64,000 nucleotides of DNA from Aspergillus flavus. Lineage: Eukaryota; Ascomycota; Eurotiomycetes; Eurotiales; Aspergillaceae. This document shows positions 1 through 64,000 of the stretch, piece by piece. The notes below the pieces were generated by a model. That model had not been told where the DNA came from. It saw only the letters and a program-made list of their open reading frames with translations, and ran no database searches. The translations under genes were made by a program, and so were the position numbers. The first letter of the stretch is position 1. The number at the start of each line of letters is the position of its first letter. The DNA is taken from NCBI RefSeq assembly GCF_009017415.1, contig NC_092404.1:806001-870000 (forward strand), given 5' to 3'.

Positions 1-119
1 CGAATAGCATTAAATAAAAACAGATCTCGGCAGCCACCAACTGAAAACACTGCGAGGCTCTCGAGGACTCATACTAACGTAGATTCCTGTTTTTCGGTTC
101 AAGCTTGTCTTAACTTCTC

Positions 120-896
120 TCAATGGTCATGCTTATGCTTCTTCGCAGTCACAATCACATCCGAATGAAGCGCCACACCGGCCTCCGTGACGATAGTGTC
201 CAACGGATCCCTTTTCAAGAACATCATTTCACAATGCTCCAAATGAGCCATATTATCATATCGATGTTCAATAATTGTCCCATGTTCTTTCGCCAGAAAC
301 ATCTTCTTCCAATAATAAGCACAGTGAACAAGATGCCACTGGTGCGTGGTGAAAAAGTGACCCCCTGTCTCAGGCAACATGGATACCTCCTCAAGAGAGA
401 GCACTCGTGTCTTATTCTTATCCCCATAGTATTGCCAGCTACCATCGGGGTTCGGACCCGCACGTTCAAACCGATCGATGAGCTCATCATTTCGGCACGC
501 TGGAGGTAGCCAGGCTGCAGCGAATGAATCGTACCGACATCCGTTGGCAATAGCCTCTGAGACGGTCTCGCCGCAGTTGCATGATATTGGTTTCAGAGAT
601 CGGAGGAACCAGTAGGTTTGGTATCCTATGTTCATGAGACCGATGCCGGCGAGGAGTAGGAGGAATGTTTGTTTGATAGGAGTACGGGCGAAACCCTCAC
701 AACGACGTCGTCTTCTTGAGCAATCGGGGGTGAGGTAGGTGTCGTTGACGCCATTCTCTGTTGATATATCTGCTTCGGAGTCTTGGGCCAGAGGGAAACC
801 AATATCGATACTCGGTCTGTCGCTGAGTGGCTTGTATTCCACCATCGGATGGCTTTCGCTTTGTGTTTTCAATACTTTGCTATCCCTTCCCAACAT
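120..896 (-). CDS. Membrane-anchored protein with two HxxHC motifs, divergent UstYa-like oxidase candidate
   Basis: Single exon, 258 residues. A basic stretch (RRRRRC, about 61-66) precedes one hydrophobic segment at about 76-97, so the protein is probably a type II single-pass ER/Golgi protein with a lumenal C-terminal part. The lumenal part opens with CGE-T-x-x-EA...GC (108-120), a signature seen in many uncharacterised fungal proteins, and ends with HLVHC (188-192) and HLEHC (218-222). Paired HxxHC motifs are the hallmark of UstYa/DUF3328 oxidases that crosslink RiPP cores in ustiloxin, phomopsin and asperipin pathways. The rest of the sequence differs from classical UstYa proteins, so this is a divergent relative rather than a clear orthologue. 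It is transcribed in the same direction as the repeat precursor about 0.8 kb upstream of its start, which supports a role in the same pathway. It lies at the window edge, so more pathway genes may lie to the left. Confidence 0.7.
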   Translation of the reverse strand: MLGRDSKVLKTQSESHPMVEYKPLSDRPSIDIGFPLAQDSEADISTENGVNDTYLTPDCSRRRRRCEGFARTPIKQTFLLLLAGIGLMNIGYQTYWFLRSLKPISCNCGETVSEAIANGCRYDSFAAAWLPPACRNDELIDRFERAGPNPDGSWQYYGDKNKTRVLSLEEVSMLPETGGHFFTTHQWHLVHCAYYWKKMFLAKEHGTIIEHRYDNMAHLEHCEMMFLKRDPLDTIVTEAGVALHSDVIVTAKKHKHDH

Positions 897-1730
897 CGTT
901 GAATTTTAATAGAGGGATGTGTGGCTCACACTATACAGTAGTTAAAGACTGTGGTATTGGTATGCTGCTATGGTGGTAGTAAAGGGCGGAGTGGCTAAAG
1001 GATCCTCTCTTCCACTCACCGGTCATTTGACTTCTGAAATGTACTAGTTACGCCTAGCATTTCATGCCTATACTTGATGACAGTAATGTCAGGGGTCCCT
1101 GACCGACTCTCTCTGCAAGTGGTCAATTGGTGCTCCTTGCATGACCTTGAACTCAGCTGAAGTGGTGCAAACCTGTTTTACAAAAGGACCTACTTGTCAC
1201 AGTCATAGCTACCAACAGTTGCGTCAGACAGATGGTTGGAAATCTCAACTGGAACTATACCAAGGGAGTTAATGGTGCGTTTCGTGCAATATGGAACTAT
1301 ACCTTTGCTCGTTGGTATGATCGTATATAGCAAGGTGTATGTCGATCAACATCTTGTGTGTAATATCGAGAAAACAGCCTACGAGAGTATGGCTTGCCAC
1401 AGTTTCTGTACAAAACGAATGCGAAGCACTATCTATACGTGACTAAAGAGAACAGGATAATCCCGCAATGTTGCATTTGCAGTGGCATTTTTCATGCGTA
1501 GCTAACTAAAGGCAAAGAGGCTCTTGGACAACCTTCGACATGACGGGGCAATCGACCAGCCAGATCAGAACACTTGAACTTGCATATTAAGAGCATTTCT
1601 GAAACCAAAAGAAAAAAAAGTCGAGTAACAAAGAAAAGGATCGTATAAAGTTTGTTGCAAGATCATCGTCACATTCTAAAGTCATTCATGCTTTCGTAAA
1701 TTGGCACTCTGAGCTTCGTCATTGGCCCAT
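897..1730. other. Intergenic, no gene seen
   Basis: Non-coding stretch between the divergent HxxHC protein and the repeat precursor. Only short open frames without coding character are present. It should hold the promoter of the left gene and the 3' UTR of the precursor gene. Confidence 0.6.
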
Positions 1731-2243
1731 TCAAGGATAGAAGGGAATAGCCTCGGCGTCTTCGCTCCGCTTTGGGTAGTAAGGAATAGCCTCGGCGTCT
1801 TCGCTCCGCTTTGGGTAGTAAGGAATAGCTTCAGCATTCTCACTACGCTTCGGGTAGTAGGGAATGGCCTCTGCCTCCTCGCTGCGCTTGGGGTAGTAAG
1901 GAACAGCTTCAGCATTCTCACTACGCTTCGGGTAGTAGGGAATGGCCTCTGCCTCCTCGCTGCGCTTGGGGTAGTAAGGAATAGCCTCCGCGTCCTCACT
2001 ACGCTTCGGGTAGTAGGGAATGGCCTCTGCCTCCTCGCTGCGCTTGGGGTAGTAAGGAATAGCTTCGGCATCCCCACTCCTCTTGGGGTAATATGGAATG
2101 GCCTCAACCTCCTCCGCAGCTGGGTAAAGCATTTATGAGTACACATTGATCGAGAAGTACGAGAAGGAGTCCTTACGAATTGGGGATGCCAGGGCCAGTG
2201 GAAGGCCGATAGCAAGCAGCACAGTAAAAATCTTGAACTGCAT
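1731..2243 (-). CDS. Kex2-repeat RiPP precursor with ten AIPYYP-type cores (dikaritin-like)
   Basis: Two exons: 2243-2177 encodes a signal peptide starting MQFKIFTVLLAIGLPLALAS; a 57-bp intron (2176-2120, GTAAGG...CCCAG) follows; exon 2 runs 2119-1731. The phases agree and give 151 residues. After the signal peptide the protein is only repeats of 13 residues, SE(E/D/N)AEAIPYYPKR: nine units end in YYPKR, and a tenth ends the protein as AIPFYP with no KR. KR is a Kex2 site; acidic spacers and a Tyr-rich core just before KR mirror PhomA (core before KR), UstA and AprA. The likely core is AIPYYP or a trimmed form. Units 1 (VEAIPYYP), 6 (AVPYYP) and 10 (FYP) vary. The flanking HxxHC proteins fit oxidative Tyr crosslinking. 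The product is unknown to me. A plain secreted Kex2 peptide without crosslinks is the main alternative. Confidence 0.85.
1744..2118 (-). repeat. 39-bp tandem repeat array coding the peptide cores
   Basis: In-frame 39-bp tandem units inside the precursor gene. From 1821 to 2054 the units come as three near-identical 78-bp dimers (starts 1821, 1899, 1977), alternating an SEN/SED unit with an SEE unit. Two 39-bp units at 1744-1821 are identical to each other. This shows amplification by recombination or slippage at both one- and two-unit steps. Confidence 0.9.
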
Positions 2244-2936
2244 TTTTGGAGGCGGAGAAGTTAGGGCTCAACAGCGGGAGATAAGTCGGACCGGGTAGTT
2301 GTGGCGTTTTTGCACGGACTTGTGTTTGACAGATGTTTCGATGTCTAACGCCATGTTGGACACACGAAGGCCTAATCTTATACCTTAGATTCTAATCACA
2401 AATATCTGCCATGCAAGGCTTCAGCCGGAGCGGGGTGGAGTATATTCACTCCATGGCACGGTACGTTGGCAAGCCAAAACCACCCCTTACTCGCCGCTTC
2501 CCTTGCTTGCTTTTTTCTGTCGCTGCACAAAACGTCATATAACAAACATCACACTGAGAGTTTTAGGCGGTGTGGTCGGGTACCCTGCTAGTACCCCTCT
2601 TTGACTTTTGCAGGGTGCTGAAATCGTAAGGGGTAAGGCCATCAGGAGCTGGATTTCATCATAGTTGGCATACGGTGAAGTCCGATGCGAGGCCAAATAC
2701 GTAGTCAACCAGCAGCCAGCCACTTCTCACAAAGATAACTACCCCTCTTTTCTTGCTCTAATCGACCATCATCATATCCAAATCGGAATCTCGAAGGCTT
2801 ACTGGGTCCCTTTCTGTTGCGGTGAACAAACAAGCAACCGGCAGTTGATTCTCGGTCTGCGGTTGAGCCCTTGAAATATAGGTGAAGTTGGTCTCTTGAC
2901 TATCCTTCCCATCTTTCAATCAAGCCGAAACATATC
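2244..2936. promoter_or_regulatory. Divergent promoter between RiPP precursor and UstYa-like gene
   Basis: A 693-bp gap separates the two divergent starts, so both genes may be controlled from one region. On the minus strand a TATAAG element lies at about 2376-2381, roughly 135 bp upstream of the precursor start. A CGG-N6-CGG direct repeat at 2568-2579 could be read by a Zn2Cys6 factor; no regulator gene is adjacent. These motif calls are weak. Confidence 0.4.
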
Positions 2937-3950
2937 ATGTCGCACTGCCAACTCAAAGAGACGGCAAGAACATCCATCGATGGGGAGGGCGGCTTTTGTA
3001 AGGGTGACAGCGAAAGAGATTCCGAGAGGGGTCTTCTAACTGACTCCCTGCCAGCGGAGTCAGGGAATTATTGGTCCTGCTCTGGTACTGAAAGCAAGAG
3101 ACCTCACTGTTTGAGTCTTTGGATTATATGTTTGAACATCCTGATCTTCAGTGCCTCGATCGTATTCCTCTTATCACCACTCTCCAGCCGGGCCTGCCTC
3201 AGCCATCTCAGCGATCAGGACAAATGGAAAGCAACCTCATACTATGGTGAGCTGATACCACAAATAAGTGTCACAATCGAAACCATAGACTAAGTCTGCA
3301 CTTCAGCTCCTATACTAGAAAGATTTGACATCCCGCGCGTCGTGCTAACGACGAACGGCTCATTGTATGACTCCGAGCCGCCCTCAATTATGCGCATCCC
3401 TCAAGGCGATGAAGCCGATGCAGAGTGGTCCAGGATAAGCTCTGGAGTATTCCCAATCCTGATCTCGGCGGAAGAGGTCCGCAAGTTAGGCAAAGACCCG
3501 GCACTAGCAGTCCGAGTCCCCGATGAGTTTGGTTATGGGCCTGATGCATACCTTGCACAAACAGAAGTTTTCCATCTCCTCCACTGTCTTGACATGCTGC
3601 GCAAAGAGATTTCTTACGAGCACTACTATTACCCAGAGTTCGGAAACAATCCCGATGCCCAGCACACGGCTCATATTACTCACTGTATTGATATTCTGGC
3701 TCAATATCTCAAATGCCAAGGCTCTACTGACGTGATTTTGTTCAATTGGGTTGGAGGTTGGGACCAACCTTTCCCAGACTTTATGAACAAACATGTATGT
3801 CGTGACTTTGAGGCACTGCTGGCGTATGTGAACGAGAACTCGCTTGCGACAGAAGTCTTTCAGAAGATGAAAGAGCCACCCGATGGTTACCCGGTGCAGC
3901 CCGATCCTTCAATAGCACCATTCGTTCCTACAGCTGTTCCTGGAAGTTAA
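2937..3950 (+). CDS. UstYa/DUF3328-type oxidase
   Basis: Two exons, 2937-3246 and 3307-3950, with a 60-bp intron (GTGAGC...CTTCAG); the phase fits and gives 317 residues. A soluble acidic N-terminus precedes one membrane segment (about 59-80). The lumenal domain carries HLLHC (193-197, followed by LDMLRK) and HITHC (226-230, followed by IDILAQ), the two metal-binding HxxHC motifs of UstYa proteins, plus the usual KDP...DEFGYGPDAY approach. Family members perform oxidative macrocyclisation of Tyr side chains in fungal RiPPs (UstYa/Yb, PhomY, AprY). Divergent to the AIPYYP precursor, so it is the prime candidate for crosslinking that core. The layout is close to that of AprY elsewhere in this window. 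Confidence 0.88.
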
Positions 3951-4218
3951 TATAACATTGTAGTGTTCGAAAAAAATACCACTATTAATAACACCATGCC
4001 ATTGAAGTGATATGCCTGTTGAGTGAAATAATAGCAAGTAGACGAGGACACAAAAGGAGAAATGCTAATATGATAGCTCAAAGTTCATTGCTAAGATGTA
4101 GATGGAGTAGTTATCGGAGATGTCACGGCGATTTCTATGCAAATTCTGCTGTGTATCTTCCCCTGAATGCACAAATATTGTGCTTATCTATGTCTAATTC
4201 TCAGCTCAATTCTCGACA
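3951..4218. other. Short intergenic gap, 3' ends of convergent genes
   Basis: Between two convergent stop codons; AT-rich. No gene seen. Confidence 0.5.
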
Positions 4219-4808
4219 CTATTGCACCTCAACAGATGTAGAGTAGGTATCCTTGCGGGCGAATAGACCAGTATAGGTGCAGCCTTTCCACTCGCATTCA
4301 ACACTGCCAGCGTGACGTGCTCTACAGTAATGAACAGTTAGGTATCTCATGATTAGACAGGGCAAAGGTAGAAAAGGGAAAGCTACCTTGCTTTCGATCC
4401 TCTGAGGCGGGCATCCGGTCTCCGAGTGCGGGTCTTGGGTACTGTCACTGTCATAGAAGGTTGCTTAATGGATGAGACAGCATTGGGGTTTGTTGGAGGA
4501 GATTTAAGAGGTAAAATATTGTCATTGTCAATCACTTGTGGGCCAGATGTTGCGGCTGTTGCAAAGTCCAACGGTGTGTCATTAGCTAGCCAAGTGTCCG
4601 CGCCATTTCTAGGGCTGGTAGAGCGCACAGCATACCATGTTTCAGGCGAAGACAGGACTGGCAATGCATTTGACTTCATTAAGGGAGGTCTGTCCGGTGG
4701 AGACGAATTCTCGGGGTACGGGAACACAGTATGGGATGTGTGGCTCTCGTCCTCACTCCCATTTACCCACGGACCTGCCCAGCTCCTGCTGTACGGATCG
4801 GACGACAT
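4219..4808 (-). CDS. Hypothetical protein with C-terminal half of a C2H2 zinc finger
   Basis: Two exons, 4808-4387 and 4321-4219. The 65-bp intron (GTAGCT...CTGTAG) has a CTAAC branch site 17 nt before the acceptor, and the phase fits. I start at the second Met (MSSDPYSRSW); an in-frame Met nine codons upstream (4835) is possible. The first 150 residues are low-complexity and rich in Ser, Pro and Thr with a basic RTRRPDARLR stretch. The second exon encodes CEWKGCTYTGLFARKD, which matches the Cys half and RKD helix start of fungal C2H2 fingers (CxWxGCxYxGxFxRKDxLxRH), but a stop codon follows before any zinc-binding His. It may be a truncated or decayed transcription factor. Function is unknown. 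Confidence 0.5.
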
Positions 4809-4835
4809 AAGGACAGCACTAAATAGACAAAACAA

Positions 4836-5969
4836 GGACGAGAATAACTAAGGAGAACTTGGGTTTTGTGAGGATGAGACGGGCAATTGAAGCATGATGA
4901 ATATGAGGAAGCGATTAAATGGGGAACGGGGCTTTATACACGAACATGGCTGGGATTGAAGTTTTGTATAGAACACACGGCTAGGGCAACAAGAATATGG
5001 CTTTAAGGTTTACCATAAATCCTCATACATGATATGTAACGGGCCAATCACTGTACTACGTAACGGGCTTCGCTCATCTCAGCCACTAGGGCGATTAAGT
5101 AGAACGCACTATTCCAATTTTGGGTCTTCTGACCCAAAAGGAATAGAAGACCCAAAATTGGAATAGCGCGGTAATCGCAATACTGGGCTGGGAACATATG
5201 GGGAAGTTGGAAGTGTCTTGCTTCTAGGGCTATCTCAGCCGATCTCACCTCAGTAGTACTTCTCTATTTCTTTTTCACACTCATGTAAACCGATTTCCAT
5301 TCTTACTAACCTTGGGGGACAGAGGACACCATCAATCTAGACTTCCGTGCACTGATTATCTTTCTTCTCTGGCTGTTGTTTCACGTATTTCCACTTCTCT
5401 GCGCCAGATTCCCAAGAATCCCCACCGTTTGAATTTTGCCTCGCATTGATACTTCCTGCGCATCGTTCAATATCTGAGGCATTTCCCATCTCACCATAAC
5501 TCGCTATATCAAAACCAGGCCAGAGCAGCCAAAGCAGTCTTCCTGGCTCGAGCTATGTATTAAATTATATCCATCATCTTCTAGTTTGTGGACATATGAT
5601 CTGACGAAGCCACATCTGCAAGGGTAATCCATTGTCCTGAGGTCCCAAACCCTAGTGAACTTTCATCATATTGCAGATTTTAGAAGACATACTCCAAGTC
5701 TGAACACATATATGAAGAGATAACCACTCATCTTGAGTCATGGCCGTTTCATAGTGTTTCCGTGGGGTCCTATGGCCTAAGAGGCCTCTAACCTATTCTC
5801 TGTTATATTTGTCTTCTTCGCAGTATGAAGTCGTATACACGCCAAGGAAGTTGGTGGATTTGATCTAGCCTCTTTTGTCTGGCTTCTAGATAGGCAACTT
5901 CGGCGCTTTTCTGTAGAATTCATATGGCCTCAAGGTTGCTATAGTTGCCATTTTCGAGGGAGAATCATC
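4836..5969. other. Intergenic, contains a hairpin; no gene seen
   Basis: No open frame with coding character or splice pattern was found. A strong inverted repeat (5105-5170) is listed separately. The right part is 3' flank of the aminotransferase gene. Confidence 0.5.
5105..5170. repeat. Long inverted repeat / hairpin
   Basis: Arms 5105-5130 and 5145-5170 are complementary over 26 bp with a single mismatch (A5108 opposite C5167), separated by a 14-nt loop. The perfect inner arm is ATTCCAATTTTGGGTCTTCT. The loop GACCCAAAAGGAAT is itself a near copy of part of the arm. It could be a miniature foldback element, an intergenic terminator-like hairpin or a small-RNA source; no target-site duplication is obvious. 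Confidence 0.8.
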
Positions 5970-7283
5970 CTAAGCCTCGAGTGCAGCCATAATTCTCCGT
6001 ACAGCCTCGCTCAGATACTCTTGAGGTTGTGAGAAGACTATTCTATACCATCCACCACGCTCCGAACCGAACAACGAGCCGCTAGCTAAGAAGACTTTCT
6101 TCTGTAATAAGAGATCCATGACCGTTTCACTGACTTCCTCAACGTCCTTGACCTCAGGGTGTAGTTCGCGATACTTCTTGCCCAGATTCATCCAAATGAA
6201 GAATGCGGCGTTGGCTCCAGTCGAATATTCAATACCGTTACTCTTGAGCTGCTGCACAACGAACGAATAGTTCTCCGAGAGCTTCTCGCGGTTCAACCGA
6301 ATATATTCATCCGTAAAATTGACGTCTTCAAGCAAGAGAGATACCAGATACTCTGAGACCCCCGATACGTAAGAATATAGACCAACATTCCTTAATGCAG
6401 CCAGGATGTCACGATTGGTTTGTGAGATGATAACGCCTAGTCGGAGACCATTGGCGCCAAAGTCCTTGCTCACGCCCCATAGTACATGAACAAGCTGGGG
6501 ATCAATGATACCCGTCAGATCAAGCGAAAGGGCAGATTCAAAGTCGACAGGCTTCGGACTCTCGTCAACGGTATTCTTCCAGACGGACAATGCATAAATC
6601 TCGTCACTGATGAAGTGCATCTGGTATTTTTGGCAGAGTTCCATCAACTTCAATAGCACGTCTCTGGGGTAGCATCGCCCTAGTGGATTGTGAGGATGGC
6701 AGAGTGCCAGCCCCTTTACTTTCCGTCCTGTCGTCTCCTGGAAACTCAACAGTGCTTGTTCATACTTCTGGACTGCCTCCAAACTGAACGGATCACAGTC
6801 ATCAAAGCTCACGGGGATAACGGTTGCTCCAGGTCGCAATGATATATCCGGTATGAATGTCCCATAGTACGGTCTTCCCAGAAGAATTGCCTCACCAGGT
6901 TCCGTTATAGCCCAAGACACATGCTCGATTGCCGACGAAACACCGTTGGTAATAAACAGATGACTAGGCTCCACCGGATGGAAGGGACGGAAGTGTCTGT
7001 TAACAAAAGCAGACACAGCACGTTTAACTCTCCCTGACCCAGTAGGTCCATCATTATACGTGAGTAGCTTGGCAGGCAGGTCGAGTTGCCGGTTTATAAA
7101 ACTCAGCAGGTGATCGTGCATCAGGACATTCTCAGCAACGCCCACATTCACGTATCCATTGGGGTTTGTCTTTTCGCACCATAGGTCATTCATCACGTCC
7201 CACATCAGGTTCTTTGAACCTGCTACTAGAGCGCTCTGTGCCCTTTGGGAGATGGTTGAATGTGTTGTTTCTGGCAGCGACAT
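5970..7283 (-). CDS. PLP-dependent class I/II aminotransferase, ACC-synthase-like
   Basis: Single exon; start set at MSLPETTHST (7283), giving 437 residues, because the in-frame upstream extension to 7397 is a Ser/Leu-rich stretch unlike the family. The fold type I markers are all present: YNDGPTGSGRVKRAVSAF near the N-terminus, GRPYYGTF, HPHNPLGRCY, SDEIYAL (Asp-Tyr pair that binds PLP) and the Schiff-base lysine in SKDFGANGLRLG. SKDFG..GLR.G and the overall spacing are closest to 1-aminocyclopropane-1-carboxylate synthase-like proteins, a broad fungal group that mostly acts as aminotransferases or lyases in secondary metabolism rather than as ethylene enzymes. The substrate is not predictable. 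It is separated from both neighbours by more than 1 kb, so no operon-like context helps. Confidence 0.88.
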   Translation of the reverse strand: MSLPETTHSTISQRAQSALVAGSKNLMWDVMNDLWCEKTNPNGYVNVGVAENVLMHDHLLSFINRQLDLPAKLLTYNDGPTGSGRVKRAVSAFVNRHFRPFHPVEPSHLFITNGVSSAIEHVSWAITEPGEAILLGRPYYGTFIPDISLRPGATVIPVSFDDCDPFSLEAVQKYEQALLSFQETTGRKVKGLALCHPHNPLGRCYPRDVLLKLMELCQKYQMHFISDEIYALSVWKNTVDESPKPVDFESALSLDLTGIIDPQLVHVLWGVSKDFGANGLRLGVIISQTNRDILAALRNVGLYSYVSGVSEYLVSLLLEDVNFTDEYIRLNREKLSENYSFVVQQLKSNGIEYSTGANAAFFIWMNLGKKYRELHPEVKDVEEVSETVMDLLLQKKVFLASGSLFGSERGGWYRIVFSQPQEYLSEAVRRIMAALEA

Positions 7284-9109
7284 TGTGGGTGGTGGAACAC
7301 TTAGAGAAAGCGAGCAAGGGGAGAAAGAAAGGGTATAGTGGTAAACGAATACCGAATACGACAGGTACTCTGCAAGGTTTATATTGCTGAATATCAAAGT
7401 TCTTTCTAGGCTGAGTCAAATTGACAAAAGAATTGGGTATACTTCCACAACCGACTTCGGCGTTATGACGGTTACGGACGGTTACATTCGGGTGGATCTC
7501 CGAGGAATGACCGAGTCACCGAGATTTTATCGTCCAATGAATTCGAGAACCCTCAAAGTCGTATACGTACAGACTCGACTTGCTCTATAGGCTATTTTCA
7601 ACTGTATAATACCGCTAAAAAAGGCCTAAGTCCTAACATAGGTCATATATGTGCGTATTTATATACAAAAAGCGTATTAAAAATTAAGGATTTTCAATTC
7701 ATGACTATGTCGAGACCCACTTAACCCCATTCCTTATGAGACTAGGGCAGGCAAGACCATAGCCCTATTCATTCCTAACAGGTGCAACCCTTAATCGCAC
7801 TGGCTAGCTCACGTCGCCGTTCCCCAGGGACTCCCCCATGGCCACCCCCAAAGGGAAGGCAACAAGTTGAGAACAGCACTGTTTACAGCGTGCTCTGCTA
7901 TTAGTGATAGAGTACACATTTTGATAGTCCCAACCTTTCCCACCTGGCGGATATATAATAGTACAGTTCGCAAAATTAGTGACCCTTGGCGGCAGGTTGA
8001 AAGGTGTTACTGTGGCAATGTGACTTTGAGCTAAATGCACCTCCCAGGCCAATATCAACATCATTCAAGAGGCGACAATGTCTCACTGAAAGCAAAGTAA
8101 GAGTTCCAGGACGACAAGCCGTCAAATAGTCTAAAGTTCGGCAACTCCCATGAATTATCGGCAACAGCTGAAGTACTAGCTTCCATATCCAGAGGCCAAG
8201 CATCTAGAATACCCTCCACGACACCTGTAGAAACTCCGCGACAAGGATCTCGGCTTGAATCGGGAGCTGGAATGATACATATTGTTGGGGTAAACTAAGC
8301 TTGCATGGCTACTATCATCCTTTGGGTATAGGATATCCTGGAATAATCTATACATCATGATCAGGAAGCCCTCTAAGCCAACGTGTCTGATATCTAGTAC
8401 TTTGAGCGAAAGCTTCTGTACGCTTCAATCCTTGCCCTACCAAACATGATTTTATACTATACTTTTAAAGCCCTCCTGTACTGGAGCTACGAAGGAAAGG
8501 CTGATACCGAAGTTTATATGATCTTGATGATCCAAGAAACGTCCATTTATTTTCCACCAGAACTAGACATGAGTGAGGCTGACGTGAAAATAAGAAGAAT
8601 GCACTCGCAGGAGACTCCGCATATTACAGTCAAGCTCTTTCCTTGAAAAACCTCGGTACTTAACGATTTATGTCCTGCTGGTTCGGAACAGGCAAACTGT
8701 ACATTCTGCTCGAGACCTAATTGTTGATTTGACTCCAACATGCACCTAAGCTTGTGTTACCGCAGTGCATTGCATTGCTATATAAGAGGTGCTTCAATTG
8801 CAACACGTCAACCAATCTGAATTGCAGGACGGCACAGCCTGGTCTAAGCCCATATGAGCCAACCCGGGCAAATGCTGCATTCAAGCTCAAAGCGGGGTAC
8901 CTGTATGATAGTCTGACTACGCCTCACGTTGTTGACTTCCTTCCTTAACCACCCACAAAGGCTATATCCAAGTCCCAACGTTTTGATTGCGATATACCGC
9001 ACCTCTCCCCTTGAATCAAATTACATTGCCTAGTGAAAGGTCAGTATATTAACACCTTTGCAGGACACCAAAGAAGACTATCAGGCTGATCCTTCGATCC
9101 TCCGCCGAG
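7284..9109. other. Gene-poor interval, nothing recognisable
   Basis: About 1.8 kb with only short incidental frames, no conserved protein motifs and no clear terminal repeats. The first few hundred bases should be the aminotransferase promoter. The middle (7600-8450) is AT-rich and could be old decayed repeat sequence, but nothing positive supports that. Confidence 0.5.
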
Positions 9110-9349
9110 ATGAGCTCCAATCTACAGAACAATACCCAGGCAAATCAGGAGGCGGCACTCCAAAATCTCGAAGGAACCGACAGCAAACCGAAAACTATTA
9201 AATCTGAGGATCGCGCTGCCTTGAATGAAGCGTTGACGGACCAAGCCACCATGATGCTGCTATCAACGGCCGGACGCTCATCGCAGCAAGAACGTGAGCG
9301 AAAGAGAGCAGATGCGGAGGCTCGATCAAGAGCAAACGGGGGATTGTGA
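9110..9349 (+). CDS. Small hydrophilic hypothetical protein
   Basis: A 79-residue single-exon frame rich in Gln, Asn, Ala and charged residues, ending in a strongly charged helix-like stretch (QQERERKRADAEARSRANGG). There is no signal peptide or membrane segment. Composition is protein-like and the start context (CCGAGATGAG) is acceptable, but I recognise no family. It may be a short nuclear or cytosolic helical protein. Confidence 0.4.
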   Translation: MSSNLQNNTQANQEAALQNLEGTDSKPKTIKSEDRAALNEALTDQATMMLLSTAGRSSQQERERKRADAEARSRANGGL

Positions 9350-9686
9350 TGGGGATTACTGTGGACTCAATCTCGTTGAGGCTACTAGACATATAAGATT
9401 TTTTGAGACAAGCGACGGGTTGTGGTCGATCGGAGGATAGTTTCGACGGCAAACTGAACGTGACATTCAGTATTGTCGATTGATAAACAACTTTTTCATC
9501 CATACTAAATTCAAGACCTCTATATCCTCTTAAACGAACGTAAGAATAATGATATCAGGGGGATCTGAGGGATCAGCTGACTGCAGCAAGCCCCGGCCCG
9601 GATATATTAAGCTCCGGGGCAAGGAGCGATTCCTCCCTATTTGAGAACTTGTAGACTCGCGTCGTAGCCAACTTTGGACGAGCAAA
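9350..9686. other. Intergenic, promoter of the APH-like gene
   Basis: 337 bp with no coding signal between the small hypothetical gene and the APH-like gene. Confidence 0.5.
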
Positions 9687-11271
9687 ATGGATTTCGACGA
9701 TATCAACCTCGACACTGTCGACAATCTGAGACAGGAATGGATCAAGTTGGCTTCCAACTCAAGTGCTGGAATCTGCGAGCTCGCGAATCGCTATCGGCAA
9801 CGAGATGACTGCAAGCTATGTTCCATGCATTGTGGGTCGTTCAACTTTAGCTTCCGTCTTAATTGGGATGATGAGGGAGAGGACTGGTTAATCCGATTTC
9901 CACTTCCTGGAAAATCCATGTTCCTGGACGAGAAGGTCCGTAGAGAGGCGGTCTTGATGAAATACATCGCCAGAGAAACCAAGATTCCTGTGCCGCGCGT
10001 CATCGCTTATAGAATGGGAGATGAGAACCCAACCGGCTTGGGCCCCTATATTATAATGACCTGGATTGACGGCAAGAAGATGTCAGATGTTTTAAGACAA
10101 AACGATCTCCCTGACAAGCATGACACTCTGGATCCCACCATCAACCCCGAGACACTCAAGACGCTGTATGGAGAAATGGCGGAAATTCTGCTTCAGCTCT
10201 GGGGACTCGACTTTGACAAGATCGGCAGCATTAGTGAGGACAGCATGACTGGGAAGCCAGTTGTTGATGGACGACCCTTGACTAGGGAGCTGAACGAGTT
10301 GATACGGACCAGTGGATTGAATGACTGTACACCGCGAAGGATTTACCATACCTCCGTCGATTACATCACTTCGCTTTTAGCCTTGCAGTCAATGCACCTA
10401 GAGCAACAGCGCAATAGTGTGTATGACTCCAAGGACTGTAGAGAGAAATATGCCTGCCGTCAGTTGATGAAAGCCACCGCCCTGAATTTCATCCCCAATG
10501 AAGACTGCGGCCCCTTTAAGCTGTTTTGCGATGATCTGTGCCCTGGAAATGTTCTTGTAGATGACTCGCTTCGGATTGTGGGTGTTCTTGACTGGGAGTT
10601 TAGCTATGCAGCTCCTTCTCAATTTGCGGCAAGCATTCCTTGGTGGTTACTCTTGCGGCGGCCCCATTCACTTCTTAATCAATATGGTCCTGACGCTTTC
10701 TTTGAATCTTTTCTCCCGAAGGCAACTCTATTCTTAGAGGTGCTGGAGGAACGCGAGCAAATTCGGGGTTTGACTGGACATGATTGCCGCCTGTCAGTTC
10801 GGATGCGACAATCCATTGAAGACAAATCTGCATGGTTCACACTTGCATCGCATATGGTTGCTTCCGTTGATCTTCTATACTGGGATTTACTCGACGAATA
10901 TTGCTGGGGACCGAGATCAAGCATAGCACAGAGAGTCCGTGCTATTACAACATCACCAGAAATGCACAAACGACGAGAGGATTTCGTTCATTTAAAAATC
11001 CAACAGCTTCAGGAATACTACAACGAACTTGGGGTGGATAATAATGTGAGCTATGAGCCAGAGCCACCTCTCCAGCCGATAGCTGAGCGTGACCCAGGTC
11101 CAAAGGTATGATGATGCCTTATGCACCCTATCCTATTTTATTAATTACTGATTCTTATTGGCTCAGTATCTGGATGTTGCAAACAGAGGCTTCTTGGAAG
11201 GAGCTCTTGTCGGATTGGCCGTTGGGTTGGGTATCACGATCTGCCTGAGGTGGCATCGGTCGCCCCTCTAG
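9687..11271 (+). CDS. Aminoglycoside-phosphotransferase-fold protein with C-terminal membrane anchor
   Basis: Two exons, 9687-11105 and 11167-11271 (61-bp intron GTATGA...GCTCAG, phase 0), 507 residues. The body is the APH/choline-kinase fold common in fungi: RFPLPGKS and a KYIAxETKIPVPRV stretch in the N-lobe, IIMTWIDGKKMSDVL hinge, catalytic loop FCDDLCPGNVLVD (Asp and Asn kept; His replaced by Cys, as often in this fungal subfamily) and metal-binding VLDWEFSYAAP. Exon 2 adds a hydrophobic tail, EGALVGLAVGLGITICLRW, followed by basic residues, which predicts a tail-anchored or single-pass protein. Small-molecule or protein phosphotransfer is the family role; the true substrate is unknown and many relatives may be inactive. 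It is not evidence of antibiotic resistance. Confidence 0.85.
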
Positions 11272-11395
11272 GGAGATCACACTTCCTGCTTACACAGAAG
11301 CTAACTTTATGCCACCTTGCATAAGACCACTGATTGCTAAGACGTAAACTTGTCAGTACGAAACTTCAAGCGGCATTCAAAGTCTTCAATCTCCC

Positions 11396-11825
11396 TAGCT
11401 GTGAAGTCCGAGGATGATTCTGGATTCCCTTGTCTGCTTCCAAACAGACCGTGCTACGTGAATCCAAGCCGGGGCCGCGCGCTTCTAGACATGCTACAGC
11501 ATCTTGGCCACCTATCAAACGCCAACCGTGATCAGGCCCGGATCAAAACAGAATATAGCCCCGTACAGCATCTGAGGGTGCACCACCGCGAGGTAGATGC
11601 CCCGTAGCGCCGCTGACTTAGCTCCCCACGTGGACCCCACGGTGTCTTTGAAGGCGTTGAGGCTCGTGTCCGCCTTGTTGGACACCTCAGCCTTGTATGC
11701 CTCCATGCTCAGCTGCGAGTCGAGCTCTACCCCATAGTACGTGCCCGTACCCTGGGTAATGCTCCCGAGTTCTATCGAGCGCCCGCTTGCTGGCTGCCGG
11801 GGCGCTGCATAGTGCACTAGCTATG
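11396..11825 (-). mobile_element. Relic of a Tad1-like non-LTR retrotransposon (reverse transcriptase C-terminal part)
   Basis: Minus-strand translation of 11817-11515 gives YYGVELDSQLSMEAYKAEV, then NKADTSLNAFKDTVGSTWG and LRGIYLAVVHPQMLYGA. This matches the conserved block after the RT palm in Tad/I-type LINE ORF2 (YLGVELD..., KADTSLNAL..GSTWG, LRxIYLAVVxPQMLYGA). Similarity then continues in another frame down to about 11400 (VAKMLQHVQKRAAPAW-like), so the copy is frameshifted and truncated at both ends. The region is GC-rich compared with its flanks, so it has not been strongly hit by repeat-induced point mutation. Confidence 0.75.
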
Positions 11826-13307
11826 CTTGCATCGCTTACTAGTCAGGTCCGACTGAACTGCGTTCCCTGAATAGCGCGACCTCAGGGCGGCACTGCTCAC
11901 CTAGTAGACAGAATCAGACCTTCATTTTCCGCGAATTAGAGCCTTTTCGCTTCAAGCCTAGATTACCGGCCAATACCGAATATCGCATACTAGATAGCTA
12001 TAGTTGTACAGGTTATATGTTATTGCGTAGTACTGGTCATGAAGACGCAAGGGTCGGTCTTGACTCGAACGGGTCTTTAACTCCCGGAAAACGAACCTGT
12101 ATCCTGGAAACAAATTCTGATATCGACCATAACATTAAAAGTAAAAAGTAAAGTTTAAAGTTTGTCTCCACTTCAAAGCCCGAAGGGTCGGCGATCGGTG
12201 ATTGCGTCGGGTTACCGACAAGACATCAAGATGAATCTGTCAATACAAGTCCAATGCACACCTCTCTTTACCTCAAGACCGTAGGACTGGACGGGTATAT
12301 AAGCGCTACAGTACACTTGTAGGTTCCCTTATGGTAATATAGTGATTACAATCATTCTCTTGGTTACTTTGCTCCGAATATCTTTGAGCTTGTACTGCCC
12401 GTACCTATTCGAGCCTCATGATCTGTCAGATGCTGTGAGGTCTTTGCGATAAATCACAATTAAAAAGTCTCAGTTACAGAGAATACAGGACACTAGGCAG
12501 ATTATCATAGTTAAATATCCACGTTATATTATAAGGAACCAATTGCTAGACATCGTATGAAACTATATATATATGTGGAACAGCCAGATATTGGGGTACC
12601 TGAATGGGACCGGGACCACACTGTGCAAGCAAGCTTAATTAAAGCTTTGAGCGTTGCCTCTTGACTTAGAGATTAGTTTCTTATTTACACAAAAGTGGAT
12701 TTCCCTATCTTTGGGGTTTAATGATGCTGAGCATGTATCTCCACCTCTAGCTGGATTAAGTACAAGAGAAGTCTACAAACACATGGTCCAAGCGCCCTTC
12801 AGCCACGAGCAAAATAGGTACAAGAGGTGTAGTGACTGGTAAGGGTCGGGCAATACCGCTTTCGCTTTCAGAGTATCTTACGTTTCTGGAGGTGGGCAAT
12901 GAACATGGCTTTAATATAAACCGGTAGATTTTATAGGGAACTTGCCCGTGTATGAGAATCTTAGATCAATACATGATAGGAATTTTGTTGCGGCAAACCA
13001 GCGGCTATTGAAACACATTTTGCTTGAGAACAAGGAAATACGAACTGAAAAAGATCATCACCATGGCGCATTCCCAGCAGTGACTCGTAGAATGTCCGCC
13101 AACTTGGACAACACATGAGATGAAAACAACAAACACAGCGTCCCACGGCGGTGTGTAATAATAATGACAAGGGGAAGAAGAGTAAGTCAACAATGGAATA
13201 CATGACACCAGATTAAAGGGAATACTCCGCCTCCTCTGTAGGTGGGATGCTGGTACGAAAGAGGTATTTGTACAGACGTTTCACATAATGCAAATCCTAA
13301 GAAGCAT
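11826..13307. other. Gene-poor interval
   Basis: About 1.5 kb with no convincing gene. It follows the LINE relic and may contain further decayed repeat, but no protein match is visible. The last few hundred bases are the 3' side of erg6. Confidence 0.5.
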
Positions 13308-14555
13308 TTACTCGGGCTTGCGTCCAACCATCAGGTACATGGGGGTGAAAAGCTTCTTCTCACCACCCGCCACGAGGCAGTCTCCTGCCAACGCCAAGCT
13401 GTCGGCGGTCTTCTGGGTGCCCTTGGGAGCGAGTCCAATAGTTTCCAAAGCACCGACGAAGCGATGAGCGATGCCACGTCCCCACCATGTCATGCGGGCG
13501 ATTGTGAAGAAATCCCAAGGCGAGGTCATGTGCTTGAATGACCCAGCAAGAGGGTAATACCAAGGGATAGCGTCGGGACGGTCAGCCAAATCTTCATTGT
13601 GAAGGACCTCGAAGCCGGCGTTCTTGAAGGCCTGAAGGCCCTCAGACACCTTGACCATGTTGGAGATACCATCTCCCTGCTCGATACCCAGACGGATCTT
13701 GCGGTGCTCGGCGTTATCGTTATCATATTCGTCGGTCATAAGCCACTCGTAAACACCGAACACACCACCGGGCTTCAGCACACGGAAGATCTCCTTATAC
13801 ACACCCTCGAGCTCAGGAGCATGGCATGTAGCCTCGATGGCATAGACAGCGTCGAATGAGTTATCGGGGAAGCTCATTTGCATAAAGTCACCCTTGACGA
13901 AGCTCAGTTTGTCGCTCAATCCCTCGCGCTCAGCATAGCGGGTGGCACGTTGAATCTGGTAATCATTGTTGTTGAATCCGACAATGTTGGCATCGGTGAA
14001 TTTGCAAATCTCGCGCGCGGGACCGCCAACACCGCAGCCGACATCGAGGACCTTCATACCACTCTTGATGCCCATGGTATGAGCCAGATAGTGTTCATGA
14101 CGGGCAATGGCTTGGTAAAAGGGCTCGCCCTGGGCAAAGCGGCAGAAATGGAAAGATGTACCCCATCCGTATTCATACAAATCGGTCGCCAGGTTGTAGT
14201 AACTGAAGGGTGTTAGAACAAAAACCAGTGGTATGAAGCTGGGTTGGGATTACATACTGTCTGGTCAAGGTAGCATATTCCGCACGGCGGGCCTGTTTAT
14301 ATAGTTAGACCACATGTAGACAAGGTGTACATTTCGAGTATTCCATACCGCGCGAATCTCCTCAGTCTCCTCGGCGGCATCCTTGTTGTCCCAGTGCTTG
14401 AAGTATTCATCAACAGCAGCCTTCTGCGCAGCGGCGTCCTTTCCTCCAAGCATGGCGGCGAAGCCTCCCTGGGCCTGGGACGACTTTCCATGAAGGACGC
14501 GGTTGAATTCAGCGTCACGAGTATGATTCTCTTGTTCCAAAGTAGCGGGAGCCAT
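13308..14555 (-). CDS. erg6: Sterol 24-C-methyltransferase
   Basis: Three exons (14555-14349, 14292-14258, 14202-13308), introns of 56 and 55 bp, phases consistent, 378 residues, close to yeast Erg6 (383). The enzyme transfers a methyl group from SAM to C-24 of zymosterol-type sterols in ergosterol synthesis at the ER and lipid droplets. Visible signatures: the sterol-binding Region I YEYGWGTSFHFCRF, SAM motif I VLDVGCGVGGPAREI, YAIEATCHAPELEGVYKEIFRVLKPGG and FGVYEWLMTDEYD. The C-terminus ends near LMVGRKPE. I use MAPATLEQEN as the start; a Met four codons upstream is possible. Expected to be a constitutively expressed housekeeping gene. Aspergilli may carry more than one erg6 paralogue, so this may be one of two. 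Confidence 0.95.
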
Positions 14556-15344
14556 GGTTATAAGCAATTGGTGTTGAAGCCTTCAAAAAGGGGTGAAGTG
14601 GTGGAAGACAAGAATTCAGCAGGACAGCAATGATGGAGCGGGAAACTTCTGAGTGATTTATACCCACGAAGTAAAAAAAAGGAAGGAAGAAGCCAAGTAG
14701 CCGGATAGGCAACAGAAAAAGAGAGACAGGAATGAGAGAAGAAGAGGTCAAAAATAGAGCAGCAAAATAAATTCAAACAGCAACAAGATCGACGGAAAGA
14801 AAGGAGGCGGAATTGCGACGATTTGACACTTCCCCTGCCAATCAGCTGGCCAGCCAACCAAGCAGCAGCAGGCTAGACCGAAAGGGGCCATCCGGGGTTC
14901 TGGCCCTGGCGCCGGAAGGACGTTATTCCGTCATAGCGTTAAACCCCTTCAGGCAGTCACATGGGAGAAACCATCGTATTCCGCGTATTCGATGGAGATG
15001 GAGATTAAAGTCCACATTGATTTGATGTTACGAGCTCCTGGTGGACCCTTAACAATGTTCGTCTAGACACTTAATCTTCAATAATAGATTCTTATCGATG
15101 AAGAGCCCCCCACATGTGCATTTACCTCCAAATCTTTCAACTTCTCGGCTTCCGCGGACGTATCACGTGGGGTTCTACCGTTATGTCAGCACATTAGCCA
15201 CTAAGCCACACCGCCCAGCCACAGTATGAACAAACGCTGCTATCGATAATCATCATTCTTTTGCCGGTCATTGAACGCCACCAACTCATCACATCTTCCT
15301 TGCTCTGGCCCGCGCCATCTGAGCTAGGATAACAACACATCAAT
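14556..15344. promoter_or_regulatory. Divergent promoter region of erg6 and slt11
   Basis: 789-bp gap between divergent starts. It contains pyrimidine/purine-biased tracts just upstream of erg6 (14640-14780), typical of strong fungal housekeeping promoters. No further gene seen. Confidence 0.5.
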
Positions 15345-16568
15345 ATGCCTCCCCCGCAGATCAAACAAGACTTGAACCGGTCAGGATGGGAGACAACCGA
15401 TTTTCCTTCGGTATGCGAAACCTGCCTGCCCGATAACCCGTACGTCCAGATGCTGAAAGAGGACTACGGCGCAGAATGCAAAATCGTAAGTCGGTTCCGT
15501 GTGTAGATTAGGTCTACCATATTCTCAATCTTGTCCTGCTAACTCAATGAAAAGTGCACTCGCCCGTTCACCATATTCCGCTGGAAGGCGGACCGCACGG
15601 CACGCACCAAGAGAACCGCGATCTGCTTAACCTGCGCACGTCTTAAGAATTGTTGCCAGTGCTGCATGCTCGATTTGTCATTCGGCCTGCCAATTGTCGT
15701 CCGTGATGCTGCGCTGAAGATGGTTGCCCCGGGTCCCGAAAGCACAATCAACCGTGAATACTATGCGCAGGAGCACGAGAAGGAAATCGAAGAAGGGCGC
15801 GGTGCGGTCGAAGCGTATGAGAAAACAGATGAAAAAGCGCGTGAGCTTCTCAGGAGATTAGCAAACAGCGAACCCTATTATAGAAAGCCCCGTCAAATCG
15901 AGGCTCCCCAGGATGAGGAGAGTGAGAAACCGTCGACAGACGCGCCGGTGGTACATAGCCGTTACGGCAATGGCCCAGGACCTATCCGCACGACTGAGAG
16001 CCGTAGGGGTACGCCTTTGCCTGGAAGAGGACGCGGAAATATGCGCGGTGGTCGTGGAGGCCGCCCGTTCCCCGGCACGGCTCAACTGCCGCCCTCCCAA
16101 GAAGATATTCTCCCGCCCGCGGATCCCAATGTTACGTCCCTCTTTGTCACTGGTGTTGAGGATGACCTTCCCGAGCATACTCTGCGTACCTTTTTCTCGC
16201 AGTTTGGTCAGCTGCGGTCGTTGGTCTGTTCTCATCGCGCCCATTCGGCGTTTATTAACTTTGCTACTCGCGAAGGTGCCGAGGCAGCTGCCAAGCACTG
16301 CCAGGGTAAGGCTGTCATCCAAGGTTGTCCGTTGCGGATTCGTTGGGGAAAGCCTAAGCCGTTGGATAACATGGACCGCGAAGAGCGTATGAAGTACGCG
16401 CGTGAAGGCCGCTCGTCCGCGACGACGGCGAGAGCCTCAGGCTCAGGTAACAAAGCGATTACCGCTGCTGGCGCGGATCTCGGTAAACAGGAAAAACCCC
16501 GGAGTTACGCTGTCGCTCCGCCCCCTGGTAGTGGTGAGGTTCAATATACCAGCTTGTCTGGTGATTAA
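15345..16568 (+). CDS. slt11: Pre-mRNA splicing factor Slt11/Ecm2/RBM22-like
   Basis: Two exons, 15345-15485 and 15555-16568 (69-bp intron GTAAGT...AAAAG), 384 residues. The N-terminus [16 protein letters not shown] and the Cys-rich segment ([33 protein letters not shown]) form the zinc-binding domain of the Ecm2/RBM22 family. The middle holds RG-rich sequence ([16 protein letters not shown]), followed by one [48 protein letters not shown]. These proteins sit in the activated spliceosome and contact U6 snRNA and the intron near the catalytic centre. The length and order match Aspergillus Slt11. Nuclear housekeeping gene, divergent from erg6. Confidence 0.93.
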
Positions 16569-16805
16569 GCACGTTGACATGTCCATTACTTCTCTTCATA
16601 TTGTTCTTAGGAATCAGGAGGCATTACTTGTATGTTCAAAGCAGGCGTTGTTATGTGTGTCTATTTCTCTTGTTACATTTATATCTTCAATCGAAATACC
16701 CCAAAAGACGCCGAAGGAGAGAAAAGTTGGGTATACTATAATACAATGCAAAAATGCTGGTGTTATCATGTCCATCCTTCGTAGGAAGTTTCCACTCAGT
16801 GACAC

Positions 16806-17284
16806 TTATGCCGAACAAGCCTTGTGAATCTTGATGTCCTTGCCCGCATGCTTAATCGAATCATTGTCACCACGCTCGATATCATCGTGAATGCGAAGTT
16901 CTAGAGAGCCCCGAGGGTTAGCCTCCATCTATATTCGACACATGCAAACCACTGCGCGATTAGTGAAAACCAACGTACCCCACTTTGCGGCTTCATCGCC
17001 CTCAAGTTTGACTCCTTGCACAATGTTGTGCTTCAAGATGCTTGCCACTTCGATGGCATGGTTGATCTGCATGGGTGTATCGATGCCTACGCGCTTATGT
17101 TCGTCGAATTGACGGCGTGCCTCTTGACGAGCGGCGAGGAGTACACGAGTGTCCTCTATGAGAGGGATAATCAGCCCTGAAAAGTGTTATCACATGAAGT
17201 AGAGTACTGACCATGGAAGGCAATGCGGGTAGCGCGGAGAATCTGACGGTAGGCGCCGCGTGCTGACAGGGCTGGAGCAGTCAT
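16806..17284 (-). CDS. mzm1: Mzm1-like LYR protein, complex III assembly
   Basis: Three exons: 17284-17212, 17155-16979, 16900-16806; introns 56 and 78 bp; 114 residues. A shorter first intron ending at 17177 is also possible in frame, but the acceptor at 17156 gives [18 protein letters not shown], which fits the family better. The N-terminus [13 protein letters not shown] carries the LYR-type motif; further on come [21 protein letters not shown] and [16 protein letters not shown], diagnostic of Mzm1/LYRM7. Mzm1 is a mitochondrial matrix chaperone that stabilises the Rieske iron-sulfur protein before insertion into complex III. Divergent from zuotin. Confidence 0.9.
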
Positions 17285-17774
17285 TTTGTTGTTTATAAAG
17301 GATTATGAGTCGGAGGCTGTTCGAAGAAAGAATTTAATCGTCTTATATAGTTCTCTCCGTGCCAAATCCCGGGCTTTGCGGCGATTGTAGTCTCGATTCG
17401 AGAATTTGGCGACGAAGAAATTGGGTCGATGCGGCAACACAGATAGTCAACCGAGGTGATAAAGGCGAGGTTCTTTTATAGTTGAAAGCCAAAGTCGACA
17501 AATAATATCACAAATCTGGAATAAAAAGTTGTGAAGAGGAGATAAATATTCGTTCCTGGCCTTGTCAATCCATTGCCTTCGATGACCTCCGAAACACCCG
17601 CCGCCTGATTGGCAGTCCCGAACGCGGGAAGTCGGGGCAGAAAAAAATAAAAACCGGACTCTCAATTTTCTGCCATCAGCCCCCCATTCTTATCGCTAGC
17701 ACACAACATTGGGTATCCTTCCCTCCTACTTTCCCCGAAGCACATTCAAAGACAATTGCTTCGATTTAGACAAA
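17285..17774. promoter_or_regulatory. Shared promoter of mzm1 and zuotin
   Basis: 490 bp between divergent starts. No coding signal is seen. Confidence 0.5.
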
Positions 17775-19273
17775 ATGACTACTGTTCAAGTTGTCAACGT
17801 CTCTTTGCCCGCCCTTTCTGAGGGCTGGTCCGCCGAGAAGGACTTCAAGGCCGTTGGCACTCTCTCTGCTGCTACCCAGAGGAACTTGGAGCCTGTTGGC
17901 CCTCACTTCTTGGCCCACGCTCGTAGAGTATGTACTCATTCCATCAAATGCGGTGGTGGGGTTCCTGGCGGATCTCACGATCAGGTCTTGATATATCGCA
18001 TCGGTGCTAACAACCCTCTAGAAGCGTCACCACCGCACTTTCTCTGAGGATGAGAGAATTCAGGCCCAGCAGAATGTCAAGAAGACTGAAGAGGAGGAAG
18101 ATGACGAAATCTCCGAGGACGAAGACCCCATGATGCTGTCTCGGGACGCTAAGGACTGGAAGGTATGTGCAACGGCCTCGTTACGTATGTAATTTCAAAG
18201 CTTAAAAGATGCTAACATCTCTTTCACAGAACCAAGATCACTACGCCGTCCTTGGTATTACCAAGTACCGTTGGCGCGCCACCCCCGAGCAGATCAAGCG
18301 TGCCCACCGCAAGAAGGTTCTCCGCCACCACCCCGACAAGAAGGCCGCCCTGGGTGACCGTGACGAGAACGACAGTTTCTTCAAGTGTATCCAGAAGGCC
18401 CACGAAATTCTCTCGGACCCCGTCAAGCGTCGTCAGTTTGACTCCGTCGATGAAGCTGCTGACGTTGAGCCTCCCACCAAGAAGGAGGCTGCCAAAGGTA
18501 ACTTCTACAAGCTGTGGAACCGTGTCTTCGAGTCCGAGGGTCGTTTCTCCAAGATCCAGCCCGTTCCCAAGCTGGGTGATGACAACAGCACCTTCGAGGA
18601 GGTCGACAACTTTTACAACTTCTGGTATAACTTCGACAGCTGGCGTACATTTGAATACCTCGACGAGGATGTGCCCGATGATGGCGAAAGCCGTGACCAG
18701 AAGCGTCAAACCGAGAAGAAGAACGCCAACGCTCGCCGCAAGCGTAAGGTTGAGGACACTGCTCGTCTCCGTAAGCTCGTAGACGACTGTGCTGCTCAGG
18801 ATGAGCGTATTAAGAAGTTCCGTAAGGCTGCTCGTGCCGACAAGGACAAGAAGCGTCTCGAGAAGGAAGCCGAGGCTAAGCGTCTGGCTGAGGAGAAGGA
18901 GAAGGCTCGTCTGGAAGAGGAGCAGCGCAAGAAGGATGCTGAGGAGGCCGCCAAGGCTGAACGTGAGAAGAACAAGAAGGCCAAGGAGGCCGCTAAGAAC
19001 GCTACCAAGAAGAACAAGCGTGTTGTTAAGGGCTCCGTCAAGGAGGTCAACTACTTCGCTGATGGCGAGGCTTCTGCTTCTCAGGTCGACTCCGTCCTGA
19101 CCGACGTTGAGCTTATCATGAGCAAGATTGATGCCGAGGAGCTTGCCGGTCTGGCTGAGCGTCTTACTGCTGCCGGCAAGGATGCTGCTGCCGTCAAGAA
19201 CGTTTACGCTGAGGAGTCCAAGAGGCTGGTTGGTGCCGGTAAGCTCAAGGAGGGCGAGACCAAGAACTTCTAG
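17775..19273 (+). CDS. zuo1: Zuotin, ribosome-associated J-protein
   Basis: Three exons (17775-17927, 18022-18162, 18230-19273), phases all zero, 445 residues. Domain order: a short N-terminal segment (ARRKRHHRTFSEDER), an acidic stretch (EEEEDDEISEDEDPMMLS), a J domain with HYAVLGITKYRWRATPEQIK and the HPD motif in VLRHHPDKK, the zuotin homology region (FYKLWNRVFESEGRFS, FYNFWYNFDSWRTFEY), and a long Lys/Glu/Ala-rich charged helix that binds ribosomes. Zuotin pairs with Ssz1 and activates Ssb Hsp70 on nascent chains at the tunnel exit. Strong codon bias, seen as a long antisense open frame, fits high expression. Confidence 0.95.
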
Positions 19274-19773
19274 AGTACTCATCTAGAAGGTACGACTTTG
19301 TTATGAACATAATGCGTCTCTAGTACACGGTTCTTTGCTAGAGATGCTTGTCAAGCGATATGGGGTATAGCTATAAAACGCATGATTACGATCTATAGAT
19401 AGATAGATTTGGTTCTCAAAAGACTAATGGAGGCAACGATTTTGATGCATCTTATACTTTGATTCCAGCTAGCGATTATACAATGTTATAGACCTATCAG
19501 GTGGCCTACATCTGACCAGTAGGACACTTCACACAAGTAATAGACATGGTAACTTTCTTTGTCCTTTCGATAACCACCCCTGAACCTCCTCAAGAGCATC
19601 CTATATATTCTATACCAACAAGACTAACCATCTTAATCTAACCCCTACCTAACCACATTATACTCATCACAGACTTGCATACTATTCATTAACCTAATAG
19701 CTCGTATAAAAAATAAAAGTAGTACACTAAGTTCTAACATAAACATCACATCAAGGAACCAACTCCTCACAAC
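19274..19773. other. Intergenic between convergent zuotin and permease genes
   Basis: AT-rich 3' flanks; no gene seen. A short GATA-type run (GATAGATAGAT) lies near 19395. Confidence 0.5.
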
Positions 19774-21450
19774 TCACGACCAAATCAAAGATATCTTGCT
19801 CCAGACAACATTCGGCCTCACGTTCCTTTCCCTCTTCATAGCCTCCAACCTAGCCCACGTCTCCGCCTCAGCATCAACCTCCTCAACACCAGATCTCAAA
19901 TCCACATCCTCAGGCCTATAAACCCATGGATCCTTCCTTCCAACCGTCAACCTATGCCCAAAATAAATAGCCAAGAAAAGCGGAATCCCAAGATACGCCG
20001 TCAAAAACCCACTCGCCGAAAACCGCCCTGGAAAGAAAACCGTAAACCCATTACACAACAACAGCGCCGCAAAAACAAACAGACAAATCCAAGCCGCGAG
20101 CGGCTGGATATTCGAACGATAGGGCATGACGATACCCTGGGCGTTGCAGGCCTTCCGGAACCGGAGGAAGATGAGACAGCATGTAAGCCAGGATGTGTAT
20201 CCTGATGTGTTGGTGAGACAGACGAACCAGTTGAAGACTTCGCCTGCCTGAGAACCGGCGTTGAGGTAGGCTAGGAGGGTGAAGCAGCTACTTCCTAGGA
20301 CGGCGTAGATGGGTAGACCGTAGTTGGTGCACCGGGCGAAGATCTTGGGTGCGCTGCCTGCGACGGCGAGGGAGTAGAGCGCTCGGCTGGACATGTATAG
20401 GTAGGCGTTACCGGCGGACCAGGCGCTAGTGAGGATGCAAGCGTTGATGATGGATGGGAGGGCGGTTATGCCTGCGTTGCGGATAGCAATGACCCATGGG
20501 GAGGCGTTGGCGTCGCCGGTGTTGGATGTCAGGCCTTTGGCGTTTGAAGGACAGGTCACGCCCATGGAGAGGGTGCCCAGGATGTAGAAGACGACAAGTC
20601 GACCGAAGTAGCGGCGGGATGCTTTGGGGAGGTTCTTGCGTGGGCTTCGCATTTCTCCACCCGTGAATACCATCAGCTCGGGGCCGAAGAAGAAGGAAAA
20701 GCCGGACCAGACCCAGACGTAGAGGAAGGAGGTGAAGCGGCCGCCGTTCCCAGGGACTATGTAGGCGTTTGTTGCGCCGGGGTCATTCCAATATCGGAAT
20801 CCGAGTCGGTCGTGAGTGGGTGCTCCACCGAGCATGATGATGAGGGATAAGATGATCATCCCGATTATCATGATTACTTTGATGCCTGCAAACCAGAATT
20901 CGGCTTCTGCGTAGACACCTACTGGACAGAGGTTGAGACCTACGATGACGACCAGAAGGACGGTGACCCATAAGGCGATATGAACGTTGTTTGGCCAGTA
21001 GTTGATGACAAGGCTGGCAGCCGTGATCTCGTAGGCGACGATGATACCAAACGAGTAGAAATAGAGCCAGCCTAAGGCAAAGCCGAGGGATGGCGAGACG
21101 TAGCGGCTACAGTAGTATGCAATTGACGACCCGGGGATGGGAAGGTACGTGCTCATTTCAATCACTGCAGTGAAAACACCGTAGACAAGGAGGGACATAA
21201 GTCCATAGGCAAGGAGAAGGAAGCCTGGTCCTCCGATTGCAAGCGCCTGGCCAGCACCAACGAAGAAGCCCGTGCCAATGGCACCGCCAATGGCCATCAT
21301 TTGAGCATGCCGAGACTTGATGTTTCTTTTTACTCCAGCCCGCTCAATATACTGGCCAGCCGAGCAACTTTCGACCTTTCCGAGATCAAGGGCCTCTTTC
21401 TTCCCAATAATATTCTCATCAGAGTGTGGTGGACCAGTGGTCTCAGCCAT
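19774..21450 (-). CDS. Amino acid permease, AAT/YAT family
   Basis: Single exon, 558 residues. It has a hydrophilic N-terminus, then a 12-helix APC-superfamily core. The first helix carries HAQMMAIGGAIGTGFFVGAG, the family fingerprint that unwinds to hold the amino group of the substrate. Other family marks are EMSTYLPIPGSSIAYYCSRYVSPSLGFALGW, GEMRSPRKNLPKASRR and NTSGYTSWLTCC. It resembles fungal Gap1/Put4/Agp-type plasma-membrane amino acid-proton symporters; the exact substrate cannot be read from sequence. It points away from the monooxygenase gene and shares a promoter gap of 609 bp with it, so it could serve the same metabolism, but this is only context. Confidence 0.9.
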   Translation of the reverse strand: MAETTGPPHSDENIIGKKEALDLGKVESCSAGQYIERAGVKRNIKSRHAQMMAIGGAIGTGFFVGAGQALAIGGPGFLLLAYGLMSLLVYGVFTAVIEMSTYLPIPGSSIAYYCSRYVSPSLGFALGWLYFYSFGIIVAYEITAASLVINYWPNNVHIALWVTVLLVVIVGLNLCPVGVYAEAEFWFAGIKVIMIIGMIILSLIIMLGGAPTHDRLGFRYWNDPGATNAYIVPGNGGRFTSFLYVWVWSGFSFFFGPELMVFTGGEMRSPRKNLPKASRRYFGRLVVFYILGTLSMGVTCPSNAKGLTSNTGDANASPWVIAIRNAGITALPSIINACILTSAWSAGNAYLYMSSRALYSLAVAGSAPKIFARCTNYGLPIYAVLGSSCFTLLAYLNAGSQAGEVFNWFVCLTNTSGYTSWLTCCLIFLRFRKACNAQGIVMPYRSNIQPLAAWICLFVFAALLLCNGFTVFFPGRFSASGFLTAYLGIPLFLAIYFGHRLTVGRKDPWVYRPEDVDLRSGVEEVDAEAETWARLEAMKRERNVRPNVVWSKISLIWS

Positions 21451-22059
21451 GATGAGGATGAATACAATACTTCTAGTGAAAGAGACAAAAGAGGAGAACT
21501 AGGTGTCAACGAGTCGAGAAAGGACGGTTCGACTCAGAGCCGGGCCACCCCATGATTTAAATTCAATCTACTGGACTGGGCATGATACTAGTATCTCTCG
21601 TCCTTGTACTGATACGAGACGTGGCTTAACACGAAGCAACGTTCTTATTGCTGGCATTATCTTTGCTTGATAGGGCATGACTTCTAAGACCTTCCCAAGA
21701 CTGTTATATCCTTGATGGCTGGCTGGCCAATCAAAAGTCAAACTGCGTTGAGAAAGTCTCCGCATCCCGTGACTGCGTTGCCCTTCCTCTTTTGGCGAGT
21801 ATGCATTCTTAGAGCTGGTATCGGATCTTTTCTCCACTTTTTCCAACCAAGGTCAGATGGAAAGTGAAGGAGATAACATCTTGTGGAGGGAAACACCTAC
21901 TCGAAGTTGTCTGCCACATGATCCCGTTGCTCACTGTGGGCCAGGAGTATAGTAGGTAGAGTCCACAGTATAAAAGACGACATATAGGCCCCGCATGAAC
22001 TGGCCATCTGGCAATTTCCCATCTGCCACAAGGACATCAGTTAAACATACTCAGCAAAA
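21451..22059. promoter_or_regulatory. Divergent promoter of permease and Baeyer-Villiger monooxygenase
   Basis: 609 bp between divergent starts, no gene seen. A CAGTATAAAAGAC sequence near 21966-21978 gives a TATAAAA element about 90 bp upstream of the monooxygenase start. Confidence 0.5.
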
Positions 22060-23748
22060 ATGGGTTCCATGGGAGCACGAGAGCAAAACTACGATGTGTT
22101 GATAATTGGTGCGGGACTTTCCGGCATCTACAGTTTACACGAGGTTCGAAAGAATCTTCCCTCCTTGAGCGTCAAAGTCCTCGAAGCTGGAGACGGAGTA
22201 GGAGGTACCTGGTTTTGGAATCGCTACCCAGGTGCCCGGTTCGACTCTGAAACAATTTCCTACCAGTTCTCATGGGATAAGGAACTCTTACAGGAATGGA
22301 ACTGGAAAGACACCTTCTCCGCGCAGCCGGATACCCTCGAATATATTGAGCGGGTTTGCGAGAAACACGACTTGTACAAGGATATTCAGTTCAACACTCG
22401 AATCAAGTCGGCGCATTGGCAGGATGCAGAACGTACCTGGCTTTTCGTGGATGAGGCCGGTTTCCACTACCGCGCACGCTTCTTCATTAGTTGCTTGGGT
22501 GTTCTATCCAATCCAACACTACCTGCGATCCCCGGTCTCAAAGACTTCCAGGGTCAATCTTTCCATACATCACGCTGGCCGAAGGATTTCGACATGAAGC
22601 GCGACTTCGCCAACAAACGGATCGGCGTGATCGGCACAGGAGCAACCGGGATACAGACCATCACGGAAACATCCAAAGAGCCCAGTATCAGATCACTCAC
22701 CGTCTTCCAGCGGACTGCGAGTTGGTCTGCCCCGCTCCGCAACACCAAGATTACGCCAGAGCACATGGAGAAAATGAAAGCTGAATACGACGATATCTTC
22801 CAGCGGTGTGCCTCCACCCCGACCGGCTTCCTGCATAAACCCGACCCTCGCAAGTCTTCCGAAGTATCGCACGAAGAGCGTGTCGCCCTTTGGGAGAAGC
22901 TCTATGGAGAACCCGGTTTCGCCAAATGGCTAGGAGCATTCTGCGACACGTACACCGATCGTGAAGCAAATAGGCTATACTCTGAGTTTATGGCGAGCAA
23001 GATTCGAGCAAGAGTGCATGATCCCGTTGTGGCCGATAGTCTGATTCCCAAGAACCATGGCTTCGGTACGCGAAGGGTGCCATTGGAGAGCGGATACTTT
23101 GAAGCATTCAATCAATCAAACGTCCATCTAGTCGATTTGCAAAAGACGCCCATTGAGAGGGTCACTCCGAATGGGATCCTTACTTCGGACGGCAAGGAAC
23201 ATGAGCTGGATATTCTGATTTACGCAACCGGCTTTGATGCAATCACTGGTGCCTTTAATGCTGTTGAGTGGCATGGAAGGAATGATCGACCACTCATCGC
23301 CAGCAGTGGCACTGAAGCAGGGAAGCGTGCCGTCTGGCTTGACCATCGGCCTTATACTTATCTTGGGCTCATGGCTCCTTCTTTCCCGAACATGTTCATG
23401 GTGCTTGGTCCACATCAGCCATTCGGAAATATTCCACGGAGTATTGAACACGCCGTGCAGGTTGTGAATCAGCTATTGCAGTTCTGCCACAACGAGGGCT
23501 ACACCGTAGTGGAGGCAACTGAAGAAGCTGCGGACAGGTGGACCGAGCATGTGGTCGAGTGTAGTAAGGGCGCGCTGTCGAATGAGATTGATAGTTGGAT
23601 GACAGGAGTGAACACGAACGTCCCTGGAAAGACCGTGAGGAGCGTGGCAAGATATGGAGGCAGCGCAATTGAGTATCGCAAGCGATGCCAGCAGACTCGA
23701 GCAGCTGGCTGGGAGGGGTTCAAATTTGCACGAGGTTATTCTCTTTAA
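22060..23748 (+). CDS. Flavin-dependent Baeyer-Villiger monooxygenase
   Basis: Single exon, 562 residues. FAD Rossmann motif DVLIIGAGLSGIYSL at about 13-27; FAD-binding GVGGTWFWNRYPGARFDSE; the Baeyer-Villiger fingerprint FQGQSFHTSRWP (pattern FxGxxxHxxxWP); NADPH Rossmann motif GVIGTGATGIQT; and the ATG-type motif DILIYATGFDAITGAF. Length matches cyclohexanone/cyclododecanone-monooxygenase-like type I enzymes (about 540-600). They insert an oxygen next to a ketone carbonyl, giving an ester or lactone, with NADPH and O2. The neighbours are two short-chain dehydrogenases and a Zn2Cys6 factor, which suggests alcohol to ketone to ester or lactone conversion. The substrate is unknown. Confidence 0.93.
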   Translation: MGSMGAREQNYDVLIIGAGLSGIYSLHEVRKNLPSLSVKVLEAGDGVGGTWFWNRYPGARFDSETISYQFSWDKELLQEWNWKDTFSAQPDTLEYIERVCEKHDLYKDIQFNTRIKSAHWQDAERTWLFVDEAGFHYRARFFISCLGVLSNPTLPAIPGLKDFQGQSFHTSRWPKDFDMKRDFANKRIGVIGTGATGIQTITETSKEPSIRSLTVFQRTASWSAPLRNTKITPEHMEKMKAEYDDIFQRCASTPTGFLHKPDPRKSSEVSHEERVALWEKLYGEPGFAKWLGAFCDTYTDREANRLYSEFMASKIRARVHDPVVADSLIPKNHGFGTRRVPLESGYFEAFNQSNVHLVDLQKTPIERVTPNGILTSDGKEHELDILIYATGFDAITGAFNAVEWHGRNDRPLIASSGTEAGKRAVWLDHRPYTYLGLMAPSFPNMFMVLGPHQPFGNIPRSIEHAVQVVNQLLQFCHNEGYTVVEATEEAADRWTEHVVECSKGALSNEIDSWMTGVNTNVPGKTVRSVARYGGSAIEYRKRCQQTRAAGWEGFKFARGYSL

Positions 23749-23942
23749 ATACTCTAGGTTCCTGTAGAATGTTGCAGATCTTTGTCCAATGAGACCATGT
23801 TGTCTTTCGACTTTTCTCTTTCAAACTACTCCCAGTAATGCTTAAGTGACCCCAATCCTGAATTCCCTCTTCAACGAGTTTTGGATTGATCAGTATTCAA
23901 ACTGTAGGATAGGTGAAATGTCCTAGTTATTCGGACTTTATT

Positions 23943-23944
<2 letters not shown>

Positions 23945-24033
<89 letters not shown>
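23945..24033. repeat. Compound microsatellite (AC)23(TC)21
   Basis: A perfect AC run (23945-23990) is followed directly by a TC run (23991-24033), then TGTCTGTC. It lies between convergent genes and should be length-polymorphic among strains. Confidence 0.97.
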
Positions 24034-24037
<4 letters not shown>

Positions 24038-24175
24038 GTCTATCACCAGATTCCCTATAGCCAGTCAATGATAGTGTTGCCCCTTAAATCAACTGTGGTA
24101 CGAATACATAGAGGAAGACTTAGGCTGCCCATCTATAATCAGATATATTCATTCTGACACCATAGGTAGACTACA

Positions 24176-25103
24176 TCAGCAAAGCCAACCGCCATCAACA
24201 TTATAAACGGTACCCGTCACGAAAGATGCCTCGTCGCTCAACAAATGCACAATCACAGTAGCTATCTCACTAGCCTCAGCCCTTCGCTTTTGCACCGTTG
24301 CTTGCAGGCCGCGCTTCACATCCTCGGGGTTCTCCCCCTGAGACATGGGGGTGTTAACGGAACCTTGAAGCGAGTTAGCATTAATCATTACCAGCCAGCA
24401 GCAGCAACAACAACAACAACAGAATAGATGTAGTTCTCACCTGGTGCAACGCAGTTGACCCTTATATGCTGGTTTTCTTTCGCCGCTGTTCTCGTCAATC
24501 CGATCACAGCTGCTTTACTGGCGCAGTACGGCGCAACCCCAGGCGAGCCCATCTGGCCAAATGCACTAGCCGCAGAAACCTATAGCTTGAACATTAGTGT
24601 GGGTCTTTATATTTCATAAACCCTACAAAGAGACTCACAATGCTACCACCAGCTGTCATGGCCTTCAACTGGGCCCTCAGGCAGAAGAAGACACCTCGTG
24701 TATTCACAGCAAAATTGAAGTCCCAAGTATCGTCGGTTTCTTCGGTAATTGGTTTGGCAGGTGTGATGACCCCAGCCATATTGACCGCGCCGTCGAGTTT
24801 GCCCAACCTTTCCACTGTTGATTTGATCCATGAGTCAACTGACTGGCTGCTACGCACATCGACCACGGTGTACATGTGCTTATCGCTTCCGGTCAATGAC
24901 GCTGTTGCCTCCTTGACTGCCGCTTCGTTTATATCGGCGAGCGAGATAATTGCTCCACGGGATGCGAGCAACTTTGCTGTTGCAAGTCCCATGCCGGAGG
25001 CTGCGCCGGTTATAGCGATCTAGCGGAACGTCGGCGTCAGCTGTGCGTAGGACTACGTTCGGTGAGTACTTTTACTTACCACTTTGCCTTCAAAGGATGC
25101 CAT
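24176..25103 (-). CDS. Short-chain dehydrogenase/reductase
   Basis: Four exons: 25103-25080, 25019-24639, 24579-24441, 24363-24176; introns 60, 59 and 77 bp; phases agree, 243 residues. The intron after residue 8 splits the N-terminal strand (MASFEGKV / IAITGAASGMG). SDR markers: TGAASGMG (cofactor), ADIN after strand 2 (Asp favours NAD), NMAG in place of the usual NNAG, catalytic YCASK, and a C-terminal DEASFVTGTVYNVDGG. The last intron holds a short CAG/CAA trinucleotide run. Classical oxidoreductase of alcohol/ketone substrates. It converges on the monooxygenase gene and diverges from the regulator gene, which hints at shared control. Confidence 0.9.
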
Positions 25104-25525
25104 ATTAATATATCTCGAATAATACCACCAGAATTGGGTGTAGCAAAAGGATGTGTGTCTAGGGCTAAACTACCATTCGGGTCTTTTACGACCTTGTCCA
25201 TGGTAATTTATCACAGATACCCCTCCTTGATGATTTCCCATGGCGGGGTTACAATGTCAACAGGAAAACTAACCCAGGTGTAAATTTCCCTATGTTCCTG
25301 GCATGATGTTGGCTTATCTCGGATGTCCTGGTTGGTGTTCTATCTCGGAAGGTCTAAGGAAGTCATGTGGATCTAGACCTTGGCCCTAACGCGCAATAAC
25401 CTTCCTAATCGTCAAGCGTCCCCACATGGCTTATCGTCCCCCGCATGCAAGACACGACACGATATAACAAGTCATTCACTGAAGATTAGGAAGTTAACCT
25501 CGATTGAACACCTTCCGCCCTCAGA
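25104..25525. promoter_or_regulatory. Divergent promoter of dehydrogenase and Zn2Cys6 regulator
   Basis: 422 bp between divergent starts; no gene seen. A regulator that shares its promoter gap with an enzyme gene often controls that gene. Confidence 0.5.
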
Positions 25526-27669
25526 ATGGCCACATTAACGGACGAGCAAAGCATACAATCCCACCCCACCCGCACCCGGTCATTCGGGGGGTGCACTACG
25601 GTAACAATTACCTTTCCCAGGTCTGCCCTTGTTCTCTTGCTAATTACGTTACGCAGTGTCGAAGCCGACATGTGAAATGCGACGAAGGCCGCCCAACATG
25701 TGCCATGTGTCGGTACTTCGGGTTCGTCTGTGCAGGCTACGAGAAGGGCATCTTTTTTGACTTTGAGAGTTCGACGGACGAACGACGCTTCCGTCGGCCC
25801 TTGCTTACAGAGGAGGAACAAGAGCGTATGAGCCAATGGCTTGTTTCAAGCGTCCCACCGGAGTCTGCCCTGCAGTTACTGACTCGCATTGACGATCTGT
25901 GTGAGAAGGCGGCTCCTTGTCGGGATCTACAGGTGGATTGTGGGCCTTTCGGGGCGTTCAGATTGAGTCAATTACCTTCCGCTCCTTCACCGGATATCGT
26001 TCCAGAAGAAACACTGGATCCATTGAGCTGTAGCCCACCAGAGGACGTGGTTAGATTCGACGACGATTTCACAGCTTCCTCAGAGCCCCCATTGACGCCG
26101 CGTACTCAGAGAATCCTCGAGTCAATATTCGGCCAGGCGTCTAACCCGACATCCCCAGATACGGATACAGGAGACATGGCAATGGACCTCTGTCGCATTG
26201 AAGCCGTGCTCAACGATGCACCTCTATCCAACTTCCAAGACTTCCCCATGACATCCATGACAGCAGAACAACAGCCCCAGTACCTACACAATACCGACCT
26301 AGCCCCAATACCTCCCCCAAACCCCTGTTTCTCCCTAACGACGACCAGCAAAACAGTCCCCCAAGAAGTAATGCTCTTACTAAAACACTACACAACAACC
26401 GTGATAAGCCTCATGACCCCAATCCGCCACGCAAAAACCCCCTGGCACATCCTCTTCATCCCCCACGCCAAGACCTGTCTGGCAGCCCTCACTCTAAACG
26501 AAGACCTCGACAACGCCAGCCTAGCAGCCTTCTACGGCACACTGGCAATCAGCGCATTCAGCCTCAGCGGCCTCTCCCAGTCCCAGATGTGGCTGGCCCA
26601 GGGAACCGCCTACAAGCAACAAGCGCTGAATCACGCCAAACTAATGTTGAGAACGGCATACGATATTCCAAAAGTGTCCAAGTATAAATCCACAATGATC
26701 GCCCTCCTCACCATGGTCTATGTATCAATGTTCTCTGTCGACAGGGAGCAAACAGAATACTTCTTCCTGGAAACGGAAAGACTTATTAGGTTGCGGGGTC
26801 TGAAACGGAAGAAATCACGCAAGGTCCGTCTGCTCCACCATTGCTATGCCTTCGAGCGGTTCTTCTACGAGAGTACCTTTACGGGAGGTATGAACTCACG
26901 CCAACGACATTATTTCCGGCGATCTATTGAATCGAGCGGTCTGGCTCAATATAGTAGAGATGACCTTTCCTTCCGGCTACGCGGATGGGAGAATCTCGAT
27001 CAGGAGATGATGGAAGTGAAGAGTCAGGAAGACGGGGAAAATGATTTACATCTTGAACGACCGGGGATCTTCTCGGCGACTCTGTACCCTGAGATCTTTG
27101 GCGTCCCGGAATCATGGGTTCAGTTGTTATCATTGGTGATTCGGCTCGGGAGGGAGAAGGATATCGCAGAGAGTCATGATCTGCCGAATCCACTTACTTT
27201 GAAAGACTTTTCGAGTCGGGCGAAGGCAATTGAGAGGCGGATTAATAACCTCGAACGGCCGGGTCAAGCCCAGCTTGATGAGCATTTGAGTGATATGCTT
27301 GATGCGATGCACCAGGCGTTGTCTATCTACTTCTACCGAAGGGTGTATGATATGGAAGCTTCGATACTGCAGCAGAAGGTCATTGCTGTCAGGGATTGTC
27401 TGTGGCGTTGTGCGGATCCTCCTATGTTGCATGCCTCTGCCGGGGTTATTTGGGCTGCTTTTATTGCTGCTTGTGAGGCTGAGGATCGGGAGCTGCAGAT
27501 GTCGTTTTCGAAATGGTTCCAGGATTCGGCGCAGCGAAGTGGGTTATCTTCGTTTCGGGAGACAATGACTCGGATTGAGAAGATCTGGAGAGAGAAACGT
27601 TGTGGGAATGGGATCAGTGCCACATGGCTTAATTTGATGAGAATAGATGCTTCTTTTACGGTAGGATAG
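25526..27669 (+). CDS. Zn2Cys6 fungal transcription factor
   Basis: Two exons, 25526-25600 and 25657-27669. The 56-bp intron (GTAACA...ACGCAG) falls inside the zinc cluster; using it joins GGCTT to CRSRHVKCDEGRPTCAMC and gives 695 residues starting MATLTDEQSIQ. An intronless start at 25504 would lose the first two cysteines, so it was not used. The six cysteines follow CxxCx6Cx6CxxCx7C, the Gal4-type DNA-binding domain. The rest matches the fungal-specific regulator region (Fungal_trans_2 type): PWHILFIPHAKTC, AFSLSGLSQSQMW, LTMVYVSMFSVD. Likely local regulator of the monooxygenase/dehydrogenase group. Confidence 0.92.
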
Positions 27670-27760
27670 CAGGTAGGAAGTCACAATAGTAGTCAAAAGA
27701 AAGCATATAGCATTTGGAAATCGCAAGATTCACCCATAACTCCAACCATAGCCCATAGAC

Positions 27761-28576
27761 CTAACGCTGCGTGTACCCCCCATCCACGAAAAGCGCCGTC
27801 CCCGTAACAAACGAACTCCTCCCCCCAGAAAGATAAACCACTCCATCCGCAATCTCTCGCGGCTCTCCCATCCGCTGCATTGGCACAGCAGTCGCCACCC
27901 TCTCCTGCATGGCCTGCAAAACCAACGGTGACTTTGTCGTCATGGGCGTCTCTGTATACCCAGGACAAATCGCATTAATCCTCAACCCGTCCTTGGCATA
28001 GTCCTCCGACGCCGTCCTCGTCAACCCAATAACCGCATGCTTCGTCGCGGTATAAGCAGTCGACAACGGAATCCCTGCGACTCCCTGAATACTCGAGAAA
28101 TTCACAATCGACCCCCGCTGCAACGGCCGTCCATCAATACTCGACCGGATCGGCTCCTGGCTCAACATAATCCGAGCCGCAGCCCGCAGGACGAAGAACG
28201 TCCCCGTGAGATTGATGTCAAGGATGCGTTGCCAGTCGGAGGTTTCGGCGAATGCCGCTCCGCCTTGGTGCTTCATTGCTATTCCGGCCGCGTTGACCAC
28301 GTAGTCTAGTCGGCCGAAGGTTTGCGCTGCGCTGTTGATGACTTCGTCTACCCGGTTTTCGTCGGTTACGTTGACCGGGTAGATTTCTACGCGGCAGCGG
28401 GCTGTTTTGTCTTGGCTTGATTGGGAGTTGATTTCGGCTTGCACAGTCTCTAGGGCTGTTTTGTCCAGGTCGAGGAGGGCGATGCCGCTTGCGCCGTCGC
28501 GCGCAAATGTGTGGGCGCAAGCGCGGCCGATGCCGGATGCTGCGCCTGTTATTAGGGCTATGCCGGGGACGTCCAT
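27761..28576 (-). CDS. Short-chain dehydrogenase/reductase
   Basis: Single exon, 271 residues. Cofactor loop TGAASGIG; LLDLDK after the second strand (Asp, NAD preference); NAAG; the active-site Ser in NFSSIQGVAG and YTATK for the catalytic Tyr/Lys; C-terminal GRSSFVTGTALFVDGGYTQR. These features give a classical SDR likely to oxidise or reduce an alcohol/ketone. It converges with the Zn2Cys6 regulator (91 bp between stops). It is the second SDR next to the Baeyer-Villiger enzyme, and unlike the first it has no introns, so the two are not recent tandem copies. Confidence 0.9.
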   Translation of the reverse strand: MDVPGIALITGAASGIGRACAHTFARDGASGIALLDLDKTALETVQAEINSQSSQDKTARCRVEIYPVNVTDENRVDEVINSAAQTFGRLDYVVNAAGIAMKHQGGAAFAETSDWQRILDINLTGTFFVLRAAARIMLSQEPIRSSIDGRPLQRGSIVNFSSIQGVAGIPLSTAYTATKHAVIGLTRTASEDYAKDGLRINAICPGYTETPMTTKSPLVLQAMQERVATAVPMQRMGEPREIADGVVYLSGGRSSFVTGTALFVDGGYTQR

Positions 28577-29132
28577 TCTAAAGTTCTTGGTGTAGAGGAA
28601 TGATATTGCTGTTTAGTCGTTCTGTAAGGAATTAGAGATTTCTATAGACATTGTTGTAGTACAAGCAAGTGGCAGGGCATATAAATGAAGGTCAAATACC
28701 CCTCACCTGCGGGGTTAATGGAATTATCTTCCTCATGATTAGATATCTAAATCAGGATTTTCTAAGATATCGCTATCAGCATATACTTTCCACATGAGTA
28801 TGTGCCAAGCTTAATTGATCGTCTCGGCTGATACGAGATCCCAAGTTTCGGAAGGCCTCCCCTGCGTTGACTTGCCTATCTGGATGCCAAGTACTGCGGG
28901 GTTAAGTCAACTCGACAACGATCATGTAGCACTCTCTTCTCATCGATACTACGTCAGGATGCAATGCAAACTACGGGGAGATGGAGCGTGATGCGTGCGG
29001 TAGAAAAATCACCAATTCGTGAGCGGAGAGAAAAGATAGTAGTCCTAGTTATAGTACACGCTTGTAGTGGAGATCGGGTAGGCAATGATATCCTAAAATG
29101 TCGATATCGATATGCTCTGCGCCAGCGCATGC
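28577..29132. other. Intergenic, promoter side of the dehydrogenase gene
   Basis: 556 bp, AT-rich in part; no gene seen. Confidence 0.45.
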
Positions 29133-29772
29133 TCACTTTAGTCGAAGAAATGGATGCTCGGCTAATTCTCGTGCCGTCCTCCTCTCCTCCGGGTGCCAGG
29201 CAAGCATCAGCTTCACGAAGGACAAGAAGTTTTCTTTCTCCTTCTCTTCCAGGGAGGGCAGTGTATATGCGAGATTTCTCTCCCTCATGGGTTTATATGC
29301 GAGACACACATGTCGTCCTTCTGGACTGGAAATCTCGAAACATTCCGAAGAGGTTCGGAGAACTGCAAGTCCACGATGTGATGGATCTTTCTCAGCAATA
29401 TACTACTCGATTGCACGTTCGTTGTCAGCTCTATGCCAGTTGGTATTGGCTATCTTCAGTGCTACAACGCCTTCTGGTTCGTCTTCATTTCTAAAGGTGG
29501 CTTTAGTAGTTTTCGCATTCATATAGAGATTAAAAGTGACGATACCCCCGCATATCACGAGCAAACTATACGGTAGAGGTGGTACCCCAGCCAACCCTGA
29601 CGAGGATTTGATAGCGCTCGGCGAGTACCTCGCCAGGCTTCGCGGGGTAGAAGTCCTTGGAATTATATCCTGCGCATCTTTCCTCATCCACAGGCTCGTT
29701 TGGGGGTAGAAGAGGCCCAGGATGGGGGATTGGAAAAGGCTTTCTGCGGAGTGAACGTCTGAGTGCGTTCAT
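29133..29772 (-). pseudogene. Decayed SRPK-like serine/threonine kinase
   Basis: The minus strand from 29772 starts with an intact N-terminus: PPNEPVDEERCAGYNSKDFY, PGEVLAERYQILVRVGWG, TTSTV, the start and Gly-loop typical of fungal SRPK/CMGC kinases. A TAG then replaces the expected Trp of STVWFARD. A one-base frameshift follows near HFNLYMNAK; VVALKIANTN (the ATP-site Lys) and RADNERAIE are then readable up to another TAG where a Gln is expected before YIAEKDPSHRG. After CLAYKPMRE the catalytic core (HRD, DFG) is missing, and the copy resumes at the C-lobe end (ENFLSFVKLMLAWHPEERRT, ELAEHPFLRLK, stop). Two nonsense changes, a frameshift and an internal deletion make this a pseudogene. Both stops fit C-to-T/G-to-A change. 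Confidence 0.82.
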
Positions 29773-30384
29773 TTTACGTGGCGTTTTGACGCAAGTCTTC
29801 GTGAAAGACCCAGTCCGCTAATCCAAGAGTATAACTTCTGTGATAACTTAATTTAAAGGTAGATTTATCAAAAGCTCGGGTGATGTAGAGATGCAGGTCA
29901 GGAATCATAATGGCGTACACAACAAGGAGGCTTGGCGGGTGCAGAACAGCGACCCATGCCACTAAAGCGGCGACCCTCGTTGTTGGTCCATGAAAACCAA
30001 GTAATCAAAGACATAGGCACCTCATATTTTAGTAACAGGGCTATTTTTGCAATCGACTGGAAGTATATCTGGACGCATGGGTCGGCTTGAGTAGTATATC
30101 GGCCCTGAAACCAAGCACGTCCGCTATGGGGCTCATGCTAAGGCTTCAACGCTTCTATCTCTCGACAGAGTTTGTCTTGAGCACATTGCTATTGAAGGTT
30201 TACGGCGACGCATTGATAACTACTGTTCGGGGAATTCTGGGCTAAATATGATGAGGGCAGACAGAAAATTAAAAAGATAAATTAAAAAAAGAAATCGACA
30301 GACACTAGACCCGTTCTATACCCAAGCTCTGCTGAATCTTATACTTTGAGCCGTGAAGCTAACTAGAACTATTCCAGATGGCAG

Positions 30385-30416
<32 letters not shown>

Positions 30417-30419
30417 TTT
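30385..30419. repeat. Homopolymer tract C8T27
   Basis: Eight C followed by 27 T on the plus strand; low complexity. A poly(A) stretch on the minus strand could mark the 3' end of an old retrotransposed copy, but no element body is seen next to it. Confidence 0.95.
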
Positions 30420-30785
30420 GACGCGTGTAGCGTTGATTATAAAACTTGAGAGCTCATCGTATGTTGCCGGATTGCTTAGAGGATACGAATTATCGAAGAG
30501 TAAGACTGTCTTGGTATAGGAGTAGATAAGCACTTCACAAGGAACCGTAGGAGAGCTTAACCAATGCCAAGCAAGCTTGAGATATATAATCCTACTGAGC
30601 AGTCGTATACATCTCCGGGACCAGTCGTAAATAAAGTTACATGCGTTCTCGGCAGCATTCAAATTCTAGATTAGGATCGGCGCTTTTCATATAAATCTTT
30701 TACGTTAAAAGAGTCCAGGAAATTGGGCACGCTACCTAGGGAACAAAAGGCCAGCCAGACTGTCAATGATTGATGCCAACGGGGG

Positions 30786-30791
30786 CACGTG
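30786..30791. promoter_or_regulatory. CACGTG box upstream of acid phosphatase gene
   Basis: Palindromic CACGTG within GGGGGCACGTGCCCGGG, about 450 bp upstream of the phosphatase start. CACGTG is the core site of Pho4/NUC-1/PalcA-type bHLH factors that switch on phosphatases when phosphate is short. The link is inference from site plus target type. Confidence 0.45.
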
Positions 30792-31122
30792 CCCGGGACC
30801 ATGAGCAGGACGGACCCGCCCGTAGCTGGTTCGGACTATCCAATCACCGACGGAGGATGGAGCACCTGATCGCCTTCCTGTTTGGGACCCGGGCGGATGA
30901 TCCCCCGCAGCCAGTAAGCGGTCATCCATTTACAACGTGCAGAAGTGCCCTCTTCGAAGTTACATTGAGATTGTCATTTGCTTCGTAGAACGGGAAATCC
31001 CGACACTACTCTCCATGAAGTCGTATGGGTCATGCAAGCACGGCCTTGGACCGAGCCAATGCCCTCCTATCCCCACTTTTGCAATGTTGCGATGGCTCAT
31101 ATGTAAGGGCATCCTTCATGCA

Positions 31123-31130
31123 TATAAATA
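31123..31130 (+). promoter_or_regulatory. TATA box of acid phosphatase gene
   Basis: TATAAATA about 113 bp upstream of the start codon, a usual distance for regulated Aspergillus genes. Confidence 0.55.
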
Positions 31131-31242
31131 GGGAACGGATCCGACTTCCTGTCTTCTTTCCTCCCCTTCTTCAGCTACAGTGAAAGGAACTCGCATACAT
31201 AATAATTGTATTGTTCCTCCATCTAGCGAAGCAGCAGGTATC

Positions 31243-32636
31243 ATGCTTACCAGACAATCCCTCGTGGCCCTACTTGGGGGTCTATCTCTCGCCGCCGCTC
31301 AGACATCCTCCGAGCAGAACCCCTCATTAGAGGAGATCCAGGCGGCCCAGGCTACCGTTCTGCCTCATTCTCCCGTCTCTAATGTCAAGGGCCTTGCCTT
31401 CAACCGTTTTGTGAATATCTGGTTGGAAAACACGGTATGTTCGTCCCTTCGGATAGCCCCAGCACGTCCCCCAAGGCCGGTCTGACTGTAATTCCAGGAC
31501 TATGAGTCTGCTGCAAATGATCCTCATCTTTCCAAGCTGGCCGAGAAGGGTCTCCTTCTCACAAACTACTGGGCAATCACACATCCTTCGGAGCCCAACT
31601 ACTGCGCTTCTGCTGGAGGTGATACCTTCGGTATGGATAATGATAAATTCAACCAAGTTCCTGCCAATGTGTCCACCATTGCCGATATGTTCGACGTGAA
31701 AAACATCGCCTGGGGCGAGTACCAGGAGCACTTGCCTTATCCCGGTTACCAGGGCAAAAACTACTCTAACCAAGAAACGGGCGCCAATGACTACGTCCGG
31801 AAACATAATCCCATGGTCTTCTACGACTCTGTTACCAAGGATGCTACCCGTCTGCGCCAGATTAAGAATTTCACCACTTTCTATGATGATTTGAAGCACG
31901 AGCGTTTACCTCAATACAGCTTTATCACCCCGAACATGACCAACGACGCCCATGACACCAACATTACCTTTGCTGGCTCTTGGACCTGGCGTTTCCTCTC
32001 CGAGCTTCTGGAGGATGAGTACTTCACCAAGGACACCCTCATTCTCTTGACCTTCGACGAGAATGATACCTATGAGATTGGAAACAAGATCTACAGCTTC
32101 TTCGTTGGAGGTGCTGTTCCAGAGAACCTTCGGGGCAAACAGGACGACACGTTCTACACCCACTACTCCATCATTGCCTCTCTTTCGGCCAACTGGGGCC
32201 TTCCCTCGCTGGGTCGCTGGGATTGTGGAGCTAACCTGCTCAGCTGGCTGGCCGAGAAGACCGGCTACGTCAACTGGGAGGTTGAAACCGGCAATTTATT
32301 CCAGAACGAGACCCACGCAGGTCCGCTGTCTGCTGGAGAATACAACACTTTCTCTCCGGAGTGGCCTGTTCCATTGACCAAGGGGAGCTGCTCTGCTGGC
32401 CATGGCATTCTGCCCGTCGTCCAGCAAACGTGGAAGAACCTTACCGCCACCTTTAACTACACCAGCCCTATCCCGTATGACTCTGTCAGTGGGAACAACG
32501 TCGGTGTCAAGTATAGCAGGACCTTGGTATGTTACTCCGCCGCTGACATTCTCGGCTTTCATTTACTTGAGCTCTGTGCTAACATTATTCTTATCAATAG
32601 AAGAACGGAAAGACCGAGTCTGGTATTACTGAGTAG
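31243..32636 (+). CDS. Secreted phosphate-repressible-type acid phosphatase
   Basis: Three exons: 31243-31434, 31498-32526, 32601-32636; introns 63 and 74 bp, phase 0, 418 residues. Signal peptide MLTRQSLVALLGGLSLAAAQ. The mature part matches the phosphoesterase family (PF04185) that includes Aspergillus PhoA/Aph and P-repressible acid phosphatases: FVNIWLENTDYESAANDPHLS with the metal-ligand Glu-Asn-Thr, GLLLTNYWAITHPSEPNYCA, PNMTNDAHDTNI, LLTFDENDTYEI. Several N-glycosylation sequons are visible. It frees phosphate from organic esters outside the cell. The last exon codes only 12 residues (KNGKTESGITE, stop). The upstream CACGTG box suggests control by phosphate supply. Confidence 0.92.
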
Positions 32637-33035
32637 ATACCTCCTGCCACATAAAATTGCATTCATCTGATGCATATGGCATGTAATTATCTGAGTCCCT
32701 ACATATGATTAATACAAAATGTTAGCGCTGCCATCACTACTACTTGAATAAACGAGCAGTCCTCCCACCGGACACGATCAGTAGATAATGCCAACGAGAA
32801 GTAGAATAGTTGATAATGCGAGATGACCTTATCTTATCGGAACCCCACAACTTCAGTGGCCGGGCGCTTGCTCCGGCGAGTCAGGGCCAATCATATTGAC
32901 TCCACCCGCTCCACGCGGTCTTATCTTGGCCACATAAGGTGCAGAGTCCAGTTCAACACCAACCGTTGTTCTTCTCTCCGATGACTCCTATCCGAGTCCT
33001 AGTCCCCGCTAACCCGCACTTCGCATCTCACCATT
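32637..33035. other. Intergenic between phosphatase and regulator gene
   Basis: 399 bp, promoter of the downstream Zn2Cys6 gene; no gene seen. Confidence 0.5.
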
Positions 33036-34719
33036 ATGCCACCCAATAAACGGCTCCGGACAGAGCCAATTGTCCGCGTCAGGACGGGCTGTTACACCTG
33101 CCGACGTCGAAAGAAAAAGTGCGACGAAGTCCGACCATCGTGTGGGGGATGCGTGCGGAACAAGCTCAGTTGTGAATGGCCCGTCAATATCCCCGCCAGC
33201 TCGACAAGGCAAAATGGCTCTCATACGATCAATCAACAAGCTGTGCCAGACCAACCTGGAAGTCCATGCACAACACGAACGCAGCGTGGCTCGTCGGGTT
33301 CACCGACTTCACCATCCGGATCGGCGGGATCCCCATCCGCGCTGTCGAACGGCTTTGAGGCTACGGAGGCATTCTCACCACCGACGGATGAACAAGCCCT
33401 TCTAGTTCCAATGGGCTATTCCCATGCTACCCCGCGAAGTTCTATCTCGGGGCCGGACTCGCCCACATCAATGACCATTGGGAGTTTCATGCCCCGCAGC
33501 CTATCCATGCTCCCAGGGTACAGCCCTGAATCCTTTCAACTACTGAGCCATTACCTTGCGACAACAGCCGATGTGATGGCCAACGGCTCGACTCCCGTCA
33601 ATCCCTTCCTGGTTCAGATCGTTCCGTTAGCGTTTACCAGTGACCTGCTCCTGCAATTGGTTCTCACGCAGAGTGCGGCGCACCGGGCATTCCGGTGTCG
33701 CAACGACTCCGACGAGGTAGCCCAGAGCCACTACACCAAGGCTTTGCAACTTTTTCGAAAAGGTGTCACCGAGTTCATCGATGGGAAAGAGTCCAACCCG
33801 TTAATGCTCACGGTTGGGGCTCTTGTGATGTGTTTCACCGAGGTATTGTCCCCATTACGTAAAGAAAACTAGACAGCTAACACCTGGACAGACAGCCAAG
33901 GGGGACATGAACGGGACCATCTTCGACCATCTATCAGCGGCAAATTCATTGCTAACCCGTCTCCTCTCACTGAGCGACACGGCCGTGCCGAAGGATCTGA
34001 AAGACTTTGTCATTGAGTACTACACGTACACCGCCGCCGTGAGCATGATCTCCATTGACGCGCGGGTCAGCCATCAATTACTCCTCAACTTCGACTTGGA
34101 ACAAAAGGCTCGTCAACTACTCGAGTCGGAGTATGTGGGAAACCTCTGTGGCTGCTGGTTAGAGTTACTGCTCATGATACCGTGCATCTTCGATCTGGGC
34201 CGCCAGTGGATGATGCTCGATGGCCAACCAGCCATGCCAACAGCCGATGATATCGCTATGTTTGGATCCTTGCAGGCTCAGATCATGCGATGGAATCCAT
34301 TTTCATTCGTCACTCCGGAGGTCTTTTTAGCCGGTCGGGTCTTTCAGCAGGCCATGTTGCTCTATCTATATACCTCTTTAGGGTCGTTCTCCCGAACAGA
34401 GCAGGGAATGCATCAGGGTTTGATCAACACTGCGATCACGGAGGCCATGTCCTATTTGAACCAGCTATCAGCGACCGCTCGCATTAATTCTGGTCTCTGT
34501 TGGCCTATCGCTGTGGTCGGATCCTGTCTATATGACATAGAGCAGCAGGAGCAACTACGACAGCGGCTGATTACAATGGTAAACACTTTCGGTCTCGGAA
34601 ACATGCAACGGACACTTCTACTATTGGAAAGCATGTGGCAGATGCCTCTAGATGAGGCAGGCCCATGGAATATATGCCGGGCAATGCAACAACATCAAAT
34701 CTGGATCTCATTTGCATAA
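33036..34719 (+). CDS. Zn2Cys6 fungal transcription factor
   Basis: Two exons, 33036-33842 and 33892-34719 (49-bp intron GTATTG...GGACAG), phase 0, 544 residues. The N-terminal zinc cluster reads CYTCRRRKKKCDEVRPSCGGC, then CVRNKLSCEW; a basic stretch follows the first pair. A Ser/Pro/Gly-rich linker (about 55-155) leads to the acidic fungal-specific regulator domain (MLPGYSPESFQLLSHYLATT, ALVMCFTETAKGD). Target genes are unknown. It is followed tail-to-tail (83 bp) by a dehydrogenase gene and preceded by the acid phosphatase; either could be under its control, but nothing in the sequence proves it. Confidence 0.92.
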
Positions 34720-34802
34720 GCGTTGATTAAAAGGCTATATTCATAAAGTACATCATCAATCATGAAGTCCCGACAGAAAAGACGGTCTACCTCCGCTTAT
34801 AC

Positions 34803-35741
34803 CTATTGGCCCAGGTTCTTGGGCGCCTCAGTGGCAGGGCCCTCAGGAGTCACATAGGCCTTAGTAAGACCACCGTCGACGACAAAGTCAGCGGCGTTGA
34901 CGAAGCTACTCTCGTCGCTCGCCAGGAAGATGACTGCGTGGGCCTGCTCAATCGCTTCACCGAAACGGCCCGAGGGGAAGTGAACCTCGCGACGGAAACG
35001 CTTCTCCTTATCATCACCCAGCCAGTCTTGCAAAAGTGGTGTGCTAAATACTGTCAGCTCGGAGTCTCACACAACAAACAAGGAAGAACATACTTGAGAG
35101 GAGCAGGACACAAGGAGTTAAACCGGAAGCCCTCCCGGGCGTGCACAATAGCCAACTCTCTAGTCATGGCCAACACGGCACCCTTGCTAGCAGTATACGC
35201 CAATTGAGGGGTGGCAGCGCCCACAAGCGCAACCATGCTTGCCGTGTTAATGATGCTACCCTTCTTCTTGCCGTGCTTCCGGAGGCTCTTCACTGCATGC
35301 TTGCTTCCGTACCACACGCCCTTGACATTGATGTTCATCGTCATATCCCAGATCGCCTCGGGTGTCTCCTCTGAGTCTCCATCCTTGGGGTGCATGATTC
35401 CGGCATTGTTGAACATGACGTCCAGGCCGCCCCAGGCGTCTAGATGGGCCACTGCCGCCTCGACTTCGGATTCCTTGGATACGTCGACCACGCGGTACTC
35501 GACCTTGCCGTCGTGCTGAGGAACCACCTCGTTGGCTTTCGCAAGGGCCTTTTGGAGACCCGGCTCGCTGATATCGGTCATGAGGACGGAGGCACCTTCG
35601 CGGAGCATGAGGATTGTAGTCTCGAGACCGATGCCTCTACATGGCCTTTGTTAGCAATTATCTTGTCCATTTCTCAGAAAATGGTACATACCCAGCAGCA
35701 CCGGTAACGATGGCATTTTTACCAGCTAATCTTCCGACCAT
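34803..35741 (-). CDS. Short-chain dehydrogenase/reductase
   Basis: Three exons: 35741-35692, 35636-35094, 35043-34803; introns 55 and 50 bp, phases agree, 277 residues. The first intron splits the cofactor loop (TGAAG/GIG). Other SDR markers: TDIS after the second strand, NNAG at FNNAGIMHPKDG, the active-site Ser in NTASMVALVG, catalytic YTASK, and an SFVNAADFVVDGG end. A C-terminal tail (YVTPEGPATEAPKNLGQ) extends past the usual core. It resembles fungal 3-alpha/20-beta-hydroxysteroid-dehydrogenase-like SDRs, a sequence label rather than a proven activity. Confidence 0.9.
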
Positions 35742-36506
35742 TGTGTCTGTTGTATAATTTGTCGTTCAGTCTATATTGAAATTCACAGAAACAGAGAACA
35801 ATACACACAGTTACCAAGTAGACAACAAAACAAAAAGATAGAAACCCCCTTTTATAAGTTGACCCCGCATCGACCGGATAGAACGATACGTAGCCAGCAA
35901 TGCGGTGAGGTGAACACCAATCCAGCTCCACACCGCGCTTACCGACCCTTTCATTCCCTACCAGAGAAAATGATCCACAGCAGAACAACCCCTCATTGCC
36001 TCGGTTGCGATAAGACGAAGATAAGCGTGGGGCTGCAGCAGTTGTTGTTACCCCTCGCGCGGTCCCGGAGCGCGCTCAAGCACATTACTCGATCCGGTTA
36101 GACTCCACCCAGCAATCGTTCTGCGGTACTCCGTACGTCGCATCCTATGCGACGGAGTAGTGACTGTACCCGACAGCGGTATAATAGCTCTTTTGGCAGG
36201 GGAGTAGCAGGACTTGGTTACTTAGCAGGTCCTATATGTATCTAGATGCAGTTACGAGGCTCCTAGTTACCTCGTTCCTCAGGTATACCATCTTGTCCAT
36301 ATAACATTTCCGTATGGATAACTAGCTACACTTGTATGGCTTATATAGCTTAGTATGCTATCCCCCTTGCGATGTAGATTTGATAACATTCTCGGAATCT
36401 CACCGTGTTTGGTATTTATCATGTTTAGTAACCTAGTCTCAGAGTTTAATGCCCTAGGTAGATCAACAGAGACAAGACAAACAGTTATGAGCTGAACAAT
36501 CCAGGC
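35742..36506. other. Intergenic with an imperfect palindrome
   Basis: 765 bp; promoter of the dehydrogenase on the left and 3' flank of the ABC transporter on the right. An imperfect palindrome (ACTCCG-TACG-TCGCAT / ATGCGA-CGGAGT) lies at about 36128-36158. No gene seen. Confidence 0.5.
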
Positions 36507-39500
36507 TTAGTCCTCCTTCTCCATTGCAGTGTAAAGCGTCCTAAATTTTGAATCCCTCCCAAGCAACACAGTAGGTGAGTCGAACTCGACGACCTCTCCC
36601 CTCTCCAGAACAACTATATAATCGTAGCGCTCGATGCAGGCAAACCTGTGTAAAATAGCAAGAATGGTATGGTCCCGGAATTCCTCCTCGATGATCTGCT
36701 GTGTGAAGGTTGCAGTGGTGTCATCAACACTATATAGACCGTTAGTTCAAGATTATAGCAGATGGCACCCTCGCGGATAAATCACAGACAACTACATACC
36801 TACTTGCCGCTTCATCCAAAAGCAGAAGCGGGCTATCCCGGACCAGAGCTCTAGCCAGAGCCAGTAATTGCCTTTCACCTGAAGACCAGGTGCTTGGGTT
36901 CAACTGCATGTTTAGACCACCATTGCCACTCACTCGGTCCCAAAGTCCGACCTTCTGAATCGCAAGTTCAAGTCTATCATCCGTTACTTTGGCATGCGGA
37001 TCTAGATTATATCGAACTGTTTCGGGCAGAAAGAAGGGTTCCTGGGGTATCACGTTGACACGGCTCCGAACCACCTCTGGGTCCAAGTCACTGAGGCATG
37101 TTCCATCGACCAAAATCGAGCCACATTGGATGTCTATCATCTGAAGAATGGCCATAAATAGCGATGTCTTGCCGCTGCCTGAAGCACCACAAATTGCTAT
37201 CTTTTGTCCTGCCTTGATATTCAAACTCACATTTCTGAGCACTGGGGGATTGCTAGGGCTGTTTATGACAGTTACTCAACTCGGTCCTCACGTAGAATCA
37301 ATAAACCTACCCATAGCCTGCAGTCACACGATCAAACACCACCGTACCCTCACGAGGCCATCCATGACTGGCTGCTGCGTTTGCTGCCGAGGTGCGACGC
37401 TCGGATGGTGTTTTGGCAAACTGCTGCACGCGAGAAACAGCGCCAATAGAGATCTCCAGTTGGGTCCAGGAATTAATTGTCTGGACCAGAGATTGATTGA
37501 AAGTCAAGACAAGATTAAGTGCCACACCTACTTCTCCGGGGGTGAACTTATCTCTAAGTGAGGTTGTTATGGCAACAAGAATAACTGCCATCCCAGCTAG
37601 AACTAAATCTAGAACTATGGTAAGCCATTGTTGCACGCTGAGAAGCATATAAAATGGTCTTTGGGAATAATTCATGTTTTCCTCGAAAAGGTGGTGAAGC
37701 CTGCTTTCCCACCCGAACGTACGGATGACGGATAGCCCTTTCAATGTCTCTAGGAATTGAGAGTAAAGTGGTGATTTGGCCTCGATATCAAGTAATCGTA
37801 ATTGGCGACAGGTCCGCAGATAGACCCTTTGGATTAATATGATCGCTCCTATCAAGAAAGGTAGGGAGATAGCGAGATACTTGCCCATCACGCACAGTAC
37901 TACGAGCTTTACCACGCATAGAGCCAACCCTGCAATAAATGTTACTCTCATCGATAAAAGTAAAATAGGACCATTTCACTACTTACCCCCGATGAAACCA
38001 ACCGCTGCAGATGGTAGTCTCATATCAATAATATCCATGTCTTGGTTGAATCTGTTTGTTGTAGTGCCACTGTCTGTTTGATAAAAGAAGGCAAGGGGTG
38101 CATTGAGTGTTGTTTTCAGAAGGATTGTGTGCAGGCCCACGCCAGTATGATTTATCACCTTGATGAAGAGCAGGCTGTGCCGCAAGTGACATATGTTTGA
38201 TTAGCTTGGAAGTCGTCTTTTCCGGGCATAGTTCCCTATTTCGACAAAGACTCACTAGGTGGACCATATATAGAGAGTGATATTCAAGACGCTTAAAACG
38301 GCATATACCCCAAGGTAACGCCCCAGTTCAGCGTTAGGATGTTTTGCATTGGAGTCAGCCCACCATTGAATCCAGATAGCTGCATATTGTTTCGGTCAGT
38401 AGTTAGAGGAAAGATGCAAAGCAGGACCCACTGACTGCAAAATGTCATTACTAACGCTGCCAAGAAGGCACTGATCACAAAACAGCAGGTGGTCCACAGA
38501 CCAGCATTTTGGACATAGAATCTATAGACACCCCATGTGCCATCGCGTCTAGAAAGGTCGAGCTCTTGCTGGTCAACCCTGGGTTTTGCTTTATTATCAA
38601 CTGCCAATGATATCGGGGAGTTAGCGTTTATTTTCTCGTCAGTGGTATGGACGTCCTCTTCGTCGATTTGTTCTAGAGACTGCAGGGCGACTCTTGGGAC
38701 GGCTGAAAAGATCTCAGTATACGATCCTCTACTGCTGACTGCGCCCTTGTCGAGGACGATAATTTCATCAGCAAATGAGAGTAAAGAATCTGCAAGCGTT
38801 GTTACCCATAGAATTCCTCAACAGTGATGCATTAAGCGGACATACTAGTATGGGTTGCCAGAATGACCGACCTTCCTGCTCCACGGAAGAAGCCATTCTT
38901 CCCAAAAAGGTTCTCAGAAATCATCCGTATATTATCGAGATCCAAACCGCTGAAAACGTCATCCAAGACCGCGACAGGAAGCTTGGAGTAGAGTGCCCGG
39001 GCAAGAGCCTATGTCCAGGGCGATTATGGTTACTATTTGTGTAGGTCTGAGTGCACGGGGATCAATTTACTATTCGCTGCTTTTGCCCTCCACTAAGGCC
39101 ATTGCCATCGCTTCCAGGGACGTACATGTCACCCGCCAGGAAGAGCATCAAGTCTTTCTTGAGAGAACATATAGAAAGGCATTGGTTGTACCATTCCTCG
39201 TCCACCAGGTCTTCACATGTGATGTTGTATCGAATACTCTTGTTCATAATCCATGGTGTTTGACCACAGTACGCGACATCTGAGAAGTTGGTGTTAATGT
39301 GTCCTTTCTGGACAATTGTCTCTCTAATAATAGTTTCAATCAACGTGGACTTCCCCGAGCCAACAGGGCCGATGATCATAGTAATCCCCTGCCCAATATC
39401 TAAACTGAAATTTTTGAACACAGGCTCGGACTTCGAGGACCAAGATATGTCAGCCCCACGGAAAGAGATGAGGGTGTTTTTGTCTATTCCATGCCTAGAG

Positions 39501-41541
39501 CAAGGTGATAAGGAGATAGAGTTATTTGATGCAGTTTTCTCGAACACATTGGGCACTAAGGCTTGGTCATTTTGCGTAATAGGATTCCTTGAAAGGTAGG
39601 CTTCGATTCGGTCATAGCAAGCTTGGGATTGTAGCAGCTGTGGGACGGCTTGCACAAACGTCAACAACGGAGAGGTCATTAGAGATATCAGGGAGAGCGA
39701 GGTAAAGGCCTGGGCAGTTAGAAGAGATTTATCATTATTGATCACAGATATTATCGCATAAACCCCAAATGTTGCAAACGGGGCAAAGTCGAGGGGGATA
39801 TTAGCTGTTGAGTCTGATCAGCTAAATCACCAAAGGGCATGAATTTACACCCTTACAGAGAGAAACTGTCCATAAAAGTAGTTTTCGAAATCGCTGTGAA
39901 GTATTTAGCTCCATCTGCCGCAGGCTAGATATCATCGAATAGAGAACATCTGTCAAACCAAGCATTTTAACAGTCTTTATGCTCGCAAGCATCGTTGAGG
40001 TGACGGTAAGCCTGACTTGAACTTTCTCGACCCATGCTCTCTGCGCCGTTGCCATGCGGGTCGAGATAGGAAATGTACCACAGAGGCAAACTGGTACATC
40101 CTCTGCATCAGCGAGCCCTTTGACAAAAGCAAGGTTACTTTGAATACAGCGAATGGTACTAACCCAGGGAAACAATGGCAGGTACTACACACGCTGCTCG
40201 GACCTGGCGCTCTAGCAAGTAGATTGCGACCGCAACTTCGAGTAGCGATGCCCAACAATCATGCAAGATTTTCAAGCTAATCCATATTCGCTCAACGTCA
40301 GTCCCCATCAGTGTGACGGCTGCGATGTCTTGAACTTCGCTTCTTGTTAAGGCGGTCGTATGTTGGTAGATGATGGAAATAAGACCGGCTCGGGCCATGG
40401 CGGCGAGGCGGTTCGTCTGGCGTGCATACACGGCTCTTGATATCTTGTATCGTCGAATTAACAGCTGATGTGAAATCACCATATGGGGGATTGACATCGT
40501 CATACCGCCATGCCAGCATAATTTAACGCAAACGCTAGAATGAGCATCCTGCTATAAAGGCGAACATCCTCCCCGTTCTCCTGAAACAAATGAATGGTGG
40601 TGTTGATAAGAAAAGGCTGGCAGAAGGTGAATGCACTCAACACCAAGCGAGAGGGGACTCCCAACAGGAGGGTGTCCAGGTACGCGCGCAAGACGGCCTT
40701 GACAAGTCGGTGTTTAGGTTTTGTATTCTCCCAGGCATGTTGCAATTTTCGTAGTGAATATTGCGAGTCTAACCTTGTATCAGCCTTCGGAATCTGTTCG
40801 ACCTCAAGGATATCCCGATACCCTTGTCGAAGCAATGGTATCACCCAGGTATAGAAGCTCCTGCTCCAAAATCCCACACGCTGTTCTCTTCCAATATCAC
40901 CGTAGCAAGTATGCAGGAACCCGATTTTGCACAGTGACTGTTGTATCACAGCGAGGACGGTGATTATAAATATTGCTGTCCACATGCCTTGGCAAACATT
41001 TTCTGTCTGTATCAGCGATAGTGAGCGTAACCGCGGGATGCCAAGAATTGTCAGGACAGATAAGTAAAGACTGAGCAAAGACGAAGGGGAGATAAGACTT
41101 CGATCTTCTAGGATAGAAAGGACGATACATCCCGCAATCGCCAACGACTGTACTACTTCTGCCGCTGTCGACAGTGTGGTTCGTAGAACGGCAGTTTCTC
41201 GTTGGAGGATTGTATAGACGATATGAAGAATAAGTAAAATGCTTAGTGAGATCTGCCATTGGCATATCAAAGAGTCAGTATCACCTGATAAGTCTTCTTA
41301 GGTGATATCTTACGATTTTGTAGATGGCTAGTCGATGCGATCGCACTTTGACAGATGTTCTAGCAAGATACAGCACCCTGCCTGGCAGAATCAATAAGAA
41401 GAGGGCGGCAGGTAGCAGACTGAAGAAGGCATCTTCGAATAACAGAGTAAAATCAAAACTGCGACAAGCCGTGGTTATTCGAGGACCGAAAGCATTGTCG
41501 CTATAAGGTGGGCATACAATACCGACGTTAGTTGTGTCCAT
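36507..41541 (-). CDS. ABC transporter, ABCC/MRP-type multidrug exporter
   Basis: A multi-exon gene read from 41541 (MDTTNVGIVCPPYSDNAF) to a TAA at 36507-36509 (end LYTAMEKED). Exon frames seen: 41541 region, 41270-40500, 40503-40159, 40120-39850, 39745-39000, 38900-38290, 38185-37310, 37242-36780 and 36730-36507; short introns join them, e.g. the first after IYKI (GTAAGA...GGCAG) and one after AGMA. Not every splice site was fixed. Order: N-terminal TMD0, membrane domain 1, NBD1 (Walker A GPVGSGKST, signature LSGGQKQRI, Walker B VAVLDDVF), membrane domain 2, NBD2 (Walker A GASGSGKTS, signature WSSGERQ, Walker B LLLLDEAAS). This is the full-length ABCC layout: plasma-membrane or vacuolar export of conjugates or secondary metabolites. 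It is divergent from aprR across 501 bp. Confidence 0.88.
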
Positions 41542-42042
41542 TGAGGGATAGGAAGATGAACTGAGAACCCGAAACGACAGCCGAATTAGACGATAGGGAG
41601 AGTAAATCCGAAACGGAAGGTGAAATAACGTAGCTCCGGTGAAGAATACCCAGATAGTCAGTCAGAAGGGCAGTATGTTGCATGGTCTAGACGCTAGGGT
41701 TATGCAAGGGTCTCGGGGCATCTTTTGTTGGCTACTTTCCACTGTGATGTGTCGGTCACTGACCGACAAACGACGCCAAGCGCCCATTTCTGTCTTGATA
41801 TGGCCAGCATCAATGATCGACAGTGCATGCATGCCCCTCAAAGTCACCCGAAAATGGCGGTCCTCTTTTGGGGTAACCCTCGTGGATGTGGACATTCGTT
41901 ACACACGGAGATCCAAAGCCCCCTTGCTAGTACGTCTGTCTAGCTCGTGACAACGATATTTGCCCATCCATCTCACCCCTAGTATCCCCTTGTCTGTATA
42001 AATACTCTCTACGGTTGTGGATGCTTGCCGTTCCGCAAAACC
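41542..42042. promoter_or_regulatory. Divergent promoter of ABC transporter and aprR
   Basis: 501 bp between divergent starts. TGTATAAATACTC at about 41995-42007 gives a TATAAATA element some 40 bp upstream of aprR. Confidence 0.5.
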
Positions 42043-42988
42043 ATGACTATCAAAGTGATTGTTGTTGGCGCCGGTGGAAACCTCGGCCATCACATCGTCT
42101 CTGCCCTTGACGATGACCATCGCTTTACGGTTACTATTCTAGCCCGAGCTTCATCCAAATCCAAATTCCCTTCCCATATTACTGTGCACCGCGTGGACGA
42201 CTATTATCCCGAGCTGGAAGTAGTTGAAGCATTCAAAGGCCAGGACGTTGTCATCTCAACTGTGACCACGGGAGCCATTCAGCGACAGAAAACGCTTATC
42301 GATGCAGCACTAAAGGCAGGTGTTGGACGTTTCATTCCTTCGGAATTTGGCCATGACACTCGCAATGGCAACGCCTCGAAGATGTTACCCCAAATGTACC
42401 AACAAAAGAGGGAGGTTGTGGAGTACCTGCGAGCGAAGCAGAACGACGGGCTTGAATGGACAGCATTCGTGACAGGGCCGTTCCTTGAAGTGTTTGTTCT
42501 GCTTTCAATCACCGAATGGCTAGAAAGAACTGACAGTAGATAGGGCAATCGAGAATTTCCTGGGCTTCAACCTCAGCCAGCAACACGCCACCATCCTCAA
42601 TGAAGGATCGGATCGCTGGTCAGCCACTACTCGTGCCACCGTCGGTCTAGCGGTCAAGAACTCCCTGTTAATTCCTGAGAAGACCTCAAACAGATACCTA
42701 TTCATTGATACAGTGACAGCTTCCCAAAATGATGTACTTCTGGCCTTGCGGAAGATGACCGGTACAGAATGGGGCGTGGACTATGTGGATGCGGAGGAGC
42801 AGAAACGTGTTGCAATCGAGCACCTATCCAAAGGGCGCCTCATTGGCATTCCAATGTTGATGAGGTACATCACTTGTGTTCGTGGCTATGGCGGAGATTA
42901 TCTAGATTATGAAACAAGTGCGAACGAGATACTTTCCCTGCCCGTCAGGAACGTGGATGAGGTTATAGCTAGTATTCTGAAAGGTTGA
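42043..42988 (+). CDS. aprR: NmrA/isoflavone-reductase-like NAD(P)H reductase of the asperipin-2a cluster
   Basis: Two exons, 42043-42491 and 42544-42988; the 52-bp intron uses GTTTGT and ends in GATAG; the phase (2) joins GPFLEV to AIENFLGFNL, giving 297 residues. Other GT/AG pairs break the frame. N-terminal NADP-binding VIVVGAGGNLGHHIVSAL, then RFIPSEFGHDTRN, the PSEFG motif of the isoflavone/pinoresinol-reductase group, and FLxxAIENFLGFNLSxxxATI. In the published asperipin-2a pathway a reductase of this family (AprR) acts with AprY and AprT. The name rests on family, position and the AprA core in the same cluster. Confidence 0.85.
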
Positions 42989-43178
42989 GTCCGTACAATG
43001 ACATGGCTTTTTCCGATGGAGAGGAAACCACGCTTATGTAGCTCAATATTACACGTGGCCCTCAGGAAAGGAGGGAGATGGGAATAATGTGAGAGAGAGT
43101 CCTGCGAGTGTGCAATATTCCATCCTTCTCTTGATGTGCAAGGGCCCAAATTGAATCCTGTCCACGGATGCTGAACGT

Positions 43179-44737
43179 TCAATGCGTGCTACCACTGGAG
43201 GCGTTTTCCGATCGCGGAGGCAGTCTCAGAATCCCCAGTACCAGTGCTATCAAGGCCAATAAGAAACTAACTATCAGCCAGGGCAACCCAATCCAAAGTC
43301 CTCCTCTCCCCAGTCCCCAGTTCAAACTATTGGTAATATACAGACTTGCCGTCACTTCGCCTATAGATTGCGTTGCCTCGATGAGGGTATAGAGACGTGC
43401 AGTCTCCTCTCTTCTAGCCAGACCTGTAATTAGCCCTCTAGCTATAAGGACAAAGCCTGCCCCACCTGCGTGTAGAAGCAGACTCGGTATCAAAGTGTTG
43501 ATGGAGGATGAAAGACCAATCCCGAACAGTCCAAGGGCGAGGAGCATGACACTGATTCGTGCTAGCAGGAGGTCTGATTGCAATCTTGATATATATGCGC
43601 GAAGTCTTTCGGATATCTGGGGCAGAATGAAAAACAAAACCGGAATTGTGAACGCATGTTGAAGCGCCACGAGGAGAGTAGCATCTGCAATAGTCCTATG
43701 GAAACGTATGGAGATGTATTGAACTAAGAATGCAGAGCCACCGGCCAGTTGGGTTACGAAGAATGCCGGCAGAATTACTGCCACTGGGTAATTGTAGCAG
43801 ATGAATCGATATGACCAAATCGTCTTCTTGATTCTAAAAAAGAGCGAAGTCAGAGAGACGGAGGTGTCCGCTGAGATGGTTGTCTCCGGAGACTTCTTCC
43901 TCAATGTCTCTGGCAGAAGGTTCGCGACGAGTAGCCCGGCGAAAAGCAGTCCACAGCCAGTCATGAGTGGGACTCGAGAATCAAATTTCATGACAAATGA
44001 GCTGGTAACGTTAGCAAGAAAGCCTGCCGAGACAGTGGCGATCCCAAAGCGAAGGATTACTGTGTCTCGTTCGGAATCAGCCGTCGCATCGGCTATCATG
44101 GACCAGAAAAGGGCGAATAAAAGAACCGGACCACCACCTAACACCCAGCCTACGGCACCAAACCACATCGTACGCAGTGGAAAGATATTTGGAAGCCATA
44201 TTGGAGCGAACGACAAAACCGAGTTGAACACGAACCCGACACTAGCCAGGCGGATAGCCAGCTTGCGTCCATAACGATCGGCCAGCAAGCCATACGGAAG
44301 GGCGAAGGTCGAAGCTGTCAATGTATTAACTACCCGAAGTAGGAGGTCTGGGATCAGGACATACTCAGGAAAGCATTAAAAAACTCCCTATACCCAATGA
44401 TAGTGGTTACCTCTCTTTGCACTTCGGGAATCTTGCACATTCCCTCCGAGATCTGTTCTGGACCCGGTAGCTGACTTGGGTCATGAGCATTCCAGTAATT
44501 TCGACAAGCGATAGACTCTACGATTCTCGTCAGTGGACTTTGAATCATTGGGCCGCCCATGCCAATGGCTAGGTATATCACGAATAGCTTGATAATCAAT
44601 CCGTGGTTGGAATGCTTCTGGAAAGGTATATCTGAATTCAGTGATTCTGGACTTTCATCATCTACTCCTGGTAGGAATGGAGCACCTTCGCCATCCGAGG
44701 GATCACTGTGATGAGAGGCCAGTTCAGGGGAAGCCAT
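43179..44737 (-). CDS. aprT: MFS transporter of the asperipin-2a cluster
   Basis: Two exons, 44737-44365 and 44314-43179 (50-bp intron GTATGT...GACAG), joining FLT to STFALPYG; 502 residues. A hydrophilic acidic N-terminus precedes a 12-helix major facilitator core. MFS motif A is GLLADRYGRKLAIR in the loop between helices 2 and 3. The N-terminal half has a large loop (CRNYWNAHDPSQLPGPEQ) between helices 1 and 2, common in fungal MFS carriers near RiPP clusters. Likely role: export of the cyclic peptide. It converges with aprR (190 bp between stops) and lies 574 bp from the 3' end of aprY. Confidence 0.87.
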
Positions 44738-45311
44738 TATGGATATTTCAATGAGTACAGATCAGCCAAGTCTAGTTTCAAGATGGGATTAATTGAGACT
44801 TTGCAAGTTGTGTGCGGGCTGAACTAATAAAAAGAGCTCTTGGGCACTGATTCAGAAACCGAGCCGGCAGTATTACCATTACCTGGCAATACCTTGTTAC
44901 CATTTACTGCAGTTGATGCAGATCGAGGAAGTACATATGTACAAGGTTCACTATGCTTGATCTATTTCAATAGTAGTTAAATGGCTGCGACTTCGTGGCC
45001 CATGTAAGGGGTGGACCGGTCTGCAGCTTGCAAGGACAGGACGGACCATAATCTCTCACCGCTCCTCAACTTTACTGTATACCGCTTCTTGCTTGCTCTT
45101 CCGAGGGCAGGAAAGAAAATTCACGACAGGCCACGACATAATATTATCTAACCTTGCATTCTTCACGGTTGATTAATCGCCTACTAGGTCATAGTACAAT
45201 ACAGATAGACAGCAATGAAAGGCAATACTGGAATCAAGCTTCAATACAGCTCCATTTAAGTTCAATGTCACTCAACCAAGTCGGACGTATTACGCATCTG
45301 CAATATGGGAG
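44738..45311. other. Intergenic between aprT start and aprY end
   Basis: 574 bp; promoter of aprT. No gene seen. Confidence 0.5.
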
Positions 45312-46459
45312 CTATTCGTGCCTTTTCGTATGTTGGTGTCCAGCCTGCCCCAGAACCCCCTCTTGCTTTTGATGTTTACCCAATTTCTCCCCAAGTTCCG
45401 ACTCCCGGTTCTCCCAAGGTGCAGGCCACACATAGGCATCGTGGGGGATTGGCATACGGTCAAACTTTCCAGCATCCACAGAATTCTCTAGTTGCCACTT
45501 GTATATGGCTTCGAAATCTCTACATTTGCGATTAACACTAAAGTCAGGCCACGGCTGCGTGCGACCTTCCACCCAGGCCAAGGTGATTACCTCGGTGTTG
45601 GCATTGCACTGGATGTTTTGCAGCAGGATGTCAACACAGTGGCCCAAGTGTGTCCACCGGCTCGCGTGGGTGTTGTTAGCATCGGTATGAGCACCAGTCG
45701 GCACATATCCGGGATAATCGTGGAAAGCAGCTTTGCGCAGCATGTTCAGGCAGTGGATTTGCTGAAAATCCGACATTGGTTGTTAGCAGAACAATAACAC
45801 TTTGATCTCGGCTGATATCTATTCAGAGCACTCACATGCATCACGTCCAGCTGAACCATATAAGCATCGTCTCCAAACCCCCAATAGTCATTGTCAAAGC
45901 GCATCACAGTATCTGGGTCCTTTCCCAACCTCAAGATGTCCTCGCGAGAGACAATGTGCGTGCGGATGGTCTCATATTGTTCCCAATCAGCGTCGTTCTC
46001 CGGGCCGGGCTCTTCGCGTGCAATCGACACCTCTGGTTTAGCAAAAAACGTTCCGTTGAGTGTAGTCTCGTAGGTGGGGATTTCAATAGCGTCGAGAATT
46101 GGTGCTATGAACCTTTATGTTAGCCATTCATAGGAGTATCCGCCAATCGAGAATAACGGCACAAGAAACTCACACCACCATGAGATTGGTCGTAAGTCCG
46201 CATTCTTGCCCGCGTAAAGCTGACAGTGAGAGGTAACAATCATAGACACAGTGATTCCAAGAATAATGAGATTCGTTATAGTCAACAGGATCCAAATACG
46301 AGACTTAAATATTACTGTCTCTCTCTTGAGCCGTTCATCCATCAGCAAGTGTTCTTCGTATTTGCCTGCGAGCTCATCATCACTGGCTGATGAAGAATCA
46401 AGTGGATGAAATCGGTGATATCTGCGAAACGACTTGAAAAATTTAGAGAAGGGCTCCAT
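45312..46459 (-). CDS. aprY: UstYa-type oxidase of the asperipin-2a cluster
   Basis: Three exons: 46459-46174, 46104-45836, 45761-45312; introns 69 and 74 bp (both GTGAGT donors), phases agree, 334 residues. Type II topology: cytosolic head, membrane segment about 55-76, lumenal domain. The second intron splits the first metal motif; splicing restores HQIHC (185-189, then LNMLRK), and HLGHC follows at 223-227. KDPDTVMRFDNDYWGFGDDAYMVQLD precedes the motif as in other UstYa proteins. AprY is reported to install the two ether crosslinks of asperipin-2a on FYYTGY. A charged C-terminal tail (GKHQKQEGVLGQAGHQHTKR) is longer than in the related oxidase near the left edge. Confidence 0.9.
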
Positions 46460-47617
46460 ATTGCAAAGTTGTCTAAAGGGCTTCCGTACTTGGTATGGTG
46501 GAAAGACAGAAAGAACGAAATAAAAAGAATCTTTTGGTGAGCAGGGTAGGTCTCCTCGTAGTCTAAAGCTTTAAAAGACTCGCACGCAGCCAATCGAAGA
46601 AGAACAGTCAATGAAACAGAAAGCGAGATGCGAACTGGAGTGCTTCTAAGGGCCCGGAGAAGGGTTTCTGGGTCTCATGACTTGTAAGAAGTCCCTTGCA
46701 GCCGCGATCTCATCGGATTCCTTTGCACTTGCATCCCATTGTCCAACTTTCAGGGCTTTAGCGCAACAGCTGCTCATCTCTGACGTATGGCTCGATTGAG
46801 TCAGATCATGCAGCATATCCGGAGTGAATTGGCTGACTGGTAGTTACACTTTGGTAGGTTTTGTAAGACACGCCTCAACGCACTAGGCAACTTAATCGCA
46901 TAAAGCTGCATGTCTCACACCGTAATATAGCGCCATACGTTCACAGAGATGTGATAGACTTTTATTTCCAAATTCATGCGCTGTGCTGGTTACACGATTC
47001 GGTTTTCATTTTCATTCTTTCCATCAGTGTTCAGTCACTGCAGTCATTAGTATTCACACTTGTAGTGGCACGTTTGTGGTAGACGCCTTCAGTAACGCCG
47101 ACAAGAACAAATAATGTTGCCCATTACACTTGCTCTCAGCGTAAAAGCAGGAGCGCTCGGGTCACATTTGTACCGTAATTGTCTCAAACGGCAGATACCG
47201 TAAAACCGGTCAGCAAGTGAATATTGTCGGTCAAGAAAGCGTCATTTGTGGCTGGCTGAATGCACTGGTATGTATAGTTTACATAGTCCAGACGCATGTC
47301 CTTATCCAAGCCTATATTGACGCTATAGCTGCATATACGTGTTACATGTGAATCTTTCTCTGTAAATTACTTTCTCACATGACCCTAACCCTTGCCGCTG
47401 AGCGTGTATAGGTGATGAACTTGCCTATCCTTATGGCGGCCTCAATATATAAAGAGGCCTGTTATACCTACATCCATCTCTAGGGCCATCGATCAGAAAG
47501 GAAACCCTTTCTTAGTGTTCTTCCTTGAATCCGAATCCTCCTTTGTCTATTGCTCTAGAAACCTATAACCACTCGCTATTAGCGAAGTCTTATCATTTTC
47601 ATCAATCTTCGGTTAAG
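46460..47617. promoter_or_regulatory. Divergent promoter of aprY and aprA
   Basis: 1,158 bp between divergent starts, without any gene signal. A TATATAAA element at 47446-47453 is about 165 bp upstream of the aprA start. No cluster-specific regulator gene is visible nearby. Confidence 0.55.
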
Positions 47618-48451
47618 ATGCATCTCTCGCGCTACATCGCTGTACTGTTGTCGGCATCGAGCTTTGTCTCTGCTCTTCCACTTCAAAATGATGTGATCTC
47701 CGACGACGGATCTAAGCCCATAGATGCGATAATGGCCACCGCAATGGAGCACAAGGTAGTTAACCCGGAGAACCTTGATGCGACCCCTGCAACCCCTGAG
47801 AACCCCGAGGATCTTGACAAACGATTCTACTATACCGGCTATAAACGTAACGCTGAGACCCCTGAGGATCTTGACAAACGATTCTACTATACCGGCTATA
47901 AACGCAACGCTGAGACCCCCGAGGATCTTGATAAACGATTCTACTATACCGGCTATAAACGTAACGCTGAGACCCCCGAGGATCTTGATAAACGATTCTA
48001 CTATACCGGCTATAAACGTAACGCTGAGACCCCCGAGGATCTTGACAAACGATTCTACTATACCGGCTATAAACGCAACGCTGAGACCCCTGAGGATCTT
48101 GACAAACGATTCTACTATACCGGCTATAAACGCAATGCTGAGACCCCTGATGATCTTGACAAACGATTTTACTATACCGGCTATAAACGCAATGCTGAGA
48201 CCCCTGATGATCTTGACAAACGATTTTACTATACCGGCTATAAACGTAACGCTGAGACCCCTGAGGATCTTGACAAACGATTCTACTATACCGGCTATAA
48301 ACGCAACGCTGAGACCCCCGAGGATCTTGATAAACGATTCTACTATACCGGCTATAAACGTAACGCTGAGACCCCCGAGGATCTTGATAAACGATTCTAC
48401 TATACCGGCTATAAACGTAACGCTGAGACCCCCGAGGATCTTGACAAGTAA
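47618..48451 (+). CDS. aprA: Asperipin-2a precursor peptide
   Basis: Single exon; start at MHLSRYIAVLL (47618), giving 277 residues. The frame opens 31 codons earlier, but the second Met begins a clean signal peptide, MHLSRYIAVLLSASSFVSA. A leader (about 20-68) is followed by eleven 19-residue units FYYTGYKRNAETP(E/D)DLDKR; the last unit ends in DLDK before the stop. Kex2 cuts after KR on both sides of FYYTGY, and carboxypeptidase trimming frees the hexapeptide, which is the published core of asperipin-2a (a bicyclic Tyr/Phe ether peptide of A. flavus). All eleven cores are identical at protein level; only the spacer varies (two PDD units). There is no intron, unlike the other precursor in this window. 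Confidence 0.96.
   Translation: MHLSRYIAVLLSASSFVSALPLQNDVISDDGSKPIDAIMATAMEHKVVNPENLDATPATPENPEDLDKRFYYTGYKRNAETPEDLDKRFYYTGYKRNAETPEDLDKRFYYTGYKRNAETPEDLDKRFYYTGYKRNAETPEDLDKRFYYTGYKRNAETPEDLDKRFYYTGYKRNAETPDDLDKRFYYTGYKRNAETPDDLDKRFYYTGYKRNAETPEDLDKRFYYTGYKRNAETPEDLDKRFYYTGYKRNAETPEDLDKRFYYTGYKRNAETPEDLDK
47822..48448 (+). repeat. 57-bp tandem repeat array, eleven units
   Basis: Eleven 57-bp units coding the asperipin core and spacer. Silent site patterns (aaacgT/C, accccT/C, gaT/C before AAA) run in the same order in units 1-4 and 8-11, which shows that a four-unit block of 228 bp was duplicated; units 6-7 share their own variants (AAT, GAT, TTT). Confidence 0.92.
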
Positions 48452-50040
48452 TCTACTCATGGTGGCTACTACAACCATGATGTTTCCTAAGGTTCCAGGA
48501 ACAGCTCGACCAGACAGATGCTGTGCTTTCTGGTGTTGTTACATTCCTCCTCAGGCCTTCCTTTCTCTCTGTTCTATCTCACCCCCCCCCAATCAAGATA
48601 TACGGGTGGTCACCCCGGGATCAGGTTGATTCTGAGATATTCCCTCTCTCGTATGATTTGCTTTTAATTCGCAGACTACTGGCTGTCCTGTCTCTCATTT
48701 CTACCCCTTCACTTGTTTTGTCTTTGGTCTCCAACCCACAGTCTTTTCCTGTATCCCGAATCTATTTCCTCCCTTATGCAAACCAAAGAAGCGCAATACC
48801 AGAGCAAGGGTTGCTAGCACGAATCCAAACTCACCACCACAAGTCGTTCTCACGGAAATGATATTCGTGGCTCTAAAGCTTTCAGCCCTATTAGTATGGT
48901 GCAGCGAGATGCCTCCTTTACTCCTTATTCCGCTCACAAATTCACCCAGAGCTATTCAATAAACTTTCGGTTGTTTTCTCTGAATGCAGTTCTGTAGGCC
49001 AATGATGCAAATGCCAATGTTTATGACACCTACTTAAGCAGCTTCTCTTCACCGCTACCTTTAGGGATACATACATTATGCAGTCATTAAGCGAACCGTG
49101 TAGCAGTGAGAGAGAGATCTTCAAATTGCCGTAGGTCAAATTCTGTCTACTCGTTAGTGTCTGCTAAATCTGATCTATTTGACGCACGAGCGGTTCTTGT
49201 TAGCGAAATTCGGTTGCGCGCTGGGTCCTAATGATGCACATATATCCCTATACACTCGCAGGTCTGATTTGGTAGGGATGAAAACCTAAACCTGCCAATT
49301 AGGAACGCGTAGGGACCACGAGTACCAAACTGTAGGAGTGATACGAAACTATAGGTGTACACAGGGAACTCATTGCTTCATCACTAGGACAAGGAGATAC
49401 TGTATTCCATAGAGCAAGCATTATTCAAGGGGTTGCTTGTGAGTTTGGAGCTCTCTTGACTGTGTGTTAGGGCTCGAGTGTTGTGGAGAATGGCCCGTAT
49501 CGGTCCCTAAACACGCATATTAATACCTTAATGAAAGGATGGACTGAATCGAATTGGTGCCCCTTGATTGATTCTAGTGAGATGAAGAGAACTACTATTA
49601 AGATAACAAAATTCTGCTGCACTGCTCCATCCTGTTCCATTCGTTTTCGTTTCGCTCCTGACAGTGTGTACCAGAAGGTCTAGGGTTAATGGGAGCTTTA
49701 GTATTCGATTTACTCGTATTTTACCAAAGTACTGTACTAGTAGTGCTGGCTCCGTTCGGCGGCCCCAGAATAAGCCCATGGAGTATAGTCTCAAGGACGA
49801 AGTCTAGCCACTTTTCTTCTGCTGACGCTTCTTAGTTCTCTTTATGTCAGATCGCATACTAGCACTACTTTGAAATCTTTACATGACGTCAGCTAGAAGC
49901 TAGGCAGCTGCTATGAGGACAGAGTGGTCATTTGGATCACAAACCCTCAGGTTACCTACCCTATATAAACTACCGAAACTCCTCCACATCTAAATATCAA
50001 TCATCACAACCTCATATCTTTACGAGAACAAAATCCCACC
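48452..50040. other. Gene-poor interval right of aprA
   Basis: About 1.6 kb. The first part is the aprA 3' UTR; the rest shows no coding, RNA-gene or element signature that I can support. It probably marks the right border of the asperipin cluster. Confidence 0.5.
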
Positions 50041-50702
50041 ATGACCGACACACTCCTCTCCATCCTAACAGATGAAACCTGGTCCTGGGACCCATACGAA
50101 AACCAAATCAAATTCAACACAGACGGCACAGGCACAGTACTACCTCACTTTACACCCCCCCCCAACCCCCCCAGCCCAAACCAATATCAACACTAACAAA
50201 CCCACAGCTAATCTGCCACCTCTAACTCGTCGTCTGGATTGCTGCAGAATTCAACTGGAAGCCCAAAAACCCAGAATGTCTCTCCCAACCCATCGACTTA
50301 CCCACCAATGCCCCAATACGCCCCTCTCAACTCACCCAATTCAACATTGAGATAACGCTTACCAAACGCCGCATTACCGCGCTGGGGGATGCGGTGAACC
50401 GTCTCGTCATTAATGAGCAACTCCTGACGGATGCGGCATTCCTGCCGAAGGAGTATACGGTTAAACTCGAGAATGGGCAGTTCCTTTGCGCGTCTGATGT
50501 TGGGGGGAGGTATAGTGATTCGCCGAGGTTTAGGACTCGTTTGGTCTTTGACAAGTCGCCTTATCCGCCGAGGGAGGAGTGGAAGGAGACAGATGGGGGT
50601 GTGGATGCAAATCGATTTTGGGAGTGGAGGGAGTTTTGCTCGAGAAGGTTGCCTGAACGGACGGGGTTTATTTCGAGGATTTTGAGGAGTTTGGGGGGTT
50701 GA
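50041..50702 (+). pseudogene. Small conserved fungal protein gene with an in-frame stop
   Basis: Exon 1 (from 50041, MTDTLLSILTDETWSWDPYE, then IKFNTDGTGT) is followed by a GTACTA...CCACAG intron with C-runs, and exon 2 reads LICHL, then TAA (50223-50225), then LVVWIAAEFNWKPKNPECLS and on in the same frame to GRYSDSPRFRTRLVFDKSPY and the end at 50702. Reading frame and protein character continue across the stop, so the TAA looks like a single nonsense change (possibly CAA to TAA). I found no GT/AG pair that removes it in phase. I know of no function for this family. It may instead be expressed from a downstream Met, as 102 residues from 50394. Confidence 0.6.
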
Positions 50703-50889
50703 TATCAGTGTATGTGAGGTTGGATATGTGACTTTGGTTTAGTTGGTGGGCTTTGTATGATTGGCCCTTGTATTGATATGGACTTTTTGACTGCCTAATG
50801 GTGTTTTCTTGTGATTGGTGGGAAGACTATTGATTATAATCCTCAGAATAAATTATTTGATACATTTTATTATTCCGGAGTATCTAGCA

Positions 50890-52471
50890 CTAAGTCTGCT
50901 CCTCCTTGATATGGAAGCTCTTCAACTTATAGAACCCGTCAAACGCGTGCGGTCCCAACGTACATCCAAGACCCGAGTTCTTCCATCCAATCCAAGCCAG
51001 GTCCTATATCAATTCGATCAGTATGAAAGCTCCCACGAACAACCACGGACAAATAAAGGAACCATACCGGACTCGGGTAATCGCACCGATTGATGTACAC
51101 AGTACCCGCATCAATTTTCTCAATCAAAGCCTCTCCAGCCTTGATATCCTTCGTCCAGACACTAGCCGTAAGACCGTAGTCGCTATCATTCATGAGTGCC
51201 ACGGCCTCCTCATCAGAAGAAACTTTCATAACAGGGATAACAGGACCGAAGGTCTCTTCACGCATGGTGACCATGTCATGCGTGACATTAGTAAGAAGCT
51301 TCGGAGCGATATAGTTGCCTTCAGCCGGAAGGGAGGTAAATGTGGTGTTTTCAGGTGTGGCGTCAATAGCACCTTTAGATAGTGCATCATCGATGTGGGA
51401 CTGGATGTTCTTCAAAGCCTGCTTGGAGATAACCGGACCAGTTGTAGTGGCCTTGTCGGTTGGGTCGCCGAGTTTGTAACTACTTTTATTAGTTCTTCTT
51501 GATGTAATTTTAGATAAACTAGAAGCAGTTCTACTAACGTGCTCAATTCCTTCTGTACTTCGGTAATGAAGTTGTCGTAGATATCAGCGTGAACGTAAAC
51601 ACGTTCAATTGAGCAACAGCTCTGTCCCGAGTTAAAGACAGCCCCGTCGACAATCTGTGCGGCGACGTAGGCTATATCTGCATCTGGTCTGACGTAGGCT
51701 GGGTCATTGCCTCCTAGTTCGAGATTCACAGGAACGACACGGCGGGCGGTTGCTTCGCGCAGACGGAGTCCACCGGCCGTGGAACCAGTAAAAGAAACAA
51801 GCTTGATCTGAGGAAGCTTGACGATTTCGTCAAGAACATCGAGCGAGCCGACGTGGAGGAGTTGGAGGACGTTGGTGGGTAGCCCAGCTTCATGGAAATA
51901 CGATACGAGCCGTTCGCCGAGGAGGGGAGTCTGGGGAGATGGACGGAGAAGAACAGTGTTTCCGGCGAGAAGGGCAGGAAGAAGAGTGTTCACTGTGATC
52001 AAGTACGGATACTATGGACTATTAGCTCGTGGCTAAATACTGAATGCAATTCAGAACATGTCGCCTTACATTCCACGCAGTCGAAATCAAAGTGACACCA
52101 AGTGGTTCCTTCTTGAGGAACCGTCTGAAGCCACTCTCTGCCTGTCCGGGGAGATTCTTCAGGCTGTCATCTGCAATACTGAGGAGGTAGTCTGCCCGTT
52201 TGCGCATGGTGTCAATCTCCTTTGTGCAATAGGCGATTGGGCGGCCCATTTGAGCCGTGAGCTCATTAGCAAGAGTCTCTTTGTTTGCATCGACTATGTT
52301 CAATGCCTTGACCATGATGGCCTTCCGATCAGCCAGGGAGAGCTGTTTGTAGGACTGGAAGGCATTCTCCGAGGCTTGTGCAATAGCTCGAGCTTCGTCG
52401 AGGGAAGTCCCCGGGTGCTCGAAAATGACTTTGTTTGTGGAAGGGGAGAGTGTGCGAATTTGATTGACCAT
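50890..52471 (-). CDS. Aldehyde dehydrogenase family protein
   Basis: Four exons: 52471-52070, 52011-51539, 51479-51068, 51003-50890; introns 58, 59 and 64 bp, phases agree, 466 residues. NAD-binding part with ISTAWNYPYLITVNTLLPAL and FTGSTAGGLRLREA; LELGGNDPAYVRPDADI carries the general-base Glu; catalytic Cys in FNSGQSCCSIERVYVH; C-terminal EETFGPVIPVMKVSSDEEA and a conserved last exon with KNSGLGCTLG. Length and order match short NAD(P) aldehyde dehydrogenases acting on succinate-semialdehyde or amino-aldehyde type substrates; the substrate is not certain. It is transcribed in the same direction as the amidotransferase gene, and near a GS-like ligase. Confidence 0.92.
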
Positions 52472-52845
52472 CTTGGATGTTGTATACGGGGTTCAAGATA
52501 GGTGAGAAGGTTACGGTGTTGAAAGGTTGGTTTGTAGGCTGCGCAGCTCAGATATAGGTAGAGCGTTATCGATAGTAGCGCGCTCCGATAACAGATAACA
52601 GACTGCCCAAAGTGGGTGGGCGCGGTAATTCTCCATGGTGGATCCAACTAATTCTCTAGACTGGGTTTGAACAGTTCACTTGGATTCCCCAGAATTCTAG
52701 CAGTCTCGTTCAGAATTCTTGCCCACTATAAGCATATTCATGACTTTACAAAGTGTACCCCTATCATGTTCACAATTTTAGTGAAACACTATAGTCTACG
52801 ACGCATTTCTAGATACTCATAACTCCATTACTAACAGCCCAGTAT
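52472..52845. other. Intergenic between aldehyde dehydrogenase and amidotransferase genes
   Basis: 374 bp; promoter of the aldehyde dehydrogenase. No gene seen. Confidence 0.5.
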
Positions 52846-53682
52846 TTATATTTCACCAAGAATATGTTTACAAGCGATCTTCGCAATGAGCGCACCATCA
52901 TGCTGTTTCCCGGCTCTTGATAATCCATCTTTAGCGAGCTCGGCATCGAAAACTCCCACCGCATGTCGAAGGTTGATCAGCTCCGTCATCACAAACTCAT
53001 CATACTCCGGATGACCTTGTAAGGCCAGAACACGCTGTGGCATATAGAGTCCTTGCACCTTGCATCGAGGACTAGATCCAAGATTCACGCATCCTCGAGG
53101 AACGTCGTAAACAATATCCCGGTGCATCTGATGTATATCCTATATCGGTGAGCTAGGACCTATAACCACCTTTTAAATGACTTACCAATGAATCCTTCGA
53201 GAACAGCTGCTTCCCAGTATCAGTCAACTGGAATGGCTCGACCGAGATCTCCCATCCCTCGTCGTTCCGGCCCACACGTGCTCCGAGAGCACGCGCAACA
53301 ATCTGGTGTCCAAAACATATACCGACAATGGGCTTCTTGTGCTGCTCGTGTATGTCATGGACGTACTTCACCAACTCAATGATCCATGGTACGTCTGCAT
53401 GCGCATCGTGTCCTGGACTTGTTAGAAAAATCCGATGTGTGACGGAGAAGACGTACTGCTCCCTGTCATCAAGAGTGCGTCGAAGTCCCCCGGTTTAGGA
53501 TATTCAGATTTGTTCACCACATCCCAAATAGTTGTTTGAATCTCGGTATCAGTAACTGTAAGCCCTTGGAGTCCTGTATTCAACCAACGATTGAAAATCG
53601 CGCCGTAGGTCCCATAGCGAGCGAGGATGGGGTCAATGGGCGTGTCGGTCTCCAGGATAGCAACTCGGATGATGCGCGTCAT
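52846..53682 (-). CDS. Class I glutamine amidotransferase-like protein
   Basis: Three exons: 53682-53457, 53412-53186, 53139-52846; introns 44 and 46 bp, phases agree, 248 residues. The catalytic triad of class I amidotransferases is present: nucleophile Cys in GICFGHQIVARALG and His-Pro-Glu in ALQGHPEYDEF; oxyanion strand LLMTGS. The protein is a free-standing GMP-synthase-type GATase domain, with no synthetase part. Relatives hydrolyse glutamine or gamma-glutamyl compounds. Its divergent neighbour is a glutamine-synthetase-like ligase, and an aldehyde dehydrogenase lies downstream, which fits a gamma-glutamyl intermediate route; this is inference from neighbours. Confidence 0.9.
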
Positions 53683-54125
53683 GATAGCTCAAGTGATGAA
53701 TGGAGCCAGTGTATTCTGATTCTCTAGATATCAGTAGCGCATTCAATTATACTTAGAACAATTGCAACAGTAATCACGTGGCGTCTTCCCATGAGCAACC
53801 TGCCATTTAAGGTAAGTGGGGCGTGAGCTTTATCGATAAGCGCGGTCTTTTTCCCCGCAGCGCGGTCCGCGGAATGTTTACTTACACTAAATCTTTTCCA
53901 ACTGCGGCGCGGTTAATGTCGCATCGATCGCTCTTTATGAGGCGGCACAATGAAGAAACCAGTGGATATTCGAGCGGCGTCAATGCGGCAGATTACGCCA
54001 TGAGAGCTAAGCCGTCGCATCAAGGCTCGGTGGCTCCGCAGTCCTCTCCGGAATTCTTTAAAGCTCTGCCTTGGCCAGTTTCTTTTTCAAAACCAATCTG
54101 TGAAGCAAATTAACAATTAGAAACA
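53683..54125. promoter_or_regulatory. Divergent promoter of amidotransferase and GS-like genes
   Basis: 443 bp between divergent starts. Contains TCACGTGG (about 53774-53781) and several CGCGGT/GCGGCG boxes. Shared control is likely. No gene seen. Confidence 0.5.
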
Positions 54126-55761
54126 ATGGCCACAAACGTCACATTAGAGAACCTGTCGAGTCTCCTGGCCGACGATATCAAAGTCAAGGTCGCTGGCATT
54201 GACTGCGATGGCATCCTCCGCGGCAAAGTCATGTCCAAGGAGAAATTCCTAGGCATTGCGGAAAAGGGATTCGGGTTCAGCTCTGCAGTTTTTGGCTGGG
54301 ACATGCAGGATGTCCTCTATACAACCGATGCCAACATTGCGCCCAAGGACTCTGGGTATGTGGACTTTATCGCAGTTCCAGATTTGAGCACATTTAGGAG
54401 GATACCCTGGGAGGATGACATCCCCTTCTTCTTGGTGCGGTTTATTCAGAACGGTCAAACTGTTTCTGCAGATGGCCGGAATATGCTCAAATCGATATGC
54501 GATAAGCTTGCGGCAGAGAACTGTCAGGGAATGGCCGGTGGTAAGCGTCTCATCCATACTGGTATTCCCTAGTTTATCTCTAACGGGATTAGTGGAATTG
54601 GAGTTCATGAACTTCCAAACCCCCTCAGAAGACGGATACAGCAACGGCTCCCAAACCCAGAATATCGCAGCCTTCCTCGAAAAGAACACCCCTGGATCTC
54701 TGCGCCCTATAACTGCAGGCAGTTTCTCCTACAGCGCAACGCGACCAGTGGCGTTCAAGAAATATTTTTACGACATCTTCAATACCTGCGCACAAATAAA
54801 CTGTGGAATCGAGGGGTGGCATACGGAGGGAGGACCAGGCGTATATGAAGCAGTGAGTGACCTTGACAGGCAATCAAACGAATGTGTCGCTTATTTCCCA
54901 GGCCCTCAAAGTATGCGACGTTCGCGAAATGGCAGACAGAGTATCCTTATTCAAGTAGGCAATCCTTCCCTACTACCCGACATAAGCTAACAGTCGAAGG
55001 CTACTGGCGAAATCAATAGGTGTTGAGCACGGCATCACTCCCTGTTTCATGGCCAAGCCGATCCAAGGTCAACCAGGCAGCTCCGGTCACATCCACGTTT
55101 CGCTTTGCGATCTCGACGGCAAGAACCTGTTTGCTCGGGAGACTCCCGACGACAACGCCCCCTGGCCTGATGCAGTTGGGCTGTCGGATCTGGGCCGCCA
55201 ATTCCTCGCTGGTCTTCTGGAAGCTCTACCCGACATCATGCCTCTATTCGCACCGACCATCAACTCCTACAAACGGCTAGTGGAGAACTTCTGGGCGCCC
55301 GTGAATGTGAGCTGGGGTCTAGAGGACCGAATGGCCTCGATCCGTCTCATTACACCACCAGTATGTAAGCCTGGCGCGACGAGATTTGAGGTCCGTATTC
55401 CTGGAGCGGACTTGCACCCCCACTATGCACTCGCTGTTATCCTCGCCGCGGGCTGGCGCGGTGTACAAAAGAAGCTGGAGATCAAGGTACCGCCTGTGTC
55501 GGCCATGAAGAAGGATAACACTCGTCCGGAATTATTGCCAAACACTCTTGAAGAAGCTTTGAAGCGCTTCAACGCTGCTGATAGTGTTGCACGCGAGATA
55601 CTGGATGGGGAGTTTGTGGACTTCTTCACCGCAACTCGTGAGCATGAGTTGCGGGTGTGGAGAGAGGCTGTGACTGACTGGTAAGTGGATAGCCTGGTGA
55701 GCAACGTGAATAATGACTAACAGTCAATAGGGAGTTTAAGCGGTACATTGAGACAGTGTAG
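54126..55761 (+). CDS. Glutamine-synthetase-like gamma-glutamyl ligase
   Basis: Five exons: 54126-54540, 54593-54852, 54902-54954, 55000-55680, 55731-55761; all phases agree, 479 residues. The N-terminal half carries the beta-grasp (VAGIDCDGILRGKVMSKEKF and SAVFGWDMQDVLYT); the catalytic domain has VELEFMNF (metal Glu), GWHTEGGPGVYEAAL, GSSGHIHVSLCD (metal/ATP His), INSYKRLVENFWAPVNVSWG and the Arg-rich MASIRLI segment. It belongs to the GS-I/FluG-C-terminal/PuuA-like group that joins glutamate to an amine other than ammonia, rather than to eukaryotic GS-II. Exon 3 codes only 18 residues. Together with the GATase and aldehyde dehydrogenase it suggests gamma-glutamylation of an amine. Confidence 0.92.
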
Positions 55762-56002
55762 ATGGATATTGGGGGGCATAATAAGCATTACTAGATCAAT
55801 GAATCGGTAAAACTGTACTGTACATAGCAAAGTATATACCTACAATTACATGTTTTTATGTTCTTCTTTCCCTCTTTAAGGAACACGTAGAGTATGTTGG
55901 GGTGGTAAAACATATGTATAAATCACATGATGAGAAAGATACACTATTATGCTAATTAGGTACAAAAGTAACATGTATTGACTGGGTATATCATGGCATT
56001 GC

Positions 56003-57634
56003 TCATTCTTCGTCATTTGCATCTTCCACTGATGCAGAGCCCTTGGACGGAGTAGGTGTTTGAGCCCTATCTTGTCCATCTTCCTCCTCCTTGTTGTCCT
56101 GGTTATCCTCTGTATTGTCGTTCCTGTGGCTCTCGTTACCCTCCGGTCCATGCTCTGGTGGCTGTTTTTGAACCGTCTTTCCCTTGCCCTTGCCGTTCTC
56201 TAGCGGCTTCTCAGCTTCGCTTTTGAAGTATTCCGTCCCAGATTCGTCTACTCCAGGCGTCACACCGTCCTTTCCTTTCTTCTTAGCTTTCGCTCTGCGA
56301 ATCAATCGGTTGTGGTACTCTTTCTTTTCAACCTCGGGATTCTCATCCAAAATCCGTCTAGCAGCCTCCCGTCCAACTACAGGCAACCGATCAACTCCAT
56401 GTACCCCCTGAGGGACAAGCTTTGGATCCAGCAATCCGACCTGGACCAGAACACTAGCCTGATCCCAATATACATGCTCAGAGTACAGTCTACCCGCCCG
56501 CAGGCTGACAATGCTAACGAGGATAACTTCCACCTGCTTATTAGTAGGCGGCACACCGGGCAACATCCAAGGAACCTCCTGTGTGTGCTGGAATGTCGCG
56601 TGCAGTTCATCAGCCACCCGGTCAACCCCGATTGTCCGTGAAATTAACCGCAACCGCATCGAAGGCGGTAGCTGACGCAGGAAGTTCTGCTCGTAGAACC
56701 GCCGCAGAGCGTGGTTGCCGATGCCCCCGCTTACCGTGGGGACGTATGTCACGGCGGGGTTGATATGGCTCACATATGCTTCCATTGTGTTGGACAGATT
56801 CATGGAGAAGAACTTGGCTGTGTGGACCAATTAGCGAATGTTCTGGGAAGCACTTGTCTACTGGAAGGCAAACCTTCAAGATGTTCCTCCCATCTTTCTT
56901 CCAGGTCAATATCCTTGTTGAATCCTCTCCGCAGAACCTGCAACGTTCGACTAAACGCCAGGTCGCACGCCAGTCGATCATACTCGTCTAGATCATGCTC
57001 TGCGAATCCGGGCTGCACATACTCATACGTATACGCCGTATGGCCGATGTTCAACCGCTCGCCGGTTCCCATACCCGGATTGATCTGTCGAGTTCTCCGC
57101 TTCTTCTTCCCCTGCAGTCCCACCAAAGTCGGAATAGTTGTCACGTCGACAGTGGTCCCCGCCAAATGCGTCAAGATCCGGACGGAAGGTGGGTACCGCG
57201 ACCGGGTGTCGGGAATGTTGGTGGGATAATAGGTGACCAAAGCGCAAAGTCGACTACAGTTGGTGGGTTTCAGGTAATAGTCCAAACAGAATGAGGCAGC
57301 GTCTCCGAAGGCTAAACATGGTAACAACGTCAGTCCTGTCCACATCATATCCAAGATTCACTTTAGCATTAGCAAAGGGGGAGAACTCACCAAGCACGGC
57401 ATAATTCTCTCCGACCCCCAGTCCTTCCTTTACACTCTTTAGTCGGGCAACATACTCTCTTTGGTCACCATCATATGGGACATAGATCACATCGAAGCCC
57501 TCATCGCGCCAGTTCCGCAACGTCTCCGTGTCGAAATCCGGCGTCTCAGCCGAAATGCACAGTCGCGCTTTACCGGAGGCGTTGTTGTATAGGAAGCCTG
57601 TTGCTCCCGGTGCGTTGATGGAAATGGTGGCCAT
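56003..57634 (-). CDS. Dienelactone-hydrolase-like / SnoaL-like fusion protein with acidic tail
   Basis: Three exons: 57634-57391, 57311-56874, 56817-56003; introns 79 and 56 bp, phases agree, 498 residues. The first half looks like a degenerate dienelactone hydrolase (alpha/beta hydrolase; FGDAASFCLDYY in place of the nucleophile region, and DVIYVPYDGDQREYV). After a middle part it carries an NTF2/SnoaL-like fold: GIGNHALRRFYEQNFLRQLP, ISRTIGVDRVADELHATF, VSIVSLRAGRLYSEHVYWDQ, VGLLDPKLVP. Residues after about 380 form a long hydrophilic tail rich in Lys, Glu, Asp and Asn. The fusion is known in aspergilli but has no assigned reaction that I know. Confidence 0.82.
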
Positions 57635-58207
57635 TTGCCTTTTGTTCCTTATTTTTGTTTTCGGTCCCCTGTGGGGAATGCTTTACTGCAGGTGTACTCA
57701 GTAAAAGTTCGGTAGCTCAGGAACGAGTACCACGCATGGGAAAGGATGGGTTGTGGTTGATATACATATACTTGATATCAATCAGTGGGAGAGGGCATAC
57801 GTCATGGGGTGTCACACCGCATACGTCATCGCGGGTGGATCAGATGATTGGGTGCTTCCCTTTCATAGTAATTTATGTACATTTTATATCAAGGTCCGTG
57901 GGCTCATTCATTGTTAAATTCCTTTCAAAAAGAAACATGGTGGGTCTCCCTCTCGGACTTACTGCACAACGGTCCATGGACCTAATGTGATTCTAGTAAT
58001 CCCGAACCCTCATTGATATATACTTGTTGCTGCTATATAAACACTCTAGGATTCTTTTTAGCAAAGTACGTCCAACGCTTGTACCTTGAAAAAAATTAAA
58101 GTAAGATAAAATAAAATAAAAATAAATTTCGTGTCTCGCTCTAGCGAGTTGTAGATAGTGTAAAGGAGACGCTTTTTTAGCTTATCCGATATAGTAATTC
58201 TCAACAG
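57635..58207. other. Intergenic
   Basis: 573 bp; promoter of the fusion-protein gene on the left and AT-rich 3' flank of the small hypothetical on the right. No gene seen. Confidence 0.5.
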
Positions 58208-58501
58208 CTAAGCAACCGGTACAAACGACCATAGGGTGTGGAAAATAGGGTTTCCTGCCCGCTCAACCGTAGTCAAGCCACAGTCAAGCCACGGCCCTGT
58301 TACAACAGACCGCCAAGCGAGGTATTTATTACCTCGTCCAAGACGACTTACTAAAGCCAACTCACCAATGTGATACTGTTGGTATATTAACGCTGAGCTT
58401 CCTTTCAAATCCTTGGCTGAGGGTATACTAGTCCTTGCACAGTATATCTTCCCATTAGCCGTGGCAAAGTACACAGCCTGGAGGTTGAATGGTGTGGCCA
58501 T
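58208..58501 (-). CDS. Small hypothetical protein
   Basis: Single exon, 97 residues, good start context (CGCCATGGCC). The sequence (MATPFNLQAVYFATANGKIY, then SSALIYQQYHIGELALVSRL and YLAWRSVVTG) has an even, globular-protein composition with no signal peptide or membrane segment. I recognise no family. A spliced extension at the 3' end cannot be excluded. Confidence 0.45.
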   Translation of the reverse strand: MATPFNLQAVYFATANGKIYCARTSIPSAKDLKGSSALIYQQYHIGELALVSRLGRGNKYLAWRSVVTGPWLDCGLTTVERAGNPIFHTLWSFVPVA

Positions 58502-59312
58502 GGCGTACTGTACGGTGGCTGCACTCTGTATGTATTCTCTGGTTTACACTTTCTGATACACATCGCTCATGGATATACTTCTAGTCTTCGACACTGAATG
58601 ATTAATGCGACTGGCCCATGGAATCAGTTTCACGGAACATATCACGCTGTACCCATTGTGTTTCCGATTCGTTTGCATCCTATTCTCGTACATCATTAGA
58701 CAAACTCTGAACTCCATAGCAGTTCATAACATCAGCGGAAAGATCATCAGGATTATCAACTTTGTCTTCTACTCCATACAGGCAACTACAATATCTCACC
58801 GAGTTTTCTAGTACCCCACAATTCTGATCTGACCACTCTAATAGTTGAATATAGTGCCGAAGATCCCTTCTCGGCAAACCCTGTCGTGCCGAGTACCCAC
58901 ATAATATTAGACACGTTTTTTCGACACAGCTCGTGAACATGGGGGCTGTATCAAAGCAGCGACGGTCGTTGTTCTTTTTGCGAAAATCAGTGAACCTGAT
59001 TCGCGAGCGATGTACAGTGCATGTGCGATATCAGATCTCACATACAAAGATCTCCACTCTATACCAGAACACACAGACAATGAACGCCAAGTCAATAAAT
59101 CCTCTTGGCCACAAAAGCCCCATTCAACAAATGCATTTCATTGCCAATAAAGATTAAATTGACTCTTGCCAATTGAAGCCGGTTTTCTTGTCTCCTTATT
59201 TTTTCGGCATTTACCATGATTCATTGCCCATGCTCAAGCTGCCATCAGTATGTATAAATAAGGATAACTCTACTAGTCAATGAGAGAAGACAAAAGCTCA
59301 AAAAAACCCAAA
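58502..59312. other. Intergenic, promoter of the amidase gene
   Basis: 811 bp; no gene seen. A TATAAATA element at about 59253-59260 (GTATGTATAAATAAGG) lies some 55 bp before the amidase start. Confidence 0.5.
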
Positions 59313-61199
59313 ATGCTCTCCTCTGTTCTCCTTGTCCTCTTCTCAGCGGCCGTGGGGGCAAAGACCGTGCCCAACGGCCAAACACTCACCCTCAACGGCA
59401 TACCCTACTATCTCAGTGGGATCCCGATTTCGAATTTCTCACATAATGTTTTCGATAAAGCAAGCAACGATGTCGATATCTTCCCTTTTACAGTCATCCA
59501 GACTTCTAGCACCGTTCATAGTAGCTTTCTGAGTGAAACAGTTGCCAATTTTACCCAGCAGGATGACGTGTTCCAACCTGCGTTTCTTCAGACCGTCTAT
59601 TTGACTTCTTCTGTTGAGGCGTCGCAAATCGACGAACTGTCTGGCAGCGAAGCTTTGCACCAGTTTGACAATAAGATGTTCCTAACCGAATCTGATGCTT
59701 CCTTGTCTACGCCCCTTCCGAATGGACCTTATTTTGCTTCCGCCCGCACAGGACACATTTTCAGAGCCTATCGTCTCTACTCTGATGACTCTTTGGCGTT
59801 CATCTCGGCCGCTATTAGCGATGAGAGTGGTGGTTTCATTCCTATGACTGGAGTTACAGAGGGCGTCATGACGAAAAATGTCGCTGTCCCATCCCGTCTC
59901 TACTACACCCCTACTGCTGAAAAGCCTTTAGCTGGTCTCCGGCTGGCCGTGAAGGATATATTCCACGTTAAGGGTCTTAGAACCAGTGGTGGAAGCCGTG
60001 CGTACTACTACCTCTACGATGAGCAGAATGTTACCACTCCCTCTGTGCAACGGCTCTTTGACCTGGGTGCCGTAATGGTCGGAAAGGTGGGCACTGTTCA
60101 ATTCGCCAATGGTGATCGTCCTACTGCGGACTGGGTCGATCTGCACTGTCCATTCAACCCCCGAGGGGACGGATATCAATATCCCAGTGGCTCCTCGTCT
60201 GGTTCGGGTGCTGCCATCGCCGCGTATGAATGGTTAGATCTGGCTATTGGCAGTGACACGGGTGGTTCCATGCGCGGACCTGCCGGTGTGCAGGGTATCT
60301 ATGGTAATCGGCCATCAACTGGGGCTATCACTTTAGAGCATGCCTTGCCACTCTCGCCTCCACTCGATACAGCCGGTATGTTCGCACGAAGCGCGTCTTT
60401 ATGGTCAAAGACCGTCCAAGCCTGGTACCCCAACTTCAACCGCAGCTATCCATCCCACCCCAAACAGCTCTACCTCTCTCACAGCAACTGGGACGAGTCC
60501 ACCGCACCCGAAGCAAACGAACATCTGGAAACATTCATGCAGAGACTCGAAGATTTCCTGGATACAAATCGCACAATCGTCAACGTCACAGAACGTTGGT
60601 CCGAAACACACAACTCACCCTCTTTGATCAACCTCCTGAACACAACCTACGCCTACCTAGTCGGCGTCGGCCAATGGAATAATCTCGCCAAAGGCTTCTT
60701 CGCAGACTACGCCCAAGCCCACGACGGCCGTCGCCCATTCATCAATCCCGGTCCCTTGGCCCGCTGGGAATGGGGCCAAGCAAACGGTGGAAACGCATCC
60801 TACGACGCCGCCCTGCATAACATGACTGTCTTCCGAGACTGGTGGTCGACGTCCGGATACGGACGTTCTGATGATGATTCTTGCTCGGAAGGTATCTTCG
60901 TACACGCCTGGGCCACCGGAGCAGCAGACTACCGTAACCGGTACTTCAACCCTCCTGGTCCCCCGTTCGGATTCACAGACGACGCTATCGCCGTTTTCGC
61001 GGGCGCGCCTGAAGTTGTTGTCCCATTGGGCGAGTCGCCTTATAACAGTACCATCACGTTGCACGAGGAGTATCTCCCTGTTTCGATCGGCTTGCAGATG
61101 GCTAGAGGCTGCGATCGGGCACTTGCTGAGTTGGTGGATGATCTAGGCAAGGCAGGGATTTTGAAGCCTGTTTCTGCGGGCTCGAGATTATATTCTTAA
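59313..61199 (+). CDS. Secreted amidase with extra N-terminal domain
   Basis: Single exon. I start at MLSSVLLVLFSAAVGA (59313), a signal peptide, giving 628 residues; the frame opens 11 codons earlier with a Lys-rich stretch. Residues from about 200 on hold the amidase-signature fold: catalytic Lys in LRLAVKDIFHVKG, the Gly/Ser-rich loop YPSGSSSGSGAAIAAYEWLD with the cis-Ser, and nucleophile Ser in IGSDTGGSMRGPAG. The N-terminal 180 residues form a separate domain of unknown role. Several N-glycosylation sequons fit a secreted enzyme. Family members cut amide bonds of varied small molecules or peptides. Confidence 0.9.
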   Translation: MLSSVLLVLFSAAVGAKTVPNGQTLTLNGIPYYLSGIPISNFSHNVFDKASNDVDIFPFTVIQTSSTVHSSFLSETVANFTQQDDVFQPAFLQTVYLTSSVEASQIDELSGSEALHQFDNKMFLTESDASLSTPLPNGPYFASARTGHIFRAYRLYSDDSLAFISAAISDESGGFIPMTGVTEGVMTKNVAVPSRLYYTPTAEKPLAGLRLAVKDIFHVKGLRTSGGSRAYYYLYDEQNVTTPSVQRLFDLGAVMVGKVGTVQFANGDRPTADWVDLHCPFNPRGDGYQYPSGSSSGSGAAIAAYEWLDLAIGSDTGGSMRGPAGVQGIYGNRPSTGAITLEHALPLSPPLDTAGMFARSASLWSKTVQAWYPNFNRSYPSHPKQLYLSHSNWDESTAPEANEHLETFMQRLEDFLDTNRTIVNVTERWSETHNSPSLINLLNTTYAYLVGVGQWNNLAKGFFADYAQAHDGRRPFINPGPLARWEWGQANGGNASYDAALHNMTVFRDWWSTSGYGRSDDDSCSEGIFVHAWATGAADYRNRYFNPPGPPFGFTDDAIAVFAGAPEVVVPLGESPYNSTITLHEEYLPVSIGLQMARGCDRALAELVDDLGKAGILKPVSAGSRLYS

Positions 61200-62296
61200 T
61201 TATATGTAATTCTATGTATAGATCTTGGTATATATAGATTGATATATCTGGCTATGTATGAATAACACATCCCTCAGCTTAGAAGAGAGTTTTCAAGAGC
61301 CGTATTAGAGATTTGACTAGTAAGCTGTGCAATAGCAAAAGACTCTGCATTCAGAGCCTCGCAAATAATTTGCAAACAAATAGAATATTTGCACCGCTAC
61401 TACGCCAGATCTTCAATAGATGCAACTTATACTTGACGCTAGAGGCCTGTTTCCGACCAACTACATACACATCATTGTACACTTCCTGCACTTTTCATTC
61501 TCAATTCAATCAGCAAGTATGTAGGCCACGCACGAAGGCCACCGTCTCTCACGACGCAGATCTTCAACCGGAAGGGAGGATAAATACCTGGACAACTACT
61601 CCGTATTCGCGGCCAAGTGCCTTCTCTTGTTGTGGACTTTGTGCCCCGTAAGGGCAATTTCAGGCTGGTCTTGAGATGCACTACGATATCAAGCTTGTGG
61701 TGTGCGATGCTGCCAATGGTGCATAGTTTTGGGGTTCTATCTTGACCATAGTATAGGCTCTGTCATAATAATTATATTATATCTCTGGTGGTGAGAAGCT
61801 CGTAGGTGGGTGAGCTGGCTCTCAGCTTTTCGTGGCAGGCTTACAAGTTACAGCCAATCCTCTACCTACATAGATGGTATATACACCACGTCTACGTGTT
61901 AAGAAAGCTCCCCTGGCAGAAACCGCCTCCGGGATACCCAGCTATCTTCTCATCCTGTCTTAACAGCGCAACCAGACCATATTACATCGACACTTGACAA
62001 AGGGTGGGGGCAACGGAAAGTAGCAAGGAAGATTCCAGCCTCAAAATAGCACACTCCGATTAGTTAACATAAAAGCCGACATATAATAGTACCGATACTC
62101 CGATAGACTTTTGAACGACAAGGGGACAAAAAGAGGTACATAGAAGGGACGCCTCCAATGCCCAAGGGGGGTAAAGCAGGAGAACTCTTGCTCCTGGCAA
62201 CGTTCACATCTCCGTCAAAACCATCAATTGCACCTGAACAACCATGTCACATCCAGGCGAGTGTGATATACAATATAAAAATGCACAGGACAGACT
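61200..62296. other. Intergenic between convergent genes
   Basis: About 1.1 kb of AT-rich sequence with no coding signature; the right part is the 3' flank of the secreted-protein gene. Confidence 0.5.
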
Positions 62297-63022
62297 CTAA
62301 TCAAGTGGACACTTGACCCGACGGAACTGGACTGTCACACTCTTACCATTGTATGCGTTGGCAAGATAGTTGTTGGACCTGATTTCTATCCCATTATTAT
62401 TAGATGCCTGCCCGACCAGGACTAAGTTAATATAGCAGGTATCCTTGGAGTGCGTAATGTCGTCACAGTCTTCCATGTGAGCCTCAAAATACGCATAGTT
62501 TCTGGCTGAAAGGCCCGCCGGGTAGAAGTAGCCGCGATTGTTGTTGGCGACGAATTCTCCGTTTCGTGAATAGTGATTTCCACGGAAGTCCCACAGGTAT
62601 AAGTGCCCTCGGTGGCGCACCTCCTGGTCCTGTGTATTCTGGCGCTGACAAGAGCTCATAAGTCGACACACTTGGAACGTTCTGGAGTTCGAATAACCTC
62701 CAAAGAGGTAGTAGTTCCAAGGATTGGAGTCAGACCCCAACCAATTCCCATCAGCCTGGACCTTGTAGCATTCACCGTATTGCAGTGTGTGGTTGGAATC
62801 AGCACTGGTGTCGAGTGCGAGGTCATCGGACGGGTCATATGGCGAGAGCACCTGCTCTTCTCCCATGTATGGAATGGAGGCTTGGTTTTCCGGTATATCT
62901 TCAACTACTGCAACGCCATCTTCGGGCAGTACTCCCGGATAAGGATTGGCGTATCCACATTGGACGACTGTAAGAGTAGCAAGTGACACCTTCAAGATGT
63001 GGCGAGGCGAGAGGAATGGCAT
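62297..63022 (-). CDS. Secreted protein of unknown function
   Basis: Single exon; start at MPFLSPRHILKVSLATLTVV (63022), a signal peptide, giving 241 residues; an earlier in-frame Met (63082) would put 20 polar residues before it. After a short acidic pro-like stretch (residues about 25-75) comes a globular domain with six to seven cysteines (YGECYKVQ, FQVCRLMSSCQ, MEDCDDITHSKDTCYINLV, RVKCPLD) and many aromatic and Asn residues (NNNRGYFYPAG). This looks like a disulfide-bonded extracellular domain. I recognise no enzyme motif; a lectin-like or effector-like role is possible but not shown. Confidence 0.75.
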   Translation of the reverse strand: MPFLSPRHILKVSLATLTVVQCGYANPYPGVLPEDGVAVVEDIPENQASIPYMGEEQVLSPYDPSDDLALDTSADSNHTLQYGECYKVQADGNWLGSDSNPWNYYLFGGYSNSRTFQVCRLMSSCQRQNTQDQEVRHRGHLYLWDFRGNHYSRNGEFVANNNRGYFYPAGLSARNYAYFEAHMEDCDDITHSKDTCYINLVLVGQASNNNGIEIRSNNYLANAYNGKSVTVQFRRVKCPLD

Positions 63023-64000
63023 ATTGGCAGAATTAGGTTCTAGGAGTATGTTGATCGAGTAGGTATCTTTGCTTGTTCCCACAAAACTCGGATTTTTTGT
63101 TGCTTTTGAATTGAGCGTAGTACTTTGGTAATTGTATTATATAGCGAAGCGCTTGTAGGCTATGTGCATGACGTAGAATACTCAATGCTGTGCTAAAAGA
63201 ACTGGTGATGCAAAGATAGAACAAATAATGACCTCATAAACTGCATGCGGCGTTCTACCTACGATACATACCTATCCGTGCGGCCTGAGGACTGTCATTT
63301 ATTTTGACATCTATACATCTCTTATATCAATGATCTCATGATATGCACATAGCGAGAGCGCGTCATGAGTTGTTGTGATAGTTAAGCTTCCAATCATCTA
63401 GGAGACTTAACTGGAAACATGGAGCAGGGTGAGCATATCATAGAGTTTGACACTTGAACGAGCTAAAGGTTAATTACCCAGACGTTTCACCTCTTCAGTA
63501 TTCGTCATCAGCTCCAAGACCATGGTTCAACTCCCTGTCAACTCAACTAGGCCTATGCATTGGTTAGTAGGGGCTATTATGTTGCAGCAACAAGAATAAA
63601 GGCCTCGGCGTCATGACCTCGGAGTAACCCACCGATCTTATACCACATCAACCGAGCTCTCAACATGATGTATACCCCCTACTTATCAATTTCATGAAGC
63701 CAAAACCCCTTCCTGACTTTGAACAAGCAATTGATCGTAGCTTATCATGTCAACCTCTCAACTTACAGGTCGAACAACTATTCACATTTTAGTTGCGAGG
63801 GTGAGTTGTCTCCTTTTCCTTTCTCAGTGAGCAGGATGACTTGGCAGAGATCCATAGAAGCGGGCACATCCGGAAACGGAAGAGGCTGGAGGGAGACGCA
63901 TGGCTTAGAGCTGCAACGAATATTTCGAACCACACACGTTAGACTGTTCCAGAGATAGACCTAGATAAACAATATTCATCGGTACTACACTTACTTGAAC
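63023..64000. other. Right end of window, nothing recognisable
   Basis: Promoter of the secreted-protein gene, then sequence with only short incidental frames. Confidence 0.45.

Follow-up and report, generated by a model that had tools for sequence, protein, structure and literature searches.

In the 64,000-nucleotide stretch of the Aspergillus flavus genome analysed here (the window), a gene for a secreted repeat precursor lies between those for a left HxxHC protein and a right UstYa protein. Sequence analysis makes it quite probable that this set is an orphan RiPP locus of the UstYa type (dikaritin-like), pared down to three genes; such a locus should yield a small modified peptide from the repeated precursor. 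The analysis establishes the gene structures, the motifs, a conserved triad and a conserved core. New is the finding of a second triad in the same genome, which shows which parts are conserved.

Gene Structures of the Locus

The precursor gene, on the reverse strand, consists of exon 1 (2243-2177), coding for a hydrophobic N-terminus that resembles a signal peptide (MQFKIFTVLLAIGLPLALASPI), a 57-bp intron (2176-2120, GTAAGG...ACCCAG) and exon 2 (2119-1731, with the stop codon at 1731-1733), the spliced product being 151 aa long. Of many possible splices, this one was picked for its canonical form and its alignment with a paralogue on contig C3, in which the intron position is identical; the splice model with a signal-peptide exon in the original prediction is borne out. 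Exon 2 encodes ten units x-E-A-[IV]-P-[YF]-Y-P, whose cores (IPYY, VPYY or IPFY) are spaced at 39 bp. Ten Kex2-type units had been announced, and ten units there are, but KR follows nine only, the tenth (IPFYP) running into the stop. VPYYP occurs in one of the ten units, and a Tyr precedes the last core Pro in all ten. The core codons differ mostly synonymously, with four codons used for the last core Pro; together with the introns that recur in the paralogue, this rules out a chance repeat or a wrong frame. The first dipeptide after KR is SE in most units (given as 9/10), the second unit having SG, and the first unit starts with AE; the sole constant spacer dipeptide is the final EA. The strict STE13 signature, for which the excerpt of PMC6339444 requires XA or XP dipeptides immediately behind the Kex2 site, is absent from the precursor, since KR is first followed there by Ser-Glu.

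The left protein (120..896, reverse strand) is encoded by a single exon and is 258 aa long; of its two HxxHC motifs, HLVHC lies at residue 188, HLEHC at residue 218. On the other side, a divergent promoter region of 693 bp (2244-2936) separates the precursor from the UstYa gene on the forward strand, which comprises exon 1 (2937-3246; predicted cytosolic N-terminus and hydrophobic segment), an intron (3247-3306, GTGAGC...CTTCAG), again at a position identical in the C3 paralogue, and exon 2 (3307-3950; PF11807 domain and both HxxHC motifs). Once the intron is removed, 2937-3950 encodes 317 aa, with HLLHC at residue 193 and HITHC at residue 226. The right protein matches PF11807 (UstYa, DUF3328) with an E-value of 3.1e-54 in a Pfam profile match, and a profile search of the genome shows that the match covers the full profile (14-220/220); a structure model of its exon from a single sequence was too poor for use (mean pLDDT 36.6). 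The motif positions confirm that the precursor is flanked by two proteins with two HxxHC motifs each, and the units, the KR sites and the PF11807 match likewise uphold the proposed class, a Kex2-repeat precursor with UstYa-type neighbours. Four sequence features by which dikaritins, or ust-RiPS, are recognized are found here: tandem cores with Kex2 sites behind a signal-like N-terminus (judged from its hydrophobicity), a PF11807 neighbour, two HxxHC motifs and a core Tyr. Reading frames and motifs are intact in all three genes.

A Second Triad in the Same Genome

Contig C3 contains a second complete triad, with the same gene order, strands and intron positions as the window locus; the two share 74% identity in the left-like protein, 55% in the precursor-like protein and 69% in UstYa, and the core of the C3 precursor is IPFY. 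A genome search with the precursor found only two IP[FY]Y precursors, one per triad. In the stretches compared around the two triads (10 kb at the C3 locus), DNA matches are confined to the three genes, and the promoter region shares no block with that of the paralogue beyond short chance matches, the longest being 13 bp with one mismatch. From 8 left-like places, a rounded number of 20 UstYa genes (34 exon matches) and a distance of 5 kb, 0.042 co-locations of left-like and UstYa genes would be expected in the genome and 3 were seen (P ~1e-5), an estimate to be taken as a guide only because related genes can adjoin through tandem duplication.

The original prediction also held that no P450, tyrosinase or transporter adjoins the locus, and none appeared in the neighbouring ORFs tested (including 10 of those of at least 200 aa), a search that small split exons may escape; the nearest transporter-like ORF is at 19777. 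Reading the genome to the left of base 1, as had been advised, revealed a 2OG-Fe(II) oxygenase gene at 1.5 kb and, further left, a DDE transposase at ~7 kb from the window; on the right side, the nearest enzyme gene is an aminotransferase (5973-7280). The idea that the locus might run past the left edge proved unnecessary: it need not extend there because the C3 paralogue, as far as compared, shares just these three genes, and on this comparison a requirement for genes beyond that edge was rejected.

Relatives in Other Fungi and the Conserved Core

Precursor homologues in Aspergillus steynii, Cadophora and Polytolypa have IP[FY]Y in common. In A. steynii, the precursor and a left-type protein lie within one predicted protein (P0001); the precursor and left homologue of Polytolypa (P0070 and P0033) bear consecutive locus tags, and the contigs of those of Cadophora (P0002 and P0036) are equal in size, a sign of linkage. 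From the C3 triad and these homologues, we take the unit to be three genes. [IV]P[FY]Y is present in 36 of the 37 units counted in six precursors, a count that leaves out three degenerate units outside the search pattern. The second Tyr is likewise kept in 36/37, and one Polytolypa unit reads IPFC. Two adjacent Tyr, initially regarded as a feature of the core, do not define it, as IPFY is found in the C3 copy and in the relatives from Cadophora and Polytolypa; since Ile-Pro and the second Tyr are kept in them, the core is better described as IP-aromatic-Tyr. It had been called unrecognised, and IP[FY]Y is absent from the open-access literature searched, as far as the accessible portions of those texts go, a scope outside which the main Aspergillus survey (Nagano 2016) lies. 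Glu-Ala stands right before the core in 33 of the 37 counted units, a hint that the mature peptide may start at Ile (IPYYP) rather than Ala (AIPYYP).

The Left HxxHC Family

A Pfam profile search gave no match for the left protein, which falls below the PF11807 gathering cut-off. Its family counts 68 database matches, 63 of which retain both HxxHC motifs. Alignment A1 contains the window protein and 61 of the 68 matches and omits P0001 (fusion), P0021 (short) and P0041, P0064, P0067, P0068 and P0069 (fewer than two HxxHC); its invariant motif columns arise by this selection of rows, and 63/68 is therefore the fair count. The latter five were also left out of the family tree, together with three precursors (P0002, P0070, P0071); of P0001, just the left-type part was used. 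Among 62 members, PF11807 was matched at E<=1 by 7 (best 0.0059) and DinB_2 by 12 (best 5.3e-6), the window protein not being among these 12. An hhalign comparison of the family with UstYa gave an E-value of 0.0024, with a probability of just 12% over 49 columns. Searched by sequence against the PDB, the family had 0 matches, and Foldseek returned 24 matches at E<=10 for the model of the left protein, the best at 1.4 and none at 0.001. This model (mean pLDDT 80.3), for which no UstYa structure served as reference, has a helix at 73-99 and places the motifs on helices 185-205 and 216-227. The membrane topology of both partners had been said to match that in ustiloxin, phomopsin and asperipin loci. 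The right one has its PF11807 match and a membrane segment with a hydropathy maximum of 2.61. The left one has no Pfam UstYa match, and its membrane segment is weaker (maximum just 1.31, marginal), though the model has a helix; its family probably consists, at best, of distant UstYa relatives.

Comparison with Known Systems

Dikaritins with a known product are few, five by the count of a 2022 review (excerpted in PMC10512285), and a survey of 7878 Kex2-repeat precursors from fungi counted 1758 with DUF3328 as a neighbour (excerpt of PMC7329392). Asperipin-2a, also from A. flavus, resembles the present locus in its secreted Kex2-repeat precursor and UstYa oxidase, no peptidase gene being reported in the available part of PMC8703953. 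It differs in its FYYTGY core with KR on both sides, its single UstYa, its reductase and its transporter (PMC12048977, in part), whereas the window locus has IP[FY]Y and two HxxHC proteins, and neither reductase nor transporter was found beside the precursor. An asperipin-2a-type cluster, with a FYYTGY core and its precursor at 47618-48451, is itself present in the window, ~38 kb away from the three-gene locus.

The ustiloxin B cluster shares the repeat precursor, two HxxHC oxidases (UstYa and UstYb) and a core with Tyr and Ile, but it comprises 15 genes, including a tyrosinase and a peptidase, both its oxidases are PF11807 proteins, and Tyr precedes Ile, whereas Ile precedes Tyr here. A ustiloxin-type YAIG precursor occurs in the same genome (C5:4.10 Mb). 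Epichloecyclins (GigA) combine, like the window locus, a repeat precursor with a UstYa-type enzyme; their core is different. In the phomopsin cluster, UstYa-family enzymes also act on a Tyr/Ile/Pro core, but there are five DUF3328 genes and a tyrosinase (PMC7329392, same excerpt). A tyrosinase and a peptidase of the narrow ustiloxin/phomopsin type are absent from the neighbouring ORFs tested, and the core is IP[FY]Y, not YxI. The cyclochlorotine hydroxylase CctR has the HxxHC...HxxHC arrangement and a membrane-anchored lumenal architecture but hydroxylates a nonribosomal cyclic peptide; this UstYa-type enzyme is a dicopper, O2-using oxidase that requires the His and Cys of HxxHC (PMC12435403, available part).

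Proposed Pathway and Alternative Readings

From its sequence, the precursor would enter the secretory pathway, where Kex2 would cleave after each KR to release units such as SEDAEAIPYYP-KR, and a carboxypeptidase would then remove KR. Dipeptidyl or other aminopeptidases might next trim the xx-xA-EA spacer to IPYYP or a close form, a weaker step; by analogy with what is said of asperipin-2a, the trimming proteases would be encoded elsewhere. Acting in the lumen as copper oxidases, on the model of known systems, UstYa and its left HxxHC partner may oxidise the IP[FY]Y core by at least -2 H. The second Tyr would most likely be linked to a further side chain, which ustiloxin and phomopsin suggest to be that of Ile. 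Calculated [M+H]+ values are 652.3341 for IPYYP (650.3184 at -2 H, 648.3028 at -4 H), 723.3712 for AIPYYP (721.3555 at -2 H), 636.3392 for IPFYP (634.3235 at -2 H) and 1254.5525 for the whole unit SEDAEAIPYYP; for the C3 copy they are 668.3290 (IPFYE), 667.3450 (IPFYQ) and 667.3814 (IPFYK).

The units could instead be secreted as linear, unmodified peptides, hormone- or pheromone-like, with HxxHC genes that are neighbours with another task. The Glu-Ala before the core in 33/37 units resembles the EA/DA spacers of alpha-factor, and Le Marquer et al., in the excerpt of PMC6339444, tie STE13-type spacers to unmodified peptides and report them absent from cyclic-toxin and epichloecyclin precursors. 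We nevertheless find this unlikely: the triad occurs twice in the genome, with linkage signs in three other fungi, and DUF3328 genes were reported by Umemura to be enriched beside such precursors and almost absent beside mating factors (PMC7329392, in part). It is still less likely that the locus is decaying or silent, yielding no product; there is no KR in the terminal unit, and the transposase is ~7 kb left of the window, but frames and motifs are intact, core codons differ mostly synonymously, and the left gene has an orthologue 93% identical in A. arachidicola. Nor do we give much credit to a larger cluster with the 2OG-Fe(II) oxygenase or the aminotransferase, the nearest enzyme genes on their sides, as the C3 locus (10 kb compared) has LOR, DUF3632 and dynamin genes as neighbours instead, and DNA matches between the two loci cover the three genes only.

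A division of labour between the two HxxHC proteins, with UstYa acting on Tyr and the left protein on Ile/Pro (e.g. C-H hydroxylation or desaturation), deserves more weight, although we think it somewhat doubtful; the product would then, with similar reserve, be oxidised more than once or be unlike a simple Tyr ether. On C8, a left-like gene (42% identity) adjoins a Tyr-less repeat precursor (DDGAIRIPVKGVPEPEKR, three units), and the profile search of the genome gave no PF11807 match on that contig; UstYa relatives are also reported to hydroxylate, chlorinate and desaturate (excerpts of PMC12435403 and PMC10512285). Yet this is a single locus, its precursor and enzyme are tied by position, and the C8 protein is remote, on a long branch in the tree. 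Slightly more readily, but still tentatively, we suggest that UstYa and an HxxHC oxidase missed by Pfam's UstYa model form a fixed pair on the IP-aromatic-Tyr core, a separate and ancient fungal RiPP branch in several ascomycete classes whose partner enzyme does its own Ile-Pro chemistry. PF11807-based mining would then have missed half of the enzymes as well as partner-only loci, the one on C8 with its Tyr-less precursor being an example.

On the favoured reading as a three-gene RiPP locus, this set, which the genome contains in duplicate and which has relatives in other fungi, provides a small, clean test case for the action of HxxHC oxidases, and its two copies offer a natural comparison of YY with FY. 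Should the left partner turn out to be an oxidase, a family with no fewer than 68 members escapes current profile-based mining. Moulds of the A. flavus group contaminate food, so that a peptide made there would be worth knowing chemically.

Gene Content of the Triad

The precursor gene (2243–1731, minus strand) encodes a protein of 151 aa once a 57-bp intron is removed, in agreement with the original prediction, and the intron occupies the same position in a second copy of the locus on contig C3 of the same genome. The N-terminus is a hydrophobic segment followed by ten 13-residue units, whose 39-bp array was called independently by Tandem Repeats Finder. All ten predicted Kex2-type units are present, but only nine end in KR, and the predicted AIPYYP core with two adjacent Tyr holds as IPYYP in eight units, the others being VPYYP (one) and, in the last unit, IPFYP. 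The second Tyr is found in 10/10 units, the codons of the two Pro and of the Ala vary synonymously, and one spacer position is Glu, Asp, or Asn.

The left gene is a single exon (896–120), downstream of the precursor on the same strand, and encodes 258 aa; the right gene has two exons (2937–3950, plus strand), is divergent from the precursor and encodes 317 aa. These models bear out the two HxxHC motifs expected in each partner and the divergent layout. The right partner is a UstYa protein (PF11807, E 3.1e-54), covering positions 14–220 of the 220-position profile in a genome profile search.

By the sequence features tested, the triad is a dikaritin-type locus, and the likeness to ustiloxin, phomopsin, and asperipin loci stands at the level of class; it is unlike ustiloxin and phomopsin in gene content, and differs in core and partners from the asperipin-2a-type cluster of the same window (42000–48451). 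The latter has a precursor at 47618–48451 (plus strand; 11 FYYTGY cores, 22 KR) and PF11807 pieces at about 45483–46303 (minus strand); genes judged by eye to be reductase- and transporter-like lie to its left. The A. flavus asperipin-2a genes are AFLA_041370–041400 (excerpt of PMC8703953). A literature search for the core letters returned no fungal paper by title. A 2016 Aspergillus survey reportedly contains over 40 core types, and the window precursor may already be listed there, or in published supplementary tables, as a sequence. The new part may be the pairing of UstYa with a partner that Pfam does not recognize.

The Left Protein Family

Database searches yielded four homologues of the precursor (two in a first search, four including those two in a second) and 68 of the left protein. 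All 44 of the latter that carry an organism name are fungal (Aspergillus, Paecilomyces, Polytolypa, Emydomyces, Knufia, Cadophora, Lachnellula, Colletotrichum, Monosporascus, Biscogniauxia, and others); the other 24 hits give no organism. Both HxxHC motifs are kept in 63/68.

A Pfam scan of the left partner itself gave no match. Among 62 family members, seven reach E ≤ 1 against PF11807, the lowest value being 0.0059, and two relatives in the same genome match it over the HxxHC pair (E 0.0034 and 5.1e-5). Profile–profile comparison of the family with UstYa lines up precisely the two motifs, with an E-value of 0.0024 but a probability of 12%. On the other hand, 12/62 members match DinB_2 (best 5.3e-6), which counts against kinship with UstYa. 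The left partner is probably a divergent UstYa relative. Its structural model (mean pLDDT 80.3, above 90 across most of the folded part) has a helix at 73–99, with a low hydropathy peak (1.31) at this first helix, and places the HxxHC motifs on helices 185–205 and 216–227; comparison with solved structures found none resembling it. In the family alignment, Colletotrichum and Xylariales members have about 42–46 residues between the motifs versus 30 elsewhere, and one of these longer-gap proteins is labeled DinB-like in its source.

A Second Triad and the Age of the Duplication

In the window's genome (37.7 Mb, eight contigs), the left protein finds eight places, its own included, and the precursor one other locus, on C3. 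There, the left-type gene is 74% identical over 185 residues, UstYa is 69% identical, and the precursor has seven units with an IPFY core; gene order and strands are the same. With splice sites chosen to agree between the copies, the precursor intron follows a signal-like SPI and the UstYa intron (Y/H)Y in both. When 6 kb of the window was aligned at DNA level with 10 kb surrounding the C3 copy, only the three genes matched, and the promoters had no clear block in common. It had been suggested that the locus might run past the left window edge. A 2OG-Fe(II) oxygenase does lie there (C7:796001–806000, 7576–8541, minus strand), as does a DDE_1/HTH_Tnp_Tc5 transposase ORF (1557–3206, plus strand), but the ORFs scanned beside the C3 copy are LOR, DUF3632, and dynamin, without the 2OG oxygenase and aminotransferase that flank the window triad.

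The window left protein is 93% identical to its A. arachidicola counterpart, which, along with the ustiloxin-type and FYYTGY precursors of the genome, points to the Aspergillus flavus group. Because each copy has its own A. arachidicola orthologue in the tree (P0003 with the window protein, P0013 with the C3 protein; support 100/99 each), the left gene duplicated before that species split off. Precursor and left homologues also appear associated elsewhere: in A. steynii a single predicted protein (P0001), probably a gene-model fusion, begins with IPYYP units and ends in a left-type protein; the locus tag of Polytolypa precursor P0070 immediately precedes that of left homologue P0033, on contigs of equal size; and Cadophora P0002 and left homologue P0036 also have contigs of equal size. 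For P0071, no sign of linkage to a left homologue was seen. Six precursors together hold 37 units of the form [IV]P[FY][YC]; of these, 36 read [IV]P[FY]Y and 33 have Glu-Ala directly before the core. In the tree, a supported group of 18 (96/90) takes in the left proteins of the window and of A. steynii, both linked to IPYY, and leaves out the IPFY-linked ones (C3, Polytolypa, Cadophora). On so few data, FY seems to be the older form, with YY arising in a single Aspergillus lineage; IPFYP in the window precursor's last unit would fit a relic of the former.

Proposed Processing and Related Loci

Kex2 cleavage with carboxypeptidase trimming is standard for repeat precursors of this kind, and the window precursor would be cut and trimmed likewise. 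The constant Glu-Ala before Ile resembles the alpha-factor spacer, and the spacer might be trimmed back to Ile, which we propose more tentatively because the window precursor lacks the strict STE13 signature (as given in part of PMC6339444). According to sections of PMC12435403, the UstYa-family protein CctR, located in secretory-pathway membranes, is an O2-using enzyme with two bound copper ions, and it requires its HxxHC residues. Since Ile-Pro-(Phe/Tyr)-Tyr is conserved, and ustiloxin and phomopsin close their rings between Tyr and Ile side chains (excerpt of PMC7329392), analogy suggests that the second Tyr would be bonded to Ile or to its aromatic neighbor, with a loss of at least 2 H.

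Repeat precursors also occur near UstYa genes elsewhere in the genome: eight SKEKYDVYDVPDKR-type units at C6:3506001–3516000 (7222–7581, plus strand); a precursor-like ORF with Tyr/Gly-rich YGNYGNYGKY blocks split by KR at C1:805501–815500 (2747–3379, minus strand); and, with two UstYa-type genes, a ustiloxin-type precursor of VEDYAIGIDKR units (VEDY in 16 pieces) at C5:4100001–4110000 (2236–2931, plus strand). A UstYa-rich cluster at C5:112001–122000 has five ORFs with HxxHC motifs in a row within 7 kb; a scan of that stretch saw no repeat precursor.

At the eight left-like places, a PF11807 gene lies within 5 kb at three (window, C3:40 kb, and C3:4.26 Mb) and a repeat precursor, in roughly 10 kb examined each, at three (window, C3:40 kb, and C8:740 kb). 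At C8:736001–746000, a distant left-type HxxHC protein (4033–4740, minus strand) stands beside a Kex2-repeat precursor, DDGAIRIPVKGVPEPEKR (5738–5995, plus strand), whose three units are without Tyr; the genome profile search gave no PF11807 match on contig C8. If this precursor and enzyme truly belong together, Tyr is not a necessary target of left-type enzymes.
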